This document shows, in pieces, positions 1 through 64,000 of a stretch of 64,000 nt of DNA. Positions within the stretch are counted from its first letter, which is position 1, and each line of letters begins with the position of its first letter. The notes under the pieces were generated by a model that made no database searches, was not told where the DNA came from, and saw only the letters and a list, made by a program, of their open reading frames with translations. A program made the translations under genes and the position numbers. This stretch comes from Nitrosococcus halophilus Nc 4 (GTDB lineage Bacteria; Pseudomonadota; Gammaproteobacteria; Nitrosococcales; Nitrosococcaceae): contig NC_013960.1 in assembly GCF_000024725.1 (NCBI RefSeq), positions 310,001-374,000 on the forward strand, in the 5' to 3' direction.

Positions 1-73
1 TCTGGCGCACCCCGGCTTTTTTCCCTCGGCCACCCCGTTTGGCTCCGCCGAGATCCCCCCAAAACACTGGGCA

Positions 74-1102
74 ATGACTCCCGAGACGGCTATGGAAATC
101 AATCCCATGTCTGACAGGAAACAGGATATTTTAGCTTCCCGCTACGAAGTTGCCCGGTTTCGGCCGGTTCGTCAGCGGCGCTGGTGGTCTCTACTTCGTT
201 GGTTTGATAGCAGCCTCACCACGGGTTTGCAGGAGGGCGATGGGACCCGGATTGATGGGATTCGGGTCCTGCCGTTTTTGCTTTTGCATTTGTCCTGCTT
301 GGGGGTGCTGTGGGTGGGGTGGAGCCCCACGGCAATCGCCGTGGCGGTAGCCTTATATGGGATTCGTATGTTGGCGGTAACGGCCTTTTATCACCGCTAT
401 TTTTCCCACCGGGCCTTCAAGACTTCCCGGGGAGCCCAGTTTGTGTTTGCCCTTTTGGGAGCCTCCGCGGTGCAGCGGGGCCCCCTGTGGTGGGCGTCCC
501 ACCATCGCCACCATCACCGCTATGCGGATCAAAAGCAGGATAGCCACTCCCCGCTCCAGGAGGGATTTTGGTGGAGCCACATGGGATGGTTTCTCTCTAG
601 GGCCAATTTTCCCCCCAAGTTGAAAGCCGTTCCGGATCTGGTGCGCTATCCTGAACTGCGTTTCCTGGATCGCTTCGATGCCCTGGTGCCAGCCCTTCTG
701 GCCCTTTCCCTCTATGGAGTGGGGGAGGGATTGGGAGCAATGACCCCGGAACTTGGCACTAATGGTCTCCAGTTATTGGTGTGGGGCTTTGGGATTTCCA
801 CCGTTGTGCTTTATCACGCCACCTTTACCATCAATTCCTTGGCCCATCGTTTTGGAAGCCGGCGTTACGCTACTTCGGATAACAGCCGCAATAACTTCTG
901 GCTGGCCCTGCTGACCTTCGGTGAAGGGTGGCACAACAACCATCATTATTTTCCCGGCGCGGTTCGGCAGGGATTCCGGTGGTGGGAAATTGATTTTACT
1001 TATTACTTTCTGCGCCTGCTGGCCGCCACTGGATTGATCTGGGATTTGAAGCAATTGCCGGCCAAAAGCCGTGGCGGTTGGTCAGGCACGGCTCGCTCCT
1101 AA
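74..1102 (+). CDS. acyl-CoA/fatty acid desaturase (membrane di-iron)
   Basis: Membrane-bound fatty acid desaturase of the delta-9 type, expected to put a double bond into acyl chains with a di-iron centre. The three histidine clusters are visible: HRYFSH at about residues 107-112, HHRHHH at about 143-148, and HNNHH near residue 290. Hydrophobic stretches lie at about 65-105 and 205-255. Its 342 residues fit the family. The start is uncertain: ATG at 74, 92 and 107 are all in frame and none has a strong ribosome site; the 107 start (MSDRKQ) may be the real one. It lies 50 bp upstream of the FAD oxidoreductase and probably feeds unsaturated chains to the methyltransferase at 4007. Confidence 0.9.
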   Translation: MTPETAMEINPMSDRKQDILASRYEVARFRPVRQRRWWSLLRWFDSSLTTGLQEGDGTRIDGIRVLPFLLLHLSCLGVLWVGWSPTAIAVAVALYGIRMLAVTAFYHRYFSHRAFKTSRGAQFVFALLGASAVQRGPLWWASHHRHHHRYADQKQDSHSPLQEGFWWSHMGWFLSRANFPPKLKAVPDLVRYPELRFLDRFDALVPALLALSLYGVGEGLGAMTPELGTNGLQLLVWGFGISTVVLYHATFTINSLAHRFGSRRYATSDNSRNNFWLALLTFGEGWHNNHHYFPGAVRQGFRWWEIDFTYYFLRLLAATGLIWDLKQLPAKSRGGWSGTARS

Positions 1103-1152
1103 AACAGCTCATATTTTATTCATAGGTACTTAAGGCAGGGAGGTAGGCATTT

Positions 1153-2437
1153 ATGAAGATCGCGGTCATTGGGACAGGTATTGCCGGCAACGTGGCCGCC
1201 TATTACCTCTCCCAGGAACACGACATTACCGTGTTTGAAGCCAATGACTATGTGGGCGGGCATACCCATACCCATGATATTGAGCTCGATGGGCGCCCTT
1301 ACGCCGTGGATACCGGTTTCATTGTGTTTAATGAATGGACCTATCCCCACTTTATCCGCCTGTTAAAAACTTTAGGAGTCGAGTTTCAACCCAGCCCCAT
1401 GAGCTTTAGCGTCAAGTGTGAGCGGACCGGGCTGGAGTATAACGGCACTACCTTGAACACTCTGTTTGCCCAGCGGCGCAATCTGCTGCGTCCCGCCTTC
1501 TATCGCATGATCCGGGATATTCTCCGTTTTAACCGGGAGGCGCTGCAGTTGCTTGAGGTAGGGGATGACCATCTGTCCCTGGGGCAGTATTTGGCGGAGC
1601 AGGGGTATAGCCAGCCCTTTATCGAGCACTACATCATCCCCATGGGGGCGGCGATTTGGTCGGCGGACCCGGTTCAAATGCATGCCTTCCCAGCCCACTT
1701 TTTTGTGCGTTTCTTTCACAACCACGGCATGCTGAGCGTCAACCATCGCCCCCAATGGTATGTGATCAAGGGCGGTTCCCAGCGCTATGTGGAGCGGCTT
1801 ACCGCCCCCTTCCGGGACCGTATCCGTCTTAAGACGCCGGTGGTCTCCATTCGTCGTTATCCGGGTTCTGTCAAGATCACCACTGCGGGGGGGCATATCG
1901 ACCATTTCGAGCAGGTGTTCCTTGCTTGCCATAGCGATCAGGCCCTAGCCTTATTGGCCGATGCTAGTCCCTTGGAGCGGGAGATCCTCAGGGCCATTCC
2001 CTACCAGGAAAACGAGGCGGTACTCCATACCGACGCTGCCGTGCTCCCCCGCCAGCGGCTGGCTTGGGCCGCCTGGAACTATCACATTTTACGCCAGAAC
2101 CGGGGCCGGGTGGCGGTGACCTACAATATGAACATTCTCCAAAGCCTGCCGGCTCCCAGCCCCCTTTGCGTCACCCTCAACTATACGGATGCCATTGCGC
2201 CTGAGCGTATTTTACGGCGGATGCGTTACCACCATCCCGTCTATACCCCCGGCGGGGTGGCTGCTCAGTGCTCAGCAGCGCCATGGGGAAATCAATGGGC
2301 GCCAGCGCACCTATTTTTGCGGGGCTTATTGGCGCTCTGGGTTTCATGAGGATGGCGTGGTCAGTGCCCTGACCGCCTTGCAACATTTCATGGAGCGGAC
2401 TAGCCATGCACAGCTGCATTTACCTCGGGCAAGTTAG
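1153..2437 (+). pseudogene. FAD/NAD(P)-binding amine-oxidase-like oxidoreductase, frameshifted by a 7-bp tandem duplication
   Basis: Flavin-dependent oxidoreductase of the group usually found beside DUF1365 and cyclopropane synthase genes. The N-terminus has the dinucleotide-binding motif GTGIAGNVAAYYLS and, further on, YVGGHTHT. The first frame runs from ATG 1153 to a stop at 2349, but its last 28 or so residues are nonsense. The expected C-terminus (QRHGEINGRQRTYFCGAYW, then GFHEDGVVSAL) is in the next frame and stops at 2437. The switch coincides with two adjacent copies of TGCTCAG at 2262-2275; removing one copy restores one frame reading VAAQQRHGEING. The restored end overlaps the DUF1365 start by 32 bp, as expected in this operon. 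A sequencing error cannot be excluded. Confidence 0.85.
2262..2275 (+). repeat. direct tandem repeat TGCTCAG x2 causing a frameshift
   Basis: Two perfect head-to-tail copies of TGCTCAG (2262-2268 and 2269-2275) lie inside the FAD oxidoreductase gene. Seven bases shift the frame by +1. Deleting either copy rejoins the two halves of the protein exactly. This is seen directly; slipped-strand duplication is the inferred cause. Confidence 0.9.
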
Positions 2438-2983
2438 GCACCGGCGCTTCCAGCCAGTGGAGCATCAATTTCAATATCGCCTGTTTCAAATGTATCTGGA
2501 TCTGGACGAGTTGCCGGAGCTGTTCGACCCCTATTGGTTATGGTCCAGCCGACGTCCGGCACTGGCCTGGTTTCGCCGCCGGGACCACCTGGGGGGTGCA
2601 CGTTTGCCCTTGGCTGAGGCGGTGCGGGATGGGGTGCAGCAACAAACCGGTCACCGTCCCAAGGGTCCCATCCGCTTGCTTACCCACCTGCGTTACTGGG
2701 GTTATGGCTTTAATCCCGTGAGCTTCTATTACTGCTTCGCCCCCGATGGGAGTCAACTGGAAGCCATTGTCGCTGAGATCAACAACACCCCTTGGGGGGA
2801 GCAATACAGCTACGCGCTTGAGGTCCGGGACTCTCCCGGCAATTTTGGACACCTGCGCTTTGAGTTTAGCAAGTGCTTCCATGTCTCCCCCTTTATGCCC
2901 CTGGAAATCCGTTATCGCTGGCATTTCACCACGCCGGGCCCGCGCTTGGCGGTCCACATGGAAAACTGGAAGGCGGGGCATAA

Positions 2984-2991
2984 AATTTTTG
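2984..2991. repeat. target site duplication, left copy
   Basis: AATTTTTG directly left of the IS1-family element; an identical copy lies at 3809-3816. Both derive from the DUF1365 coding sequence. Confidence 0.9.
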
Positions 2992-3016
2992 GGTAGTCCT
3001 GCATTATGAGTGATAA

Positions 3017-3382
3017 TCAGGATCGGGTTGTTGGGCAAAGGGTCGCATTATAATGGTGGACAAAATACCAAATAGCGCCGACATGGTTTTCTAATTTCTT
3101 GGAGAAAGAGAGTGCTTTTCTGACTAAACGCGAAACACGCTGTCTGAGCGTACAATTAAAGCGTTCAATGTGGCTTGTTTGTCCCGTTTCTTTGCCCACG
3201 CTGCGATGGCGTGGCCCTGGGAAGATAGCCTCATAGGCTTCCCAAAAATCGGTGTAACTTACGGCCCGCTGCCGATAAACGGCGGGTAAGGACTGCCATA
3301 ATCCTTGTGCCCCTGTTTGACTCCGATCGCCGATATAAACCCCCACAACTTCTTGGGTGTCCCTATCGAACGCTAACCACAC
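3017..3382 (-). CDS. IS1-family transposase, downstream ORF (InsB-like, catalytic part)
   Basis: Catalytic half of the IS1-type transposase. The open frame extends upstream without a stop to the A8 site at 3456-3463 (giving EIKKKSRARLTLECDELWSF), so the ATG at 3382 is probably internal and the natural product is an InsA-InsB fusion. Candidate acidic residues lie in ECDELWSF, SYTDFWEAYEAI and HIERFNCTLRQR, the last being a typical IS1 block. The reading frame is intact. Confidence 0.85.
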   Translation of the reverse strand: MWLAFDRDTQEVVGVYIGDRSQTGAQGLWQSLPAVYRQRAVSYTDFWEAYEAIFPGPRHRSVGKETGQTSHIERFNCTLRQRVSRLVRKALSFSKKLENHVGAIWYFVHHYNATLCPTTRS

Positions 3383-3438
3383 CCATTGTTTATTGCCCTT
3401 TCTGGCGACAAACGACCAAAGCTCATCGCACTCAAGGG

Positions 3439-3762
3439 TTAAACGAGCTCTGGACTTTTTTTTATCTCCACTCGCCGCGGTGTATGCGCATATTTATCGT
3501 TCACATAATATTGCAACCAGCGCTCTGAAACGCCCGTGACTCGGACAATCCCTGCCAGCGGAATTCTCTCTAAGAGCAATTTATCAATCAGCTCTTTCGT
3601 CTCTTGAGTAATGGAGCAATTCTTGGGGTCCTCCACGAATTGCCGACCGCAGACTTTGCATAAAAATTTGGGTGTCCCGACCCCATTACTCCCATTTTTG
3701 ACAATATGAGTACCACCGCATCGGGGACAGTTCATGGCTATCTCCTTGAGAAATCTATACAT
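3439..3762 (-). CDS. IS1-family transposase, upstream ORF (InsA-like)
   Basis: The first transposase frame, 107 residues. It starts with a zinc-ribbon pattern (CPRCGGTHIVKNG, then CKVCGRQF) and continues with a helix-turn-helix region (LLERIPLAGIVRVTGVSERWLQYYV), the usual InsA DNA-binding layout. The frame ends shortly after a run of eight A on the minus strand (plus-strand T8 at 3456-3463). By analogy with IS1 the active transposase would be made by -1 frameshifting there into the downstream frame. Confidence 0.85.
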   Translation of the reverse strand: MYRFLKEIAMNCPRCGGTHIVKNGSNGVGTPKFLCKVCGRQFVEDPKNCSITQETKELIDKLLLERIPLAGIVRVTGVSERWLQYYVNDKYAHTPRRVEIKKSPELV

Positions 3763-3808
3763 ACATAATATAAATATAGCGCATAATCACTCAATATGCA
3801 GCACTACC

Positions 3809-3816
3809 AATTTTTG
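3809..3816. repeat. target site duplication, right copy
   Basis: AATTTTTG directly right of the IS1-family element, matching 2984-2991. An 8-bp duplication is within the range known for IS1-family transposition. Confidence 0.9.
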
Positions 3817-4006
3817 ATGCCACCTTGGCTTTGCAGCGCCGGGAAATCGACCATCGAAGCTTAAGCAGAGTTTTAATGCAATATCCGGTGATGACCATCA
3901 GGGTGATCACCGCTATCTATTACCAGGCCCTCGGCCTGTGGCTGAAAAAAAGCCCTTTCTATTCCCATCCTGGAAAAAGAGCGGCGACCAATCCGGAGAA
4001 ACCCTT

Positions 4007-5311
4007 ATGAGCACCAAATATTTTCCCAAGGAAACTCCCAGCTATTATAGGTCCCAGCCCCTAGGTTGGTTGGAACGGGGAGCCCGCAAGGCCGTCCTCT
4101 CCCGTTTGGCTGGATTGCGCCAGGGTCAACTGGTGGTTAAGGAAAAGGACCAGATTCATACCTTTGGAAGGCGATCCCGGCACTTTCCCCTCCGGGCCAC
4201 GGTGACCGTTCATGATCCCCGTTTCTACAGGGAATTGGCTTTTGGGGGCAGCATTGGGGCAGGAGAAGCCTATATGCAAGGCTATTGGAGCTGCAATGAT
4301 CTTACCAGCGCGGTGCGTATTTTGTTGCGCAACCAAGCAGTGCTTGAGGGCATGGAAACGGGCCTGGCCCGGTTGAGTGCGCCGCTTCACAAGCTCTTTC
4401 ACTGGGTTCACCGCAATACTCAGAAGGGAAGCCGGCGTAACATTGCCGCCCATTACGACCTGGGCAATGCGCTATTCGCCTTATTTCTGGATAAAACCCT
4501 GATGTATTCCTGCGCCGTTTTTGAGCACCCCCAGATGAGTCTTGAGCAGGCATCCATGGCTAAGCTCGATCGCATTTGCAAGAAATTGGTGCTTACCCCC
4601 CAGGATCACCTGCTGGAAATTGGTACCGGCTGGGGGAGCCTTGCCCTGCACGCAGCCCGCCACTATGGCTGCCGCGTGACCACTACCACAATTTCGGAGC
4701 AGCAGTACCAGTTCGCCTGCCAGCGGGTGCGGGAAGCAGGCTTGGAGGATCGGATCAGGGTGCTGCAACAAGACTATCGGGACCTTACCGGTCAGTATGA
4801 TAAGTTGGTTTCCATTGAAATGATTGAGGCGGTAGGACAGGCCTACTTTGATGCTTTTTTTCAAAAGTGCAGCCAGTTGCTGAAACCGGAGGGCCTCATG
4901 CTGTTGCAGGCCATTACTATTGCCGATCAGCGCTTTGCTGAATTCAGCCGTTCAGTGGACTTTATTCAGCGCTATATTTTCCCCGGCAGCTGCATCCCGT
5001 CAGTGGCGGTCATGACCGATTCGGTGGCTAGAGTTACGGATATGCGCCTATTTCATTTGGAAGAAATAGGGCCCCACTACGCCACTACCTTGCGATACTG
5101 GCGGGAGAACTTTTTGGCCAACTTGGCCCAGGTGCAGGCGCTGGGTTACTCCGAGACTTTTATCCGTATGTGGGAATTTTATTTGTGTTATTGCGAAGGG
5201 GGCTTTTTGGAGCGGGCCACCGGCGATGTTCAAATGTTGTTCACCAAACCCCTGTGCCGTAGGGCTCCTATCCTGCCTTCCTTGGCCCCGCCGACCGAGC
5301 GCGCTGCCTGA
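4007..5311 (+). CDS. cyclopropane-fatty-acyl-phospholipid synthase family SAM methyltransferase
   Basis: SAM-dependent methyltransferase acting on unsaturated acyl chains of membrane phospholipids, 434 residues. Visible motifs: AHYDLGN at about 148-154, MYSCAVF at 166-172, the SAM-binding EIGTGWG at 204-210, and SIEMIEAVG further on. The N-terminal lipid-interaction region (RFYRELAFGGSIGAGEAYM) is typical. The start at 4007 is chosen because ATGA overlaps the DUF1365 stop; the frame is open back to 3938 without support. It is the last gene of the cluster. The product may be a cyclopropane or another methylated chain; with both upstream partners damaged, the final product is uncertain. Confidence 0.92.
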   Translation: MSTKYFPKETPSYYRSQPLGWLERGARKAVLSRLAGLRQGQLVVKEKDQIHTFGRRSRHFPLRATVTVHDPRFYRELAFGGSIGAGEAYMQGYWSCNDLTSAVRILLRNQAVLEGMETGLARLSAPLHKLFHWVHRNTQKGSRRNIAAHYDLGNALFALFLDKTLMYSCAVFEHPQMSLEQASMAKLDRICKKLVLTPQDHLLEIGTGWGSLALHAARHYGCRVTTTTISEQQYQFACQRVREAGLEDRIRVLQQDYRDLTGQYDKLVSIEMIEAVGQAYFDAFFQKCSQLLKPEGLMLLQAITIADQRFAEFSRSVDFIQRYIFPGSCIPSVAVMTDSVARVTDMRLFHLEEIGPHYATTLRYWRENFLANLAQVQALGYSETFIRMWEFYLCYCEGGFLERATGDVQMLFTKPLCRRAPILPSLAPPTERAA

Positions 5312-5690
5312 TTGGCGCCGGTTTATCTTGGGGGTGCTCAATAGGGAGATAGGCTAGCCTCTTCGTGCGTACAGCGCCCGCTACTTGTTGGCTCATGGTG
5401 GCGGTTGAGCAGCGCGAAATCGATCTCATCCTGCTCAAAAGCGTGGGTTCGATTTGAGCGATTTGTATATGTACTCGAATAGGATTGAGATTGGCCCATC
5501 GAATATCGTCTCTAATATTATGGGCTGCTTACCCAATTCCTGGGAGAGCCATTCTTCAGCTAACACCTTTCCAAAAAAAAAGCACTTGACAAGACCTGAC
5601 CCCTTTTTCATTCGGTGCGCTTAACGGATAAGATATTACCCGTGAGTCCCTTTTCTTGTCTTTTCAAGGGCAGTGGTAGCCATCGCTCGT
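5312..5690. other. intergenic, no convincing gene; holds a copy of the hairpin repeat
   Basis: No coding signal is seen. A diverged copy of the dispersed hairpin repeat is at 5358-5381, with an extended match (ACTTGTTGGCTC, GGCGGTTGAGCAGCG) to the copy at 10442. Near 5585 the text reads TTGACAAGACCTGACCCC, which resembles a border sequence often seen beside REP-type transposase genes such as the one that follows. Confidence 0.6.
5358..5381 (+). repeat. dispersed hairpin repeat, copy a
   Basis: Reads CCTCTTCGTGCGTACAGCGC and on, an imperfect version of the stem-loop GTGCGC-ACA-GCGCAC. Related copies are at 7828, 10442 and 11643. Confidence 0.7.
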
Positions 5691-6722
5691 CTAGCCGGGT
5701 ACAGCAGCCGGTCGATAGGATCGGCGACTAAAGCCCACACCCTGCAGCCAGCACCGGCCCAGACGCTGTCCCATCGTCTGCAAGCGTTCGGCTGCACCGG
5801 CCGCCAGGCGATAACGTTGCCCGAAATGTTGCACGGTCTCTAGCCATTGCGATTCGTTCAACCCCAAGCGATGAAAGATCGGTTGCACATCGGCGGGAAT
5901 TGCACCGTGCTTGTCCTCACGCACCGCCCGGCCGGTCCAATCGACCAGTTGCAGGTAATCCGGCAGTGCAAAGGCGATACCGCTCGGCGCGTCGAGATGT
6001 GCGCCGCCGATAAAAGGCAGTAGATCGAGCGGTTGCTCGGTGACCGGATCGGCCGTGTCCGGTTCTTCTGGCTTGAGCGTATCGGCATACTGGCGCAAGC
6101 GCGCTTGTATCGAGGTAAAGTCACTGTTTTCCGGGCAATCGGCTAGACCGGCGCGGATCGGATTCAAGTCGACGTAGGCCATACAGGCCAGCACCGCGCT
6201 GTCATCAAGCAAGGCCTGCGAGCGAAACCGTCCCTCCCAGAACCGGCCTTTACAGCCGTCTTCCTTGTTGGCCCTCCGCGCGATGGATTCATTCAAACAG
6301 CGCATAAACCAACTGATATCCGTCAGCCGTTCGCGCCACAGCGCGACGATCTCGCCGACTTTGGTGATCTCGGCGGCGGTGGTGGTTTCACCTTTCAGGT
6401 AGCGCTGGATCAACACCGGTGTGCTGAACAAAGTGGTCCAGCGTTCAATAACGTCGGCGTCTTCCCAGTGCCCCGCCGTGTCTTCATCGACCCGCAATAC
6501 GACATGGTAGTGATTGCTCATCACGGCATAGGCGCAGATGTCGATAGCGAATATGGACGATAAGCGCTTGAGTTTGTCGACAATCCATTGGCGGCGGTGT
6601 TCGTAGTTGCGACCGGAGAAGTCATCGACGCCGCACAGGAATGCACGGCGCACACAACGGGCGACGCAGTGGTAGTACGGAGTATCGACAAGGCTGATTT
6701 GAAGAGAGCGCGCTTGTGTCAT
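5691..6722 (-). CDS. REP-associated tyrosine transposase-like protein (Y1/IS200-like domain)
   Basis: A Y1-type single-strand transposase of the REP-associated class, 343 residues. The N-terminal domain has YYHCVARCVRRAFLCG and the HUH motif region SNHYHVVLRV, followed by a C-terminal extension with GRFWEGRFRSQALLDD and AYVDLNPIRAGLA, a pattern typical of these proteins. They are single-copy domesticated relatives of IS200 TnpA that act on palindromic REP sequences. The ORF is intact. I do not see REP palindromes of the expected kind directly around it. Confidence 0.88.
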   Translation of the reverse strand: MTQARSLQISLVDTPYYHCVARCVRRAFLCGVDDFSGRNYEHRRQWIVDKLKRLSSIFAIDICAYAVMSNHYHVVLRVDEDTAGHWEDADVIERWTTLFSTPVLIQRYLKGETTTAAEITKVGEIVALWRERLTDISWFMRCLNESIARRANKEDGCKGRFWEGRFRSQALLDDSAVLACMAYVDLNPIRAGLADCPENSDFTSIQARLRQYADTLKPEEPDTADPVTEQPLDLLPFIGGAHLDAPSGIAFALPDYLQLVDWTGRAVREDKHGAIPADVQPIFHRLGLNESQWLETVQHFGQRYRLAAGAAERLQTMGQRLGRCWLQGVGFSRRSYRPAAVPG

Positions 6723-6789
6723 GGTGGAAGTCTAGCGGATCAAAACAGGAAGGGCAACAAAATATGGGTGTCCTTTATTGGCTCCTTTA

Positions 6790-7038
6790 TTATTGCCCCG
6801 CCTCGCTCTGAACCCGCTTCTTGCTCTTGCCGTTGCGGCTGTTGCCACTGCCCCGACCTTCCTGAGCATGGGGCGCGTACCCTAGGTGCTCAGTCAGCTC
6901 AGCCTCCAAAACCCGCTCCACCAAGCGCTTGCTCAGCTGCTTCAATAACCCATGCTCGCCCAGAACCTCTTTCGGGCTATTGCACTCCTTCAGAAGTTCA
7001 TCCAGCAACTCATCGGTCTTTTTTTCAATACTGGTCAT
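6790..7038 (-). pseudogene. IS256-family (mutator type) transposase, N-terminal remnant
   Basis: 82 residues match the start of IS256/mutator transposases (LLKQLSKRLVERVLEAELT, EHLGYAPHAQEGRGSGNSRNG). The coding sequence then ends abruptly, with no catalytic DDE region. The rest appears deleted, the break lying close to the REP-type transposase gene. Not functional. Confidence 0.85.
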
Positions 7039-7075
7039 CAGTGCTTTCTCCTTGTTGTTAATTACAGATCACCAG

Positions 7076-7480
7076 TTACACAGTTATTTGTACACCCCCC
7101 AACTCATCGACTTCTGCCTGCTCAATAAACCCTTGTTTCGCCAATTCGGATAAAATTGCTCCCCTTGTGCGCTCAAAGTACCGAGCTAACTCATCCAAAG
7201 CCACACCACTCTGGAATTTCTCTGCAAGTTCCCCTTTTAGATCATCCGTCCAAGGCAACCCCGCGTTCCTTGGACGTCCAGCCGCGATGTTTTCCTGCTG
7301 TTTTTCTTCAAGTGTCTTTTTTGGCTGTCTTTTGCCCTTCAGAGAATTTAGTACTGTGAAAAGTGCCCTTATGACCTTCGGCTCGTTGTATGGGCTCGTT
7401 TCCGGTAGAACCTCACCAGTCACCGGATCTACGCCATTTGCAAGAGCATTCAATATTTCTCTGGCTTCATCAAGCTCCAT
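7076..7480 (-). CDS. conserved hypothetical protein with a C-terminal HTH-like region
   Basis: 134 residues. The N-terminal half reads EAREILNALANGVDPVTGEVL, then SPYNEPKVIRALF, which I recognise as a recurring uncharacterised module. After a charged linker the C-terminal half (RPRNAGLPWTDD, ELARYFERTRGAILSELAKQG) looks like a small Myb/HTH-type DNA-binding unit. It overlaps the HNH remnant upstream by 31 bp, suggesting they once formed a pair. The function is unknown; a link to nucleic-acid enzymes is an inference from the neighbour and the HTH. Confidence 0.65.
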   Translation of the reverse strand: MELDEAREILNALANGVDPVTGEVLPETSPYNEPKVIRALFTVLNSLKGKRQPKKTLEEKQQENIAAGRPRNAGLPWTDDLKGELAEKFQSGVALDELARYFERTRGAILSELAKQGFIEQAEVDELGGVQITV

Positions 7481-7726
7481 TGTCCCTTTTCCTTATTTCC
7501 GTGGTGATGATTTATGACGAATGAATTTTCCTCTTGAGTTACGCGATCACGATTTCCTCCACCATGTGTTTTTTGTTGTGAGTTACAATTAGGGCAGAGG
7601 AACCGAAGATTGTGGGGCTTGTCATCTCCATTTACACCATTTGTTTGGAAATCATTCATTGGAATGTCAAACGGCAGGCTGACTTTCAGTAACTTCGTCT
7701 CCTCGCTAGCAAACTTTAAATTGTCC
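7450..7726 (-). pseudogene. HNH endonuclease, C-terminal remnant
   Basis: The open frame runs from about 7726 down to 7450 and includes SLPFDIPMNDF, VNGDDKPHNLRFLCPNCNSQ and KTHGGGN, the second half of an HNH nuclease fold with the CPNC zinc pair. The first histidine, the first cysteine pair and the N-terminus are missing: a TAG stop sits at the upstream edge and the only ATG is at 7659. Probably a truncated gene. Confidence 0.6.
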
Positions 7727-7913
7727 TAATGGATATTCTGGCTGAGTGACTGGATGAAAAGCTGCGTCGGTGGAGCACCGAAATTGCTGAACAGGTAGTG
7801 GACGGTCAATGGTAGGATAGGGGCCAGCCTCTTCGTGCGCACAGCGCACGCTTTTTCGAGGAGTAAGGGATACCGGGGTGAAATAATGCCTAGATGCTCT
7901 GGACAGAGATGAC
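7727..7913. other. repeat-bearing spacer without a convincing gene
   Basis: Contains copy b of the hairpin repeat (7828-7851). Just before it, at 7800-7826, the text resembles the 3' end of the MFS gene at about 9240-9266 (GGACGGTCAATGG versus GGGCGGTCGATGG, then GGATAGG). This suggests a duplicated scrap of that gene's end. ORFs here are short and inconsistent. Confidence 0.5.
7828..7851 (+). repeat. dispersed hairpin repeat, copy b
   Basis: CCTCTTCGTGCGCACAGCGC and on; the core GTGCGC-ACA-GCGCAC is a perfect 6-bp stem with a 3-nt loop. This is the best-preserved of the four copies. Confidence 0.75.
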
Positions 7914-8201
7914 CTACTCGAAGGCTTCTGGCCATTTCCGGGCACCATGGATCACGGCTAGAATGTCAACATTGCCTTCCCTGATCCGGTACGCTACCAC
8001 ATAAGGCGTCCCTGATACCACCAGTTCCCGCGTACCCTCCACTCTGCCCGGCCTGCCAGAATAAGGATGCTCAGATAGTCTGCCAGTCTGCTCACGGATG
8101 AGGCTGGCAACACGAAAAGCGGCGTGAGGATTATCCTGTGCAATATGGTACTGCAAGTGCTTCAGATCGGTACTGGCTGGCCGGGTCCATTTGACCCTCA
8201 T
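7914..8201 (-). CDS. type II toxin, RelE/ParE superfamily
   Basis: 95 residues with the ParE/RelE layout: an N-terminal helix pair (KWTRPASTDLKHLQYHIAQDNP, in two parts), then RLSEHPYSGRPGRVEGTREL, then the beta strands GTPYVVAYRIREGNVDILAVIHGARKW (split here only in description). Toxins of this fold inhibit gyrase or cleave mRNA on ribosomes; the HGARKWP ending is more typical of the ParE side. The start overlaps the antitoxin stop (ATGA), so the two are translationally coupled, antitoxin first. Confidence 0.9.
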   Translation of the reverse strand: MRVKWTRPASTDLKHLQYHIAQDNPHAAFRVASLIREQTGRLSEHPYSGRPGRVEGTRELVVSGTPYVVAYRIREGNVDILAVIHGARKWPEAFE

Positions 8202-8455
8202 CTCTCCGGGGTTCCTTCTTCCGGACGGTAGCGGTTGAAAATTGCTTCCATCTCTTCGTCAGTAGCAAACGCGCCCTGCTCGGCGGCGTCCAGTCCGGCC
8301 CGGATGTGCTCCACCTGCCAAGCGTGGGTGTCCAGAAACTCCTCGATGGCTTGATTGACAACATAGTTCCGGGAACGGTCAAGCTGCTGCGCAATGGCGT
8401 CAAGCTGTTTCTGCTTCTCAGGGTCTATACGGACAGTAAACACACCTTCCTTCAT
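8198..8455 (-). CDS. antitoxin, ribbon-helix-helix (CopG/ParD-like)
   Basis: 85 residues. The N-terminus MKEGVFTVRIDPEKQKQLDA, then RSRNYVVNQAIEEFLD is a ribbon-helix-helix DNA-binding unit; the acidic C-terminus (AAEQGAFATDEEMEAIF) is the toxin-binding arm. The start at 8455 is preferred over the longer frame to 8548, whose extra residues do not resemble the family. It should bind and repress its own promoter and neutralise the ParE/RelE-like toxin that overlaps its stop. Confidence 0.87.
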   Translation of the reverse strand: MKEGVFTVRIDPEKQKQLDAIAQQLDRSRNYVVNQAIEEFLDTHAWQVEHIRAGLDAAEQGAFATDEEMEAIFNRYRPEEGTPER

Positions 8456-8629
8456 TTTCAATGCTCCTGTGGTTCGTATGTATTCTCTTGTAATCATAGA
8501 TGCCTTGGAACAGGTTGAGATATTTTTGTCTTTGGGTTTTGATACCAACCATGTTTTCTACCATGGCGAATAAAGAGCAACTCATTTCTTCAAGCTTTTT
8601 CAGCAGATCCCATCTTTTCACGATTTTTT

Positions 8630-8950
8630 TTAAAGTACTAGAACTTGTCTTAATCCCTCATTGATGGCCTTCATGTCTTCTTTTGATAAGCGGCCTGCGG
8701 ACTTTAGCAGTCGAGTCTTATCTATGGCGCGAATTTGGTCGCAGACTGCTACAATTTGGCGGTTTAGGCACTGTATGGGGATGGTGAGTGGGGGGTTGGG
8801 CTTGGCGGAGGTGGAAAGGGGTACGACTATGACTGTGCGCCGAGCTTTATTAATGGGGGTGGCGCCTACTAGCACACAAGGACGTTGCTTGCGGATCTCT
8901 GATCCCTGGGTAGGGTCAAGATTAACCCAATAGACCTCACCACGATTCAT
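8630..8950 (-). CDS. MazF/PemK-family endoribonuclease toxin
   Basis: 106 residues. Begins MNRGEVYWVNLDPTQGSE, then RPCVLVG, VIVVPLSTS, CDQIRAIDKTRL, the canonical MazF/PemK sequence including the conserved R and T/S of the cleavage site. It would cut mRNA when freed from its antitoxin. The start overlaps the antitoxin frame by 14 bp. Second TA pair within 1.3 kb. Confidence 0.93.
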   Translation of the reverse strand: MNRGEVYWVNLDPTQGSEIRKQRPCVLVGATPINKARRTVIVVPLSTSAKPNPPLTIPIQCLNRQIVAVCDQIRAIDKTRLLKSAGRLSKEDMKAINEGLRQVLVL

Positions 8951-9176
8951 TTTCTATTCCATCGCCCTGGGTGGCTTCCCAGTCCTTCATTTCTTCTTTT
9001 AGGGTCTCATCTGCTTCGACTTTCAAGGCGCACTCATAAAGGGCTTGTTCCCGCTTTTGAATTTCCTGCTCCAGCAAGCAAGCGATGACCTTGCTTCGCT
9101 GTTTAGAAGGGATGCTAGCTCTCATTCGAGTGACTAAATCATCAGGTAGGGAAAATAAAACTTTTTGCATCGGCAT
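8937..9176 (-). CDS. MazE-like antitoxin with ribbon-helix-helix N-terminus
   Basis: 79 residues. The N-terminal strand and helices (MPMQKVLFSLPDDLVTRMRA, then SKVIACLLEQEIQKREQ) resemble ribbon-helix-helix antitoxins; the acidic tail (EADETLKEEMKDWEATQGDG) probably wraps the toxin. An AT-rich stretch just upstream (9190-9225, TATATCTTATATATTATATA) is the likely promoter/operator, with autorepression expected from the family. Confidence 0.85.
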   Translation of the reverse strand: MPMQKVLFSLPDDLVTRMRASIPSKQRSKVIACLLEQEIQKREQALYECALKVEADETLKEEMKDWEATQGDGIENESW

Positions 9177-9232
9177 GTTTCCTCTCTTGCTTAATATATC
9201 TTATATATTATATACAAATACAATAAGTTTGA

Positions 9233-10387
9233 TTATTTTGATGGGCGGTCGATGGTGGGATAGGCCAGACAAAAGGCGGTGATTCCGATCAGGGCGGCGG
9301 CCAGATAGGCGCCTTTAGGCTCCAGGGTCCAGAGATGGCCGCTGTAGAAGCTGCCAAAGGCCCCTCCCGCGCCAAAGCCGAGGCTGCTGTAAAGGGCTTG
9401 ACCTCGGCCTTGGTGAGGACCGGTAAAGTGGCGATGGACCCAATCGATGGCGGCGGCGTGAAAAGCGCCGAAAGTGGCCGCATGCAGAAGCTGCGCAAAG
9501 ACCATCAAGGGTAACAGGGAAGGGTAGAGTCCCAGCAGTAACCAGCGGAGGCTGGCCAGCAGCAAGCTTCCTAGCAGCATCCAGCGGGCTCCCAGGGCGG
9601 GCAGCAAGCGGTGCATGCCAAGAAACAATCCCACCTCGGCAATGACTCCGATGGCCCATAAGCTGCCGATGAGGCCGCGGCTGTAACCGTATCCCTCCAT
9701 ATAAATGGTGTAAAAAGTGTAATAGGGGCCATGGCTGGCTTGCATCAGGAAAGCCGCCACGAAAAAGGTCAACACTTCTGGTTTTTGCAAGACGCGCCAC
9801 AGTGGCCCGTGGTGGGGGGGGTGGTGAGGGGTATTGCTTTCTGGCACCGTGAGGCTCATCACCCAAATGCCGGCCATCAGGGTCAGGATGACGGCGGGCA
9901 AAAGATCCATGCCGGCGTGGTCCAAGAGGGAGCCGAGGAGGGCCGCAGTGAGAATGAAACCGATGGAACCCCAAAGGCGGACTCGGCTGTAATGATGGGT
10001 TTTCTTTCCTAGGTGGGTTAAGGTAGTCACTTCAACCTGGGCTAAGGTCCCGTTCCAAAAGAAGCTAAAGGTCACCATCACCCCTGCTAGGGCCCAATAG
10101 CTGTGATTTAAGTACACGGCGCTAAAGGCCAGGACGGCCAGTAAGGAAGCGATACGGACGATGATCATGCGCTTGCCGCTATGGTCGGCGATATAGGCCC
10201 AAACGTTAGGGGCCAAAATTCGAGTGGCCATCAGCAAGGCCATCAATTCCCCGATTTTCTGGGGGGTAAATCCCAGGGACTGAAGGTAGAGACTCCAGTA
10301 GGGGAGCAGTGCGCCTAAAGTCGCAAAGTAGAACAGGTAAAAGCCGGAGAGACGCCAGTAGGGTGGAGCCGGGGTTTCTGTTGACAT
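9233..10387 (-). CDS. MFS transporter (PPP/HcaT-like, MFS_1-like)
   Basis: 384 residues with about 12 hydrophobic segments. The N-terminus (YWRLSGFYLFYFATLGALLP, then GELMALLMATRILAPNVWAY) and a cytoplasmic ADHSGKRM loop match the group annotated as phenylpropionate-type or nucleoside-type MFS carriers. A second motif region is SRVRLWGSIGFI. The substrate cannot be read from sequence. It stands alone on the minus strand between the TA patch and mdh; its 3' end resembles the scrap at 7800-7826. Confidence 0.88.
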   Translation of the reverse strand: MSTETPAPPYWRLSGFYLFYFATLGALLPYWSLYLQSLGFTPQKIGELMALLMATRILAPNVWAYIADHSGKRMIIVRIASLLAVLAFSAVYLNHSYWALAGVMVTFSFFWNGTLAQVEVTTLTHLGKKTHHYSRVRLWGSIGFILTAALLGSLLDHAGMDLLPAVILTLMAGIWVMSLTVPESNTPHHPPHHGPLWRVLQKPEVLTFFVAAFLMQASHGPYYTFYTIYMEGYGYSRGLIGSLWAIGVIAEVGLFLGMHRLLPALGARWMLLGSLLLASLRWLLLGLYPSLLPLMVFAQLLHAATFGAFHAAAIDWVHRHFTGPHQGRGQALYSSLGFGAGGAFGSFYSGHLWTLEPKGAYLAAALIGITAFCLAYPTIDRPSK

Positions 10388-10705
10388 CTTTTACCTAGAG
10401 GTCCCGTGATCGGTGGGTGGGATGGATTGAAGCTTGAATAAGTCTCTTCGTGCGCCTAGCGCACGCGACTTGTCGGCTCGTCAGGGCGGTTGAGCAGCGT
10501 GCAACCGACCGCATTCTTCTCACAGTTTTTGCCGAGATACTTGTCATAGAATTGAAGGGTTGGCAGATCGGCACCTTTATTATTAAAGAGGGGATATTGT
10601 ATCAATACAAATCCCTTGGGGTAGGTCAAGATTTGACCGGACGGGGCATTCTTCAGCAACTACACTGTTATCTAATTTGCAACAGCCAAAATGGAGGATT
10701 GGATC
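10388..10705. other. mdh upstream region containing hairpin repeat copy c
   Basis: Divergent spacer between the MFS gene and mdh. The repeat core is at 10442-10466, followed by GGCGGTTGAGCAGCG as in copy a and by TTTTTGCCGAGATACTTG, which resembles the sequence after copy d. The mdh promoter must lie in the last 150 bp; no clear -35/-10 pair stands out. Confidence 0.55.
10442..10466 (+). repeat. dispersed hairpin repeat, copy c
   Basis: GTCTCTTCGTGCGCCTAGCG and on; the stem GTGCGC/GCGCAC is kept while the loop has changed from ACA to CTA, so the pairing is retained despite base changes. Upstream of mdh. Confidence 0.72.
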
Positions 10706-11641
10706 ATGGCGATAAGAAAAATCACCATTGTGGGCGCAGGCCGGGTAGGTGAGGCAACGGCTCAGTTTCTGGCCAAAAACGAGCTTTGCCGGGAACTGGT
10801 GCTCCTGGATGTCCAGGAAGGGGTTGCCCAGGGGGGGGCGCTGGATATTCAGCAGTCGGCGCCCTTGTTTAATTTTGATACCCGGGTAACGGGTTCCACT
10901 GACTATGAGCTCATCGCGGACTCGGATTTGGTCGTCATTACCGCGGGTAAGCCCAGAAAACCTGGAATGTCCCGTTCCGATGTCCTGGATTCTAATCTCC
11001 CTATCATTACCGACATCATGAATCAGGTGATGCGTTTTGCCCCCCAATCCTTGGTGATGATGGTGACCAATCCGGTGGATGTGTTGACCTATCATGCCTG
11101 GCGTCACTGTGGTTGGAATCGGACCCGGGTTTTCGGGCAAGCGGGGGTGTTGGACTCAGCCCGAATGGCAAGCTTTATCTCCGCAGAGACTAATTTGTCG
11201 GTCAAGGATATCTCGGCGATGGTGCTTGGGGGACATGGGGATACCATGTTGCCGCTTATTCGCTACACGACTATCAATGGGATACCCCTGACCCATTTTC
11301 TCGACCAGCAAACCATTGAAAAAATCATCGAGCGCACTCGGCATGGGGGATTTGAAATTCTCCGCCTTCGGCAAACCAGCAGTGCCTATGACGCGCCTGC
11401 GGCCTCCATTGCGGCGATGGTGGATGCGATTCGCCATAACCGTAAGCGTATCCTGCCCTGTGTGGCGATCCTGCAAGGAGAGTACGGTGAAGATGAAGTG
11501 GCGATGGGGGTTCCCAGCGTCTTGGGGGAGGATGGCCTAGAGCGTATTGTGGAATTGTCCCTGACTGAAGAGGAACAGGCCCAATTTAAGCGGTCGGTAG
11601 AGGCCATTCGGGCCGATCTTGCCCATATTACTAAAGCTTGA
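10706..11641 (+). CDS. mdh: malate dehydrogenase (NAD, LDH-like type)
   Basis: Interconverts malate and oxaloacetate in the TCA cycle; 311 residues, cytoplasmic. Rossmann motif GAGRVGEATAQ at about 10-20; substrate loop RKPGMSR at 84-90, where the first arginine favours malate over lactate; NPVD at 123-126; D151/R154 in GVLDSARM; catalytic His178 in GGHGDTMLP. The start at ATG 10706 is chosen because GGAGG lies 9 bp upstream; the frame is open to 10691. It is flanked on both sides by copies of the hairpin repeat, the downstream copy starting right at the stop codon. Confidence 0.95.
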   Translation: MAIRKITIVGAGRVGEATAQFLAKNELCRELVLLDVQEGVAQGGALDIQQSAPLFNFDTRVTGSTDYELIADSDLVVITAGKPRKPGMSRSDVLDSNLPIITDIMNQVMRFAPQSLVMMVTNPVDVLTYHAWRHCGWNRTRVFGQAGVLDSARMASFISAETNLSVKDISAMVLGGHGDTMLPLIRYTTINGIPLTHFLDQQTIEKIIERTRHGGFEILRLRQTSSAYDAPAASIAAMVDAIRHNRKRILPCVAILQGEYGEDEVAMGVPSVLGEDGLERIVELSLTEEEQAQFKRSVEAIRADLAHITKA

Positions 11642-11642
11642 A

Positions 11643-11666
11643 CCTCTTCGTGGGCACAGTGCACCC
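11643..11666 (+). repeat. dispersed hairpin repeat, copy d
   Basis: CCTCTTCGTGGGCACAGTGC and on, an imperfect copy beginning 2 bp after the mdh stop codon. It is followed at about 11705 by TTTTTGCCGAGATGCTT, parallel to the sequence after copy c. The 11642-11867 spacer otherwise holds no gene. Confidence 0.65.
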
Positions 11667-11867
11667 CACTGATCGGTGGGGAGGGGGGCTTGAGCCACTC
11701 AAAATTTTTGCCGAGATGCTTAGGGTTGATTTCAATGGAAGAGCTATAGAGGAAGTGGAAGCAGGGAAGCAGTGGGACTGTCAAATAAATTTCATTAAAT
11801 TGTTACGGCGCTGTCATGGGCGTGAGGCATGCTGCAATCCATTGGCTTCTGTTGAGAAGGTGAAACC

Positions 11868-12659
11868 ATGGAACTTGCCCATAGCCCAAGGGAGGTCTTC
11901 ACTCGCACTCGGACTTCCCGCCTAAGTTTATCTTTGGCAAAAAATCGTTGTGAAGTTCGAGAAGCACAGCGGTTACGCTATCGGATCTTTGCGAAAGAGA
12001 TGGGGGCGCGCCTTGATAGCCCAGAATTTGGTTTGGATCGAGACTACTTCGATGATTTTTGCCAGCATTTGCTTGTCCGTGATACCGGCACTGGCGAAGT
12101 GGTGGGTTGTTATCGGATTTTGACCGACTGGCAGGCCGTCAACGCCGGCGGGTTTTATTCTGAAACGGAGTTCGAACTAGAGCAGATATTGGCTCTGCCA
12201 GGGCGCTTTATGGAGGTGGGCCGGACCTGCATCCATCCCGATTACCGGAATGGAGCTACGATTATGTTGTTATGGTCGGGACTAGCCCGTTTTATGACCA
12301 TGAATGGTGTTGATCACCTCATAGGTTGTGCCAGTATTCCTATGTCCGCGGGGGGCGCCGAGGCGTTGTCCGTCTTTGACCAGTTGCGGGAAAAGTATCT
12401 CAGCCCCCCCCACCTGCGGGTCGTGCCTCGGTTGCCCTTGCCTCGCACGGATACCGCCTCCCGGCCAGGAGCCGTGGTGCCTACCTTGCTTAAGGGCTAT
12501 TTGCGGCTAGGGGCGGAAATTTGTGGAGAACCTTGCCTGGATCGGGCATTTAATGTGGCTGATGTTTTTGTGCTGTTGCGCAGCGCCAATATCAATCGCC
12601 GTTACTTACGGCATTTCACGAACCCCTCTCCTGGCAGGGACAGAGTCGGGATACTTTAG
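11868..12659 (+). CDS. olsB: ornithine-acyl-ACP N-acyltransferase-like protein (OlsB family), altered C-terminus
   Basis: GNAT-fold acyltransferase of the OlsB/hemolysin-type group, which transfers a 3-hydroxyacyl chain to ornithine in the first step of ornithine-lipid synthesis. Visible blocks: EAQRLRYRIFAKEMGARL, DDFCQHLLVRDT, EVVGCYRILT, FMEVGRTCIHPDYRNG, LIGCASIPMSAGG. The family body ends near RRYLRHF; the last 16 or so residues (TNPSPGRDRVGIL) are read out of frame through the remnant of another gene (next entry) and are not expected in the family. The enzyme may still be active. Confidence 0.85.
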   Translation: MELAHSPREVFTRTRTSRLSLSLAKNRCEVREAQRLRYRIFAKEMGARLDSPEFGLDRDYFDDFCQHLLVRDTGTGEVVGCYRILTDWQAVNAGGFYSETEFELEQILALPGRFMEVGRTCIHPDYRNGATIMLLWSGLARFMTMNGVDHLIGCASIPMSAGGAEALSVFDQLREKYLSPPHLRVVPRLPLPRTDTASRPGAVVPTLLKGYLRLGAEICGEPCLDRAFNVADVFVLLRSANINRRYLRHFTNPSPGRDRVGIL

Positions 12660-12739
12660 CCCGGGAAACCCGGCATCAAATTGCAGCCACTTTAGGTCTG
12701 GAAGAGGCCAAGGAGCTCAAGATTCGCTGGGTCGGATAA
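12602..12739 (+). pseudogene. 3' remnant of a deleted downstream gene (possibly an olsA/plsC-type acyltransferase)
   Basis: Overlapping the olsB end in another frame is LTAFHEPLSWQGQSRD, continuing TLARETRHQIAATLGLEEAK and ELKIRWVG to a TAA at 12737. This is protein-like and has the character of a gene's C-terminus, with no start of its own. The simplest reading is a deletion that removed most of the gene after olsB and fused its tail onto olsB. An OlsA/PlsC identity is suggested only by the FHEPL motif and by the usual olsB-olsA pairing. Confidence 0.5.
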
Positions 12740-12899
12740 GACTATCTAGAGGAAAGCCGGTAAACATCAGTTCTGTTTTAGGGGAATTCAAGTCCGAGCT
12801 ATTGTTGCCGATAGCTGTGATGACAAAGCGTTTTCATCACTGTCACTCTACCTAAATTTTATAGCGGTTCCCATTTAACAGGCTATAAATTAAGTTTTT

Positions 12900-12929
12900 C
12901 CCGCTCCTTCGGGAGCGGGCTTTTCTTTC
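12900..12929 (+). terminator. intrinsic terminator with UUCG loop
   Basis: Perfect 8-bp stem CCCGCTCC / GGAGCGGG closed by a TTCG tetraloop and followed by CTTTTCTTTC. The U-rich tract is on the plus strand, so it ends the olsB transcript and separates it from convergent mgtE. Confidence 0.85.
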
Positions 12930-12955
12930 AAAGCCTCTCCATCCGGCGAGAGGAA

Positions 12956-14314
12956 TCAAATCAAGTAAAGGGTCGCAAACCCTAGGAAGGCCATAAAGCC
13001 CACGACATCGGTGATGGTGGTGAGGAGAACACCGCCGGCTAGAGCTGGATCAGCGCCTATCCGTCGTAGGAAGAGGGGAACGACGACCCCCGAAAGGGCG
13101 GCGAAAATCAAATTGATGATGATAGCGGCCCCAATCAGAATACCCAGTTCAGCCCCTTTAAACCAGGTCGCAGCGACTATTCCGATCACCAGTGCCCAGA
13201 GGAGACCGTTAAGGACGCCTAAGGTTAGCTCCTTGCTCAATAGCCAGCGGGTGTTGCTTTGGCTGAGCTGGCCTAGGGCCATGGCCCGGATTACCAAGGT
13301 GAGTGTTTGACTGCCGGCAATTCCCCCCATGCTGGCGACGATGGGCATTAAGACCGCCAGGGCGACTTGCTTTTGGATGGTCGCCTCAAATAGCCCAATG
13401 ACCCAGGCGGCGAGGAAGGCGGTAATAAGATTGATCCCCAACCACAGGGAACGGCGCCGTAAGCTGAGAAGAACAGGGGCAAAAGTATCCTCATCCTCGG
13501 TTAGGCCCGCCATACTCATTAAAGAGTGATCCGCTTCGTCCCGAATCACGTCGACCACATCATCGATAGTGATTCGGCCAAGCAGTTTTCCCTCCTCATC
13601 CACCACAGGAGCGGAGATCAAGTCCCGTTTTTCAAAGCGCTGGGCGACCTGGGCGGTAGGTAAGGAGACCGGAATGTTTTCCACCCCGTGGGACATGACT
13701 TCGGCGACGGTCAGTTCCCGTTTTCGGGTGAGTAAGGTGGTCAGCAACAATACCCCTTGGTAATTATCGTCTCGGTCCACCACGAACAAGCTGTCCGTGG
13801 CCTCTGGCAGTGCTCCTAAAAGGCGCAGGTAGCGGTGAACCACGTCCAGGGTGATGTCACCCCGGATGGTGATGGTATCGGTATTCATAAGCCCCCCCGC
13901 TGTGTCCTCCGGATAGGAGAGCACCGTTTCCAGGCGGCGCCTATTCTGAGCATCCATGGTCTGTAGGACTTGCTCGACCACCGTCTCCGGCAGATCCCGG
14001 AGGATGTCGGCTAAATCATCGGGGTCCAGGTCTTCCATGAGGGAGGCCAAATCTTCTACCGCAATGTCGCTCATGAGATCGGAGCGCACTTCATCGCCCA
14101 CATAGCTCAATACTTCGCCTCGATGGCCGGCGCCCACCAGCTGCCAGGCTAGATGTCGGGTTGGGGGAGGTAATGACTCCAGTAAATGGGCAACTTCAGC
14201 GGGATGTAGGCTGCTGAGTAGTCGCCGTAGGCGCACCATCCGGCCGCTTTCAAGTGCTGCTACCAGGGCGTTTAGGCGTTCATTATTCCTTTCCGGGGAG
14301 AGGGGTTGCAGCAT
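12956..14314 (-). CDS. mgtE: magnesium transporter MgtE
   Basis: Mg2+ channel of the inner membrane, 452 residues, the standard length. Order of domains: N-terminal superhelical MgtE_N (LHPAEVAHLLESLPPPTRH, MEDLDPDDLADILRDLPE), a CBS pair (about 135-260; GGLMNTDTITIRGD, ISAPVVDEEGKLLGRITIDD), a plug helix, then five membrane helices with GGIAGSQTLTLVIRAMALG. Gating by cytosolic Mg2+ through the N and CBS domains is known for the family. It is 145 bp downstream of the EI gene and may be the last gene of that run. Confidence 0.95.
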   Translation of the reverse strand: MLQPLSPERNNERLNALVAALESGRMVRLRRLLSSLHPAEVAHLLESLPPPTRHLAWQLVGAGHRGEVLSYVGDEVRSDLMSDIAVEDLASLMEDLDPDDLADILRDLPETVVEQVLQTMDAQNRRRLETVLSYPEDTAGGLMNTDTITIRGDITLDVVHRYLRLLGALPEATDSLFVVDRDDNYQGVLLLTTLLTRKRELTVAEVMSHGVENIPVSLPTAQVAQRFEKRDLISAPVVDEEGKLLGRITIDDVVDVIRDEADHSLMSMAGLTEDEDTFAPVLLSLRRRSLWLGINLITAFLAAWVIGLFEATIQKQVALAVLMPIVASMGGIAGSQTLTLVIRAMALGQLSQSNTRWLLSKELTLGVLNGLLWALVIGIVAATWFKGAELGILIGAAIIINLIFAALSGVVVPLFLRRIGADPALAGGVLLTTITDVVGFMAFLGFATLYLI

Positions 14315-14459
14315 GATGACTCCTCGCGTTGGACTGGCGGATAGGTTTGGAATAACTCCATTCTACAGGGGGGAGGGGGAACTGGATACTGCTGTGGCTT
14401 AAGGGGTGGGTTGAAAAAGCAGGTTAAGAAGCTTGAGGAGGGTTCGCCCCTGGAAGGGA

Positions 14460-16208
14460 TTAGTTGGGCAGATCTTCGTTGATTTGGTCTAATAGGGCTT
14501 GCATCTCTGAGAGATCGTAGCATTCTAAGAACTGTTGGGAGACTTCCGTAAGCTTTTGTTGGTTACTTTCGGTGATCACCCGTTTGACTTCCAGCAAGGA
14601 GGCCGGATGCATACTAAAATCTCTCAGCCCCAGTGCCAACAGTAGCCGCGTATAGCGGGGATCCCCTGCCATTTCGCCGCACATGGAGATGGCTGTGCCC
14701 GTTTTTTCTCCGGCCACGATAGTGTGATGAATGAGCTGCAATACTGCTGGGTGTAAGGGATCGTAGAGGTAATTGACCTCGTCATCGATGCGGTCGATGG
14801 CCAGTGTATACTGGATAAGATCATTGGTGCCAATGGAAAGGAAGTCTAGGTGGCGCGCAAAAATATCGGCGCAGATGGCGGTGGCGGGAACCTCAATCAT
14901 GGCCCCTACGGGCAATGCCGGGTCATATTTCAGTCCTTGGCGCTTAAGTTCCCGTTTGCAATCCTCTAACAACATCATCACTTGGGTCAGCTCTTGTAAG
15001 GTGCAGATCATCGGTAGCAGCAACCGTACGGGGGCCTGAGCCGAGGTTCGGAGAATGGCCCGCAGTTGGGGGCGGAATAGCCCAGGTTCCCGCAGACACA
15101 GGCGAATGGCGCGCAGGCCTAGGGCAGGATTAGTCGCCACCGGGGTATTGAGGCGGCCTCCATCCACGGTTTTGTCAGCCCCCAAATCCACGGTGCGAAT
15201 GGTCACTGGCGCTCCCCCAAGGGCTTCTACTACCCGGGTGTAGGCACTTAACTGCTCTTCCTCATCGGGTGGGGTGGTGCGGTTCATATACAAAAACTCA
15301 GTGCGGTAGAGGCCGATTCCCTCGGCACCGGAATCGGCCACGAGGGGCAAATCTTCTGGCAATTCAATATTAGCCTCGAGGGTGATGGGTTGCCCCTCGA
15401 GGGTGATAGCAGGTTGGCTCCTGAGTGCCGTCAGCGCGGCAAGGCGGCGCTGCTGAGCGAGCCGCTTTTCCCGAAATTTTTCGATAAGAAAAGCATCGAC
15501 CCCGGCGAGCAAGATTCCTTGTTCGCCATCGATGATTAGCAATTCGTCATCTTGGACATAGCGGCGAGCCCCACGGAGGCCGACGATAGCTGGAATCCCC
15601 AAGCTGCGGGCGAGGATACTGGTGTGGGAGTTAGCCCCACCATGCTCGGTGACAAAACCGCTAATTTGCTGCTGCTGCATTAAGACAATGTCGGCAGGGG
15701 TCAAGTCGTCGGCCAGCAAAATATAACCCTTAAGCCGCCCCCCGGAGACTTCATGGCGGGGGCTCTCTTGGTTAGTCAGGATCCGAAGAATGCGATTGAC
15801 GACGTGGTCCACATCATTTTTGCGGGTGCGAAGATAAGGATCGTCCATCTCATCGAAAACGCTTGCCAGGGCGTCACGCTGTAGTTTGAGTGCCCATTCG
15901 GCATTACAGTGCCGATTCTGGATGAGATCTATGGGCACAATAGCCAACGCCTTGTCTTCGAGCATTAACAGGTGAGTGTTGATAAAAGAAGCGATATCGG
16001 TGGGGATATTGTCCGGAATTTGCTCCTGAATAGACTGGAGTTGCGCCTTGGCAGTGCTGAGCGCTGCTTGGTACCGTTGAACCTCGTTTTCGATAAGGTT
16101 CAGGGGCAGGAAATATTCGTTGACCTCGGGCTGATCGCGGGAAAGTATATGAACTTTACCGATAGCGATGCCTCGCGAGACGCCGATCCCGTGCAGTTCA
16201 AGGGTCAT
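14460..16208 (-). CDS. ptsI: phosphoenolpyruvate-protein phosphotransferase (PTS Enzyme I)
   Basis: Transfers phosphate from PEP to HPr; 582 residues, with no N-terminal GAF domain, so the ptsI rather than ptsP type. The phosphorylated histidine is H195 in GGANSHTSILARSLGIPA. The C-terminal PEP-binding TIM barrel shows GLYRTEFLYMNR, IRTVDLGADK, LGLRAIRLCLREP and IGTNDLIQYTLAIDR. It lies 64 bp from the HPr gene. No sugar permease (EIIBC) is nearby, so the relay is probably regulatory. Confidence 0.95.
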   Translation of the reverse strand: MTLELHGIGVSRGIAIGKVHILSRDQPEVNEYFLPLNLIENEVQRYQAALSTAKAQLQSIQEQIPDNIPTDIASFINTHLLMLEDKALAIVPIDLIQNRHCNAEWALKLQRDALASVFDEMDDPYLRTRKNDVDHVVNRILRILTNQESPRHEVSGGRLKGYILLADDLTPADIVLMQQQQISGFVTEHGGANSHTSILARSLGIPAIVGLRGARRYVQDDELLIIDGEQGILLAGVDAFLIEKFREKRLAQQRRLAALTALRSQPAITLEGQPITLEANIELPEDLPLVADSGAEGIGLYRTEFLYMNRTTPPDEEEQLSAYTRVVEALGGAPVTIRTVDLGADKTVDGGRLNTPVATNPALGLRAIRLCLREPGLFRPQLRAILRTSAQAPVRLLLPMICTLQELTQVMMLLEDCKRELKRQGLKYDPALPVGAMIEVPATAICADIFARHLDFLSIGTNDLIQYTLAIDRIDDEVNYLYDPLHPAVLQLIHHTIVAGEKTGTAISMCGEMAGDPRYTRLLLALGLRDFSMHPASLLEVKRVITESNQQKLTEVSQQFLECYDLSEMQALLDQINEDLPN

Positions 16209-16272
16209 GCCAAGGCCCTAAGGAAATTTTTCTTGGCTAGGTCCCCATCTACTAGGGTGATTTGCCTTACTC

Positions 16273-16542
16273 TCATTCGTGTTCTCCAAAGCGCTCATTC
16301 ACCAGCGTTTTCAGTTGCTGTAGAGCTTCTTCCTCATCGGGGCCCGAGGCCATAATACAGAGGCGGGTTCCCTGGGACGCCGCCAGCATCATCACGCCCA
16401 TGATGCTTTTTCCATTGACCTCTTTTGTCCCCCGCTGAATGCGTATCTCGCTTTTAAAGCGAGAAGCTAGAGTGACGAATTTGGCTGCAGCCCGGGCATG
16501 TAGCCCCAGCTTATTAATAATAGTCACCTCATTCTGTGTCAT
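16273..16542 (-). CDS. ptsH: HPr phosphocarrier protein
   Basis: 89-residue PTS phosphocarrier. The EI-dependent site is His15 in NKLGLHARAAAKF. A serine-46 equivalent is present in EVNGKSIMGVMML, the site phosphorylated by HprK, which fits the hprK gene in the same run. It overlaps the EIIA-Man gene upstream by 14 bp, indicating coupled translation. Confidence 0.95.
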   Translation of the reverse strand: MTQNEVTIINKLGLHARAAAKFVTLASRFKSEIRIQRGTKEVNGKSIMGVMMLAASQGTRLCIMASGPDEEEALQQLKTLVNERFGEHE

Positions 16543-16945
16543 CCTGTTTCCTCATGGTGGTAAAGCAGGCACAAACCCCTTCGCGCCCGCCGCTTATCGC
16601 TTTTTCTGTGAGTTCGGTGAGGCTCAAGCGTGGGTAATTCAGCACTCGTATCAGCATGGGCAGGTTAAGGCCTGTGACGATCTGCGCATGTTGGGCGTCC
16701 GCTGCGTAACAGGCGATGTTACTGGGGGTGGAACCATACATATCAGTCAAGACTAAAACCCCGTGGCCGGTGTCCAAACTATGGATTAGCTCTCGTGCTC
16801 GTTCCCGCAAAGCATCGGGGTGAGAGGCGCGGGTCACAGGGAGTATTTGGATCTGAAGAGGACAGCTGCCCAGCATGTCGTTGGTGGTATCCAACAAAGA
16901 CGAGCCAATATTATCGTGAGTGATAATAAGCACGCCGACGGTCAT
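16529..16945 (-). CDS. PTS EIIA component, mannose/fructose (EIIA-Man) family
   Basis: 138 residues with the EIIA-Man fold: MTVGVLIITHDNIGSSLL, phosphorylated His10, then VLVLTDMYGSTPSNIA. No EIIB, EIIC or EIID partner is encoded nearby, so it is probably a terminal phosphate acceptor with a regulatory role. The start at 16945 is chosen because ATGA overlaps the rapZ stop; the frame is open to 16966. Confidence 0.92.
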   Translation of the reverse strand: MTVGVLIITHDNIGSSLLDTTNDMLGSCPLQIQILPVTRASHPDALRERARELIHSLDTGHGVLVLTDMYGSTPSNIACYAADAQHAQIVTGLNLPMLIRVLNYPRLSLTELTEKAISGGREGVCACFTTMRKQDDTE

Positions 16946-17790
16946 GACAATTCCCGATGGCGGCAAAGTACTCGGCTATGGGCGGAATGGAAATGGGCTG
17001 TGAGCTGCTCTGTTAAATAAACTGAACGATGCTGTCCCCCTGTGCATCCGATGGCCACCGTCAGATAGCTGCGATTGGTCTCTTGAAACCGTTGCAGCCA
17101 GTGCTGTAAGAAGGTAATCAAGTCTTGCCGCATTTGGGCGACGGCCTCGTGGCGCTCAAGATAGGCAATCACTTCTTGGTCACGCCCGCTTAAGGGACGT
17201 AAATGGGGTTCCCAATAGGGGTTAGGAAGACAGCGGACGTCAAATACAAAGTCAGCGTCGAGGGGGACGCCATGTTTGTAGCCAAAGGATTGAAATAGCA
17301 GTGACATTCCCGTACGCGCACCATCGCCGACCCGTTCGCTGATTAAATCCCGTAGCTGGTGGACCGTGGTGCAGGTGGTATCAATCCTAAGATCGGCTTT
17401 TTCGGCAATGGCCTCTAATAACTCCCGCTCATGGCGGATGGCCTCGGCGAGAGGAATATTGTTGAGTGGGTGTTTGCGGCGGGTTTCACTAAAGCGTTTA
17501 AGAAGGGTGGCGTCACTGGCATCAAGAAAGATGATATGGCAGTGAGCCCCCACATTTTCAATGTCCTCTAGGATCTGGGGAAATTGTTGTAGTTCTTGGG
17601 GAAGGTTGCGGGCATCGATACCGACGGCGGCGCGGAGTTGCTGGGCATCATCCTGTTGCATCTTTTGGGCAAAGACGGGAAGAAGGTAGACAGGCAGATT
17701 ATCAATGCAATAGAAACCCTGATCTTCTAAGGCATGAAGGGCAATACTTTTGCCTGATCCCGATACACCGCTGATGATTAGCAATTTCAT
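16942..17790 (-). CDS. rapZ: RNase adapter protein RapZ
   Basis: 282 residues, the family length. Walker A GVSGSGKS at about 8-15, then ALEDQGFYCIDNLPVYLLP; the C-terminal domain shows GCTGGQHRSVYLTEQL. In enterobacteria RapZ guides RNase E to the small RNA GlmZ and so controls GlmS, linking to amino-sugar supply for the envelope; whether that target exists here cannot be read. It overlaps the EIIA-Man gene by 4 bp. Confidence 0.95.
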   Translation of the reverse strand: MKLLIISGVSGSGKSIALHALEDQGFYCIDNLPVYLLPVFAQKMQQDDAQQLRAAVGIDARNLPQELQQFPQILEDIENVGAHCHIIFLDASDATLLKRFSETRRKHPLNNIPLAEAIRHERELLEAIAEKADLRIDTTCTTVHQLRDLISERVGDGARTGMSLLFQSFGYKHGVPLDADFVFDVRCLPNPYWEPHLRPLSGRDQEVIAYLERHEAVAQMRQDLITFLQHWLQRFQETNRSYLTVAIGCTGGQHRSVYLTEQLTAHFHSAHSRVLCRHRELS

Positions 17791-17837
17791 GGGAGTCTCG
17801 CCAATTCTCTTTTGAATGAGTGCTTCTAAGGCACCCC

Positions 17838-18386
17838 TTATTTGTGCCTAGGAGGGGAAGGGTTGAGGAGCTTCTGTTGCCGCTGTTGCAGCTCAAGCAA
17901 GGCATCATAACCTTTGCTCCGTAGCTGATAGTCTTGGACGGCTGTTTCTATCATCGTGGCGGGTTGCAAATTACCCCCCAAGGGCAGGGTAAGTTCAGGC
18001 ACTTTCACGTTTAGCTGCTCCCACTGACCAAGGCTGCGGGTGAGCGGTTCGATATGTTTGTTAGGGATAAGATGGATGACGAGATCAATGGGGTGTTGCG
18101 CGGCGATGGCCTGACTGCCATAAATCGCGCGAATATCGACAACGCCCAAACCTGGCACGGTTAGAAAATCCTGCAATACAGAGGGGCAACTACCCATCAA
18201 TTGGGTGGCTGATGCCCGCTGGAAAAGGGGGGCATCGTCCGCAATTAAACGGTGTCCCCGCCGGATTAATTCTAGGGCGAGGCTACTTTTGCCAACGCCG
18301 CTTTCCCCCCTCAAGAGCACCCCGGAGTCGAAAATCACCAGCAGCACGCCATGACCTGTGACATTGTCTTCATTGGGGCTGCTCAT
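17838..18386 (-). CDS. hprK: HPr kinase/phosphorylase, kinase-domain-only form
   Basis: 182 residues covering only the C-terminal catalytic half of HprK. P-loop GESGVGKS at 27-34, RGHRLIADD at 44-51, and the family signature LGVVDIRAIYG at about 80-90. The usual N-terminal domain (about 130 residues) is absent, and there is no room for it because ptsN ends 15 bp upstream. Such short forms are known from alphaproteobacteria. The expected substrate is Ser46 of the HPr encoded downstream. Confidence 0.88.
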   Translation of the reverse strand: MSSPNEDNVTGHGVLLVIFDSGVLLRGESGVGKSSLALELIRRGHRLIADDAPLFQRASATQLMGSCPSVLQDFLTVPGLGVVDIRAIYGSQAIAAQHPIDLVIHLIPNKHIEPLTRSLGQWEQLNVKVPELTLPLGGNLQPATMIETAVQDYQLRSKGYDALLELQQRQQKLLNPSPPRHK

Positions 18387-18401
18387 GCCTTACACTCCCG
18401 C

Positions 18402-18884
18402 TTAGTCGACAATACCGGTAGGCGCAGAGGTTTGTTCCCATTCCTTTAGGACTTCCAGCAGGTTATGGGGGTCCTTGGCTTGCCGTAGGCGCGTACATAG
18501 CTCCGGATCACGGAACATTTCCGCAAGCTGAGCAAGGAGTTGCACGTGGATTTGCGCTGATTCTTCCGGAACCAGCAAGGCGCAGAATAGATCGACTGGC
18601 TGTTGATCGAGGGCATCAAAATCGATTCCCTGGTCCAGGCGGACGAATGCCGCGAGGGTGTGTTGGTTGCCAGCCATGCGGGCATGGGGGATGGCGATCC
18701 CATCCCCAAGACCGGTGCTGCCAAGACGTTCCCTGGCAAGTAGGCAATCGAAAACATCCGTCGAGTCCAGGTCATCCGTGCCCCGGGCAAGCAACTCGCT
18801 GAGCCGCTCTAGCACCCGTTTTTTGCTGCCTGCAACGGCACCCACAGCGATTTGTTCTGGGATGAGGAGCTCGGTAATCTGCAT
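18402..18884 (-). CDS. ptsN: PTS IIA-like nitrogen regulatory protein PtsN (EIIA-Ntr)
   Basis: 160 residues. The phosphorylation site is His67 in GDGIAIPHARM. The fold motifs LLARGTDDLDSTDVFDCLLARE (in two pieces) and VDLFCALLVPEES are standard. It is the acceptor of the Ntr-type phosphorelay. The location directly after rpoN and hpf is the classic proteobacterial order. Confidence 0.95.
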   Translation of the reverse strand: MQITELLIPEQIAVGAVAGSKKRVLERLSELLARGTDDLDSTDVFDCLLARERLGSTGLGDGIAIPHARMAGNQHTLAAFVRLDQGIDFDALDQQPVDLFCALLVPEESAQIHVQLLAQLAEMFRDPELCTRLRQAKDPHNLLEVLKEWEQTSAPTGIVD

Positions 18885-18897
18885 GGCTTTGGTTAAT

Positions 18898-19224
18898 CTA
18901 TCCTTGCTGCTGCTTTTTCATTACCCCCTCACTACGGCGGTGGTCGGTCAGTTTCTCCCGGTGCTTTTTAATCTGCCGATCTAATTTGTCCACTAGATCG
19001 TCAATGGCGGCATACATGTCCTCGTCTTCGGCGGAGGCAAATACATTGGCTTTGCTGACATGCAGTGTTGCTTCAGCTTTCTGCCTCTTTTTTTCAACAC
19101 TAAGGACGACGTGAATATTAGTCAATTGATCAAAGTGGCGTTCTAGGCGCTCGCACTTATTTTCCACATAGCTCCGCAGGGCTTGAGTGATTTCAACGTG
19201 ATGGCCAGTGAGATTCACTTGCAT
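18898..19224 (-). CDS. hpf: ribosome hibernation promoting factor (HPF/YfiA)
   Basis: 108 residues: MQVNLTGHHVEITQALRSYV, KCERLERHFDQLTNIHVVLS, ANVFASAEDEDMYAAIDDLVDKLDRQI (split). This is the short form that promotes 100S dimer formation in stationary phase. The tail is basic (KKHREKLTDHRR). It sits between rpoN (26 bp away) and ptsN. Confidence 0.95.
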   Translation of the reverse strand: MQVNLTGHHVEITQALRSYVENKCERLERHFDQLTNIHVVLSVEKKRQKAEATLHVSKANVFASAEDEDMYAAIDDLVDKLDRQIKKHREKLTDHRRSEGVMKKQQQG

Positions 19225-19250
19225 GGGTTGCTCCTTAATTATTTTGCGTT

Positions 19251-20699
19251 TTAGATCAATCTTTTTCGTTCATTGGAAGGGGGGATATTCAAGTTTTCCC
19301 GATACTTGGCGATGGTACGCCGTGCCACTTTAATTCCTTGTTCGGATAAGATTTGCGCGATTTTGCTATCGCTTAGGGGTTTGCGGGGCTCTTCCCCAGC
19401 AATCAGCTTCTTGATAAGGGCACGGATGGCAGTTGCGGAACACTCTCCGCCACTGTTGGTAGCCACATGGCTGGAAAAAAAGTATTTTAGCTCATAGATT
19501 CCTCGGGGGGTATGCATATATTTGTTGGTCGTGACCCGAGAGATGGTGGATTCATGCATGGAGACGGCTTCTGCAATATCGTGGAGCACTAAAGGGCGCA
19601 TGGCTTCTTCGCCGTGTTCAAGAAATCCCTGCTGGCACTCCACAATGCAGCAAGCAACTTTGAGCAATGTTTCATTGCGGCTATGTAAACTTTTAAGGAA
19701 CCAGCGAGCTTCTTGGAGCTGGTTTTTGAGATAGCTGTTGGTGAGGCTATCATCAGCCCGCCGGATTAGGCTGGCATACTGGGTATTGACCCGCAGACGT
19801 GGCGCGATATCAGGATTAAGTTCAACATGCCAACTGTTACTTTGCTTGGTGACATAGACATCAGGTACTACGTATTCGGTTTTACTGGGTTGTATTTGGG
19901 TCCCTGGCCGTGGGTTGAGGGATTGGATCAGGTGGATAGTTGCCCCTAATTCTTGTTCCGAGAGTTTCATTGCCCGCATCAATTGGGCATAGTCCCGTTT
20001 ACCCAGTGTGGCGATATGTTGGGACAACAACAGCGTTGCTTCTTCTAGCCAGGGGGTGCCCGGGGGGTATTGTTTCAGCTGTAACAGCAGGCACTCGCCT
20101 AAGTCACGAGCCCCGGCACCAGGAGGGTCGAAATTTTGTATTTGATGCAACATGACTTCCACTTCCCCAGGCTCAACCTCAATGTCCTCTCCTAGGCTTT
20201 GCTGTATCTCCTCAAGGGTGCTGCACAAATAGCCTTCTTCATTAATCGAATCGATGATGGCGGTGGCAATGGCGAGATCTTTCTCGTTAGTCGCTACCAA
20301 ACGGGCCTGCCAGAGCAAGTGTTCTTGTAAGGTTTCTTCCCGATTGCCTTGGTTTTCCAGATCGGGTAGGGATTCATCTCCAGAAGCAGCGGGCAGCGGT
20401 AAGCTGTCATAGATATCGTTCCAACTGCTATCTACCGGCAATTCGTCGGGGATTGCCTCGCCCAGTGAGGCATTTAATTCATTGCCCTCAGGGGTAATGG
20501 CTTCCCTTACTTCATCGGTATCTAAAGATTCCTGCCCCTCTTCGCTTTCACTTTGCTCAAGCAGTGGATTTGATTCTAGCGCCTGTTGGATTTCCGTTTG
20601 TAATTCCAAGGACGAGAGCTGCAACAGGCGAATGGCTTGTTGCAACTGGGGCGTCATCGTGAGTTGTTGCCCAAGGCGTAGTTGGAGAGAGGTTTTCAT
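19251..20699 (-). CDS. rpoN: RNA polymerase sigma-54 factor RpoN
   Basis: 482 residues. Region I starts [20 protein letters not shown], then [13 protein letters not shown]; an acidic region II follows; the core-binding region III contains [20 protein letters not shown]; the C-terminal RpoN box is [10 protein letters not shown]. Needs enhancer-binding activators, none of which is in this window. Confidence 0.97.
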
Positions 20700-20766
20700 A
20701 CCTGAGCTCTACTTGCTATTGGATTACTATTTATTATAGACAGCAATAAACATGCCATGATAGCTA

Positions 20767-21492
20767 TTAAAGATGAAAATTGTACCCCAAATAAACTTCC
20801 TTTACTCGTTCATTGTTCAGAATTTCCTGAGGTTGACCTTTGGCGATGACTTCGCCTTCATTCACAATATAAGCATACTGACAGATTCCTAGGGTTTCCC
20901 GGACATTGTGGTCGGTAATTAAGACCCCGATCCCCCGTTCCGTCAGTTGCCGGATGATACCCTGGATGTCTAGCACCGAAATAGGGTCTACTCCGGCAAA
21001 AGGCTCGTCTAATAGTATAAATTGCGGTTCTACTGCCAGGGCGCGGGCAATTTCAACCCGTCGCCGTTCTCCGCCGGAGAGGCTCATCCCCAAGGTATTT
21101 TTCACATGGGTAATATTGAGTTCATGCAACAGCTCGTCCACTAGTTGTCGGCGAGCCGGTTTTGTCAGATCGCTCCGGGTTTCTGCAATGGCCATAATAT
21201 TTTCGGCTACGGTCAGCTTCCGGAAAACCGAGGCCTCTTGGGGTAGATAGCTGATCCCTAAACGGGCCCGGCGGTGAATGGGGTAGCGGGTGATCTCGTG
21301 GTGATCTAGGGATATGAGGCCTTTGTCGATTGAAATTAAGCCCACTAGCATGTAGAAACAGGTTGTCTTACCGGCGCCATTGGGGCCGAGTAGGCCCACG
21401 ACCTCGCCGCTTGAGAGTTCTAGAGAAACATCCCTGACCACCCAGCGGGATTGGTAGCATTTGGCAAGATGATAGGCTGATAGCCTGCTCAT
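20767..21492 (-). CDS. lptB: LPS export ABC transporter ATP-binding protein LptB
   Basis: 241 residues. Walker A GPNGAGKT, signature [15 protein letters not shown], Walker [14 protein letters not shown], and the H-loop in [10 protein letters not shown]. LptB powers LPS extraction with LptF/LptG, which are not in this window. The start at 21492 ([13 protein letters not shown]) is chosen over 21522 because the extra ten residues are not family-like. Confidence 0.95.
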
Positions 21493-21505
21493 GGGGTAAT
21501 AGGAT

Positions 21506-22333
21506 TTATTCCCCGTGCCCATTTAGCAAGCGAATAAAGTCGGCATGGACCCAACCTTCTATTGATTCGCCTTCGGCAAGTGTGGAGATATGTAGCCATT
21601 CCGCTTGTCGTTCTAAGATGGTGATGGGCGTTCGGGGCGGGAGGAGGGCTGCTTTGCTGTAATCGGTGTCGGGACCGGTGCGTAAGTTTAGCCAAGTTGT
21701 GGTTCGCCCATGGGCTAATTCAGGATTGAGCGCCTGGTTATCACCTTCTTGATTTTCCGGGGGCTCTGGCTCTGCCGGGATGGGGGTTGAGCTTTCAGGA
21801 GTAGGTTCACTGCCGGGAGTATTACTGTTGTCAGGACGGATCGTAACGTGGACTCGGCCATCCCCCGTCTTGGAGCCTTCCCCCCTCACAATGTCATGTT
21901 CTGTTTCGTAGACGATACGATCACCGGTAAATTCATTGGCACCCTGCCAGACATGAGCCTTTTGTAAAAGATAAATGGTTGCCGTGTTGGCGTGATATTC
22001 CATCCGCAGCGCTTTAGCCCGGATATCTTCATCGCTATTGTCGGGTCGTTGCCGATACCAGGCGGGTTGGCCTTCGGCAATGGCTTTTTCCAGTTTTTTT
22101 CCCGGCGTGTAGTAGATAGTTAGAATATCGGAGTCGATGCGCAGGGTACCCTGGGTAAGATGAACGTTGCCACGATACACCGCGATCTGTTTGCGATCAT
22201 CTAGCTCCCCTCGATCGGCCTCAATATGGATGGGTTGCTCCTGATCGCTGGATAAGGCCCAGGCAGTTTCGCCATTTAGACCCCCGAAAATAAGCCAAAG
22301 GGTGGCCAGTTTAAGGCCTAGGTGCCGGCTCAT
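21506..22333 (-). CDS. lptA: LPS transport periplasmic protein LptA with a C-terminal SH3-like domain
   Basis: 275 residues, longer than the usual 170-200. A signal peptide ends near TAWALSSD; the OstA/LptA domain spans about 33-170 ([21 protein letters not shown] in two parts, [17 protein letters not shown]). A Pro/Glu-rich linker (about 175-205) leads to a bacterial SH3 domain ([48 protein letters not shown]) at about 212-270. The SH3 part probably contacts peptidoglycan or a partner protein. It overlaps lptC by 23 bp. Confidence 0.93.
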
Positions 22334-22889
22334 AGTCCCCTCTTACCTGCGATAATAGTTCTATACGCTCCTCTTTCAGATACACTTGAGCCCCGACGGC
22401 ATGAGTTTTGCCCAAGTTATTTAGCAACGTGACAGGTTGATTAGTCTCGGCATATTCTGCCCTGGGTTCTACCCGTACATCCTGGGTTAAGATTTTCATC
22501 TTGTTGGTTTTGGCATCGGCTCCAAATTGGCGAATAACGACTTCTCCTAGCAGGTAAATCTCATCGCCTTGGCTATTGGTCAAGCCCCGTTCAGCCACCA
22601 CTTCCCAGCGGGGGACGACTTGATGGTAAAAAACCGCATGTGGCGCCGTGACTTCCACGGTATCGGTAGCCGGGTAATGGACCATGTGAGTACCCTCCAA
22701 GCGGTAAAGTGGGAGACCCTCTTGGTCCATTAACGTCAAGGTAAACTCTTCCATGAAATAATCGGCAGTACGCCTGTTCGGATCTGTGGGGCTAGGGCGT
22801 TCGGGGTCTTCATTGAACAACTTCCACGCCGTCAAGGCAGCAATAAGGGCAAGTATCGCTGCACCCCAAAGACGGGCTAGATTAATAAT
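22311..22889 (-). CDS. lptC: LPS export protein LptC, probable AUU start
   Basis: Membrane-anchored bridge between LptB2FG and LptA. The body shows MEEFTLTLMDQEGLPLYRLE, then HYPATDTVEVTAPHAVF. The first usual start, TTG at 22835, would cut the membrane anchor (NLARLWGAAILALIAALTAW). In frame upstream there is no ATG or GTG before the stop inside kdsC; ATT codons at 22887-22889 and 22884-22886 follow a GGAG 4-7 bases upstream. Starting at 22889 gives 192 residues, close to the roughly 190 typical of LptC. The start codon is an inference; the family call is firm. Confidence 0.82.
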   Translation of the reverse strand: MINLARLWGAAILALIAALTAWKLFNEDPERPSPTDPNRRTADYFMEEFTLTLMDQEGLPLYRLEGTHMVHYPATDTVEVTAPHAVFYHQVVPRWEVVAERGLTNSQGDEIYLLGEVVIRQFGADAKTNKMKILTQDVRVEPRAEYAETNQPVTLLNNLGKTHAVGAQVYLKEERIELLSQVRGDYEPAPRP

Positions 22890-23403
22890 GCTTCTCCAGC
22901 TGCGCTTCGAGAGTTCCCTGGGCTTCCATGATTAGCTCGCAGGCATCACGAGCGGCACCCCGACCGCCAGGTTTGGGGGTAATCCAATGGGCATGCTGCT
23001 TGACCAGGGGATGAGCATCTTGGACGGCGATGGCCAATCCTACCCGCTGCATAATGGCCAAATCCACCACATCGTCGCCCACATAGGCCGTTTCATGGGG
23101 TTGGAGGTTGAGCTTTTCAAGCAGATGTTCGTAGGCAGGGAGTTTAACTTGTTGGCCTTGGTACACATGGGTGATTCCGAGGTTTTCCATACGATGGTTG
23201 ACTACTTGAGAGGTTCGGCCGGTAATAATCCCAATTCGAACCCCCGTGTATTGTAGCATTTTCATGCCGTGGCCATCGCGGGAATGAAAGACCTTGTACT
23301 CCTGGCCGTCATCACTTAGGTAAAGGCCCCCATCGGTGAGCACGCCATCCACATCAAAAATGACCAATTTGATAGCCGAGGCTCTGGCAAATACCTCCTG
23401 CAT
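22882..23403 (-). CDS. kdsC: 3-deoxy-D-manno-octulosonate 8-phosphate phosphatase KdsC
   Basis: HAD-family phosphatase, 173 residues. Motif I DVDGVLTDGGLYL, with SRDGHGMKML, then ITGRTSQVV, and YVGDDVVDLAIM near the end. Releases Kdo from Kdo-8-phosphate for lipid A core. It overlaps the likely lptC start by 8 bp and lies 21 bp after kdsD. Confidence 0.95.
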   Translation of the reverse strand: MQEVFARASAIKLVIFDVDGVLTDGGLYLSDDGQEYKVFHSRDGHGMKMLQYTGVRIGIITGRTSQVVNHRMENLGITHVYQGQQVKLPAYEHLLEKLNLQPHETAYVGDDVVDLAIMQRVGLAIAVQDAHPLVKQHAHWITPKPGGRGAARDACELIMEAQGTLEAQLEKHY

Positions 23404-23424
23404 GGGAGTTATCCTATTCTGTCC

Positions 23425-24441
23425 CTACAAGACACCTGCCCGAAGCAGGTCATGCATATTTAAAGCGCCAATTAAGTGTTGCTCGTGATCTACCACAAGG
23501 AGCGCATTAATACGATGACGCTGCATCATTTGCAAGGCTTCAGCGGCAAGGAGTTCAGGACCGAGGGTTTTACAATGGGTGGTCATGATGGCGGCAATTG
23601 GGGTGGCATGAACATCGATCCCCCGGTCGAGGGCCCGGCGCAAGTCTCCGTCGGTAAATATGCCGACGACCTGGTTTTGAACATCAACGACGGCTGTCAT
23701 TCCTAGCCCTTTACGGGTCATTTCCAGCAAGGCATTGCTCAAGAGCACATCCTCCGTGACCGCGGGGATGGCCTCCCCCCGATGCATGATGTCGCTAATC
23801 CGAAGCAAGAGTCGCCTTCCCAGGCGGCCGCCGGGATGAGAGCGGGCAAAATCCTCCGCTGTGAACCCCCGTGCCTCTAGCAAGGCAATGGCAAGGGCAT
23901 CACCCATGGCTAGCGTTGCCGTACTGCTTGCGGTGGGGGCCAACCCCAGGGGACAAGCTTCTTTCTCGACACTAATATCGATGTGAACATCGGCAGCTTT
24001 TCCAAGGGTTGATTGGGGCTGTCCTGTCAGCGCAATCAAGGGAACGCCTAGACGTTTGATCAGGGGAAGAATAGTACAGATTTCTTCAGTTTCTCCAGAA
24101 TTGGAAAGCGCCAGCACCACATCCTTTTCGGTAATCATCCCTAGATCGCCGTGGCTGGCTTCACCTGGGTGGACAAAAAAAGCAGGAGTACCTGTGCTGG
24201 CTAGGGTTGCCGCGATTTTTCCGCCAATATGGCCGGATTTGCCCATTCCTAGCACCACAATACGGGCCGTGCAGGCGAGCATGTATTTGCAGGCAGCGGC
24301 AAAATTCCCGTTAATTCGAGTTCTCAATGCAGCTACAGCACTGGCTTCAGTTTCGATAACAGCTGCTCCTAGCTGGGCCAGCCGTTTATCCAGATCCTCG
24401 TTGTAGCTGGATAGGGGTGAATTCAATGGGTTGCTGACCAT
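23425..24441 (-). CDS. kdsD: D-arabinose 5-phosphate isomerase KdsD
   Basis: 338 residues: N-terminal SIS sugar-isomerase domain (VVLGMGKSGHIGGKIAATLA, HPGEASHGDLGMI, SNSGETEEI) and two C-terminal CBS repeats (ISDIMHRGEAIPAV, VVGIFTDGDLRRAL, MQRHRINALLVVD). Makes arabinose-5-phosphate, the Kdo precursor. It is the first gene of the kdsD-kdsC-lptC-lptA-lptB run. Confidence 0.95.
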   Translation of the reverse strand: MVSNPLNSPLSSYNEDLDKRLAQLGAAVIETEASAVAALRTRINGNFAAACKYMLACTARIVVLGMGKSGHIGGKIAATLASTGTPAFFVHPGEASHGDLGMITEKDVVLALSNSGETEEICTILPLIKRLGVPLIALTGQPQSTLGKAADVHIDISVEKEACPLGLAPTASSTATLAMGDALAIALLEARGFTAEDFARSHPGGRLGRRLLLRISDIMHRGEAIPAVTEDVLLSNALLEMTRKGLGMTAVVDVQNQVVGIFTDGDLRRALDRGIDVHATPIAAIMTTHCKTLGPELLAAEALQMMQRHRINALLVVDHEQHLIGALNMHDLLRAGVL

Positions 24442-24474
24442 AGATATACTAAGCTAATAGGCTAACTAGAAGCC

Positions 24475-24504
24475 AAAGAAGGCCTGGAAATTCGGGCCTT
24501 CTTT
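24475..24504 (-). terminator. terminator hairpin after mlaA
   Basis: 10-bp perfect stem AAAGAAGGCC / GGCCTTCTTT with a 10-nt loop. The minus-strand copy ends in TTCTTT, suitable for ending the mlaA transcript; the symmetric sequence could work in both directions. A second perfect 9-bp hairpin (GTGGGCAGA / TCTGCCCAC, 24519-24543) lies between it and the mlaA stop. Confidence 0.7.
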
Positions 24505-24582
24505 GTTTGTTGAGCAGAGTGGGCAGATAAAGGGTCTGCCCACGACCTCGGCCTATTATGCCAATATTTAGGCAGATTTGCC

Positions 24583-25365
24583 TCAGCGGTAAGTGGGAAC
24601 TGGAGAGGGAGGTTCTCCAGGTACCTCTTCTTCTTCGTCAAACTCTTCTTCCGGAAATTCCTCTCTGGGCACTTTGCCATCGTGCACCAGGAACTTGCGG
24701 CGTTGAAGAAAGGCCTCTCGGGTGTAGACGTAGGGATCCAAAGCCGCTTCTTTCAGGATATCGGTTGCTTCCAGCAAGTCTGCCCGGGCATCCACCGCTC
24801 GAACGCCGGTGAGTCCAGATTTGATTCCCGTATTTCCCAAATAAGTGATAGGCCAGGTGAGGGCATCGATTCCCAGGCCAATGCCATCCCGTACATCGCT
24901 GGGTCCCAGGAGGGGCAAAACTAAATAAGGGCCGGTGTTAAAGCCCCAAACGCCCAGTGTTTGCCCAAAGTCTTCGTTATGTTTGACCATGCCGCCGGAG
25001 GTGGCCACATCAAATAAGCCCCCAACACCCACCGTGGTGTTCGCCAGGAACCGTGCAAAATCTGTTAGCCCTTGATGAAATTTTCCTTGAAATATGGCGT
25101 TGACGGTAATGATCAAGTCTTCGATGTTACTAAAGAAATTGGTGATACTTTTGTCAACGGGAGTCGGTACGACCTTATCGTAACCTTCCGCAATGGGTTT
25201 CATTACGTAGCGGTCTGCGGCATCATTGAATTTGTAGACAGCGCGGTTAAAGCCTTCGAAGGGGTCACGGGGATCATCATAGGTGGCGTTGGTCGCACAG
25301 CCAACCAATAGGCTAACGAATATTCCTAGCCCGGCCCGTAGTGCCATTGCAGATATTCGGTTCAT
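24583..25365 (-). CDS. mlaA: outer-membrane lipoprotein MlaA (VacJ)
   Basis: 260 residues. Lipoprotein signal with cysteine at residue 23 (LLVGC). Core motifs DPFEGFNRAVYKFNDAADRY, NFFSNIEDLIITVNAI, EDFGQTLGVWGFNTGPYLVL, PLLGPSDVRDG. Removes misplaced phospholipids from the outer leaflet and hands them to MlaC. The acidic tail (EEFPEEEFDEEEEVPGEPP) is unusually long. Divergent from the mlaFEDCB run 510 bp away. Confidence 0.95.
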   Translation of the reverse strand: MNRISAMALRAGLGIFVSLLVGCATNATYDDPRDPFEGFNRAVYKFNDAADRYVMKPIAEGYDKVVPTPVDKSITNFFSNIEDLIITVNAIFQGKFHQGLTDFARFLANTTVGVGGLFDVATSGGMVKHNEDFGQTLGVWGFNTGPYLVLPLLGPSDVRDGIGLGIDALTWPITYLGNTGIKSGLTGVRAVDARADLLEATDILKEAALDPYVYTREAFLQRRKFLVHDGKVPREEFPEEEFDEEEEVPGEPPSPVPTYR

Positions 25366-25876
25366 AACTCCTCTCGGCTTAACTTTATATCGATTTTTGT
25401 TGTTGCATTCTTATCGTTGCGTTTTACTGCCATAATTTTGGGATTAGGCATGGATGAACACTGATGGCGAGCACAAGCGGTTTAATGACTTGGCTGCGCT
25501 TCTCAATTGATCTTGGAGAGAATTCACCCTATATTCCCCGCAATTTGAGCACCCGCCATCATCGCACGCAGTGAAAGGGGGATCAACCCTGAAGTAATGC
25601 TCAGTAAGACGGTGTAAATCGTTATCGACCCCCCATGGGGTTTTTCATAGAGTCGTTTTGGGGGGTATGCCATTTGACTTGAGGGTGAGCCTCAATGAAA
25701 CTTGAGAGCTTAAAGTTTGTTCCTTAACCTTTTTTGGTTTGTGTCAGAATGGCGCAGGGGAAAAATTCCATTACCGCTTGGGGTAAAATTTAATAATTAA
25801 GCGGCGGGTGCTCTTTGATTGTCGCTCGCCTCTTGAGAAGTATAGTAGGACTGAAAACATAAGACGGAATCATGGT
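25366..25876. other. divergent intergenic region mlaA / mlaF
   Basis: About 510 bp between mlaA (minus) and mlaF (plus). No gene seen. The last 100 bp are AT-rich (GGTAAAATTTAATAATTAAG around 25782) and probably hold the mla promoter. No terminator or repeat was recognised. Confidence 0.5.
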
Positions 25877-26752
25877 ATGAGTACAGAACCGGATGCATCT
25901 CTGGTCAAAATCCGGGGCCTGCATTTCTCCCATGGGAAACGCCCTGTTTTCAAAGGCGTGGATATTAATATCCAGCGGGGCAAAGTGACCGCCATTATGG
26001 GACCGAGTGGGACGGGTAAGACCACCCTGTTGCGCTTGATTGGAGGGCAATTACATCCTGATGCAGGGACCGTGGAGGTCGATGGTTACCAGGTTCCTTC
26101 TTTACCCAGGGGAGAGCTTTATGCGCTGCGTCGACGGATGGGGATGCTGTTTCAAACCGGTGCTTTGCTGACCGATCTCTCCGTGTTTGATAACGTTGCT
26201 TTTCCATTGCGAGAGCATACTCGTTTATCTGAAACCATGATCCGTGATTTGGTGCTTATCAAGCTCCAAGCAGTCGGCCTGCGTTGTGCCCGTCACCTCA
26301 TGCCTAGTGAACTCTCCGGGGGGATGGCTCGCCGGGTGGCTTTAGCTCGGGCGATTGCCTTAGATCCGATGATGATCATGTATGATGAGCCCTTCACAGG
26401 CCAGGATCCCATCTCCATGGGGACTTTGGTACAGCTTATTCGCCTGCTTAATGATGCCCTGGGGCTAACGAGCATTATCGTTTCCCACGATGTTCAGGAA
26501 ACTGCTTCCATTTCGGATTATATTTATATTCTTTCGGGAGGGCGGGTAGTGGAGCATGGCACGCCTGGGCAGATTAATCGCTCAGGTTCTGCCGCCGTTA
26601 AGCAGTTTATGGAGGGGCTGCCAGATGGACCCGTGCCATTCCATTACCCTGGTCGGGATTATGCTGAAGACTTGCTTAGTGCAGAGCAGGGCACTTCGGC
26701 TAAGGGGTTAAGGCGCCTGTTTAGGCGGCGTACTGGGCGGGAGGCAGCATGA
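25877..26752 (+). CDS. mlaF: phospholipid transport ABC ATPase MlaF
   Basis: 291 residues. Walker [17 protein letters not shown], signature [15 protein letters not shown], Walker [15 protein letters not shown]-loop VSHDVQE. The C-terminus is basic ([11 protein letters not shown]). ATPase of the Mla system for retrograde phospholipid transport. The start at 25877 follows the alignment of MlaF N-termini; the upstream open frame to 25808 is not family-like. Overlaps mlaE by 4 bp. Confidence 0.95.
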
Positions 26753-27531
26753 TTGGCGCTCTTCTTCGCTTAGGTCGCTGGGGGTTGGGAACTTTCGAAC
26801 GTTTGGGGCGAGGTCACCTTTTTTTGGCGCGCCTGCTGCTAGGCATTGCCGCCCTATTGTTACGTTTTCCTCTGCTTATTGCGCAGATGTACTCCGTAGG
26901 GGTCTTAACCTTACCTATTATCGTGGTGTCCGGCGCCTTTGTGGGTATGGTGTTAGGACTTCAAGGTTATAATACCTTAGTCGATTTTGGCGCTGAGGAG
27001 TCCTTGGGAGTGATTGTCTCCCTCTCTCTGGTTCGGGAGTTAGGGCCGGTGGTGAGTGCTTTGCTTTTTGCGGGGCGGGCCGGTTCTGCCCTTACCGCCG
27101 AGATTGGTCTTATGAAGGCGACCGAACAACTATCAGGGATGGAAATGATGGCGGTTGATCCGATGCGCCGGGTCGCTGCTCCCCGCTTTTTTGCGGGTTG
27201 TTTTTCCATGCCGCTATTGGCGGCGATTTTCAGTGCGGTGGGGGTGCTAGGAGGATATTTTGTGGGAGTGGGGTTATTGGGTGTGGATGAAGGAGCCTTT
27301 TGGTCACAGATGCAAGCTAATACCGATTGGGAAGAAGATATCCTCAATGGGGTGATTAAAAGTTTGGTGTTCGGACTCGTGGTGACCTGGATAGCTGTTT
27401 TTGAAGGTTACGATACCGCCCCCACTTCTGAGGGGGTTGCCCGGGCGACTACCCGTACTGTCGTCCATTCTGCTTTTGCTGTGCTGGCGCTGGACTTTGT
27501 GTTAACTGCCCTCATGTTTGGAGCCGAATAG
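26749..27531 (+). CDS. mlaE: phospholipid transport permease MlaE
   Basis: 260 residues, about five to six membrane helices. Family blocks: [74 protein letters not shown]. Inner-membrane permease of the Mla complex. Confidence 0.96.
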
Positions 27532-27532
27532 G

Positions 27533-28000
27533 ATGAGGCAATCTCGAACGGTAGAATTGGTTGTGGGTCTATTTGTGGCTGCGGGTCTGGGAGCCCTTTT
27601 CATGTTGGCGATGAAGGTCAGCAATTTAAGCCTGGTAGCGCAGGAGGACACTTACTCCGTCATCGCAAAATTCCAGAATATTGGAGGCCTTAAGGTGCGC
27701 TCCCCGGTGACGCTGGCCGGGGTCACCATTGGCCGGGTGGCGGCGATACAAATTGACTCCCAAACCTATGAGGCAGAGGTCAAAATGCGGATTGAATCCC
27801 GTTATGATTATCTGCCCGAAGATACCTCAGCCAGCATCTATACCGCCGGACTGCTGGGCGAGCAGTATATTGCCTTGGAGCCTGGGGGAGCCGAGGTTTA
27901 TCTCAAAGAAGGTGACAAGATTTTCCTGACCCAATCGGCCCTGGTGCTAGAGGAGCTCATTGGCCAATTCCTTTATAGCAAAGCTGCTGGAGAGTCTTAA
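27533..28000 (+). CDS. mlaD: MCE-domain protein MlaD
   Basis: 155 residues. One N-terminal membrane helix (VELVVGLFVAAGLGALFML) and one MCE domain (VIAKFQNIGGLKVRSPVTLA, GVTIGRV, ISARYDYLP-like DTSASIYTAGLLGEQYIAL). Forms the hexameric periplasmic ring of the Mla complex. The ATG at 27533 follows the mlaE stop by one base. Confidence 0.95.
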   Translation: MRQSRTVELVVGLFVAAGLGALFMLAMKVSNLSLVAQEDTYSVIAKFQNIGGLKVRSPVTLAGVTIGRVAAIQIDSQTYEAEVKMRIESRYDYLPEDTSASIYTAGLLGEQYIALEPGGAEVYLKEGDKIFLTQSALVLEELIGQFLYSKAAGES

Positions 28001-28078
28001 GTTGTGTTAGGTTGGGTTGAAATAATTAAATTTTCCCTTAACTTAACCTAAACGCAAATGGCGACCGGGTACTCAAAG

Positions 28079-28720
28079 ATGAATAACCAATCAACCTTAG
28101 CTATGGTCACATTACTATTATTGGTGCTTGGATGGGGGATTACTCTCCCACAGGCAGCGGCCAACACCCTCCCTGTTGCCTCGGCTCAGGACCTGGTGAA
28201 GCAGACTTCAGAGCATTTAATGGAGACTCTTAAGGTTCAAAAAAGCGAGCTAGAAGCCCACCCTGAGCGGATTTATCCGGTGGTCAAGGATATTGTATTG
28301 CCCCATTTTGATTTTCGGCGCATGGCTCAATTTGTCTTGGGAAAATATTGGCGGCCGGCGACCGGGGAGCAGCGGCAGCGCTTTGTCCATGAATTCCGCA
28401 CCCTTCTAGTACGGACCTACTCTACCGCTTTGCTTAAGTATTCCCATGAAAAGATTCGTTACTTGCCGGTGCATGGGCCTGCGGAAGCACGTGACACGGT
28501 GGTGCGGATTGAGGTTCTCCAAGCCAACGGGGGGCCAACTGTGCCCATGAGTTTACATCTCTATAACAAGGGCGGCGCTTGGAAAGTATTTGATGTCAAA
28601 ATCGATGGCGTTAGCCTGGTCACCAATTATCGCGCTAGTTTTGCCAGCCAAGTGCGCAGTGGGGGGCTCAATCAATTGATCGAAAAGTTGGCGGAGAAAA
28701 ATGGCAAGACTGGTGTGTGA
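28079..28720 (+). CDS. mlaC: periplasmic phospholipid-binding protein MlaC, copy 1
   Basis: 213 residues with a signal peptide (LLLLVLGWGITLPQAAA). MlaC motifs: LEAHPERIYPVVKDIVLPHF, RRMAQFVLGKYWR, EFRTLLVRTYSTALL, KIDGVSLVTNYRASFASQVR. Shuttles phospholipid between MlaA and MlaD. Start ATG 28079 is preferred over 28058; neither has a strong ribosome site. A second copy lies at 29649. Confidence 0.93.
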   Translation: MNNQSTLAMVTLLLLVLGWGITLPQAAANTLPVASAQDLVKQTSEHLMETLKVQKSELEAHPERIYPVVKDIVLPHFDFRRMAQFVLGKYWRPATGEQRQRFVHEFRTLLVRTYSTALLKYSHEKIRYLPVHGPAEARDTVVRIEVLQANGGPTVPMSLHLYNKGGAWKVFDVKIDGVSLVTNYRASFASQVRSGGLNQLIEKLAEKNGKTGV

Positions 28721-29086
28721 ATGATTTTCCGTATTGATTCTATACAGAAAGGGCATTTCCGGATTTTCGGTGAATTAACCTTTAATACCGTGCCGGAGGC
28801 AGCAAAAAAAGGGCTGGCATTATTTGACGAGGCAGTAGGGGAGCTTCATATCGATCTACAGGAGGTCTCTCGCACCGACAGCGCAGGCCTGGCGTTGCTT
28901 ATTACCTGGATGCGTTACGCCCAGGTGAACAATAAATCCCTCCAGCTTTTTAATATTCCAGATCAGATGCTGGCGATAGCCCGGATTAGCAGTTTGGATC
29001 AAATTCTTCCTTTGGCTGGGAAACAAGCATTGAGCACCCCCTCATCTTTAGCTCAGGATAAAAAACTTATTTCTCCTGTGAGCTAA
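28721..29086 (+). CDS. mlaB: STAS-domain protein MlaB
   Basis: 121 residues. STAS fold: FRIFGELTFNTVPEAAKKGL, IDLQEVSRTDSAGLALLITW, ARISSLDQILPL. Cytoplasmic partner that stabilises and activates MlaF. It starts directly after the mlaC stop. Its C-terminal 20 residues extend beyond the usual fold. Confidence 0.92.
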   Translation: MIFRIDSIQKGHFRIFGELTFNTVPEAAKKGLALFDEAVGELHIDLQEVSRTDSAGLALLITWMRYAQVNNKSLQLFNIPDQMLAIARISSLDQILPLAGKQALSTPSSLAQDKKLISPVS

Positions 29087-29091
29087 CGCTT

Positions 29092-29310
29092 TTGTATGGG
29101 AGTATGCTTATTACCGAAGCGTGCACTACCCAAGCCTGTTCGTGCTGTGGCTGTATCAGCAACGGTAGTCCGAGAGGTAGGGCGGGTCTTGGAATAAGAG
29201 AATGGTCATGCCCTGAGTGTGGGGTGCATCACGATAGAGACGTGAACGCAGCCATGAACATTCTCGCGGCGGGGCATCGCCGTCTTGCGGAAGGAATTCC
29301 CGTCCTTTAG
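29092..29310 (+). pseudogene. TnpB (IS200/IS605) C-terminal remnant
   Basis: About 70 residues matching the end of TnpB: zinc-ribbon CSCCGC, IREWSCPECGVHHDRDVNAA (including the last RuvC aspartate) and MNILAAGHRRLAEG. Everything before the zinc ribbon is missing. It is unrelated in detail to the 39-kb and 53-kb copies. Its right end is preserved (next entry). Confidence 0.88.
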
Positions 29311-29327
29311 GGCGGGAAGGATGTCAA
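29297..29327 (+). mobile_element. right-end hairpin of an IS200/IS605-type element
   Basis: Stem TTCCCGTCC / GGGCGGGAA (one G-T pair) with a TTTA loop, followed by GGATGTCAA. This is the usual right-end layout of tnpB elements, where the 3' end of the tnpB transcript becomes the omega-RNA scaffold and the flank after TCAA acts as guide. Ends at 29327. Confidence 0.75.
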
Positions 29328-29362
29328 GGATGCAGAGATTAATGTGGAGAAACATAGTAAAC

Positions 29363-29633
29363 GACCGACCTGCTAAAGCAGGTGGCTTTTTCAGACCCAA
29401 CCCCGAAAGGAGCGGTCATTTATGGTAGTCAAGAGACCCCACATACGGACGGCTTACCCCACAGGGGCGCCCGTTGCTAAGCTGATAAGCAAAGCAATCC
29501 CTCGTTATTTATTTACGCCTGTCTGGCAGGCTGGACATCGACGTGGGATACGCGCGCCAAGCCAACAGTAGACACCGCTTAATCTCGTAGTTAAAACTGA
29601 CCGTCTAAAGATAAAGACGGTGGTATCAACCTT
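29363..29633 (+). ncRNA. candidate structured RNA (possible orphan HEARO/omega-RNA-like element)
   Basis: A 270-bp non-coding stretch between the tnpB remnant and mlaC copy 2 with many nested pairings: GACCG (29363) with CGGTC (29413) enclosing ACCTGC/GCAGGT (29368-29383); ACCCC-ACA-GGGG near 29457; TTGCT/AGCAA near 29474-29492; GCCTG/CAGGC near 29517-29531; and ACCGTCT/AGACGGT (29600-29621). No ORF fits. The density of hairpins, and its position where mobile DNA entered the mla operon, suggest a transposon-linked RNA, but no protein partner is present. Confidence 0.4.
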
Positions 29634-29648
29634 TGGAAGAGTGCAATC

Positions 29649-30293
29649 ATGAATAGGTACCATAGGCTAGGTGCGAGCTTAGCTGTAGCCCTAATATTGA
29701 CGGTTTTAGGCTTTAACGTCTCTCCAATCCAGGCTGATCCACTGCCTACCGCATCAGCCCAGCAATTAGTGGAAGAAACCTCCGAGCGCATGCTTCAGAC
29801 CTTGCGGAATAAAAGTGAAGAGTTGGAAGAGCATCCGGAGAGGATCTATGATTTGGTCAAGGAAATCCTATTGCCCCATTTCGACTTTCAGCGTATTGCT
29901 CGTTTGGCGCTTGGGAGACATTGGCGGCAGGCTACAGAGGACCAGCGGCAGCGTTTTGTCGGCGAGTTTCGGACCCTTTTGGTTCGGACTTATTCGACGG
30001 CTTTGCTAAAGTATAGCGATGAGAAGATTAACTATTTGCCATTGAGGGGGCCGAAGGAGGCTGAGAATATCCTTGTTCGAATGGAGATTGAGCAAGCCAG
30101 GGGTGGACCTCCTATTTCGATGGAAATCGATCTATATGAGAAAGGGGAAGATTGGAAAGTCTATGATATAAAAATCGATGGGGTCAGCCTAGTGACTAAT
30201 TACCGCACCAATTTTGCTAGTGAGATACGTCAAGGTGGCCTTGATCAGCTCATCGAGAAGCTAGAGAAAAAGAACCAAAAGGTGGGTGCTTGA
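29649..30293 (+). CDS. MlaC paralogue, copy 2
   Basis: 214 residues with a signal peptide (LAVALILTVLGFNVSPIQA). Clearly homologous along its length to the product of 28079-28720 (shared blocks EFRTLLVRTYSTALLKYS, KIDGVSLVTNYR, GGL.QLIEKL) but diverged elsewhere, so this is an old duplication. ATG 29649 has GGAAGAG upstream. It probably also binds phospholipids; the mobile DNA upstream may uncouple it from the mlaF promoter. Confidence 0.92.
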   Translation: MNRYHRLGASLAVALILTVLGFNVSPIQADPLPTASAQQLVEETSERMLQTLRNKSEELEEHPERIYDLVKEILLPHFDFQRIARLALGRHWRQATEDQRQRFVGEFRTLLVRTYSTALLKYSDEKINYLPLRGPKEAENILVRMEIEQARGGPPISMEIDLYEKGEDWKVYDIKIDGVSLVTNYRTNFASEIRQGGLDQLIEKLEKKNQKVGA

Positions 30294-30389
30294 GCGGCGT
30301 CGCGACTCACGGATTTAAACCACGGGGGATGACAGGCTCGGACCGAAGGGGTATTCTCTGGCCCCTTAAGCTTGAACTGAGGTAACTTA

Positions 30390-30617
30390 ATGGATGCTAG
30401 CGAAATCAAACACATGATAGAAGCCGGTCTGCCAGAGGCAGAGGTGGCAGTGCATAGTGAAGACGGTCACCATTTTGAGGCCCTTGTTGTCTACGAGGGT
30501 TTCAAGGATAAGAGCTTGCTTGAACGGCATCGCATGGTGTATGAGACCTTGGGGGATAGCTTCAAGTCTACCTTGCACGCTTTGGCTATTCGCACCCGTG
30601 CTCCTGGGGAAGGTTAG
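30390..30617 (+). CDS. ibaG: BolA-family protein IbaG
   Basis: 75 residues: IKHMIEAGLPEAEVAVHSED, GHHFEALVVYEGFKDKSLLE, RHRMVYETLGD. BolA-like fold, partner of monothiol glutaredoxins in Fe-S handling. In gammaproteobacteria ibaG (yrbA) lies between mla genes and murA, exactly as here. Confidence 0.93.
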   Translation: MDASEIKHMIEAGLPEAEVAVHSEDGHHFEALVVYEGFKDKSLLERHRMVYETLGDSFKSTLHALAIRTRAPGEG

Positions 30618-30653
30618 GAGAGGGACTCCTTTTGTTTGATCCATAGCGGATAG

Positions 30654-32599
<1,946 letters not shown>

Positions 32600-32607
<8 letters not shown>

Positions 32608-33901
32608 TATCGCTCGTCTAAACACCACCCAGGGAGATTTTTGGTCCCGTTTGAAGCAGCGCTTAACTTGGGAAGGGGTGGCGGATGAGGCGGTGATGGC
32701 CACCGTGGGCGAGATCCTTCAGGGGATTCGTTCCCGAGGGGACGGGGCGCTATTGGAGTACACCCAGCGTTTCGACCGCCTAGAGGTGGCTGCTGTTGCC
32801 GAGCTTGAAATTCCCCTCTCCCGTCTGCAAACGGCGTTGGCCGCTATTCCCCGGGAGCAGCGAGAAGCCCTGGAGGCGGCGGCTGAGCGGATCACCGCCT
32901 ATCACCGTCATCAAAAGCAGGAATCCTGGAGTTATACTGAGCCCGACGGCACTGTCCTGGGTCAACAGGTGAATCCCCTGGATCGAGTGGGGCTTTATGT
33001 GCCTGGTGGCAAGGCGACTTATCCCTCCTCAGTCCTGATGAACGCCTTACCTGCAAAGGTGGCGGGGGTTTCGGAGCTGATTATGGTGGTGCCCACTCCC
33101 AGGGGAGAAGTCAACGATCTGGTGCTAGCGGCAGCGGCTGTTGCCGGGGTGGATCGGGTGTTTGCCATGGGGGGGGCTCAGGCAGTCGCCGCTTTGGCCT
33201 TTGGTACGGAAAGTATCCCTCGGGTTGATAAGATCGTCGGCCCTGGCAATATTTATGTGGCCGCTGCCAAGAGGATGGTTTTTGGTCAGGTAGGCATTGA
33301 TATGATTGCCGGCCCTTCTGAGATTTTAGTGCTCTGTGATGGAAAAACCGATCCAGAGTGGATTGCCATGGATTTGTTCTCCCAGGCTGAACATGATGAG
33401 GACGCCCAAGCAATTTTACTTTCCACCGACGATGCTTTTTTGGATAAAGTGGTGGAGGCCATGGCGCGGTTGTTGCCCACCCTGGAGCGGCATGAGGTGA
33501 TTGCGACTTCCTTGAATTCCCGCGGCATTCTGATTGAGGCGCAGAATATGGACCAGGCTTTGGAAGTGGTTAACTTTATCGCCCCTGAGCACCTGGAACT
33601 CTCGGTGGAAGATCCCCAAGCGTGGGTTCCCCGTGTCCGTCATGCGGGAGCTATTTTTATGGGGCGATACACTGCTGAAGCCCTCGGGGATTATTGCGCC
33701 GGCCCTAACCATGTGTTACCTACCTCGCAGACCGCTCGTTTTAGTTCACCTTTGGGGGTGTATGATTTCCAGAAACGCTCCAGTCTGATTCAGTGTTCGC
33801 CCCAGGGTGGTCAAACTCTGGGACAGGTGGCTTCAGTGTTGGCTCGCGGTGAAGGGTTGACCGCCCATGCCCGTTCGGCAGAATACCGCTTAAAAAGGTA
33901 A
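32600..33901 (+). CDS. hisD: histidinol dehydrogenase HisD
   Basis: Zinc enzyme oxidising histidinol to histidine; 433 residues. Blocks: [90 protein letters not shown]. The his genes follow murA as in many gammaproteobacteria. Confidence 0.97.
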
Positions 33902-33903
33902 CA

Positions 33904-34980
33904 ATGGCAAAAAACCGGATTGCCCAATGGATCCGCCCTGAGGTACAGCAACTCTCTGCCTATTCGGTTGCCGATGCAGAGGATTTGATTAAGCTGGATG
34001 CCATGGAAAACCCCTATACTTGGTCATCGGAACTGATAGAGGCTTGGTTGGAGCGGCTGCGGGAGGTCAGTGTCAACCGTTATCCGGATCCGGAAGCCCG
34101 TCGTCTCAAGGCCCGTCTTCGGCAGTACATGGCAGTGCCAGAGGGGAGGGAGATCATTCTAGGAAATGGTTCCGATGAGTTGATCCAGATGGTGCTGATG
34201 GCCGTGGTGGGTCCAGGGCGGGCCGTGATTGCTCCTGAACCTACCTTCGTGATGTACCGGCAGATTGCAACCATGTTAGGGTTGCGGTATCAGGGAGTTC
34301 CTCTCCGGGAGGACTTTTCTTTGGATCTATCGGCGATGTTGCAGGCCATTCAGGAACAAGAGCCGGCCGTCGTTTTTGTCGCTTATCCTAATAATCCAAC
34401 CGGCAATCTTTTCTCCGCCGAGGCAGTGCGAGCGATTATCGAAGCTGCCCCAGGGCTGGTGATCGTGGATGAAGCCTATACGGTGTTTGCGGATGAAACT
34501 TTCATGCCGCAACTGGGGGACTATGATCACCTTTTGGTCATGCGAACGCTCTCTAAGATTGGCCTGGCCGGTCTCCGATTAGGGGTGCTAGCGGGAAGCC
34601 CGGCTTGGATTGAGGAGTTAGAGAAAATCCGGTTACCTTATAATATCAACCAGTTGACCCAAGTCAGCGCCGAATTTGTTTTGGAGCAACCGGGGGAGTT
34701 GGAGGAACAAGCGAGGCTCATCTGCAATGACCGAGCCCGGTTGCAGAAGGCCTTGCAACGGTTACCGGAAGTCCAAGTGTACCCAAGCGACGCTAATTTC
34801 ATTCTTTTTCGTACCCCACCCGGGCGGGCCGATGCAATTTTTGCAGAGATCAAAGCCCAAGGGGTGTTGATCAAGAACCTTTCTGGTCAAGGAGGTCCGC
34901 TGGCTGACTGTTTGCGGGTAACCATAGGGACAGCAGAAGAAAATCACGCCTTTCTAGAGGCCTTGGCCGCCGCCTTATAG
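33904..34980 (+). CDS. hisC: histidinol-phosphate aminotransferase HisC
   Basis: PLP aminotransferase, 358 residues, 2 bp after hisD. Blocks: KLDAMENPYTW, VNRYPDPEARRLKARLRQYM, ILGNGSDELIQMVLM, YPNNPTGNLFS, VDEAYTVFAD, and the PLP lysine in MRTLSKIGLAGLRLG. Confidence 0.96.
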   Translation: MAKNRIAQWIRPEVQQLSAYSVADAEDLIKLDAMENPYTWSSELIEAWLERLREVSVNRYPDPEARRLKARLRQYMAVPEGREIILGNGSDELIQMVLMAVVGPGRAVIAPEPTFVMYRQIATMLGLRYQGVPLREDFSLDLSAMLQAIQEQEPAVVFVAYPNNPTGNLFSAEAVRAIIEAAPGLVIVDEAYTVFADETFMPQLGDYDHLLVMRTLSKIGLAGLRLGVLAGSPAWIEELEKIRLPYNINQLTQVSAEFVLEQPGELEEQARLICNDRARLQKALQRLPEVQVYPSDANFILFRTPPGRADAIFAEIKAQGVLIKNLSGQGGPLADCLRVTIGTAEENHAFLEALAAAL

Positions 34981-35141
34981 TGTGTTGTTATTTGTCGCCT
35001 GGACAGAGGCGGCTTATTTGCCTGCATTTTTCCACCACTAAGCTACCCAGGGGCGAATTGACAGCGTGCCTAGTGACGTTAGCCCCAAGCGCTTTAGGTC
35101 TAAGTCAAAGGGGAAATCTTATAAATTGTTACATGGACTCC

Positions 35142-35169
35142 GGTCGTGTTTTAAATGGGGAGAATTGAG
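35142..35169 (+). repeat. 28-bp dispersed repeat, copy 1
   Basis: Begins GGTCGTGTTTTAAATGGGGA and ends GAATTGAG. Further copies: 37831-37858 (plus), 54607-54634 (minus) and 59511-59538 (minus), with one or a few changes each. Confidence 0.85.
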
Positions 35170-35237
35170 TAAATGAAGAGGAGGCTAAGCCTCTCCGTTT
35201 CGGAATGACCTAGGAGGCGCTACGAAACAGCCCGTAG

Positions 35238-35263
35238 GCCGGATTAAGCGTTGCGTATCCGGC
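35238..35263. repeat. REP-like palindrome
   Basis: GCCGGAT and ATCCGGC arms (7 bp, perfect) around TTAAGCGTTGCGT-type sequence, preceded by CCCGTAG. It resembles enterobacterial REP/PU sequences in arm sequence. Confidence 0.6.
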
Positions 35264-35285
35264 AAAATAATACTAAGGGATCAAG

Positions 35286-36053
35286 TTGAATGATATGGCA
35301 AGCTTGCGTGAAATTCTTGTTTATCTAGACGATTTGTTGCAGGTGGCGAGAGCCTCTGACTATTGCCCTAACGGCCTGCAAGTAGAAGGTAAACCGGAAG
35401 TGCGGCGATTGGTCAGTGGTGTCACCGCCTGCCAGGCACTGCTCGAAGCGGCTGCGGTTGCCGGGGCTGACGCCTTACTGGTTCACCATGGTTACTTTTG
35501 GAAGGGAGAAGCTGCGCCCATTATTGGAATGAAGCGTCGGCGTCTTAAAATTCTGTTGGCCAATGATATCAGTTTGTTGGCATATCATTTACCCTTAGAT
35601 GCTCATTTTGAATTGGGCAACAATGCCCAATTGGCCCGGGTTTTGAACCTTGAAGTCAAAGGACAATTTATCGAAGCAGGCGGTATCACCATCGGGATGT
35701 ATGGGTGCTTGCCTACCCCTATGAAAGGGGAAGCATGGGCGCGTTATATTGCCGAACGGTTAGGTCGTAAACCCCTTTATGTTCCGGCTCACAAGGGGGA
35801 TATTTATACCGTGGGTTGGTGTACGGGGGGAGCTCAGGGATATATCGAGCAAGCGGCTGAGAAAGGATTAGATGCTTATCTTACCGGGGAAGTCTCGGAG
35901 CCGACAGTGCATAGCGCCAGGGAACAGGGAATTGATTTTTTTGCCTGCGGTCACCATGCCACTGAACGCTATGGCGTCCAGGCCCTGGGGCGGCATCTGG
36001 CTGAAAAATTCGACTTGGAACATCAATTCATTGATATTGATAACCCGGCTTAG
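35286..36053 (+). CDS. NIF3/YbgI-type metal-binding protein (GTP cyclohydrolase I type 2 family)
   Basis: 255 residues of the NIF3/DUF34 family, which forms a toroidal hexamer with a dinuclear metal site. Metal ligands are visible in ALLVHHGYFWKGE and SEPTVHSAREQGIDFFACGHHATERYG. The biological role is unsettled despite the GTP cyclohydrolase label. TTG at 35286 has AAGGGA at good spacing; ATG at 35295 is the alternative. Stands alone. Confidence 0.92.
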   Translation: MNDMASLREILVYLDDLLQVARASDYCPNGLQVEGKPEVRRLVSGVTACQALLEAAAVAGADALLVHHGYFWKGEAAPIIGMKRRRLKILLANDISLLAYHLPLDAHFELGNNAQLARVLNLEVKGQFIEAGGITIGMYGCLPTPMKGEAWARYIAERLGRKPLYVPAHKGDIYTVGWCTGGAQGYIEQAAEKGLDAYLTGEVSEPTVHSAREQGIDFFACGHHATERYGVQALGRHLAEKFDLEHQFIDIDNPA

Positions 36054-36156
36054 ACGTTTTTAGGCTAGAGGCGTAAATGAGTGCCCTTAATGGAGATGGA
36101 GCAAGGGGACTTCCCTGTCATTTTGCTCCGGATGGTATTCTGAACCCTCGTGCCTT

Positions 36157-37092
36157 TTATGGATTGATGCTATGGGTGTAATACCAAAGGGTGGCGTTAA
36201 AAACCAATGCGCCCAGGATATTGCCGATGGTCACGGGAATCTGATTCCACATCCACCAGTCATAGATGGTGACTTCGGCGCCAGAGAGGATACCCACAGG
36301 GAAAACGAACATATTGACGACGGTGTGCTCAAAGCCTAGGGCAAAGAAAGTGGAAATGGGTAGCCATATCAGCATCACCTTTCCCGGAACGCTACGAGCA
36401 GCTTTGGCAAAGACGGGGCCTAAGCTAACCAACCAGTTACAGAGCACCCCCATTCCCACGGCAGCTAGCCATCCTATGGCTCCATAATCCACATAGGAAG
36501 CCTTTTTTTCCGCTAAATGGGCCAGGGTGGTGAGTACTCCTGAAGGCGCAACAGAGCCACCTTTGGTCAGAGAGAACCAGAGTAACCAGGCAAAGAAAAG
36601 CCCCCCCAGGAGATTCCCCAGCAGGGTCCAGCTCCAGTTACGGACGACTCTCCAGGCTTTAACCCGACCCGCGTACATTCCGATGGGCATGACCGAAAAG
36701 CTTCCAGTGGCCATCTCGAGGCCGAGGGTGGCGAGCATGACATAGCCGACCGGAAAGATGAGGCCGGCGGCCGCGCTAGGCCATCCCTGAGTGACCAATA
36801 AGGCTGAAAGGGCAGTGGCATAGGCCAAAAAGGGCGTGCATAAAAAGCCTCGGATGAGGATGTGGGAGGTAGCAAATTTATCTTTTTTAACCGCATCTTC
36901 GACCAGATCTCGCCCCATCTGTGCGGGGGGGACAGCATCCAACATCACAAAGTCGCTGGATTTTGCGGGGGTCGTCCCAGCGACTGAATGATTAGCTGCC
37001 GGATTACCCTGGGGGTTTGACTTATCAGTTTCGCTCATGGTGTTACTCATGGCGTTATTAGCCTCCTCATTATTTCTAAATTGTGCCGTCAC
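36157..37092 (-). CDS. formate/nitrite transporter family channel (FocA/NirC)
   Basis: 311 residues. An N-terminal hydrophilic stretch of about 60 residues precedes the six-helix FNT core: LSALLVTQGWPSAAAGLIFP, GLEMATGSFSVMPIGMYAGR, NWSWTLLGNLLGGLFFAWLL, GVLCNWLVSLGPVFAKAARS, GFEHTVVNMFVFP (the conserved central His is in FEHTVVNM), IGNILGALVFNATLWYY. FNT channels pass formate, nitrite or hydrosulfide; in an ammonia oxidiser nitrite export would be expected. Monocistronic. Confidence 0.92.
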   Translation of the reverse strand: MTAQFRNNEEANNAMSNTMSETDKSNPQGNPAANHSVAGTTPAKSSDFVMLDAVPPAQMGRDLVEDAVKKDKFATSHILIRGFLCTPFLAYATALSALLVTQGWPSAAAGLIFPVGYVMLATLGLEMATGSFSVMPIGMYAGRVKAWRVVRNWSWTLLGNLLGGLFFAWLLWFSLTKGGSVAPSGVLTTLAHLAEKKASYVDYGAIGWLAAVGMGVLCNWLVSLGPVFAKAARSVPGKVMLIWLPISTFFALGFEHTVVNMFVFPVGILSGAEVTIYDWWMWNQIPVTIGNILGALVFNATLWYYTHSINP

Positions 37093-37600
37093 ATGGACTG
37101 CTCTTTAATATTAATATTGCAGGTTTTTGGTCCCTTTGTGGGCCTAAAATGCTCCTAAAGATGCTGAAAAAATGTTGAAAAGGCGTTGCCATAAGGATGC
37201 ATCTTTAGTCATCAACGAGTGATTTTGCTATGCCGCAGATGTGGTAGCAATCAATGGGGAGTTGCCCAACCTTCCTCACTAGCGCTCGGCGAGAAGGTCT
37301 CGGGCGCTCTCTACTTCAGGCACGCTCGGTGGGATGGCGGACAGATCGACGATGGCTTAATAAGGCAAGCCTGAGAGTGAAACCAAGGCTTGCAGGCCAC
37401 ATCAGCGTCAAATCTTCACAGGAATAAAATATCTGCCATATTTTGGGGGGGTATTTTGCCTCAAGTCAGTGCTTGCAGCAAGCAATGATCTTGAATTGGA
37501 GTTTAGGAGGAACTATTCATTTGCGTCTAAGCGGTCAACTGCTGTTTCTAGGTATATAGGTATATAGGTATTTATCATCAATTAATAAGGAGAATGGGGA
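37093..37600. other. intergenic, no gene recognised; holds an octamer repeat
   Basis: About 500 bp between the FNT gene and the small ORF at 37601. No coding signal. Three octamers AGGTATAT, AGGTATAT, AGGTATTT follow each other at 37550-37573, about 30 bp upstream of the ORF. Confidence 0.5.
37550..37573 (+). repeat. tandem octamer repeat AGGTATAT x3
   Basis: Two perfect and one near-perfect copy of AGGTATAT. AT-rich and close to the start of the small gene at 37601, so it may influence its promoter. Confidence 0.75.
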
Positions 37601-37822
37601 ATGACCAATCGGCATCAAGAAATAGCTGAAAAAGCAGTCGAAGCTTTTAAGGAATTGTTGAGTGAGCAAGCCCGGCAACAGATCAGCGATAGGCAATTCG
37701 ATGAGTTGGCCCTAATAATAAGAGAGGCTCTTTCAGAGGAGTTGGAGAATGCAGTCGAAATTGCGGAGGATATGGTGAAAAGGCTTCGGGCCCAGGTTGA
37801 AAGGCCGGAACTGGAGCTATAG
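37601..37822 (+). CDS. small hypothetical protein, helical and acidic
   Basis: 73 residues, not recognised: [20 protein letters not shown], then [35 protein letters not shown]. Predicted all-helical and acidic. A good ribosome site (AAGGAGAATGGGG) precedes the ATG. It ends 9 bp before a copy of the 28-bp repeat. Likely a genuine gene of unknown function. Confidence 0.7.
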
Positions 37823-37830
37823 GTCTTTTC

Positions 37831-37858
37831 GGTCGTGTTTTAAATGGGGAGAATTTAG
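37831..37858 (+). repeat. 28-bp dispersed repeat, copy 2
   Basis: Begins GGTCGTGTTTTAAATGGGGA and ends GAATTTAG. Its right end abuts the fragment of an acyl-CoA ligase gene, suggesting that a mobile element end lies here. Confidence 0.85.
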
Positions 37859-37948
37859 CACCGGTAATTTTAAGATAGCCATTTTCATCCATGATGCCTA
37901 AGTCGCCAGAATGCAACCAGCCGGCGGAGTCGATGGTTTTGGTTGTGG
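37859..37948 (-). pseudogene. fragment of an AMP-forming acyl-CoA ligase
   Basis: Minus-strand translation gives [20 protein letters not shown], then ENGYLKITG, the conserved GDLG and YLKITG motif region of acyl-CoA/AMP-dependent ligases. Both sides are missing: upstream it runs into the amino-acid dehydrogenase end, downstream into the 28-bp repeat. About 30 codons remain. Confidence 0.75.
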
Positions 37949-37957
37949 CGGCAGGGA

Positions 37958-39070
37958 TTAAAATAACGACCAGCGCCGCAATCCCATGGTTTTTCTTACC
38001 CGCCGCGAGGCCAGATCAACGGCCGCTTCCCGGGGCAATTTCTGCTGATTTTTAGCTTCTTTGAGCACCGCTTCGGTATTGCGCCGCAACTTCTCTTCAA
38101 TGGCTTGAAAGACCAAACTTTCATTGGCCCCTTGGTATTCCATGGCGGCGCAGATCACCCCCCCGGCATTGGCGATAAAGTCGGGAACGCATAGGACCCC
38201 ATGGGCGTGCAAGTATTTTTCTGCTTCCAGTGTGGCCGGGATATTGGCACCTTCGATGACCAGCTTTGTTTTTAGCCGTTGCACATTATCCTCCCGGATC
38301 ACATCGGGACGGGCCGCTGGAATCCAAATATCACAGGGGATATCGATTATCGACTCCCGCTCTAGTCTTTCTCCTTCCGGATAATCCACAACGCTTTTAC
38401 CCTGCTGCTTGAGTGTCGAGAGGGTCTCCACATTTAAGCCGCCGGGACGGTGAATGGTTCCGTGGGAATCAGCCGCCCCCACCAGGACGGCCCCCTTGTC
38501 GGTGAGAAAACGGGCCGCATGGTATCCCACTGCCCCAAAGCCTTGCACCACTATTCGCGCTCCTGCCAGCTCGAAATCGCAGAATCGGAGCGCCACATCA
38601 ACCACATGACTAATCCCCCAACCGGTGGCGCCTATTTCATCAAGGGGAATGCCGCCTAGTTCCCGGGGCAGCCCCACGACTCGGCCGATTTCATCTTTAA
38701 CCCAGGCCATAGACTCCTCATCCGTGCCCATGTCGGGAGCAAAGATATATTGCTCGGCTTCCCGGAGGGAACAAGCAAAAGCGCGGATGAGGCGCTCTTT
38801 GTCTGATTTTGGCATCTTGGGATCGCCAAAAAGCACGGCCTTACCGCCTCCATGGGGAAGTTCCGCCGCGGCGTTCTTGAGAGTCATGGCGCGGGCTAAG
38901 CGGAAACATTCTTTGGTGCTGACATCCGGGGCTAGGCGGACACCACCGATAGATGGCCCTGTGGCGACATTATCAATGACTAAAATGCCCTTGAGGTCAA
39001 TGGAGGGCTCATAAACATGGATAACTTTTAGCGGCCCGAGTTCGTCAGCAAATTTAAATACATTTTCCAC
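37958..39070 (-). CDS. Glu/Leu/Phe/Val dehydrogenase
   Basis: 370 residues. Dimerisation and substrate domain: [40 protein letters not shown] (the catalytic lysines are in TLKNA and GGGKA), [13 protein letters not shown]. Rossmann domain: [54 protein letters not shown](P)-dependent amino-acid deamination; the substrate among Glu/Leu/Val/Phe cannot be fixed from sequence. Monocistronic. The annotated 3' end is followed directly by foreign scraps. Confidence 0.92.
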
Positions 39071-39164
39071 AGAGTCCTCCTTTGCGGTCAGTTGTTAGAG
39101 ATCCCACAGCGCCCGCCGGGCTGTGGGTAAAGGATATTGAGAATCAGAAGCCAAGCGTCGGAGT

Positions 39165-40586
39165 CCTTGAAGGAGTGCCTGGACGCACGACGCCCCCCCA
39201 GCGAGAGTGCGAAGCTTGCTACGCGGTGAGCGCGAGGGCCACATTACTTTCGTTTCGCCATGAATTCGCGTTTCGCGTAGTTGGCCAGCCCTTGAGTATT
39301 CTTTTGCCATAGGCGACAGTTGTGGCATGATGGCTGCATGGTAACGCAACGGGCCTACAAATTCAGGTTTTACCCTACGCCCACGCAAAAGCGGCAATTG
39401 GCCATTGAATTCGGCCATGCCCGCTATGTGTGGAATTGGGCGTTGGAAAGGCGAACGAAGGCGTATAAAGCGCAGGGCGAGTCGCTGAACACTATCCGTC
39501 TTAGCCGCCAATTGACGGTACTGAAGCAAACGGAATGCCCTTGGCTGAGCGAAGCCACCGCCAGTTGCCATACCCAAAAACTGAGGGACCAAGATAGGGC
39601 GTTTAAAAACTTCTTCGCCGGTCGGGGCAAGTATCCCCGCTTTAAGAGACGCCATCAGACCCAATCGGTACGCTATCAATTGGACCAACGCCATGTGGCG
39701 AAGAATTTCAACGCCGAAAGCAAGTTGTTGAAGCTGCCCAAGCTGGGTACGCTCAAGCTCAAGTGGTCTCAGCGTATGGGGGGCATCCCCAAAATGGTCA
39801 CGGTCAGTAAAGACCCCGCTGGCCGTTATTTTGTCAGCATGGCCTGTGAGGTGGAGATTGCCGCTCTGCCTGCCCGCAAGAACGCTGTTGGGGTGGATGT
39901 GGGGGTTAAGGATGTGGTGGTGACCTCTAGCGGGGATAAGTCCGGCGCGCCTAAATACACTTACCAGTACGCACGGCAATTGAAAAAGGCTCAGCGTCGC
40001 TTGAGCAAAAAGAAGAAAGGATCTCAGCGTCGCCGCCGGCAACAGCAACGGGTGGCCAGAATTCATGCCCGGATAGCGGATAGCCGCCGGGATTTTCTGA
40101 ACCAACAATCCTCGAAGCTGATTAACGAGAACCAAGTAATTTGTCTTGAGGATTTGAATATCAAAGGGATGTTGAGAAATCGCCGCCTGAGTAAAGCCGT
40201 CGCGGATTGCGGGCTGTACGAACTCAGGCGACAAATCGAGTGCAAGGCCAAATGGTATGGCCGCGAGGTATTGATCGTGGACCGTTGGGCGCCCACCAGC
40301 AAGAGGTGCTCTGAGTGCGGGACTATTCAAGAGTCCATGCCGCTCAAAGTTCGCGAGTGGGAATGCCCGGACTGTGGAACGGAGCACGACCGGGATATCA
40401 ACGCGGCCAAAAATGTGTTGAGGTGGGGTACGGCGGGGAGCGCCGAAACCGATAAAGCGCGTGGAGCGGTGAAGACCCCAAGGGCCGTGGCCTAGCCACC
40501 GTCTGAGGACCGCGAGGAAACGCGAATTCTCCAGACTGACAAGGTGAGGATGGACCGAACCGCAGTCAGTCATGGCGAAACTCCAA
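39165..40586 (+). mobile_element. TnpB-only IS200/IS605 (IS1341-type) element, copy 1
   Basis: Boundaries come from comparison with the copy at 53144: shared sequence starts at CCTTGAAGGAGTGCCTGGA and ends at GGCGAAACTCCAA, 1,422 bp in both. No tnpA is inside. The 3' flank starts ATAAGGCTTGCTCACTTTAG and would act as the guide in the omega-RNA. Ends carry no terminal inverted repeat, as expected. Confidence 0.85.
39338..40495 (+). CDS. tnpB: RNA-guided endonuclease TnpB (IS200/IS605 OrfB), copy 1
   Basis: 385 residues, full length. N-terminal HTH/wedge region: AYKFRFYPTPTQKRQLA, then NWALERRTKAY. RuvC residues: D187 in GVDVGVKDVVV, E271 in VICLEDLNIKG, D353 in EHDRDINAAKNV. Zinc ribbon C324/C327/C343/C346 (CSECG, CPDCG). 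All key residues are kept, so it may be active. The start at ATG 39338 is preferred over 39320 because MVTQRAYKFRFYPT is the family N-terminus. It lies between the amino-acid dehydrogenase and dusA. Confidence 0.94.
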   Translation: MVTQRAYKFRFYPTPTQKRQLAIEFGHARYVWNWALERRTKAYKAQGESLNTIRLSRQLTVLKQTECPWLSEATASCHTQKLRDQDRAFKNFFAGRGKYPRFKRRHQTQSVRYQLDQRHVAKNFNAESKLLKLPKLGTLKLKWSQRMGGIPKMVTVSKDPAGRYFVSMACEVEIAALPARKNAVGVDVGVKDVVVTSSGDKSGAPKYTYQYARQLKKAQRRLSKKKKGSQRRRRQQQRVARIHARIADSRRDFLNQQSSKLINENQVICLEDLNIKGMLRNRRLSKAVADCGLYELRRQIECKAKWYGREVLIVDRWAPTSKRCSECGTIQESMPLKVREWECPDCGTEHDRDINAAKNVLRWGTAGSAETDKARGAVKTPRAVA

Positions 40587-40721
40587 ATAAGGCTTGCTCA
40601 CTTTAGGGGGGTTGATAGCCATCCTGGGAGATATATTGCTTGATGTTTTATTTATATTAATCTTAGTCCAATTTAGCTGGAGGCGGAGTGGACAGGGTCG
40701 AAGGATGTTAAACTTGGCGAT

Positions 40722-41744
40722 ATGAAAACGGCTAGCCGTCGCTTTTTTTCCAATACCTTTGCCCCCGCTTATTTATCTCGTAGGGTGTCCATTGCGCCGA
40801 TGATGGAATGGACTGATCGTCATTGCCGTTATTTTCTCCGCCTGATTTCCCATCACGCCTTGCTCTATACCGAGATGGTGACCACGGGAGCGCTTATTCA
40901 TGGGGATCGGGAACGCTTCCTCGCCTATCACCCAACGGAGCATCCCCTGGCTGTGCAATTGGGGGGCAGCAACCCTGAAGAATTGGCCTTTTGTGCCCGT
41001 CTGGCTGAGGACCACGGATTTGATGAGGTCAATCTTAATGTGGGCTGTCCCAGCGACCGGGTGCAGTCCGGACGCTTTGGGGCCTGTCTGATGATGGAGC
41101 CCGAATTGGTTGCCGAGTGCGTTGCGGCCATGGCCCAAACGGTCCAACTTCCGGTAACGGTCAAGACCCGGATTGGGGTTGATGAACAGGATTCCTATGA
41201 GGCTTTGACCCGGTTCATCAATACGGTGTCGCAGGCAGGTTGTCGGACTTTTATCCTCCATGCCCGCAAGGCCTGGCTGCAAGGTCTGAGCCCCAAGGAA
41301 AATCGGGAAAAACCCCCTTTACGTTATGAAGTCGTGCGGGCTATCAAACAGGATTTCCCCCATTTGGAAGTGGTAATCAATGGGGGGATTGCGACCTTGG
41401 AGGAGGCCCAGGAGCAGTTAACATTACTGGATGGAATCATGATCGGCCGGGCGGCCTACCATAACCCTTACCTTCTTGCCCAAGTCGACCGGTATTTCTA
41501 TGGGGATTTTCATCCCTTGCCTACCCGCCATGGGATTATGGAGGCTTTTTTGCCCTATGTGGAGGAACAATTGGCCCAAGGCATTTACTTGAGCCGTATC
41601 ACCCGCCATATTCTGGGGCTGTTCCAGGGCCAGCCGGGGGCACGGGCCTGGCGCCGTTATTTAAGTGAAAATGCTCACCGGCCTGGCGCGGGGATAGAGG
41701 TCATCCGGGAAGCCTTGCGACGGGTGCCGCAAGGCTTTGGATGA
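40722..41744 (+). CDS. dusA: tRNA-dihydrouridine(20/20a) synthase DusA
   Basis: Flavoenzyme reducing uridine 20/20a in tRNA; 340 residues. Blocks: VSIAPMMEWTDRHCRYFLRL, YTEMVTTGALIHGD, EVNLNVGCPSDRVQSGRFGA (catalytic Cys), VTVKTRIGVDEQDSYE, FILHARKAWLQGLSPKENRE, VVINGGIATLEE, DGIMIGRAAYHNP. The HARKAWLQGLSPKENR loop is diagnostic for DusA. Monocistronic; a TnpB element ends 135 bp upstream. Confidence 0.96.
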   Translation: MKTASRRFFSNTFAPAYLSRRVSIAPMMEWTDRHCRYFLRLISHHALLYTEMVTTGALIHGDRERFLAYHPTEHPLAVQLGGSNPEELAFCARLAEDHGFDEVNLNVGCPSDRVQSGRFGACLMMEPELVAECVAAMAQTVQLPVTVKTRIGVDEQDSYEALTRFINTVSQAGCRTFILHARKAWLQGLSPKENREKPPLRYEVVRAIKQDFPHLEVVINGGIATLEEAQEQLTLLDGIMIGRAAYHNPYLLAQVDRYFYGDFHPLPTRHGIMEAFLPYVEEQLAQGIYLSRITRHILGLFQGQPGARAWRRYLSENAHRPGAGIEVIREALRRVPQGFG

Positions 41745-41829
41745 TAAAAATTTGCCTTTTATTCTCCTTATTATTTACTGGTTTACTGGCAAGGGCTTTC
41801 TTGCAGTTTTTCATGCCTAAGTGGATTTT

Positions 41830-43086
41830 TCAATTAAGCTGTATTCGCCGCCCCCATGGCACTTGGGCTTTGCCCTTCACGAGCCAGATGACCGGATAAG
41901 GAGGTTCTACTTCGGGGAATGGGCCTCGGGCATCGGTAAAGTAAAGCAGGGTGTCCGGGTAGAAGCCTGCTTGTTCCACCCAGTCAAAGGGGGGACGAAA
42001 ATTGGTATCACCACCGCCGGGTAAACTCTCTGGCAGTGTCAGCGCCTCCCAGGGTTCATAGATCCAGGGACCTTGTTCACAAAGGTCGGCATCGCAGGCG
42101 TGGAGGGTCACGCGGGCCCGAAGTTGGCCCTTTAGGGCGCTGACCTCGGTAAGAAAGCTCTGTAATTGTTCATCGTGGATGGAGCCGCTGGTATCTAGCA
42201 CAATCACCAACTCTATTTGCTGGGAAGCGAGGCGAGGCAAAATCGCTGAACCTTCGCGGCGAGAGGGCCGGGTAAAGCTGTAATCATTCCGCGCGGCAGC
42301 GCTTAGGTATTGGGCGAGTAATTGCCGCCAAGGGAGTTGGGGTTGCCCTAGGCTGCCAATGAGTCGTTGCAGGGGGGCGCTTAGCTTGCCGGCCTGTAAG
42401 GCTTGTTGGGCAAGGCTCGTGGTCCGCTGTTGCCAGAGGCGGTTGAGTTGTTCCCGCTCCGCTTCGGTTAAGGGCGGAGGTGATGTTGAAGGGGGGGCTT
42501 GGGTGGAGGGAAACAAAAGGTTGCCCTTAGAAGGTTTGTCTGGCTGCTGTGAGCCGTGGATACTCCAACCTTTACTGGCAGTATTGAAATCAACGGGGGT
42601 GTCGGACAGGGAAGGTTCGTTTTCATAGGCATGGTAATCGACGGTTTGCAGTTTTGCTCCGGAGGGAATGAGGGGATAGATTTCTTCGGCGCTGAGGCCA
42701 CGGTAGTCTTGATTAAGTAATACCCCAGGCGGGGGCTGTAGTCCTTCTCGAATCAGTAATTGATTAACCGCATAATCACAGGCCGCATTCCAACGGCCTA
42801 GGTTCCGGCGGCCTCGGCGAGCAAAGTGACATAAAGCGCAGTGGAGGGCCTCGTGGGCCAAAATGAACTGGAGCTGCTCGAAGGAAAGCCATTCCACATA
42901 AGCGGGGTTGTAGTAGATAGCCCGGGCATCAGTGGCGGTGCTGCCACACCATTCGGGGCTTGCTTCCTGTAAGGGGAGATGCAAAATCAAAGCGCCCAGA
43001 AAAGGCCGTTCCACCACCAGGCGCGTCCGAGCGGCGCTGAGCTTAGTGCGGAGTTTGGTTTCTTGGGAACTGCGATTATCGTTCAT
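41830..43086 (-). CDS. DUF2201 family protein: zinc-metallopeptidase-like domain plus VWA-like domain
   Basis: 418 residues. The N-terminal part has an HEALHCALCH zinc motif at about residues 95-104, with AACDYAVNQLLI, the putative metallopeptidase domain. A Pro/Ser-rich linker follows, then a VWA-like C-terminal domain with the metal-binding DTSGSIHDEQL and GGGDTNFRPPFDW. The start overlaps the MoxR-type ATPase gene by 11 bp, and such pairs are widespread. The function is unknown; the layout suggests a chaperone-like ATPase working with a metal-binding adaptor. Confidence 0.88.
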   Translation of the reverse strand: MNDNRSSQETKLRTKLSAARTRLVVERPFLGALILHLPLQEASPEWCGSTATDARAIYYNPAYVEWLSFEQLQFILAHEALHCALCHFARRGRRNLGRWNAACDYAVNQLLIREGLQPPPGVLLNQDYRGLSAEEIYPLIPSGAKLQTVDYHAYENEPSLSDTPVDFNTASKGWSIHGSQQPDKPSKGNLLFPSTQAPPSTSPPPLTEAEREQLNRLWQQRTTSLAQQALQAGKLSAPLQRLIGSLGQPQLPWRQLLAQYLSAAARNDYSFTRPSRREGSAILPRLASQQIELVIVLDTSGSIHDEQLQSFLTEVSALKGQLRARVTLHACDADLCEQGPWIYEPWEALTLPESLPGGGDTNFRPPFDWVEQAGFYPDTLLYFTDARGPFPEVEPPYPVIWLVKGKAQVPWGRRIQLN

Positions 43087-44122
43087 AGAGCATCAGATCG
43101 GAGACCTGTCGCGCCCATTTAGTAAATCCAGGATGAGCCAAGAGGGGGCGGCCAATGGTCCGGAACATTTCAGTGACCAGCATCACCCCCATCTCCCGTT
43201 CCGGCAGCCGGGTGGCATAATCCAGAATATGCCCATAGATACGGTGTGCCTCGTGGGTCTCCATCGCATCCACCGCCCGCCGCACCAGGGTTGCGGCAAC
43301 TCCATATTGGAGATCCAGCTCCTCCGGGATGGCAACTTCCTCTCCCCGTAATATGGCTTCTACATCGGGCATTCGCGCCATGTTGTCAATAAAAGTCTTG
43401 AATTCCAGGCCGGCCTTAGGACCCACACAGGCTTGCAGAGCCTCCAGCAACAATTCTGGAGCATCAGCAAATTTTTGTAAGGCCCGATGAGCATATTCCC
43501 AGGAGCGAGGAGTAGGGAAGGCGAGGGGAGTTTGATTAGGTTCGATCTCGAACAGCAATTCAGGCCGGTACAGTAAAAAACCAATCAAGCGCTGGTCGAT
43601 ACCCTGATGACTGGCCCAGGTGACCCAATCTCCCAAATGGGGTTCGATTTCATAGTGAGTAAAGCGATTAGCGAGGGGGGCAGGTAAAGCATACGTAATG
43701 CCTCGATCCCCATGGCGATTGCCCGCCGCCACAATAGCCCAGCCCTCTGGTACAGTATATTCTCCCAAATGACGATCGAGAATGAGTTGGTAAGCCGCGG
43801 CGGAAACCGTAGGGGGCGCTGAGGTTAATTCATCCAGGAACAGAATCCCTTCAGGTCCATGGCGTCTTTGGTTGGGCAGCATAGCGGGGATTGCCCATTC
43901 CACCCACTGATCAACTCGGAAGGGGATGCCCCGCAGGTCTGTCGGTTCTAGCTGCGATAAGCGGAGATCAATAAGCGGAACGTCAAAACTCTCCGCGACC
44001 TGGGAAAGGATCTGGGATTTACCCACCCCCGGTGGTCCCCAGAGCATAACGGGGGTATGTTGGCCGCAGCGGACCGCAGCGAATTCTCGCTTGAGGATAG
44101 CGGTAATATGTGAAGGACGCAT
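43076..44122 (-). CDS. MoxR-type AAA ATPase
   Basis: 348 residues. Walker A LWGPPGVGKSQIL, DLRLSQLEPTDLRGIP, Walker B GILFLDELTSAPPTVSAAAY, sensor region VAAGNRHGDRG, arginine finger region LANRFTHYEIE. Belongs to the MoxR branch that usually pairs with VWA proteins, as here. Probably remodels or inserts cofactors into a protein partner, which cannot be identified. Confidence 0.92.
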   Translation of the reverse strand: MRPSHITAILKREFAAVRCGQHTPVMLWGPPGVGKSQILSQVAESFDVPLIDLRLSQLEPTDLRGIPFRVDQWVEWAIPAMLPNQRRHGPEGILFLDELTSAPPTVSAAAYQLILDRHLGEYTVPEGWAIVAAGNRHGDRGITYALPAPLANRFTHYEIEPHLGDWVTWASHQGIDQRLIGFLLYRPELLFEIEPNQTPLAFPTPRSWEYAHRALQKFADAPELLLEALQACVGPKAGLEFKTFIDNMARMPDVEAILRGEEVAIPEELDLQYGVAATLVRRAVDAMETHEAHRIYGHILDYATRLPEREMGVMLVTEMFRTIGRPLLAHPGFTKWARQVSDLMLYER

Positions 44123-44141
44123 AGGGAATCCTAAGGGTTGC

Positions 44142-45599
44142 TTAACTGCTATTCAAGCGATGAAACTGCAAGAATTCACGCCGGGTTTTGGGTCCATTGG
44201 TCAAAAAACTAGGCTCGGGGTCTTGGAGGTAGTCTTGCTTGATCCGGGCTACCCGGTCTTGGGTATTGCGCTTTTTGATTTCATGGGGCGCCAGTCCGTA
44301 AGGTTTGGCTGCATTTAATCCAAAAACCTTGGTTCGTAGCGCCGGGGTGATTTCCGGATAGCCATAACTGTCGCGAAATTGGGGTGAGATTTGAAAGGCG
44401 CGAAAGGCCTGGATCTGGTCTTGAGGGCTCCCATACCAGATGGAGTCGGTGCCCCAGAGGACATTATTCTCGCCTACATATTTGAACAGCTTGCCCAGCA
44501 AATGGGCTGCCTGATTGGGATCTTGCATGACCATTCGCCAGGTGGTGCCCAGTTCAGCATAGACATTGCTGTTAGGGGGGATGTCATTCTCTTGCAGGGA
44601 CTGGATGAGGGTATCTACCCCGCCATCCACATTGTCCGGATCGTAAGGTCCCTCGGTATGCCGAGGCTCGAATCCCGAATGATACACAATAAAGTTAACG
44701 TCCGGGTAGCGGCGGGCGACTACGCCAATATCGCGGCAGGTGGAATAGGCATAAGGCAAATTGAATAGGGGAATCCCTTTATGGACGCAGATCAATTTGA
44801 CTCCCAATTCCCGTGCTCGCTCGATAAAGGGAATCCCGTATTGTTCGTCGTCCAGCCAGTATCCCTTACCTTCAGGCCCCCATTGGGTATAGGTTTTCCA
44901 GGCGGCAACCTGATGCTCTTCTTTTTGTTGAGCCATGTCTTCGATGGCCCCCGGCAGGTTAGGGTGTACCAGGCCATGAATGAGCAGGCGATAGTCTCCT
45001 TCCATCGCTTCCACTAGCGCCCGAGTGGCCGCGGCTTCCTCGGTGGATAGGGGGTTATCTTCGGGGGCCGCTGGAACCGAGGAGAGGACCGCCATATCGG
45101 TGTCGCTGTCTAGAAATACTTCGCGGATGAAGTGCTCTGCTGAGAAACATTCAATGGCCCCATCGCCGCAGCGGGATTGGGGAAAAAATCGCAGGATATA
45201 AGTCCAGCGGTTGGTGAGACGACGCCAGGCCCCCTGGGGGTTTACATGGTGGCCTTGGATATCGAAGATAAATTCATTGCCGCCGATGCTGGCTTGCGCT
45301 GCCGCCGGCTCAAAAACGGCCTCGGCAGGAATCTCAAACCCTCCTCCATTTTTCCCAAAATAAGCATAGGCTTCGTTCATTGCCAATAGGGTGGCTGCGG
45401 CACCGCCCAGGGATTTGAGAAAACTTCGGCGGGAGAGCCCGGCTTTTTGGCCGCAGAGGGTCGCTCGTTGGTGGGCCAGTTTCCTTGCGGCTCGGGCTGG
45501 AGCGCCCAGGGGATAGGGCATAAACTCACCGTTTGAGGTGCTGTCGAGCTTGATAGGTAACCGTAAACCCTCCGGATCAAAACTTTCTTTTATAGGCAT
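44142..45599 (-). CDS. Tat-exported amidohydrolase-family protein
   Basis: 485 residues. A twin-arginine signal SRRSFLKSLGGAAATLLAM lies at about 60 rather than at the very N-terminus. The amidohydrolase-2 barrel follows, with FDIQGHHVNP, LIHGLVHPNLPG, LICVHKGIPLF, NFIVYHSGFEPRH, NVLWGTDSIWYGSPQDQIQA. The substrate is unknown. The start at 45599 has AGGAG upstream; the frame is open to 45644. The long region before the Tat motif (about 55 residues) is unusual. Confidence 0.9.
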   Translation of the reverse strand: MPIKESFDPEGLRLPIKLDSTSNGEFMPYPLGAPARAARKLAHQRATLCGQKAGLSRRSFLKSLGGAAATLLAMNEAYAYFGKNGGGFEIPAEAVFEPAAAQASIGGNEFIFDIQGHHVNPQGAWRRLTNRWTYILRFFPQSRCGDGAIECFSAEHFIREVFLDSDTDMAVLSSVPAAPEDNPLSTEEAAATRALVEAMEGDYRLLIHGLVHPNLPGAIEDMAQQKEEHQVAAWKTYTQWGPEGKGYWLDDEQYGIPFIERARELGVKLICVHKGIPLFNLPYAYSTCRDIGVVARRYPDVNFIVYHSGFEPRHTEGPYDPDNVDGGVDTLIQSLQENDIPPNSNVYAELGTTWRMVMQDPNQAAHLLGKLFKYVGENNVLWGTDSIWYGSPQDQIQAFRAFQISPQFRDSYGYPEITPALRTKVFGLNAAKPYGLAPHEIKKRNTQDRVARIKQDYLQDPEPSFLTNGPKTRREFLQFHRLNSS

Positions 45600-45724
45600 A
45601 GGCTGCTCCTCGCTGAGATAGGGGCTCTTAACGGCAAGCGCCAAAAGTTCTACCTTAAAAAGATAGCTGAGGGCTGCAAATCACGCCTAAAAATATAGAA
45701 CAGGAAGTTGTCCCCAGGAGTGAT

Positions 45725-47911
45725 TTAACCCTCTCTCCGGGATGCTGAAAGCAATTTTCCTTTTATTTCCACTGAGGCCATGGGTAGAGATTTTTCCTCG
45801 CGCCGTGCTAGCCGGGGGATGACTACTCGCGTGCCTGCAACTACGGCACTGAAATCTAAATCCGGGTTATATTGGCGCAATAGCCAAAGGGGAACTTGAT
45901 ATTTTTGCTGGGCCAGGACCCAGAGGGATTCCCCTTGCTGTACCACATGTTCTTCGGTGCCTATGATACGGTAGCGCTCGAAGAAAGTCTCTTGCAAACC
46001 GCGATGGTAGGTTCGGCGTCGGGCCTCGAAAGTCTTAGTCGTGATATGGGAGAAGTCTAGCTTGAGCCGCTGCCCCATGATCACCGAGCGGCCAACAGGC
46101 AAGCCATTGATATTGCGCAATTGCTGGGTACTCAATTCTAGCCAATGAGCATAGTGGCCGAGGGTTTCGGTCGCTTGAACCTCAATGGTGCCATCTTTGG
46201 TCACAGTATAGTTACTGGGATCAGCAGATAGGGCCGGGTCGCACTCTGGGGGTAGCAAGGGTTCGCAGCTCCCTCCCCCTGGGGTGACCATGGCGGCTTT
46301 CTGGAGAGTTCCAGCCTTGGTTGGGGTGGTTTCTTCTCTCAATACCACCGAGGTTGTCTTTGCCCTGGTCCGGTGCTCTTTCCCCCGCGAAGAGACCTGA
46401 TTTCTCCGAGCCTCTGAGGAAGAAGAGGCCAGCCGTAGATTTTGGCCGGCATAAATCCGGTGTTTATTGGTAATGCCATTGATTTTCAGCAGGGCCTGTT
46501 CGGTAATGCCGAAACGGCGAGCAATCCCGGATAGGGTGTCGCCGCGCTGCACCGTATAATGCCCAGTGGGCAAGCCATCAGCGGGTAAAGGCAACTGCAG
46601 AACTTGACCGACCCGAATATGGTGACGGTTGGAAAGCCCATTCAGTTCCACTAGCTGGCGGAGCTTAATGCGGTAGCGCTGGGCGATATGGGACAGGGTT
46701 TGTCCCCCTTGAACCTTATGAAAACGGTCCGGCACTTGCCTTTCAAATCGTTCCCAGGGGGCCAAGGCGGCGATTGTTTTGACCCGGCGACAGGAGGGGA
46801 CACAGGGGACACGCAACTCATAGCCTCGGGGCACGTATTTATGTCCCTCCCAAACGGGAGAACCCAGGGCAGGGTTGCTCTGTTTGAGCGTGGTTTGATC
46901 CAGTCTCAGCGCCCGTTGCAGAGCTTTGACGGGAACAAAGTCCGGAAGCGCTATGACCTCGCTTTTTTCCGGCTTGTGGGGCTGAAGGGGGCCGAAATAG
47001 CGCCTTGCCTGGCTATCTACGTCCAAGGCGGCAAGAAAGGCCACATAGAAATTGCGCGAGGCAAAGCCAAAGGTAGGGCTTTTATAGCGTTGCCGGATAG
47101 CCACGATATCCGAGGTTCCCACTTGCTCCTTGGCCCGGCGCATCCCGGCGGCTCCGTGATTGTAAGCCGTGATGGCCAAGGGCCAGCTGCCGGTAACTTT
47201 ATAGTTATGTTGGAGCAATCGAGCAGCGGCTACGGTGGCCTTGAAGGGATCGAGGCGCTCGTCCACCACCTGGTCAATGCGCAAAAAACGCCGTCCGGTG
47301 GGGCGGGTAAACTGCCACAGCCCGGCTGCGCCGGCATGGGAATGGGCGGCCGGATTGAATGAGGACTCCACGTGAGGCAAAACTGCTAGTTCCCGCGGTA
47401 AATCTAGGGAATTCAGGGTGTTGAAGATAAAAGGTTTATAGGCGCCAGCGCGGATGAGGCCTTGGCGAAACCGATTGGCCTGTCCCCGCTGGAAACGAAT
47501 CCTGGCGGCGGCGGCATGGAGGGTTTGGTTGCTTACGTTTTGGGGCCAAAGTTTGAGTACCCGCCGTTCTTCTGTAGTGAGATTCTGGCGTTTGCCTTTG
47601 GCGAGTCGAAGCAAGATTCCTTGGTAATGTTGCCGGCGGTCCTGAATGCGCTTTTTAGCAGTTTTCCAGTCCAGGTTGGCGGGCACCGGGGTCGTTTCAT
47701 AAACCACATTAAGGTAGCGATTATCATGGATAAATCCCTGGTCATTATCGATTTCGGTATAGACCCGGGTCCAGAAACGGATATCCTGGGTCAGCTCCGG
47801 CGGCCGGGGGAACAAATCCCATGACTTAGCCGAGACCGGGCTGGCTAGAGAGAGCAAGGCGATCATAAAAATCACAGCAAAGGGATAAGGCATGTTTTTC
47901 TGCTCCGGCAT
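45725..47911 (-). CDS. mltD: MltD-type lytic transglycosylase with four LysM repeats
   Basis: 728 residues, periplasmic or outer-membrane peptidoglycan cleavage. Signal-like N-terminus (FAVIFMIALLSLASPVSA). The SLT domain holds the catalytic Glu in LAVLPHVESSFNPAAHSHAG, AAGLWQFTRPTGRRF, ITAYNHGAAGMRRA. LysM copies: about 395-440 (FHKVQGGQTLSHIAQRYRI), 455-500 (YTVQRGDTLSGIARRFGIT), a diverged one near 585-630 (VQATETLGHYAHWLELSTQQ), and the last at about 660-705 (HVVQQGESLWVLAQQKYQVP). Longer than E. coli MltD. ATG 47893 is an alternative start. Confidence 0.92.
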   Translation of the reverse strand: MPEQKNMPYPFAVIFMIALLSLASPVSAKSWDLFPRPPELTQDIRFWTRVYTEIDNDQGFIHDNRYLNVVYETTPVPANLDWKTAKKRIQDRRQHYQGILLRLAKGKRQNLTTEERRVLKLWPQNVSNQTLHAAAARIRFQRGQANRFRQGLIRAGAYKPFIFNTLNSLDLPRELAVLPHVESSFNPAAHSHAGAAGLWQFTRPTGRRFLRIDQVVDERLDPFKATVAAARLLQHNYKVTGSWPLAITAYNHGAAGMRRAKEQVGTSDIVAIRQRYKSPTFGFASRNFYVAFLAALDVDSQARRYFGPLQPHKPEKSEVIALPDFVPVKALQRALRLDQTTLKQSNPALGSPVWEGHKYVPRGYELRVPCVPSCRRVKTIAALAPWERFERQVPDRFHKVQGGQTLSHIAQRYRIKLRQLVELNGLSNRHHIRVGQVLQLPLPADGLPTGHYTVQRGDTLSGIARRFGITEQALLKINGITNKHRIYAGQNLRLASSSSEARRNQVSSRGKEHRTRAKTTSVVLREETTPTKAGTLQKAAMVTPGGGSCEPLLPPECDPALSADPSNYTVTKDGTIEVQATETLGHYAHWLELSTQQLRNINGLPVGRSVIMGQRLKLDFSHITTKTFEARRRTYHRGLQETFFERYRIIGTEEHVVQQGESLWVLAQQKYQVPLWLLRQYNPDLDFSAVVAGTRVVIPRLARREEKSLPMASVEIKGKLLSASRREG

Positions 47912-48247
47912 ATATTGTTAGTTCTTATTTCGTCCGCGAGCGCGGTAGGTTAAGCGGTATTTGAAGGGTAAGAAAAAATGGGTAAAAAGTCGATTGTTTC
48001 CTAGAAAATATTGATAAGCTTCAACTATCATCAGTAGTAGGGCTGCCCGGATGATCTTGGTTTTTATTAAATTTCTACTAAGTTTATAGATATAGATTGA
48101 CGTCTCATAGAATGTGGGTTAGCAACAACTGCGATACATAGGGATATGTCGCCAGGCCTGCTAAGGTGGCAGGTGACGCTATCCGGGGCCGAATTTGAAC
48201 ATAAGAACTGAATGACTGCCATCACATAGTGAAGTGGAGGCCTGAGC
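47912..48247. other. intergenic, nothing recognised
   Basis: 336 bp of divergent spacer before the SRPBCC gene. No ORF, hairpin or repeat of note apart from GCCTGCTAAGGTGGCAGG-like pairing near 48155. Confidence 0.4.
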
Positions 48248-48715
48248 ATGGTGAGTGCCCAATCAAGCATCGTGATAGTTCGACCCGTCGATGATGTATT
48301 CCAATTTATATCGGTAAATTTTTTCCAGAATTATCCTAAATGGTCTCCTGAGGTCGTAGAGCTAGAGAAGCTTTCTGACGGACCGGTAAAAGTGGGCACC
48401 CTGGGAAGGCAAGTCAGGAACGATCAGGGGCGCCGCACCGAGTCGACATTTCGCGTCACCCGATTCGAACCTAATCAGTGTTTTTCCTGTGAGGGCACTG
48501 CCCAGACCCCTTTTCGGGTGATTTACAATTTTGAATCTCTCGACCAAGCGACAAAGGTTAAATTTACCTTCGAATTATTAAAGATTGATTTTTTTATGCG
48601 GCCATTTGAAAAGCTTATTGAGGCGGCTATCCGGGGAGGAGCGGACAGAGTAGTGCACAATTTGAAGGGACTGCTCGAAGAAGAAGCCACAGGGCCTTCA
48701 GGTTCTGCCAAATAA
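48248..48715 (+). CDS. SRPBCC (START-like) family protein
   Basis: 155 residues. N-terminal SSIVIVRPVDDVFQFISVNF, then WSPEVVELEKLSDGPVKVGT, LGRQVRNDQGRR, FEPNQCFSCEGTAQTPFRVI, the helix-grip fold of polyketide-cyclase/dehydrase-like lipid or ligand binding proteins. GGAGG precedes the ATG. The ligand is unknown. It is 98 bp upstream of the LOV gene, in the same direction. Confidence 0.85.
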   Translation: MVSAQSSIVIVRPVDDVFQFISVNFFQNYPKWSPEVVELEKLSDGPVKVGTLGRQVRNDQGRRTESTFRVTRFEPNQCFSCEGTAQTPFRVIYNFESLDQATKVKFTFELLKIDFFMRPFEKLIEAAIRGGADRVVHNLKGLLEEEATGPSGSAK

Positions 48716-48813
48716 ATTTTATGGGTTGTCCTTAGGCCTGGGAAGGCCAATACCATTATCAGAGAGCCATTCCGGGGCGGCGAAGTACTCGTTTCGGAAA
48801 GAGGAGAAAAGCG

Positions 48814-49263
48814 ATGTCATTTATCGTTGAAAAAGATGAGGGGCTTATACCTCGGGTTTTATCGCAAATCTTGGATTCCTGTGTAAACGGAGTTTCATTA
48901 ACTGATCCCGATCAGGAAGATAACCCTCTTGTGTATGTCAATGAAGCCTTTGAAAAAATAACCGGCTATAAAAAAGAGGAAATTCTCGGTAAGAATTGTC
49001 GTTTCTTGCAAGGTAACGATAGGGATCAGGAGGAAGTCAAACGTCTCAGAGAAGCTATTCAAAATCGGGTTCCCATTGAGGTGGACATAAGAAATTACAA
49101 AAAAAATGGCGAGCTTTTTTACAATCACCTCGCCGTCAATCCGGTATTCGATCAAGATGGCAACCTGCTTTATTTTTTAGGGATACAATATGATGTGACA
49201 AAGCAAGTCCTTGCAGAGCAGGAAATAGAAAAACTTCGCCAGCTCTTGGGAGAGAAAACTTAA
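48814..49263 (+). CDS. short LOV-domain blue-light photoreceptor
   Basis: 149 residues consisting of one LOV (PAS) domain and a C-terminal helix. The flavin-adduct motif GKNCRFLQG is present with Cys62; the other LOV residues are in place: NEAFEKITGY, RNYKKNGELFYNHLAVNPV (N94, N104) and LGIQYDVTKQ (Q125). The C-terminal helix (QEIEKLRQLLGEK) may dimerise. With no fused output domain it belongs to the short-LOV group, so signal output must pass through a partner. GGAG precedes the ATG. Confidence 0.93.
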   Translation: MSFIVEKDEGLIPRVLSQILDSCVNGVSLTDPDQEDNPLVYVNEAFEKITGYKKEEILGKNCRFLQGNDRDQEEVKRLREAIQNRVPIEVDIRNYKKNGELFYNHLAVNPVFDQDGNLLYFLGIQYDVTKQVLAEQEIEKLRQLLGEKT

Positions 49264-49389
49264 AAATCATAGGCGCTCATGGTTTAGCAGCAGACATTGT
49301 TAAGTGCTGATATTAAAAAAATTTTTTATTGACGAGGCAGTTTTTTTGGGGTGGAAATTATAGGGATTTAAAAACTAGGAAGTGCTCCT

Positions 49390-50013
49390 ATGGGCGAAAA
49401 TCGTCGGCACTCAGAATTGGTAACTCGCTCCGGGTTACGGCCCTTTTTTTATGATTCCGTACAAGATGCGATTGAAAATCAGCATGTGAAAGCGGATGAA
49501 GCAACAATTTTTTATTTGGTTAATCTCCTCACTGATTTCTCCCGTTCAGAAAAAGTTTTTGACTATACCCAGGAAGGGCCTGTCCTACGGCCCTTGGCGG
49601 AACTGTATGGATTTGCGGTGGAGGCCGCCTCCCAGAGTGAACGTAAACTTATACTGCAACGTTTAGGCGATGTGGCGTTGTTTATTTCTGGGCTTTTTTC
49701 CGGCTACTTTCATCGACGGTTGGTGGATGTGGACTACTACATCGCCATGGGGGGGAGCGCCTACGCTTATCTTTATGACGCTAAGGGCCGAAACCCAAGA
49801 GAGCAAGCCCTAGCGACGATTTTCCGACAGCTCTCCCAACAATTTGTGCAGTTCGTGGATGTGTTGGCGGAAGTCGGTGAAAATGCTTTCGGTTCAAGCG
49901 AGCAGGATATTTTTGAACTCTATGAATTATGGGCAAAGACGGGCAGCCCCCGCCTTGAACGTAAACTAAGAGGCTTTGGTGTTAACCCACAACATTTTGG
50001 ACCGGTCCATTAG
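49390..50013 (+). CDS. conserved hypothetical protein, first of an uncharacterised pair
   Basis: 207 residues, no family recognised. Soluble and mostly helical: EATIFYLVNLLTDFSRSEKV, LILQRLGDVALFISGLFSGY, FHRRLVDVDYYIAMGGSAYA, EQDIFELYELWAKTGSPRLE. Tyr/Phe-rich in the middle. The next gene starts 8 bp after its stop, so the two are co-transcribed. They follow the LOV gene by 126 bp. Confidence 0.8.
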   Translation: MGENRRHSELVTRSGLRPFFYDSVQDAIENQHVKADEATIFYLVNLLTDFSRSEKVFDYTQEGPVLRPLAELYGFAVEAASQSERKLILQRLGDVALFISGLFSGYFHRRLVDVDYYIAMGGSAYAYLYDAKGRNPREQALATIFRQLSQQFVQFVDVLAEVGENAFGSSEQDIFELYELWAKTGSPRLERKLRGFGVNPQHFGPVH

Positions 50014-50021
50014 AGGCAATT

Positions 50022-50678
50022 GTGGATTTGAATGCCCTTCAAGCCCAGCTTGAGCATATTTATGATGTTCGCACCTACTGTCGGGTAGAAGATTTCCTAG
50101 TTACAGACCCGGCTATAGTGGTTGAACTCACGGAGGCTTCTGGAAGCGGGCAAACCCCTTCGATGGAATCGCTCTTGATTCGGCAGGGTGAGGATAATCT
50201 TGATCTCGCTTTATATCTCGATCAGGAACTACTTGACCAACTGGGGCGTGATAATCCCACAGAATTGCTTCATGATGGCAATCTGGCAGAATTTTGGTTT
50301 GCCCTTGAAGGAGTAAGTCATTTTCTTTATCTTGCTTGGAATGCGGGTTTTGAGCGCACAGTGACGCAATTAGAACTCGAACTCCAAGCTGAAATTGATA
50401 AGTGCGTACTGACTGCAGCATTGGTTTATCATCAACGGGGAATAGTCGATATGCGATTACTAAGGCGTGTGCTTTTTGAAGAAACACGCCTACGTGATGG
50501 ACTTGATAATGTCCAACAGCAGCGGTACCGAGAAGCCAACCGTCTTGCTGCCCGCTATTGCGGTGTGCTTGAGGAGAAGTATTCACTTATTCCTAAAAAT
50601 TCATATTTAGTCAATGAATTACGGCGTTTTTATCGAATGCCTCAAAGCCATAAGATCCGTCATATTCGAGTGGTTTGA
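50022..50678 (+). CDS. conserved hypothetical protein, second of an uncharacterised pair
   Basis: 218 residues, GTG start with AGAGG upstream. No family recognised. Mixed fold: VRTYCRVEDFLVTDPAIVVE, DNLDLALYLDQELLDQLG, FWFALEGVSHFLYLAWNAGF, LELELQAEIDKCVLTAALVY, then basic C-terminus (RRFYRMPQSHKIRHIRVV). The LDLALYLDQELL and FWFALEGVSHF parts suggest a conserved core. Coupled to the gene upstream. Confidence 0.8.
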   Translation: MDLNALQAQLEHIYDVRTYCRVEDFLVTDPAIVVELTEASGSGQTPSMESLLIRQGEDNLDLALYLDQELLDQLGRDNPTELLHDGNLAEFWFALEGVSHFLYLAWNAGFERTVTQLELELQAEIDKCVLTAALVYHQRGIVDMRLLRRVLFEETRLRDGLDNVQQQRYREANRLAARYCGVLEEKYSLIPKNSYLVNELRRFYRMPQSHKIRHIRVV

Positions 50679-50757
50679 ATTTTGCATATTCTCCGTTGAG
50701 TAACTAAAAATCACGGCCTCTTGACATTCATGGAGAGCCACAGCGGAGGAATGTGAG

Positions 50758-50940
50758 ATGTGGGGGCAAGATAATCAATTGCAAATAAAATACCGCCTTT
50801 GTTGGCGCGATCGGAAGAGTTGCGAATATGGGTATAGCGCCTGGATGGATGATCCCAAGCGAGCTTGGGAGGCGCTTTTGCGCGCTCCAACCTCCTGGGA
50901 TCGGATGTATTGGTTGGAAACGCGCCGCATCTTGTATTAA
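50758..50940 (+). CDS. small hypothetical protein (60 residues)
   Basis: MWGQDNQLQIKYRLCWRDRK, then YGYSAWMDDPKRAWEALLRA, PTSWDRMYWLETRRILY. Very rich in Trp and Tyr. GGAGG lies about 9 bp before the ATG. No family recognised; the composition and ribosome site make a real gene more likely than not. Confidence 0.55.
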   Translation: MWGQDNQLQIKYRLCWRDRKSCEYGYSAWMDDPKRAWEALLRAPTSWDRMYWLETRRILY

Positions 50941-51027
50941 TAAAGGGGAGGCGTTATTTTCTCATCGGTGAGAATGGCATATTAGAGGGAAAATGGAGAT
51001 AATCATGGGGTTAATATTGGAGAGCCC

Positions 51028-52473
51028 ATGAATCCTCCCACTACAGACGAGACATTATCCGCCTTAGATCCTTCCCCGGCCCACCTTCAACAGCTCCTTG
51101 ATGAAGTGGGCCAGCGGTTGGCCGCCTTTGTTGCAACAGTAGATCAGCAACCCGCCCAGGCTGCCGGCGACTTTGACCCCCAAGCCTCCTGGCTGCGGGA
51201 GCCGATACCCGAAACCCCCAGCGCCCCAGGGGAGCTGCTCGATTTCATTTTTGAGCAAGTGATCCCGGTGGCCTTCAATTCAGCCAGCCCGGGCTATCTC
51301 GCCTATGTCCCGGGAGGGGGGTTGTTTTCCTCGGCCCTGGGGGAGTTGATTGCCGCTACCGTCAATCGCTACACAGGCAAGTGGGCCGCCGCGCCTGCTG
51401 CCGTTGAGTTGGAAACCCAGTTTCTTCGTTGGTTGGCAGAATTGATGGGACTGCCGCAAGGCTCGCTGGGGGTTTTGACCTCCGGGGCCTCCATGTCAAC
51501 CCTGATTGCCCTGGTCGCTGCCAGAGAGAAATACCTGGGGGATCACCTTCTTGAGGGGACTGTTTACTATTCTAGTGAAGTGCACCATGCGGTGATCAAA
51601 GCCGCTCGGGTGGCCGGTATTCCCACCAGGAATTTACGGCCAATCCCAGTGGATACACGGTTTCGCCTCCGGGCTGATCGGCTTGAAGAGGCGGTGCGCC
51701 GGGATCGCAAGGAGGGTCGGTTGCCCTTCTTTATTTGTGGCACCGCTGGGACGGTAAATACGGGCGCCATGGATCCGCTGGCTGAGCTTGCCGACATAGC
51801 GGCACAGCACGATCTTTGGTTTCATGTGGATGGAGCCTATGGGGCCGGCTTTCGAATGTTACCGGAGCTGCAACCCCTATTTAAAGGGATGGAGCGGGCG
51901 GATTCTATTGCGATGGATCCCCACAAGGGGCTCTTTCTGGCCTATGGGACCGGGGCTCTACTCCTGCCGGATATGTCGAATCTGCGGCGGGCGTTTAGCG
52001 CCTCGGGAGCTTACCTCCCGGCGTCCCAGGAAGATGATAAGCATTTGGACTTTTGTGAGCTTTCTCCGGAGCTTTCCCGTGAATGGCGGGGCTTGCGCCT
52101 TTGGCTACCTTTTAAGCTCCATGGGGTGGCGGCTTTTCGTCAGGCCCTGGGGGAGAAGCGCCGTTTGGCGGTCCAGGCCTGGCAGCGGCTTTCCCTGGAG
52201 CCCGATGTGGAAATTGCCGCTCCCCCCGAACTTTCCCTGTTTGCTTTTCGGCAACGGTTTGAAGGGATTACTAGGGAGGAAGAAAATCGCCGCAACCAAG
52301 CATTGCTGGAACGCATTAATCGATCTCGCCGTATCATGATCACGGGAACGGAGATCAATGGCCGCTATTTCTTGAGAATCTGTATCCTCCATTTGCGTAC
52401 CCATGAAGCCATATTAAACGAAGGGCTCGACCTTATCCTGGCGGCGCTTGCCGAGGCCAGAAAGCGGTTTTAG
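51028..52473 (+). CDS. PLP-dependent group II amino-acid decarboxylase family protein
   Basis: 481 residues. GVLTSGASMSTLIALVAARE, EVHHAVIKAARVAG, ICGTAGTVNTGAMDPLAELA, FHVDGAYGAGFRM and the PLP lysine in SIAMDPHKGLFLAYGTGALL. It belongs to the aromatic-L-amino-acid/glutamate decarboxylase group; the substrate is not readable. The stop is one base from the convergent CDP-alcohol transferase gene end. Confidence 0.92.
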   Translation: MNPPTTDETLSALDPSPAHLQQLLDEVGQRLAAFVATVDQQPAQAAGDFDPQASWLREPIPETPSAPGELLDFIFEQVIPVAFNSASPGYLAYVPGGGLFSSALGELIAATVNRYTGKWAAAPAAVELETQFLRWLAELMGLPQGSLGVLTSGASMSTLIALVAAREKYLGDHLLEGTVYYSSEVHHAVIKAARVAGIPTRNLRPIPVDTRFRLRADRLEEAVRRDRKEGRLPFFICGTAGTVNTGAMDPLAELADIAAQHDLWFHVDGAYGAGFRMLPELQPLFKGMERADSIAMDPHKGLFLAYGTGALLLPDMSNLRRAFSASGAYLPASQEDDKHLDFCELSPELSREWRGLRLWLPFKLHGVAAFRQALGEKRRLAVQAWQRLSLEPDVEIAAPPELSLFAFRQRFEGITREEENRRNQALLERINRSRRIMITGTEINGRYFLRICILHLRTHEAILNEGLDLILAALAEARKRF

Positions 52474-52474
52474 C

Positions 52475-53113
52475 CTATGGGTTGCTGGAATTAGGATGGC
52501 GAAGGGTGCTGGAGACATGGAGGAAGCGCTGACCGGCTGTCCATAGACTGAGAACCGCAAGCAGGTAAATCGCTTCGATGAGCAGGTCAAAAATTAAACC
52601 GGCTCCCATGATGATGACCCGTTCGGGGCGGCTTACCCAGCCGATGGCGCAGGTGATGCCTAAAGCTTCTGCACGGGCCCGGGTATAACTGGTGAGCATC
52701 CCCCCCAGCATGGCCAATACAACGCCAGCCACCGCGGCGGCTTGTCCTTCCAGGGCTAAGCGGTAGGCGATGGCCATCAACATCGCCCCTTCGCTGATTC
52801 GATCCAGGGTGGAATCAAGAAATGCGCCAAAGGGAGTGATTTTTTTCTCCAACCGGGCTAAGGCACCATCCAGAATATCAAAGCTGCTCCCTAACAGGAA
52901 TAGAATACCGGCGGCCACGGGATAACCGGCCATCAAGATTCCCATGGCAATTAGGGCGAGGACAAAGCCGGCGATACTAATTTGATTGGGAGACAACCGG
53001 GAGCGGGCTAGTAGGCCCACGACCGGTGCTATAATTTGGCGCAAATGTTGCTGTACGATAGTGCGTAAATTTTCAACCACTTCAGCTATCCTCTGCTTAT
53101 GATATCCGCTCAT
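52475..53113 (-). CDS. CDP-alcohol phosphatidyltransferase, phosphatidylinositol-phosphate-synthase-like
   Basis: 212 residues, integral membrane. The CDP-alcohol signature is complete: D-G-x2-A-R-x8-G-x3-D-x3-D in DGALARLEKKITPFGAFLDS and TLD. Further blocks, SYTRARAEALGITCAIGWVS and RPERVIIMG, resemble actinobacterial and archaeal enzymes that join CDP-diacylglycerol (or CDP-archaeol) to inositol-1-phosphate rather than PgsA or PssA. This fits the inositol-phosphate synthase gene upstream on the same strand, from which it is now separated by a TnpB element. Confidence 0.82.
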   Translation of the reverse strand: MSGYHKQRIAEVVENLRTIVQQHLRQIIAPVVGLLARSRLSPNQISIAGFVLALIAMGILMAGYPVAAGILFLLGSSFDILDGALARLEKKITPFGAFLDSTLDRISEGAMLMAIAYRLALEGQAAAVAGVVLAMLGGMLTSYTRARAEALGITCAIGWVSRPERVIIMGAGLIFDLLIEAIYLLAVLSLWTAGQRFLHVSSTLRHPNSSNP

Positions 53114-53143
53114 AAAAGTCTAGGATAATCTCAGAAAACCTAG

Positions 53144-54565
53144 CCTTGAAGGAGTGCCTGGATGCACGACGCCCCCCTAGCGAGAGTGCGAAGTGAAACG
53201 GCGCGTCGAGCGCGAGGGCCGATTACTCGCGTTTGGCCATGAATTCGCGTTTTGCGTAGTTGGCCAGCCCTTGAGTACTCTTTTGCCATAGGCGACAGTT
53301 GTGGCATGATGGCTGCGTGGTAACGCAACGGGCCTACAAATTCAGGTTTTACCCTACGCCCACGCAAAAGCGGCAATTGGCCATTGAATTCGGCCATACC
53401 CGCTATGTGTGGAATTGGGCATTGGAAAGGCGAACGAAGGCGTATAAAGCGCAGGGCGAGTCGCTGAACACTATCAGCCTCAGCCGCCAATTGACGGTAC
53501 TGAAGCAAACGGAATGCCCTTGGCTGAGCGAAGCCACCGCCAGTTGCCATACCCAAAAACTGAGGGACCAAGATAGGGCGTTTAAAAACTTCTTCGCCGG
53601 TCGGGGCAAGTATCCCCGCTTTAAGAGACGCCATCAGACCCAATCGGTACGCTATCAATTGGACCAGCGCCATGTGGCGAAGAATTTCAACGCCGAAAGC
53701 AAGTTGTTGAAGCTGCCAAAGCTTGGGGCGCTTAAGCTGAAATGGTCTCGCAGGATGATGGGTATCCCCAAAATGGTGACGGTCAGTAAAGACCCCGCTG
53801 GCCGTTATTTTGTCAGCATGGCCTGTGAGGTGGAGATTGCCGCTCTGCCTGCCCGCAAGAACGCTGTTGGGGTGGATGTGGGGGTTAAGGATGTGGTGGT
53901 GACCTCTAGCGGGGATAAGTCCGGCGCGCCTAAATACACTTACCAGTACGCACGGCAATTGAAAAAGGCTCAGCGTCGCTTGAACAAAAAGAAGAAAGGA
54001 TCTCAGCGTCGCCGCCGGCAACAGCAACGGGTGGCCCGAATTCATGCCCGGATAACGGATAGCCGCCGGGATTTTCTGAACCAACAATCCTCGAAGCTGA
54101 TTAACGAGAACCAAGTAATTTGTCTTGAGGATTTGAATATCAAAGGGATGTTGAGAAATCGCCGCCTGAGTAAAGCCGTCGCGGATTGCGGGCTGTACGA
54201 ACTCAGGCGACAAATCGAGTGCAAGGCCAAATGGTATGGCCGCGAGGTATTGATCGTGGACCGTTGGGCGCCCACCAGCAAGAGGTGCTCTGAGTGCGGG
54301 ACTATTCAAGAGTCCATGCCGCTCAAAGTTCGCGAGTGGGAATGCCCGGACTGTGGAACGGAGCACGACCGGGATATTAACGCGGCCAAGAATGTTTTGA
54401 TGTTGGGTACGGCGGGGAGCGCCGGAACCGATAAAGCGCGTGGAGCGGTGAAGACCCCAAGGGCCGTGGCCTAGCCACCGCCCGAGGACTGCTGAGAAAC
54501 GCGAATTCTCCAGGCTGACAAGGGGAGGAGGGACCGAACCGCAGTCAGTCATGGCGAAACTCCAA
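53144..54565 (+). mobile_element. TnpB-only IS200/IS605 (IS1341-type) element, copy 2
   Basis: 1,422 bp, the same length as copy 1 (39165-40586), starting CCTTGAAGGAGTGCCTGGA and ending GGCGAAACTCCAA. Inserted between the PI-synthase-like gene and ino1, in the opposite orientation. The 3' flank that would serve as guide starts ATTCACACCGTTGGCTTGAG. Confidence 0.85.
53317..54474 (+). CDS. tnpB: RNA-guided endonuclease TnpB, copy 2
   Basis: 385 residues, starting at GTG 53317 where copy 1 has ATG. RuvC residues and zinc ribbon are identical to copy 1. Differences cluster in one patch (LGALKLKWSRRMMGIPK versus LGTLKLKWSQRMGGIPK, DNA 53717-53781) and at the C-terminus (LMLGTAGSAG versus LRWGTAGSAE). 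Otherwise nearly identical. Likely functional by motif content. Confidence 0.94.
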   Translation: MVTQRAYKFRFYPTPTQKRQLAIEFGHTRYVWNWALERRTKAYKAQGESLNTISLSRQLTVLKQTECPWLSEATASCHTQKLRDQDRAFKNFFAGRGKYPRFKRRHQTQSVRYQLDQRHVAKNFNAESKLLKLPKLGALKLKWSRRMMGIPKMVTVSKDPAGRYFVSMACEVEIAALPARKNAVGVDVGVKDVVVTSSGDKSGAPKYTYQYARQLKKAQRRLNKKKKGSQRRRRQQQRVARIHARITDSRRDFLNQQSSKLINENQVICLEDLNIKGMLRNRRLSKAVADCGLYELRRQIECKAKWYGREVLIVDRWAPTSKRCSECGTIQESMPLKVREWECPDCGTEHDRDINAAKNVLMLGTAGSAGTDKARGAVKTPRAVA

Positions 54566-54606
54566 ATTCACACCGTTGGCTTGAGCGTGTCCCGACGATA
54601 CCTATG

Positions 54607-54634
54607 CTAAATTCTCCCTATTTAAAACACGACC
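54607..54634 (-). repeat. 28-bp dispersed repeat, copy 3
   Basis: On the minus strand begins GGTCGTGTTTTAAATAGGGA and ends GAATTTAG. 41 bp from the right end of TnpB element copy 2. Confidence 0.82.
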
Positions 54635-54680
54635 AGAATGCTTATAAGTATTCGTGCGCTACTGCTGTGGCTATTCTAAT

Positions 54681-54720
54681 AGCGTATCCGCCCCGGCTTT
54701 TTTGCCGGGGCGGATACGCT
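54681..54720 (-). terminator. 17-bp perfect inverted repeat with T6/A6 loop, likely ino1 terminator
   Basis: Arms AGCGTATCCGCCCCGGC and GCCGGGGCGGATACGCT pair perfectly over 17 bp around six T (plus strand). It lies 23 bp beyond the ino1 stop. Its T tract is only partial on either side, so transcription stop by stem strength is inferred. The arm text GCGTATCCG recurs in the REP-like palindrome at 35238. Confidence 0.6.
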
Positions 54721-54743
54721 GTTTTCCCATGCCAAGATGTTTC

Positions 54744-55907
54744 TTATCTTCGGGACGCTGCGGGGGATTTATCTTCTTCCTGGCGATGCCTGCGTGGCTC
54801 GGGGGATTCTACCAATTTATTGTCGATGAAGGCTTCAGTCATGCGGTAAGCTTCATCATCGGTGTACTGTCTTGGGGGATGTTTACAGAGATAGGCTGAA
54901 GGGGCATACAATACGCCCCCTTGCCCACGTTCCAGGGCTAGCTTAACAAATCGGATGGCATCCACGGCAACCCCTGCTGAGTTGGGAGAATCCTCGACCG
55001 AAAGACGCAGTTCTAGGTTCATGGGCACGTCTCCGAATAATTTGCCTTCCATGCGGATGAAGCACAGTTTATTGTCTTTCTGCCAAGCGACGTAATCGCT
55101 GGGACCCACATGGATATTTTCTGGATCCAGGCGTTGGTTGGTAACCGCCTGTATGGCTTCTGTTTTGGATTCCTTCTTAGAGACTAGGCGGTGGCGGTTC
55201 AACATATTAAGAAAATCCGTATTGCCGCCGGTGTTAAGCTGATAGGTTCGCTCTAGTTTGACACCGCGTTTTCTAAAGAGATCAGTCAAGGCACGGTGGG
55301 TGATGGTGGCCCCCATTTGGGCTTTAATATCGTCTCCGATAAGGGGAATATTTTTCTCCTCAAAGCGTTTGGCCCATGTGGGATTGCTGGCGATAAAGAC
55401 AGGAATATTATTGATCAGTGCGATGCCTGCTTCGAGGGCGCATTCTGCATAGAAATGGGTCGCTTGTTCCGAGCCTACCGGCAAATAGTTAAGTAAGATT
55501 TCCGCTCCTGATTCCCGTAAAATTTGTACGACTTTTTCCTGGGTAGGTTCAGGATCATCAGCGAGAATAAAGGTATGTTTGGGATCGTAATCCCGCATGT
55601 GTTCTGAGAAGCCATCAAGGATTTTTCCCATTTGGACCGTGACGCCGGTTTGGGGAATATTCGGGCAGAATACCGCCGTGCAGTTGGGTTCGGCAAAGAT
55701 GGCCTCGGCAACATCTTTGCCCACCTTACGGCCGTCGATGTCAAAGGCTGCCACTACTTCAATGTCCGATGGCTTATAGCCTCCGATCGACCAATGCATC
55801 AATCCAATGGCGTCTTCTGCTTTTTTATCCCCGTAATAGTAAAATCCTTGCAACAATGAACTTGCACAATTGCCTATGCCCGTAATAGCGATCTTAATTT
55901 TGCTCAT
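54744..55907 (-). CDS. ino1: myo-inositol-1-phosphate synthase
   Basis: 387 residues, converts glucose-6-phosphate to inositol-1-phosphate with NAD. Rossmann start AITGIGNCASSLLQGFYYYG; GLMHWSIGGYKPSDIEVVAA, FDIDGRKVGKD, NYLPVGSEQATHFYAECALE, GDDIKAQMGATITHRAL, QLNTGGNTDFLNML, VAVDAIRFVKLALERG. The type is the one found in actinobacteria and archaea. With the PI-synthase-like gene on the same strand it gives the two steps to an inositol phospholipid. The C-terminal tail (SPEPRRHRQEEDKSPAA) is extended. Confidence 0.92.
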   Translation of the reverse strand: MSKIKIAITGIGNCASSLLQGFYYYGDKKAEDAIGLMHWSIGGYKPSDIEVVAAFDIDGRKVGKDVAEAIFAEPNCTAVFCPNIPQTGVTVQMGKILDGFSEHMRDYDPKHTFILADDPEPTQEKVVQILRESGAEILLNYLPVGSEQATHFYAECALEAGIALINNIPVFIASNPTWAKRFEEKNIPLIGDDIKAQMGATITHRALTDLFRKRGVKLERTYQLNTGGNTDFLNMLNRHRLVSKKESKTEAIQAVTNQRLDPENIHVGPSDYVAWQKDNKLCFIRMEGKLFGDVPMNLELRLSVEDSPNSAGVAVDAIRFVKLALERGQGGVLYAPSAYLCKHPPRQYTDDEAYRMTEAFIDNKLVESPEPRRHRQEEDKSPAASRR

Positions 55908-56196
55908 TGAGTATCAACCTCCATTAATGCAATGAGGCGGACCCCCATCCCAAACTATTTATTAGTATTGTCTCGCGCCTGCGTTTGGTGCAGAAATAGC
56001 AGGTCGAGAGGGCCCCACTGGACTGGAGGGGGTTACATCGACCGAGATAGTTGTAGGCGGTCTATAGGTAGTTTGGAGTTTGCCCAATATTAATTAATAA
56101 ATTAATTGGAGCATATTTAATCATTATAGAAACTTCTCCTGTTTGGGAAACTCAAATTGGTATGGGTTTATTGAAGAAACTCACTCCGGGTGAGTA

Positions 56197-57405
56197 CTAA
56201 TTTTTTATGGATTGCTTCAATCTATTTAACTGGGCCACTTTTTCCTTATAGATCACACGGTAAATACTACCTGTGAAATCATCGGAGATATAGATGGCAC
56301 CGTCGGGACCCTCAGCCACATCCACGGGACGCCCAATGACCTCTTCGTTGGCTTCAAAGCCAGTGATGAATTTGCGTTCAGTGATCTCCCCTGTTTGATG
56401 AAAGTGTAAAGAGACCACTTCGTACCCCTGTTTTTGGGTCCGGTTCCAGGAGCCGTGGAGGGCCACCAAAGCTGACTCCTGGTAGGTGGGGGGAAGCTGC
56501 TTGCCGTGCAAGAAAGTGATGCCTAGGGGCGCCGTATGAGCCGCAAAGTGATATACGGGCGCTACACTCTTTTCAACAGCCTCCTGATGACCTGGCCCAA
56601 AAGTAGGATCGGGGACTTTATCGCCATTGGCGTAGGGCCAGCCGTAAAATTTGCCCTGTTCTATCCGATTCAGCTCATCAGGAGGAAAATCATCCCCTAA
56701 AAGGTCACGGCCATTATCGGTGCCGTAGAGCTTGTGGGTGCCAGGGTGCCAGTCGAAGCCAACGGTATTTCTCAAGCCCGTGGCGAAGATTTCCTCCTTG
56801 CCGCCTTCCGGGGGAAAACGGAGCAGCGCTGCCCGCCGTGGGTCTGTCTCTTCGCAGGCATTGCAGCTCGAACCCACGGAAACATATAGCCAGCCATCCG
56901 GACCAAAGCCCAAGGTGCGTGTCCAATGCCCGCCGCCACTAGGGAGTTGGGCGATGCGCTGGTATTTGCCGCGAACGGTACGCGCCGCTGCATCAAAGCG
57001 AATGCGGCCCACGGCATCCGTTTCGGCCACATAGAGCCAACCCCCCTGGAGATCAATCCCGTGAGGTCGATAAAGATCGGTGAGCAGCGTATGGCGGCCA
57101 TCAGGCTGGTGGTCCTTATTGGCATCGCGCTCAAGTAGGACGATGTCTCCGGCCTCCGGTAGGCTAACGAGAAGGTCGCCCTGGGGAGTAAATCGCAACA
57201 TGCGGGCACTTGGAAGATCCCGGGCGTAAATCTCGATTGAAAATCCATCGGGCAATTGCAGTCGATCATGAAGGACTTCGATGGAAGGCCTCCCCCAGCC
57301 AAACAGCCGGATCGGCACGTTGACGGCAAAGCGCTCCGGCAGAAGCAACCAGAGAGCGATACCGGCGAGCAGCAGGTAAGCAAGCAAGCGAAGGAAAACC
57401 TTCAT
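56197..57405 (-). CDS. PQQ-dependent sugar dehydrogenase-like protein (sorbosone/aldose dehydrogenase family)
   Basis: 402 residues, a beta-propeller of the soluble glucose/sorbosone dehydrogenase family, anchored by an N-terminal helix (VFLRLLAYLLLAGIALWLLL). Blocks: LPDGFSIEIYARDLPSARML, LLTDLYRPHGIDL, VSVGSSCNACEETDPRRAAL, FATGLRNTVGFDWHPGTHKL, DFPPDELNRIEQGKFYGWPY, VALHGSWNRTQKQGYEVVSL, GPDGAIYISDDFTGSIYRV. The start is uncertain: ATG 57405 or GTG 57423. The substrate is unknown; a PQQ cofactor is a family inference. Confidence 0.87.
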   Translation of the reverse strand: MKVFLRLLAYLLLAGIALWLLLPERFAVNVPIRLFGWGRPSIEVLHDRLQLPDGFSIEIYARDLPSARMLRFTPQGDLLVSLPEAGDIVLLERDANKDHQPDGRHTLLTDLYRPHGIDLQGGWLYVAETDAVGRIRFDAAARTVRGKYQRIAQLPSGGGHWTRTLGFGPDGWLYVSVGSSCNACEETDPRRAALLRFPPEGGKEEIFATGLRNTVGFDWHPGTHKLYGTDNGRDLLGDDFPPDELNRIEQGKFYGWPYANGDKVPDPTFGPGHQEAVEKSVAPVYHFAAHTAPLGITFLHGKQLPPTYQESALVALHGSWNRTQKQGYEVVSLHFHQTGEITERKFITGFEANEEVIGRPVDVAEGPDGAIYISDDFTGSIYRVIYKEKVAQLNRLKQSIKN

Positions 57406-57551
57406 TCTTTTATGGCTGTCCACTACAGTTATTTTGGCAATATACCTTTAAATCCCTATTTGATCCATGTTAGTGATGCTTTTCCTTGGGTAGAGGGAGG
57501 GACGGGTTTTGGCGGTAAAAAATAAGCTTGGAATTTTAGGAGATTGGATTG

Positions 57552-59504
57552 ATGTTAATCGGAGAAGACACCGAAGTGCCGGCAAATCAGGATAAGGATG
57601 AGCAGAATTCTGACTTGGCCACCGATAAGCAGCGTGATACGGCGGCCCAGAGGTTAGCAGCGATTGTCGAGTCTTCCGAAGATGCCATTATCAGTAAGAC
57701 ACTCGATGGCACTATTATTAGTTGGAATGCCGCTGCCGAACAAATATATGGCTATACCGCCGAGGAAATTTGCGGTCAATCCATTGCTATTCTTGTGCCT
57801 CCCGATCGACATGATGAGATACCGCAAATTCTTCAGCACATTCGGCGCGGCGAGCGCATTAAACAGTTCGAGACAGTGCGCGTGCGGAAGGACGGCAGGA
57901 AAATTTATGTTTCTCTTACTATTTCACCCATCAAGGATAACCAGGGCCATATTGTGGGAGCCGCGACCATTGCTCGCGATATTACCCGGCGCAAACAAAG
58001 AGAGGAAAAGCTGTTGTGGCTATCCCGTGCCCTGGAGCAGAGCCCGGTTGCGGTCACCATTACAGATACTGTAGGCAATATTAAGTATGTCAATGCTAAA
58101 TTTACGGAATTGACCGGTTACCCCAAAGAAGAGGTTATTGGGAAAAATCCGCGAATCTTGCAATCAGGGAAAACCCCTATTGAAGAATATCAGCGACTCT
58201 GGGAAAGCATTACTTCAGGAGGTGAATGGCAAGGAGAGATACAAGACAAAAAAAAGAATGGGGAAATTTATTGGGTCCGGGAACATATTTCACCTATTAA
58301 GAATCCCCAAGGTGAAATTACCCATTTTCTCGCTATTGGGGAGGATATTTCCGAGCGTAAACAGATTGAACAGGCCCTTCAGGAGAGCGAAGAAAGGTTT
58401 CGCCAGGTGGCCAGGATGACCGGCGAATGGATATGGGAACAAGATCCCTCGGGACATTTTACCTATTGCAGTGGAGCAGTTAAGGAAATACTGGGGTATG
58501 AACCCAAGGAAATGCTTGGCAAGCATTACTGTGAGTTTTTTACCCCGGAGGCCCAGGAGAGTGGGGTCTGTAAGAGTCCAGATGAGAAACGGTTCTTCCG
58601 CTTCATCAGTCACTATCTCCACAAGGATGGCCATGAGGTTTTTGCGGAGTCCAGTGGTGAACCCATTCTTGATGAGCAAGGCCGAATTATCAAGTGGCTG
58701 GGGGTGGATCGAGACATTACCCAACAGCTTGAAGCCCAGGAATTGATCCGACGGTCTCAAATAAGTCTCGCGGTGGCACGCAATGAATTGAGGATCGCAC
58801 GGCAGATCCAAGAATCTTTGCTGCCCACGGAGCCTTTGATTCTACCCGAAGTTGAGGTTGTCGGTTATTGCCTGCCCGCCTCCCAAGTGGGAGGAGACTA
58901 TTTTGATTATTACCATCGGCCTGATCACAGAGTGGATGTGGCCATTGCTGATGTTTCCGGACATTCCGTGGGACCTGCCCTGTTTATGGTCGAAACCCGC
59001 AGCGCATTGAAAGCGCAAATTCGATCAAAATTTACTGCTGCCAATACCCTGGCGGCTTTGAATGACTCACTTTATGAAGATTTAAATCGGGCTGATCACT
59101 TCATTACGATGTTCTATATGCAATACCATATTGGGACGGGAGAAATCAATTATGCCAGTGCCGGCCATAACCCCCCTCTGCTATTACGTGGTGACGGAGC
59201 AAGATGCACCAAGCTCGAGGCGGACGGGTTGATTTTTGGGGTTAAAAAAGAGGTTTCCTTTGAGGAGAAGAGAACCTTTTTGGAAAAAGGGGACATTATG
59301 TTCCTTTATACGGATGGCATCATAGAAGCAGAGAGTAAGCAGGGCGAATTTTTTGGTATCAAGCGTTTATGTAAGATACTTATGACCAATCGGCACCTTG
59401 CTCCCCAAGATCTCATTAAGGTCGTGGTAAAAAATTTACAGGATTTCTGTGAAAGCAAGACTTTCAAAGATGATGTGACGATGGTGGTCTTAAAAACAAT
59501 CTGA
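57552..59504 (+). CDS. triple-PAS sensor with SpoIIE/RsbU-type PP2C phosphatase output
   Basis: 650 residues. PAS 1 at about 35-155 (IVESSEDAIISKTLDGTIIS), PAS 2 at about 165-280 (YVNAKFTELTGYPKEEVIGK), PAS 3 at about 290-410 (ITGEWIWEQDPSGHFTY-like WEQDPSGHFTYCSGAVKEIL), a linker helix, then the PP2C SpoIIE domain from about 425 (ARQIQESLLPTEP, SQVGGDYFDYY, VAIADVSGHSVGPALFM, YASAGHNPPLLL, LYTDGIIEAE, DDVTMVVL). It should dephosphorylate an anti-sigma-factor antagonist or similar; no partner is next to it. ATG 57552 has AGGAG upstream. Confidence 0.92.
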   Translation: MLIGEDTEVPANQDKDEQNSDLATDKQRDTAAQRLAAIVESSEDAIISKTLDGTIISWNAAAEQIYGYTAEEICGQSIAILVPPDRHDEIPQILQHIRRGERIKQFETVRVRKDGRKIYVSLTISPIKDNQGHIVGAATIARDITRRKQREEKLLWLSRALEQSPVAVTITDTVGNIKYVNAKFTELTGYPKEEVIGKNPRILQSGKTPIEEYQRLWESITSGGEWQGEIQDKKKNGEIYWVREHISPIKNPQGEITHFLAIGEDISERKQIEQALQESEERFRQVARMTGEWIWEQDPSGHFTYCSGAVKEILGYEPKEMLGKHYCEFFTPEAQESGVCKSPDEKRFFRFISHYLHKDGHEVFAESSGEPILDEQGRIIKWLGVDRDITQQLEAQELIRRSQISLAVARNELRIARQIQESLLPTEPLILPEVEVVGYCLPASQVGGDYFDYYHRPDHRVDVAIADVSGHSVGPALFMVETRSALKAQIRSKFTAANTLAALNDSLYEDLNRADHFITMFYMQYHIGTGEINYASAGHNPPLLLRGDGARCTKLEADGLIFGVKKEVSFEEKRTFLEKGDIMFLYTDGIIEAESKQGEFFGIKRLCKILMTNRHLAPQDLIKVVVKNLQDFCESKTFKDDVTMVVLKTI

Positions 59505-59510
59505 CATTTG

Positions 59511-59538
59511 CTCAACTCTCCCCATTTAAAACACGACC
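59511..59538 (-). repeat. 28-bp dispersed repeat, copy 4
   Basis: On the minus strand begins GGTCGTGTTTTAAATGGGGA and ends GAGTTGAG. Starts 6 bp after the stop of the PAS/SpoIIE gene and lies about 90 bp before the TnpB remnant. Confidence 0.82.
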
Positions 59539-59598
59539 ATGCGGCTTTGGTCAGCCGGATTGACTGCCGACCGCGCTTGCTCTGGACATTAAGCCGCG

Positions 59599-59886
59599 AT
59601 GCTGTGTATTGTGTGCCGGGCACTGAATATTGAATATAAGGCCAAATGGTATGGCCGAGAAGTATTTATCGTGGACCGTTGGGCGCCCACCAGCAAGACG
59701 TGCTCTGAGTGCGGCACAGTGCAAGAATCCCTGCCGCTCAAAATCCGGGAATGGAGGTGCGATTGTGGGGCTGTTCATGACCGGGACATTAACGCGGCCA
59801 AAAATGTTTTGAATTTGGGTACGGCGGGGAGCGCCGGAACCAATAAAGCGCGTGGAGCGGTAAAGACCCCAAGGGCCGTGGCCTAG
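59599..59886 (+). pseudogene. TnpB remnant, C-terminal part with altered zinc ribbon
   Basis: Homology to the 39-kb and 53-kb TnpB copies begins near 59630 (AKWYGREVFIVDRWAPTSKT) and runs to the common C-terminus (ARGAVKTPRAVA). The second zinc pair CPDCG has become CDCG, one residue shorter, which should damage the zinc ribbon. The first two RuvC residues are gone; only the last (HDRDINAAKNV) remains. Not a nuclease. Confidence 0.9.
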
Positions 59887-59977
59887 CCACCGCCTGAGGA
59901 CCGCGAGGAAACGCGAATTCTCCAGGCTGACAAGGTGAGGATGGACCGAACCGTAGTCAGTCATGGCGAAACTCCAA
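59630..59977 (+). mobile_element. TnpB element remnant, right end preserved
   Basis: Right-end sequence after the stop codon (CGAATTCTCCAGGCTGACAA, then GTCATGGCGAAACTCCAA) is nearly identical to those of the two full elements, so the omega-RNA scaffold region is intact. The 3' flank starts GTTCGGGTATAGTGGATATT. It lies 43 bp before the STT3-like gene. Confidence 0.8.
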
Positions 59978-60020
59978 GTTCGGGTATAGTGGATATTTCT
60001 GGTGATTTAGGGGGGGAGCG

Positions 60021-62249
60021 GTGATAGGGAAATGGGAATCGCGGGTCGATAGGGCGTTAGCTAGTCGACTCGGTTTGGCGGTGGGATTGGCGCTCATCTT
60101 TCTGTTTGCTTTCACTCTGCGCTTCGACAATTTATCGTTCTGGCTCGATAATCCCGAACGGACCTTGTTTGGTGATCCTCCGCGGCCGTTGATGCTGACG
60201 GTCGATTCCTACATTTACCTTGATTTAGGCCGCGATCTACTGGAAGGGACTTACGAATCGGACTTGCCTACCCGGCACGTCCCCCAGGGTGCGGAGCGTC
60301 CTCCCACTGCGCCTTTGTTGGCGGTGATGTTGGCGGGATTGCAAAAGTTGACGGGGGCGGCCCCGGAATGGATAGCCATTGTCCTGCCGCCGTTTTTGGG
60401 GGCCTTGATTGTCCTTCCGGTCTACATGCTGGGATCCCTGTTTGCTACCTTAGTCTGGTCTACACCCTCTCCGTCCACGCGACGGATAGCGGGATTGGCG
60501 GCGGCCGCGGCCGCGGCGGCTTCCCCCTATTTTGTTTTTCGCTCCTCCATCGGCTGGTTTGATACGGATTCACTCAATGTGGTCTTTTCGGCCTTGGCAG
60601 CCGCCCTGGCGCTGCGTGCTGCATTGGCGCGGGATCAGCGCCAGCGCATCATCGCCTGGGTGTTGTACAGCTTGGTGTTGGTCTTGTTTCTGTGGTGGTG
60701 GAATACGGTGCCCCACATTGTTTTCGGCCTATGGGTGCTGCCTGGTCTTGCCACTTTGCTTTTCCATTTACCCCGGGGGTGGGAGCTGGTCACCGTGGCC
60801 GCCCTTGTGCTTCTGGGGTTGGTGGGCGCGGTGGCCATTGCCGGTTGGCAGGTTCTCAACCCCGTGGCCCAGTTTCAAATGGTTCAGGGGCTTTTTACCT
60901 ATATTGCTGAGCAAACCGGTTGGATCTTCCCGGAGACCGGGCAGGCGGTCTCCGAGCAGCAGGCGACGGGCTGGGACCAATTTCTCTCGTGGGTACCGGG
61001 CGGCTGGTTCGGGTTGGCAATGATGGTCATCGGTTATGCATTGCTGGTTTGGCGTGCCTATAGGGCGGTGATGGTGATGGCATCCCTAGTTATCGTCACC
61101 GCATTGAGTGCGACCGGTTATCGTTTCAATATATTTGGCGCTCCCGTGTTTGGTGTGGGTGTGGGAATTGCGGTGGCGTTCTTTTGGGTGTTGTTGTCCC
61201 AACGATCCTATCGCACCCTGGTGACCGTGCCCTTGCTGGGGGTGACCCTGTGGGGCGCCGTGGCTCATGCCCAAGGGGGCAACAACCTGGTTCCGCGGCG
61301 CTACCCAATCGATATGGAAGCGATGATCCAGCTCGGGGAGTTGAGTGCACCGAATGCCGTTGTATGGGCAATGTGGGGGCATGGTAATCCGTTGCACTAC
61401 TATGCGCGGCGGGGAGTCGTCGCGGATGGGGTTTTTCACTCGGGGCGGCTCCAGTGGGTGCTTCATCTCCCCTTGGCTAAAAATAATCCGCGCCTTGCCG
61501 CCAACTGGATGCAGTTTTATGTTACCCGGGGTTATGCCGGCATGCAGCGGGCCAGGCATCTCTTTGGGGGGGATAAAAAGTCTTGGGCTGAGGGGTTGGA
61601 AGTCATCCAACGCATGTTCATCGTCGGGCCCGAAGAGTCGTATCGCCAATTGATACCGAAAATGGGCGGTGAGCTTGCAAAAGCACGCGAGGTGATTGAA
61701 TATTTTTTTCCGGCAGAGGCGCCGCCAGTCATGCTGTACCTCGATCACCACCTAGCGCGAACGCCGTGGTTTAAACTGGGTAAATGGGACCTCAATCGTC
61801 AAGTGGAAGTCGGGGACGACCATACATACCTCCCCTTTAGGGGATACCAGCGCGAGGGGGAACGGTTAATCGCCGAGGTGAAGGGCAAGCAGATGGTGCT
61901 TGACTTGAATGGCGCCACCATGACTTGGGGGGAGAGGACAGCTCCCTTGCAGCAGGTGCGGATGCATGATGGGAAGCGGTTGTTAAGGATGGGGCTGAAT
62001 CCCAATGCCGACTTGGTATTGTCAGTCAATCAAGTGGCTAACTATGGGGCGGTGGCCTCCCGTGCGGTAGCGGATGCCCTGTTGCCTCGGTTGTTCGTTG
62101 ATCTCGCCTATGATAATCGCTACTTTACCCTGCGCGCCATGATGCCCTCGTTCTACCAAATCTGGGAGGTCCGTGGCGAGGAGCTGACTGCCGAAATGGC
62201 GGCTCGGGTCGAGGCGGGGCTGGCCAAGGGGGAGGGGCGAGGAGGCTAG
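60021..62249 (+). CDS. STT3/PglB-like oligosaccharyltransferase family protein with altered WWDYG motif
   Basis: 742 residues, N-terminal half with about 12 membrane helices and a periplasmic C-terminal domain, the STT3/PglB plan. Catalytic acidic residues are kept: D62 in LTVDSYIYLDLGRD and the DTD at 181-183 in SSIGWFDTDSLNVVF. The usual WWDYG sequon-binding motif is replaced: the aligned text is VVWAMWGHGNPLHYY (449-461), with Gly at the Asp position. GTG start at 60021 with GGGGGGAG upstream. It may glycosylate proteins with different acceptor preference, or act on another substrate. No glycan genes are nearby. Confidence 0.85.
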   Translation: MIGKWESRVDRALASRLGLAVGLALIFLFAFTLRFDNLSFWLDNPERTLFGDPPRPLMLTVDSYIYLDLGRDLLEGTYESDLPTRHVPQGAERPPTAPLLAVMLAGLQKLTGAAPEWIAIVLPPFLGALIVLPVYMLGSLFATLVWSTPSPSTRRIAGLAAAAAAAASPYFVFRSSIGWFDTDSLNVVFSALAAALALRAALARDQRQRIIAWVLYSLVLVLFLWWWNTVPHIVFGLWVLPGLATLLFHLPRGWELVTVAALVLLGLVGAVAIAGWQVLNPVAQFQMVQGLFTYIAEQTGWIFPETGQAVSEQQATGWDQFLSWVPGGWFGLAMMVIGYALLVWRAYRAVMVMASLVIVTALSATGYRFNIFGAPVFGVGVGIAVAFFWVLLSQRSYRTLVTVPLLGVTLWGAVAHAQGGNNLVPRRYPIDMEAMIQLGELSAPNAVVWAMWGHGNPLHYYARRGVVADGVFHSGRLQWVLHLPLAKNNPRLAANWMQFYVTRGYAGMQRARHLFGGDKKSWAEGLEVIQRMFIVGPEESYRQLIPKMGGELAKAREVIEYFFPAEAPPVMLYLDHHLARTPWFKLGKWDLNRQVEVGDDHTYLPFRGYQREGERLIAEVKGKQMVLDLNGATMTWGERTAPLQQVRMHDGKRLLRMGLNPNADLVLSVNQVANYGAVASRAVADALLPRLFVDLAYDNRYFTLRAMMPSFYQIWEVRGEELTAEMAARVEAGLAKGEGRGG

Positions 62250-62315
62250 CCCTCGCCGCTCCGCGTATAAACACATGGCTGAAGCCCCGGCAGCCTTGCT
62301 CCGCAATAGATCACT
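62250..62315. other. STT3-like gene to IscB-element spacer
   Basis: 66 bp between the STT3-like gene stop and the likely left end of the IscB transposon. For IscB the guide segment derives from sequence immediately left of the element, so the guide would come from about 62296-62315 if the boundary is right. Confidence 0.4.
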
Positions 62316-62378
62316 GTCAACTACCCCCCCTAATCGCAAAGCGATCTAGTGGGGGCTTGTAAAAGCAGGCCAGTTGAC
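62316..62378 (+). mobile_element. left-end hairpin of an IscB (ISC) transposon
   Basis: GTCAACT (62316-62322) and AGTTGAC (62372-62378) pair perfectly around an inner hairpin: five C with five G (62326-62355 region) capped by ATCGC-AAA-GCGAT. Sub-terminal hairpins of this type mark left ends of IS200/IS605-like elements, to which IscB elements belong. The exact boundary and the right end (beyond 64000 or just after the gene) cannot be fixed. Confidence 0.65.
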
Positions 62379-62592
62379 CAGCTTGAGTGCTTTGGGCACT
62401 ACGACAGAGCGGCGATCACACCCTGGAATGCGCGAGCCAGTTCCAGGCTCTGTGGAGCGTTATCATGCTGCGGCGAGGGGTAAACCGCGAAGGTGGCGTT
62501 CTTAACAACCCGCTTTGTCTTTAGCGAGGCTCACGTTACCGGCATTAGTCGAGCGGCAGGTAACTGCCAGATTTTAGTCAACGGAGAAACCG
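62379..62592 (+). ncRNA. putative IscB omega-RNA (HEARO-type) scaffold
   Basis: About 210 bp directly upstream of iscB with no ORF and strong pairing: AGTGC/GCACT (62388-62402), ACAGAG (62404) with CTCTGT (62448) enclosing CCTGGAA/TTCCAGG (62422-62447), and GTTACC/GGTAAC (62535-62564). A third GTCAAC at 62577-62582 could pair with the GTTGAC at 62373, closing the whole unit or forming a pseudoknot. Omega-RNAs in known IscB loci lie exactly here and carry the guide at their 5' end. The assignment rests on position and structure by eye. Confidence 0.75.
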
Positions 62593-63969
62593 ATGGGCGT
62601 TTTCGTACTCGACAAAAACAGACAACCCTTGATGCCTTGCCAACCGGCTCGGGCACGCAAGCTGTTGCGCGAGGGCAAAGCCGCTGTGTTTCGCTGTTAT
62701 CCATTCACCATTATTTTAAAGGAGCGAGCAGGTGGCACAACGCAACCCATTTCCTTGACGGTTGACCCCGGCTCAAAAACCACAGGCATCTCCCTGAATG
62801 CGCAATTTAACTCCGGCACTGTCTGTATCTTTGCGATGCAACTTGAGCATCGGGGCCGGCAAATTAAAGAATCTCTGGACTCTCGCCGAGGCGTTCGACG
62901 TTCACGCAGAAACCGCAATACCCGTTATCGCCAACCCCGTTTTCTCAACCGTAGCCGCCCTAAAGGCTGGCTACCCCCCTCCTTGCTTTCTCGGGTTGAT
63001 AATACCGAGACCTGGGCAGAACGATTGGTACGATTGGCCCCGATCTGCTCAGCAAACGTTGAGATTGCGCGGTTTGATCTACAGTTGCTGGAAAACCCGG
63101 ATATAACTGGTATTGAGTATCAACAGGGAACCCTGTACGGATTTGAATTGCGGGAATATCTGCTGGCCCGCCATCAACACACCTGTGCTTATTGCCATGG
63201 CTTATCTAAAGACTCTATCCTGGAGATCGAACATATCTTGCCAAAAAGCCTGGGCGGTACTGATCGAGTGGGCAATCTGGTGGTTGCCTGCCGCACCTGC
63301 AACCAGCACAAAAACAACCTTCACCCTCAAGCCTGGGCGGATGCCTGCAGGAAGCGTAAAAACAAATTAGAGCAGCAACGCAGCCTTGCCATGCGAGCAA
63401 TTCTCAAAGGGCACCGTCCGACCCTGAAAGATGCCGCAGCGGTCAATGCCACCCGCTATGCCGTGGGACGTGTCATCAAGCAACTGATACCGGATATCCG
63501 CTTTTGCAGTGGCGGTCAAACCAAACGAAACCGCACCCTGCAAGGTTACCCCAAAGCACATTGGATTGATGCCGCCTGTGTAGGCGAGCAGGGCCAGCAG
63601 GTACGCCTGGAGTGCTCAGGGTATCTACAGGTTTCAGCCAAGGGACATGGAGCGCGGCAGCAGTGTCGTATGGACAAATATGGATTTCCGCGTACCAGTG
63701 CCAAAGCAGCTCGAACGGTGCAGGGTTTCCGAACCGGAGACATTGTAGAGGCCCGAGTACCAACAGGTAAAAAGGCAGGTCACTATATCGGTCGGGTGGC
63801 GGTACGCAGCAGTGGTTTTTTTAACATTACCAGCCAGAGGATCGTAACTCAGGGTATTAGCTATCAATATTGCCGCACCCTGCATCGATGCGATGGTTAT
63901 GGTTATGGTTATGTCATTGACACTCAGATAGCGAGCACACAACAGGAGGATGCGGGAGAAGCCGCCTGA
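62593..63969 (+). CDS. iscB: RNA-guided HNH/RuvC endonuclease IscB
   Basis: 458 residues, intact. PLMP domain at the N-terminus (QPLMPCQPARARKLLREGKA, 11-30); RuvC-I D58 in TVDPGSKTTGISL; arginine-rich bridge helix at about 98-120 (RRGVRRSRRNRNTRYRQ); RuvC-II E157 in NVEIARFDLQL; HNH at about 196-240 with CAYC (198-201), EIEHILPKSLGG (H214) and CRTC (233-236); RuvC-III HWIDAAC (H323, D326). The C-terminal ~110 residues form the target-recognition part. IscB is the family from which Cas9 arose and uses an omega-RNA to cleave double-stranded DNA. All catalytic residues are kept. Confidence 0.95.
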   Translation: MGVFVLDKNRQPLMPCQPARARKLLREGKAAVFRCYPFTIILKERAGGTTQPISLTVDPGSKTTGISLNAQFNSGTVCIFAMQLEHRGRQIKESLDSRRGVRRSRRNRNTRYRQPRFLNRSRPKGWLPPSLLSRVDNTETWAERLVRLAPICSANVEIARFDLQLLENPDITGIEYQQGTLYGFELREYLLARHQHTCAYCHGLSKDSILEIEHILPKSLGGTDRVGNLVVACRTCNQHKNNLHPQAWADACRKRKNKLEQQRSLAMRAILKGHRPTLKDAAAVNATRYAVGRVIKQLIPDIRFCSGGQTKRNRTLQGYPKAHWIDAACVGEQGQQVRLECSGYLQVSAKGHGARQQCRMDKYGFPRTSAKAARTVQGFRTGDIVEARVPTGKKAGHYIGRVAVRSSGFFNITSQRIVTQGISYQYCRTLHRCDGYGYGYVIDTQIASTQQEDAGEAA

Positions 63970-64000
63970 CGGCGGGCGCTATCCCTCTCCACCCAAATCA

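Follow-up and report, generated by a model that had tools for sequence, protein, structure and literature searches.

The 64,000-nucleotide stretch of Nitrosococcus halophilus Nc 4 DNA analysed here (the window) encodes a short LOV protein that almost certainly works as a blue-light sensor, with flavin binding and a photocycle predicted from its sequence, and the partner of this sensor is probably the START/SRPBCC protein encoded directly upstream. LOV domains and short LOVs are already known; what seems new is a LOV family with a probable new class of partner and a guild-biased distribution. The literature searched, in which subscription journals were scarcely covered, yielded no paper that connects LOV with SRPBCC proteins, with ammonia oxidisers or with methanotrophs, so this negative is not proof of novelty. 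Light damages key enzymes of ammonia- and methane-oxidising bacteria. Reports that it inhibits nitrification go back decades, and the effect is usually put down to ammonia monooxygenase being passively damaged. Most Nitrosomonadaceae genomes and about half of the Methylococcales genomes sampled encode the LOV; were it a dedicated blue-light sensor, these bacteria would be measuring light and answering it.

The LOV protein and its locus

The locus comprises the following features:

48248..48715, + strand: START/SRPBCC (Polyketide_cyc2) gene, proposed LOV partner; 155 aa, stop 98 bases before the LOV start
48716..48813, + strand: intergenic stretch between the SRPBCC and LOV genes, holding the LOV ribosome-binding site
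48814..49263, + strand: short LOV protein gene; 149 aa, with N-cap helix, LOV/PAS core and C-terminal J-alpha helix
48988..49014, + strand: flavin-adduct motif GKNCRFLQG; Cys62 codon TGT at 48997-48999

The LOV reading frame opens with an ATG at 48814 and runs through its stop codon to 49263 on the forward strand, with AGAGGAGA about 10 bases 5' of the start. No terminator-like site was reported in the intergenic stretch; the promoter and terminator scan performed at chance level. An earlier note on this DNA had described a short LOV with a complete adduct motif and without an output domain, and both points held, as did its other details that sequence can check: Cys62 lies within GKNCRFLQG, the full motif is conserved among orthologues, and PAS is the sole Pfam domain of the 149-aa protein (PAS_9, 1.8e-23). 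The AlphaFold2 model (pLDDT 86) consists of the N-cap helix (residues 11-21), the PAS core and the J-alpha helix (129-148); as expected of a short LOV, no output or effector domain was found in this model or by Pfam. The best NCBIfam model is YtvA_fam (NF052652; 3.5e-51), matched over profile positions 2-128 of 243 at 174.1 bits, below the curated cut-off of 250 bits, and the closest PDB match is the YtvA LOV domain (2.1e-36). Because Pfam, NCBIfam and PDB all return such matches, the LOV identity is not due to chance. Bacillus YtvA, a LOV-STAS protein, is thus the closest solved relative of this domain, but it carries a STAS output domain whereas the window LOV has none.

The flavin-contacting residues R63, Q66, R79, N94, N104 and Q125 are all present, with no insertion or deletion relative to AsLOV2. 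The earlier note had singled out N94, N104 and Q125; these fall at C+32, C+42 and C+63, the AsLOV2 spacing, and their register is confirmed without gaps. N61, C62, R63 and N94 are invariant across 84 LOV orthologues, N104 and Q125 are kept in every one of the 84 that has a residue at the site, and Q66 in 83 of them. The gene is retained in all four Nitrosococcus genomes, the other three proteins being 84-96% identical. The host was taken in the earlier note for an ammonia-oxidiser-like chemolithotroph, and it is an ammonia oxidiser, in agreement with the amoA gene found in the same genome (G000:C2:683282), about 325 kb from the LOV locus.

Boundaries and distribution of the LOV family

By sequence, the window LOV is a member of a distinct LOV family, sharing 51-73% identity with members outside the genus and separated from other LOVs by a clear score gap. 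Among 84,980 species genomes, a scan seeded from query peptides, and hence biased to close relatives, gave a top 80 of relatives at 56-73% identity, nearly all from Nitrosomonas, Nitrosospira, Methylococcaceae or Methylocystis, with unclassified MAGs making up the remainder. Because of the seeding bias, whole genomes were also sampled with the full LOV protein as query. The resulting scores were bimodal: family members reached at least about 164 bits and aligned from residue 1-3, while other LOVs scored 147 bits or less, their alignments nearly always starting at residue 7 or later (one borderline match of 135 bits was seen, in G799). The hallmark of the family is a conserved N-cap, MxFxVEKDxGLIPxxLxxILDxCVNG, and in the tree a single branch splits 47 family members from 15 other LOVs (SH-aLRT 93). 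A plasmid collection held just other LOVs, at less than 60% identity.

The family occurs mostly in ammonia oxidisers and methanotrophs, a link that is strong but not exclusive. It was found in 86 of 110 Nitrosomonadaceae genomes and, counting matches of about 165 bits or more, in 71 of 151 from Methylococcales. Among the 149 Beijerinckiaceae genomes, five carry it: four have pmoA and one is recorded as Methylocystaceae, which corresponds to 4/11 pmoA-positive against 1/138 pmoA-negative genomes (Fisher 8e-5, uncorrected for relatedness). Six of the 369 sampled Gammaproteobacteria genomes have a family LOV, three of them with amoA/pmoA, or 3/11 positive against 3/358 negative genomes (Fisher 4e-4, likewise uncorrected for relatedness), and it was present in one of 385 Alphaproteobacteria genomes. 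The monooxygenase also occurs without the family LOV, in 8/11 positive genomes of the gammaproteobacterial sample and 7/11 of the Beijerinckiaceae sample.

A restriction to monooxygenase bacteria was considered and rejected. The LOV-SRPBCC pair is not exclusive to them, since amoA/pmoA was not detected in three carriers, namely G387 and G497, which belong to one genus, and the incomplete G574. In the first two, both complete genomes of that gammaproteobacterial genus, the pair lies at G387:C4:303528-304434 and G497:C13:53758-54662; a LuxR-family-like gene stands upstream of it in G387. For draft genomes, amoA was also abandoned as a marker: PF02461 was detected in only 26 of 48 LOV-bearing genomes, and those that escaped detection include established ammonia oxidisers (Nitrosospira briensis, for example), which makes absence of amoA from drafts weak evidence. 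The LOV tree joins Nitrosococcus with the beta ammonia oxidisers and the SRPBCC tree joins it with G387/G497/G574. An AU test of the two trees does not reject a shared Nitrosococcus placement (p 0.21), and we therefore do not claim transfer of either gene.

The upstream START/SRPBCC protein

That a LOV protein without an output domain must act through a partner was proposed in the earlier note, which named no candidate; the proposal gains strength because a strictly co-encoded one lies directly upstream. Pfam places this protein in Polyketide_cyc2 (PF10604; 8.2e-16, 59 bits against a cut-off of 27.4), and its predicted model (pLDDT 93.5) has a helix-grip fold. The best fold matches are PYR/PYL hormone receptors (Z ~18, rmsd ~2 A over ~142 residues, 10-16% identity), in a list dominated by PYLs, which are over-represented in the PDB; fold similarity alone is no proof of function, and any ligand or phosphatase link like that of the abscisic-acid receptors would be hypothetical.

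The gene neighbourhood argues for a partnership. In all 78 LOV relatives with enough flanking sequence, the gene immediately upstream and in the same orientation is an SRPBCC homologue, at a gap of 5-424 bp (median 56.5), and the same arrangement is seen in all four Nitrosococcus genomes. Every stand-alone family LOV read from whole genomes adjoins an SRPBCC gene, while none of 15 LOV genes examined outside the family has such a neighbour. Presence of the two genes also coincides at the level of genomes: all nine genomes that have a family LOV of the stand-alone kind also have the SRPBCC gene, which was absent from 15/15 amoA/pmoA-positive genomes lacking the LOV (one weak match of 3.8e-4) and from 4/4 genomes carrying other short LOVs. 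In Methylotuvimicrobium buryatense, a genetically tractable methanotroph, the pair is tandemly duplicated (L094 4624-7194).

The SRPBCC family evidently works without LOV as well, since N. halophilus has three further paralogues, none with a LOV neighbour. One of them, 94% identical, lies about 100 kb away (G000:C2:458680-459144; L166 8681-9151) and is followed after about 2.2 kb by an OlsE-like fatty acid hydroxylase gene of the kind found beside the methanotroph pair. The other two copies are more distant.

Proposed mechanism and alternatives

We think it fairly probable that LOV and SRPBCC form a two-protein blue-light switch that protects the cell, and probably its membrane monooxygenase, from blue light or photo-oxidative damage. 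FMN would bind the LOV core, and blue light would drive formation of the Cys62-flavin adduct, upon which the N-cap and J-alpha helices would rearrange and so alter the contact of LOV with the SRPBCC protein in a putative complex. PmSB-LOV binds the product of its neighbouring gene, PmlR2, under illumination (PMC9758184), and on this model such a change of contact on adduct formation is most likely. The SRPBCC fold offers a pocket for a hydrophobic ligand and serves in plants as a signalling receptor (PYR/PYL); the output of the switch would shield the cell as described. Ammonia oxidisers are inhibited by blue-green light (PMC9797979), and the same paper cites work on protein synthesis in N. 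europaea as it recovers after light has inactivated its ammonia monooxygenase, in keeping with a role of the pair in protection or repair. If this is true, short LOVs would have a partner of a new kind, with a START fold, and the two together might serve as a bipartite optogenetic switch.

The nearest known system is PmSB-LOV/PmlR2 of Pseudomonas mendocina (with the short LOVs PpSB1/PpSB2), which likewise combines an effector-less LOV of ~148 aa with an adjacent partner gene (PMC9758184); its partner, however, is a MerR/LitR DNA-binding repressor, whereas the candidate here is a START/SRPBCC protein. No class II LitR (MerR) gene adjoins the window LOV, whose neighbours are the SRPBCC gene and two genes without a family match. 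Other short LOVs examined are 39-48% identical to it and have no SRPBCC neighbour. DsLOV, LdaP and RsLOV of phototrophic Alphaproteobacteria also rely on other proteins for signalling and have effects on photo-oxidative or pigment genes (PMC4335406, PMC10890935), but the hosts of the present family are mostly not phototrophic and the gene context differs.

The protein might instead be an ordinary short LOV that targets a regulator encoded elsewhere, as with PmlR2/LitR and PpsR, the SRPBCC protein being a co-transcribed effector or a passenger. Known short-LOV targets are regulators (PMC9758184, PMC10890935), and the family's own fusion partner in alphaproteobacterial methanotrophs is an AraC regulator. 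We nevertheless regard this reading as unlikely: a passenger would not persist directly upstream in 78/78 loci from three proteobacterial groups while the other neighbours change, nor would it be duplicated together with LOV, and no regulator is conserved beside the pair.

Less likely again is that a membrane lipid is the ligand of the SRPBCC protein, which would work together with an OlsE-like fatty acid hydroxylase, so that LOV would tune a lipid or quinone enzyme or carrier and light would remodel the membranes that house the monooxygenase. Many methanotrophs do have an FA_hydroxylase gene (PF04116) next to the pair, and in the present genome one accompanies the 94%-identical SRPBCC copy; yet neither the pair of Nitrosomonas nor that of the window has one as a neighbour, and the lipid ligand is an assumption. 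We give still less credence to LOV as mainly a flavin redox or oxygen sensor for oxic-anoxic interfaces, its light sensitivity being incidental. LOV carriers inhabit opposing oxygen gradients, many of them in dark sediment or sludge, and the gene ahead of the pair in Nitrosomonas resembles an NAD(P)/FAD oxidoreductase; against this, a pure redox role needs no adduct cysteine, which is invariant in 84/84 orthologues, and MsrPQ neighbours suggest oxidative repair. The two-protein light switch remains our preferred reading.

The AraC-LOV branch of alphaproteobacterial methanotrophs

Four Beijerinckiaceae methanotroph genomes encode a DJ-1/PfpI-AraC regulator that ends in a family LOV. These fused copies do not lie beside an SRPBCC gene; they are divergent from ftsH followed by pmoC in all three genomes with enough flanking sequence, and ftsH was confirmed in the fourth. 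The loci are:

L141, 6533-11102: AraC-LOV, ftsH and lone pmoC
L143, 6222-10757: AraC-LOV, ftsH and lone pmoC
L144, 6646-11218: AraC-LOV, ftsH and lone pmoC
L114: AraC-LOV and ftsH

No pmoA was found near the pmoC copies of these loci. A direct repeat, TTTGGC-N15-TTTGGC (half-sites 21 bp apart), is conserved in 4/4 of the AraC-LOV/ftsH intergenic regions, against a chance expectation of 0.01 in a 14-kb locus; it was not found upstream of the examined main pmoCAB operons, nor in the window. The AraC-LOV gene beside ftsH and a lone pmoC is a concrete, testable gene set. On the other side of AraC-LOV in L141 lies a LuxR/LuxI quorum-sensing pair.

The link to light-sensitive metabolism drawn in the earlier note is strengthened by the family distribution and by the position of AraC-LOV next to ftsH-pmoC, an arrangement that belongs to the AraC-fused branch and not to the window LOV. 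A broader reading, which we advance only tentatively, is that bacteria with copper membrane monooxygenases share a guild-specific light-protection system, in which LOV with its START partner (or fused to AraC) would sense blue light and so set going the protection and repair of the light-sensitive ammonia/methane monooxygenase, with proteolysis by FtsH and substitution of the C subunit. Such repair would resemble that of photosystem II in plants and cyanobacteria. The notion that light controls monooxygenase repair by FtsH and a spare C subunit rests on the AraC-LOV branch, and for the window LOV it is a hypothesis.

Other neighbours of the pair

The remaining neighbours of the SRPBCC-LOV pair vary by lineage. 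The downstream genes at 49390-50013 and 50022-50678 were rejected as partners, having no Pfam or NCBIfam match and being conserved only within Nitrosococcus; their homologues stand beside LOV in 0/80 other loci. An FAD oxidoreductase was likewise discarded as an obligatory third partner, being found in just 3/32 genomes tested and in no Nitrosococcus. MsrP/MsrQ and the OlsE-like hydroxylase are frequent beside the pair in methanotrophs, and in one Nitrosomonas MAG (L029 6001-11386) the pair leads into genes for a PAS histidine kinase and a response regulator, then a lone amoC and an AmoD/E-like gene.

Elsewhere in the window, positions 57549-59504 encode a 651-aa multi-PAS protein, genus-conserved near LOV, whose PAS domains resemble the LOV domain at 35% identity or less. 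A TnpB/OrfB-like gene of an IS200/IS605-type element (53299-54474) separates genes that the closest relative (L137) has almost side by side, and looks like a recent insertion.
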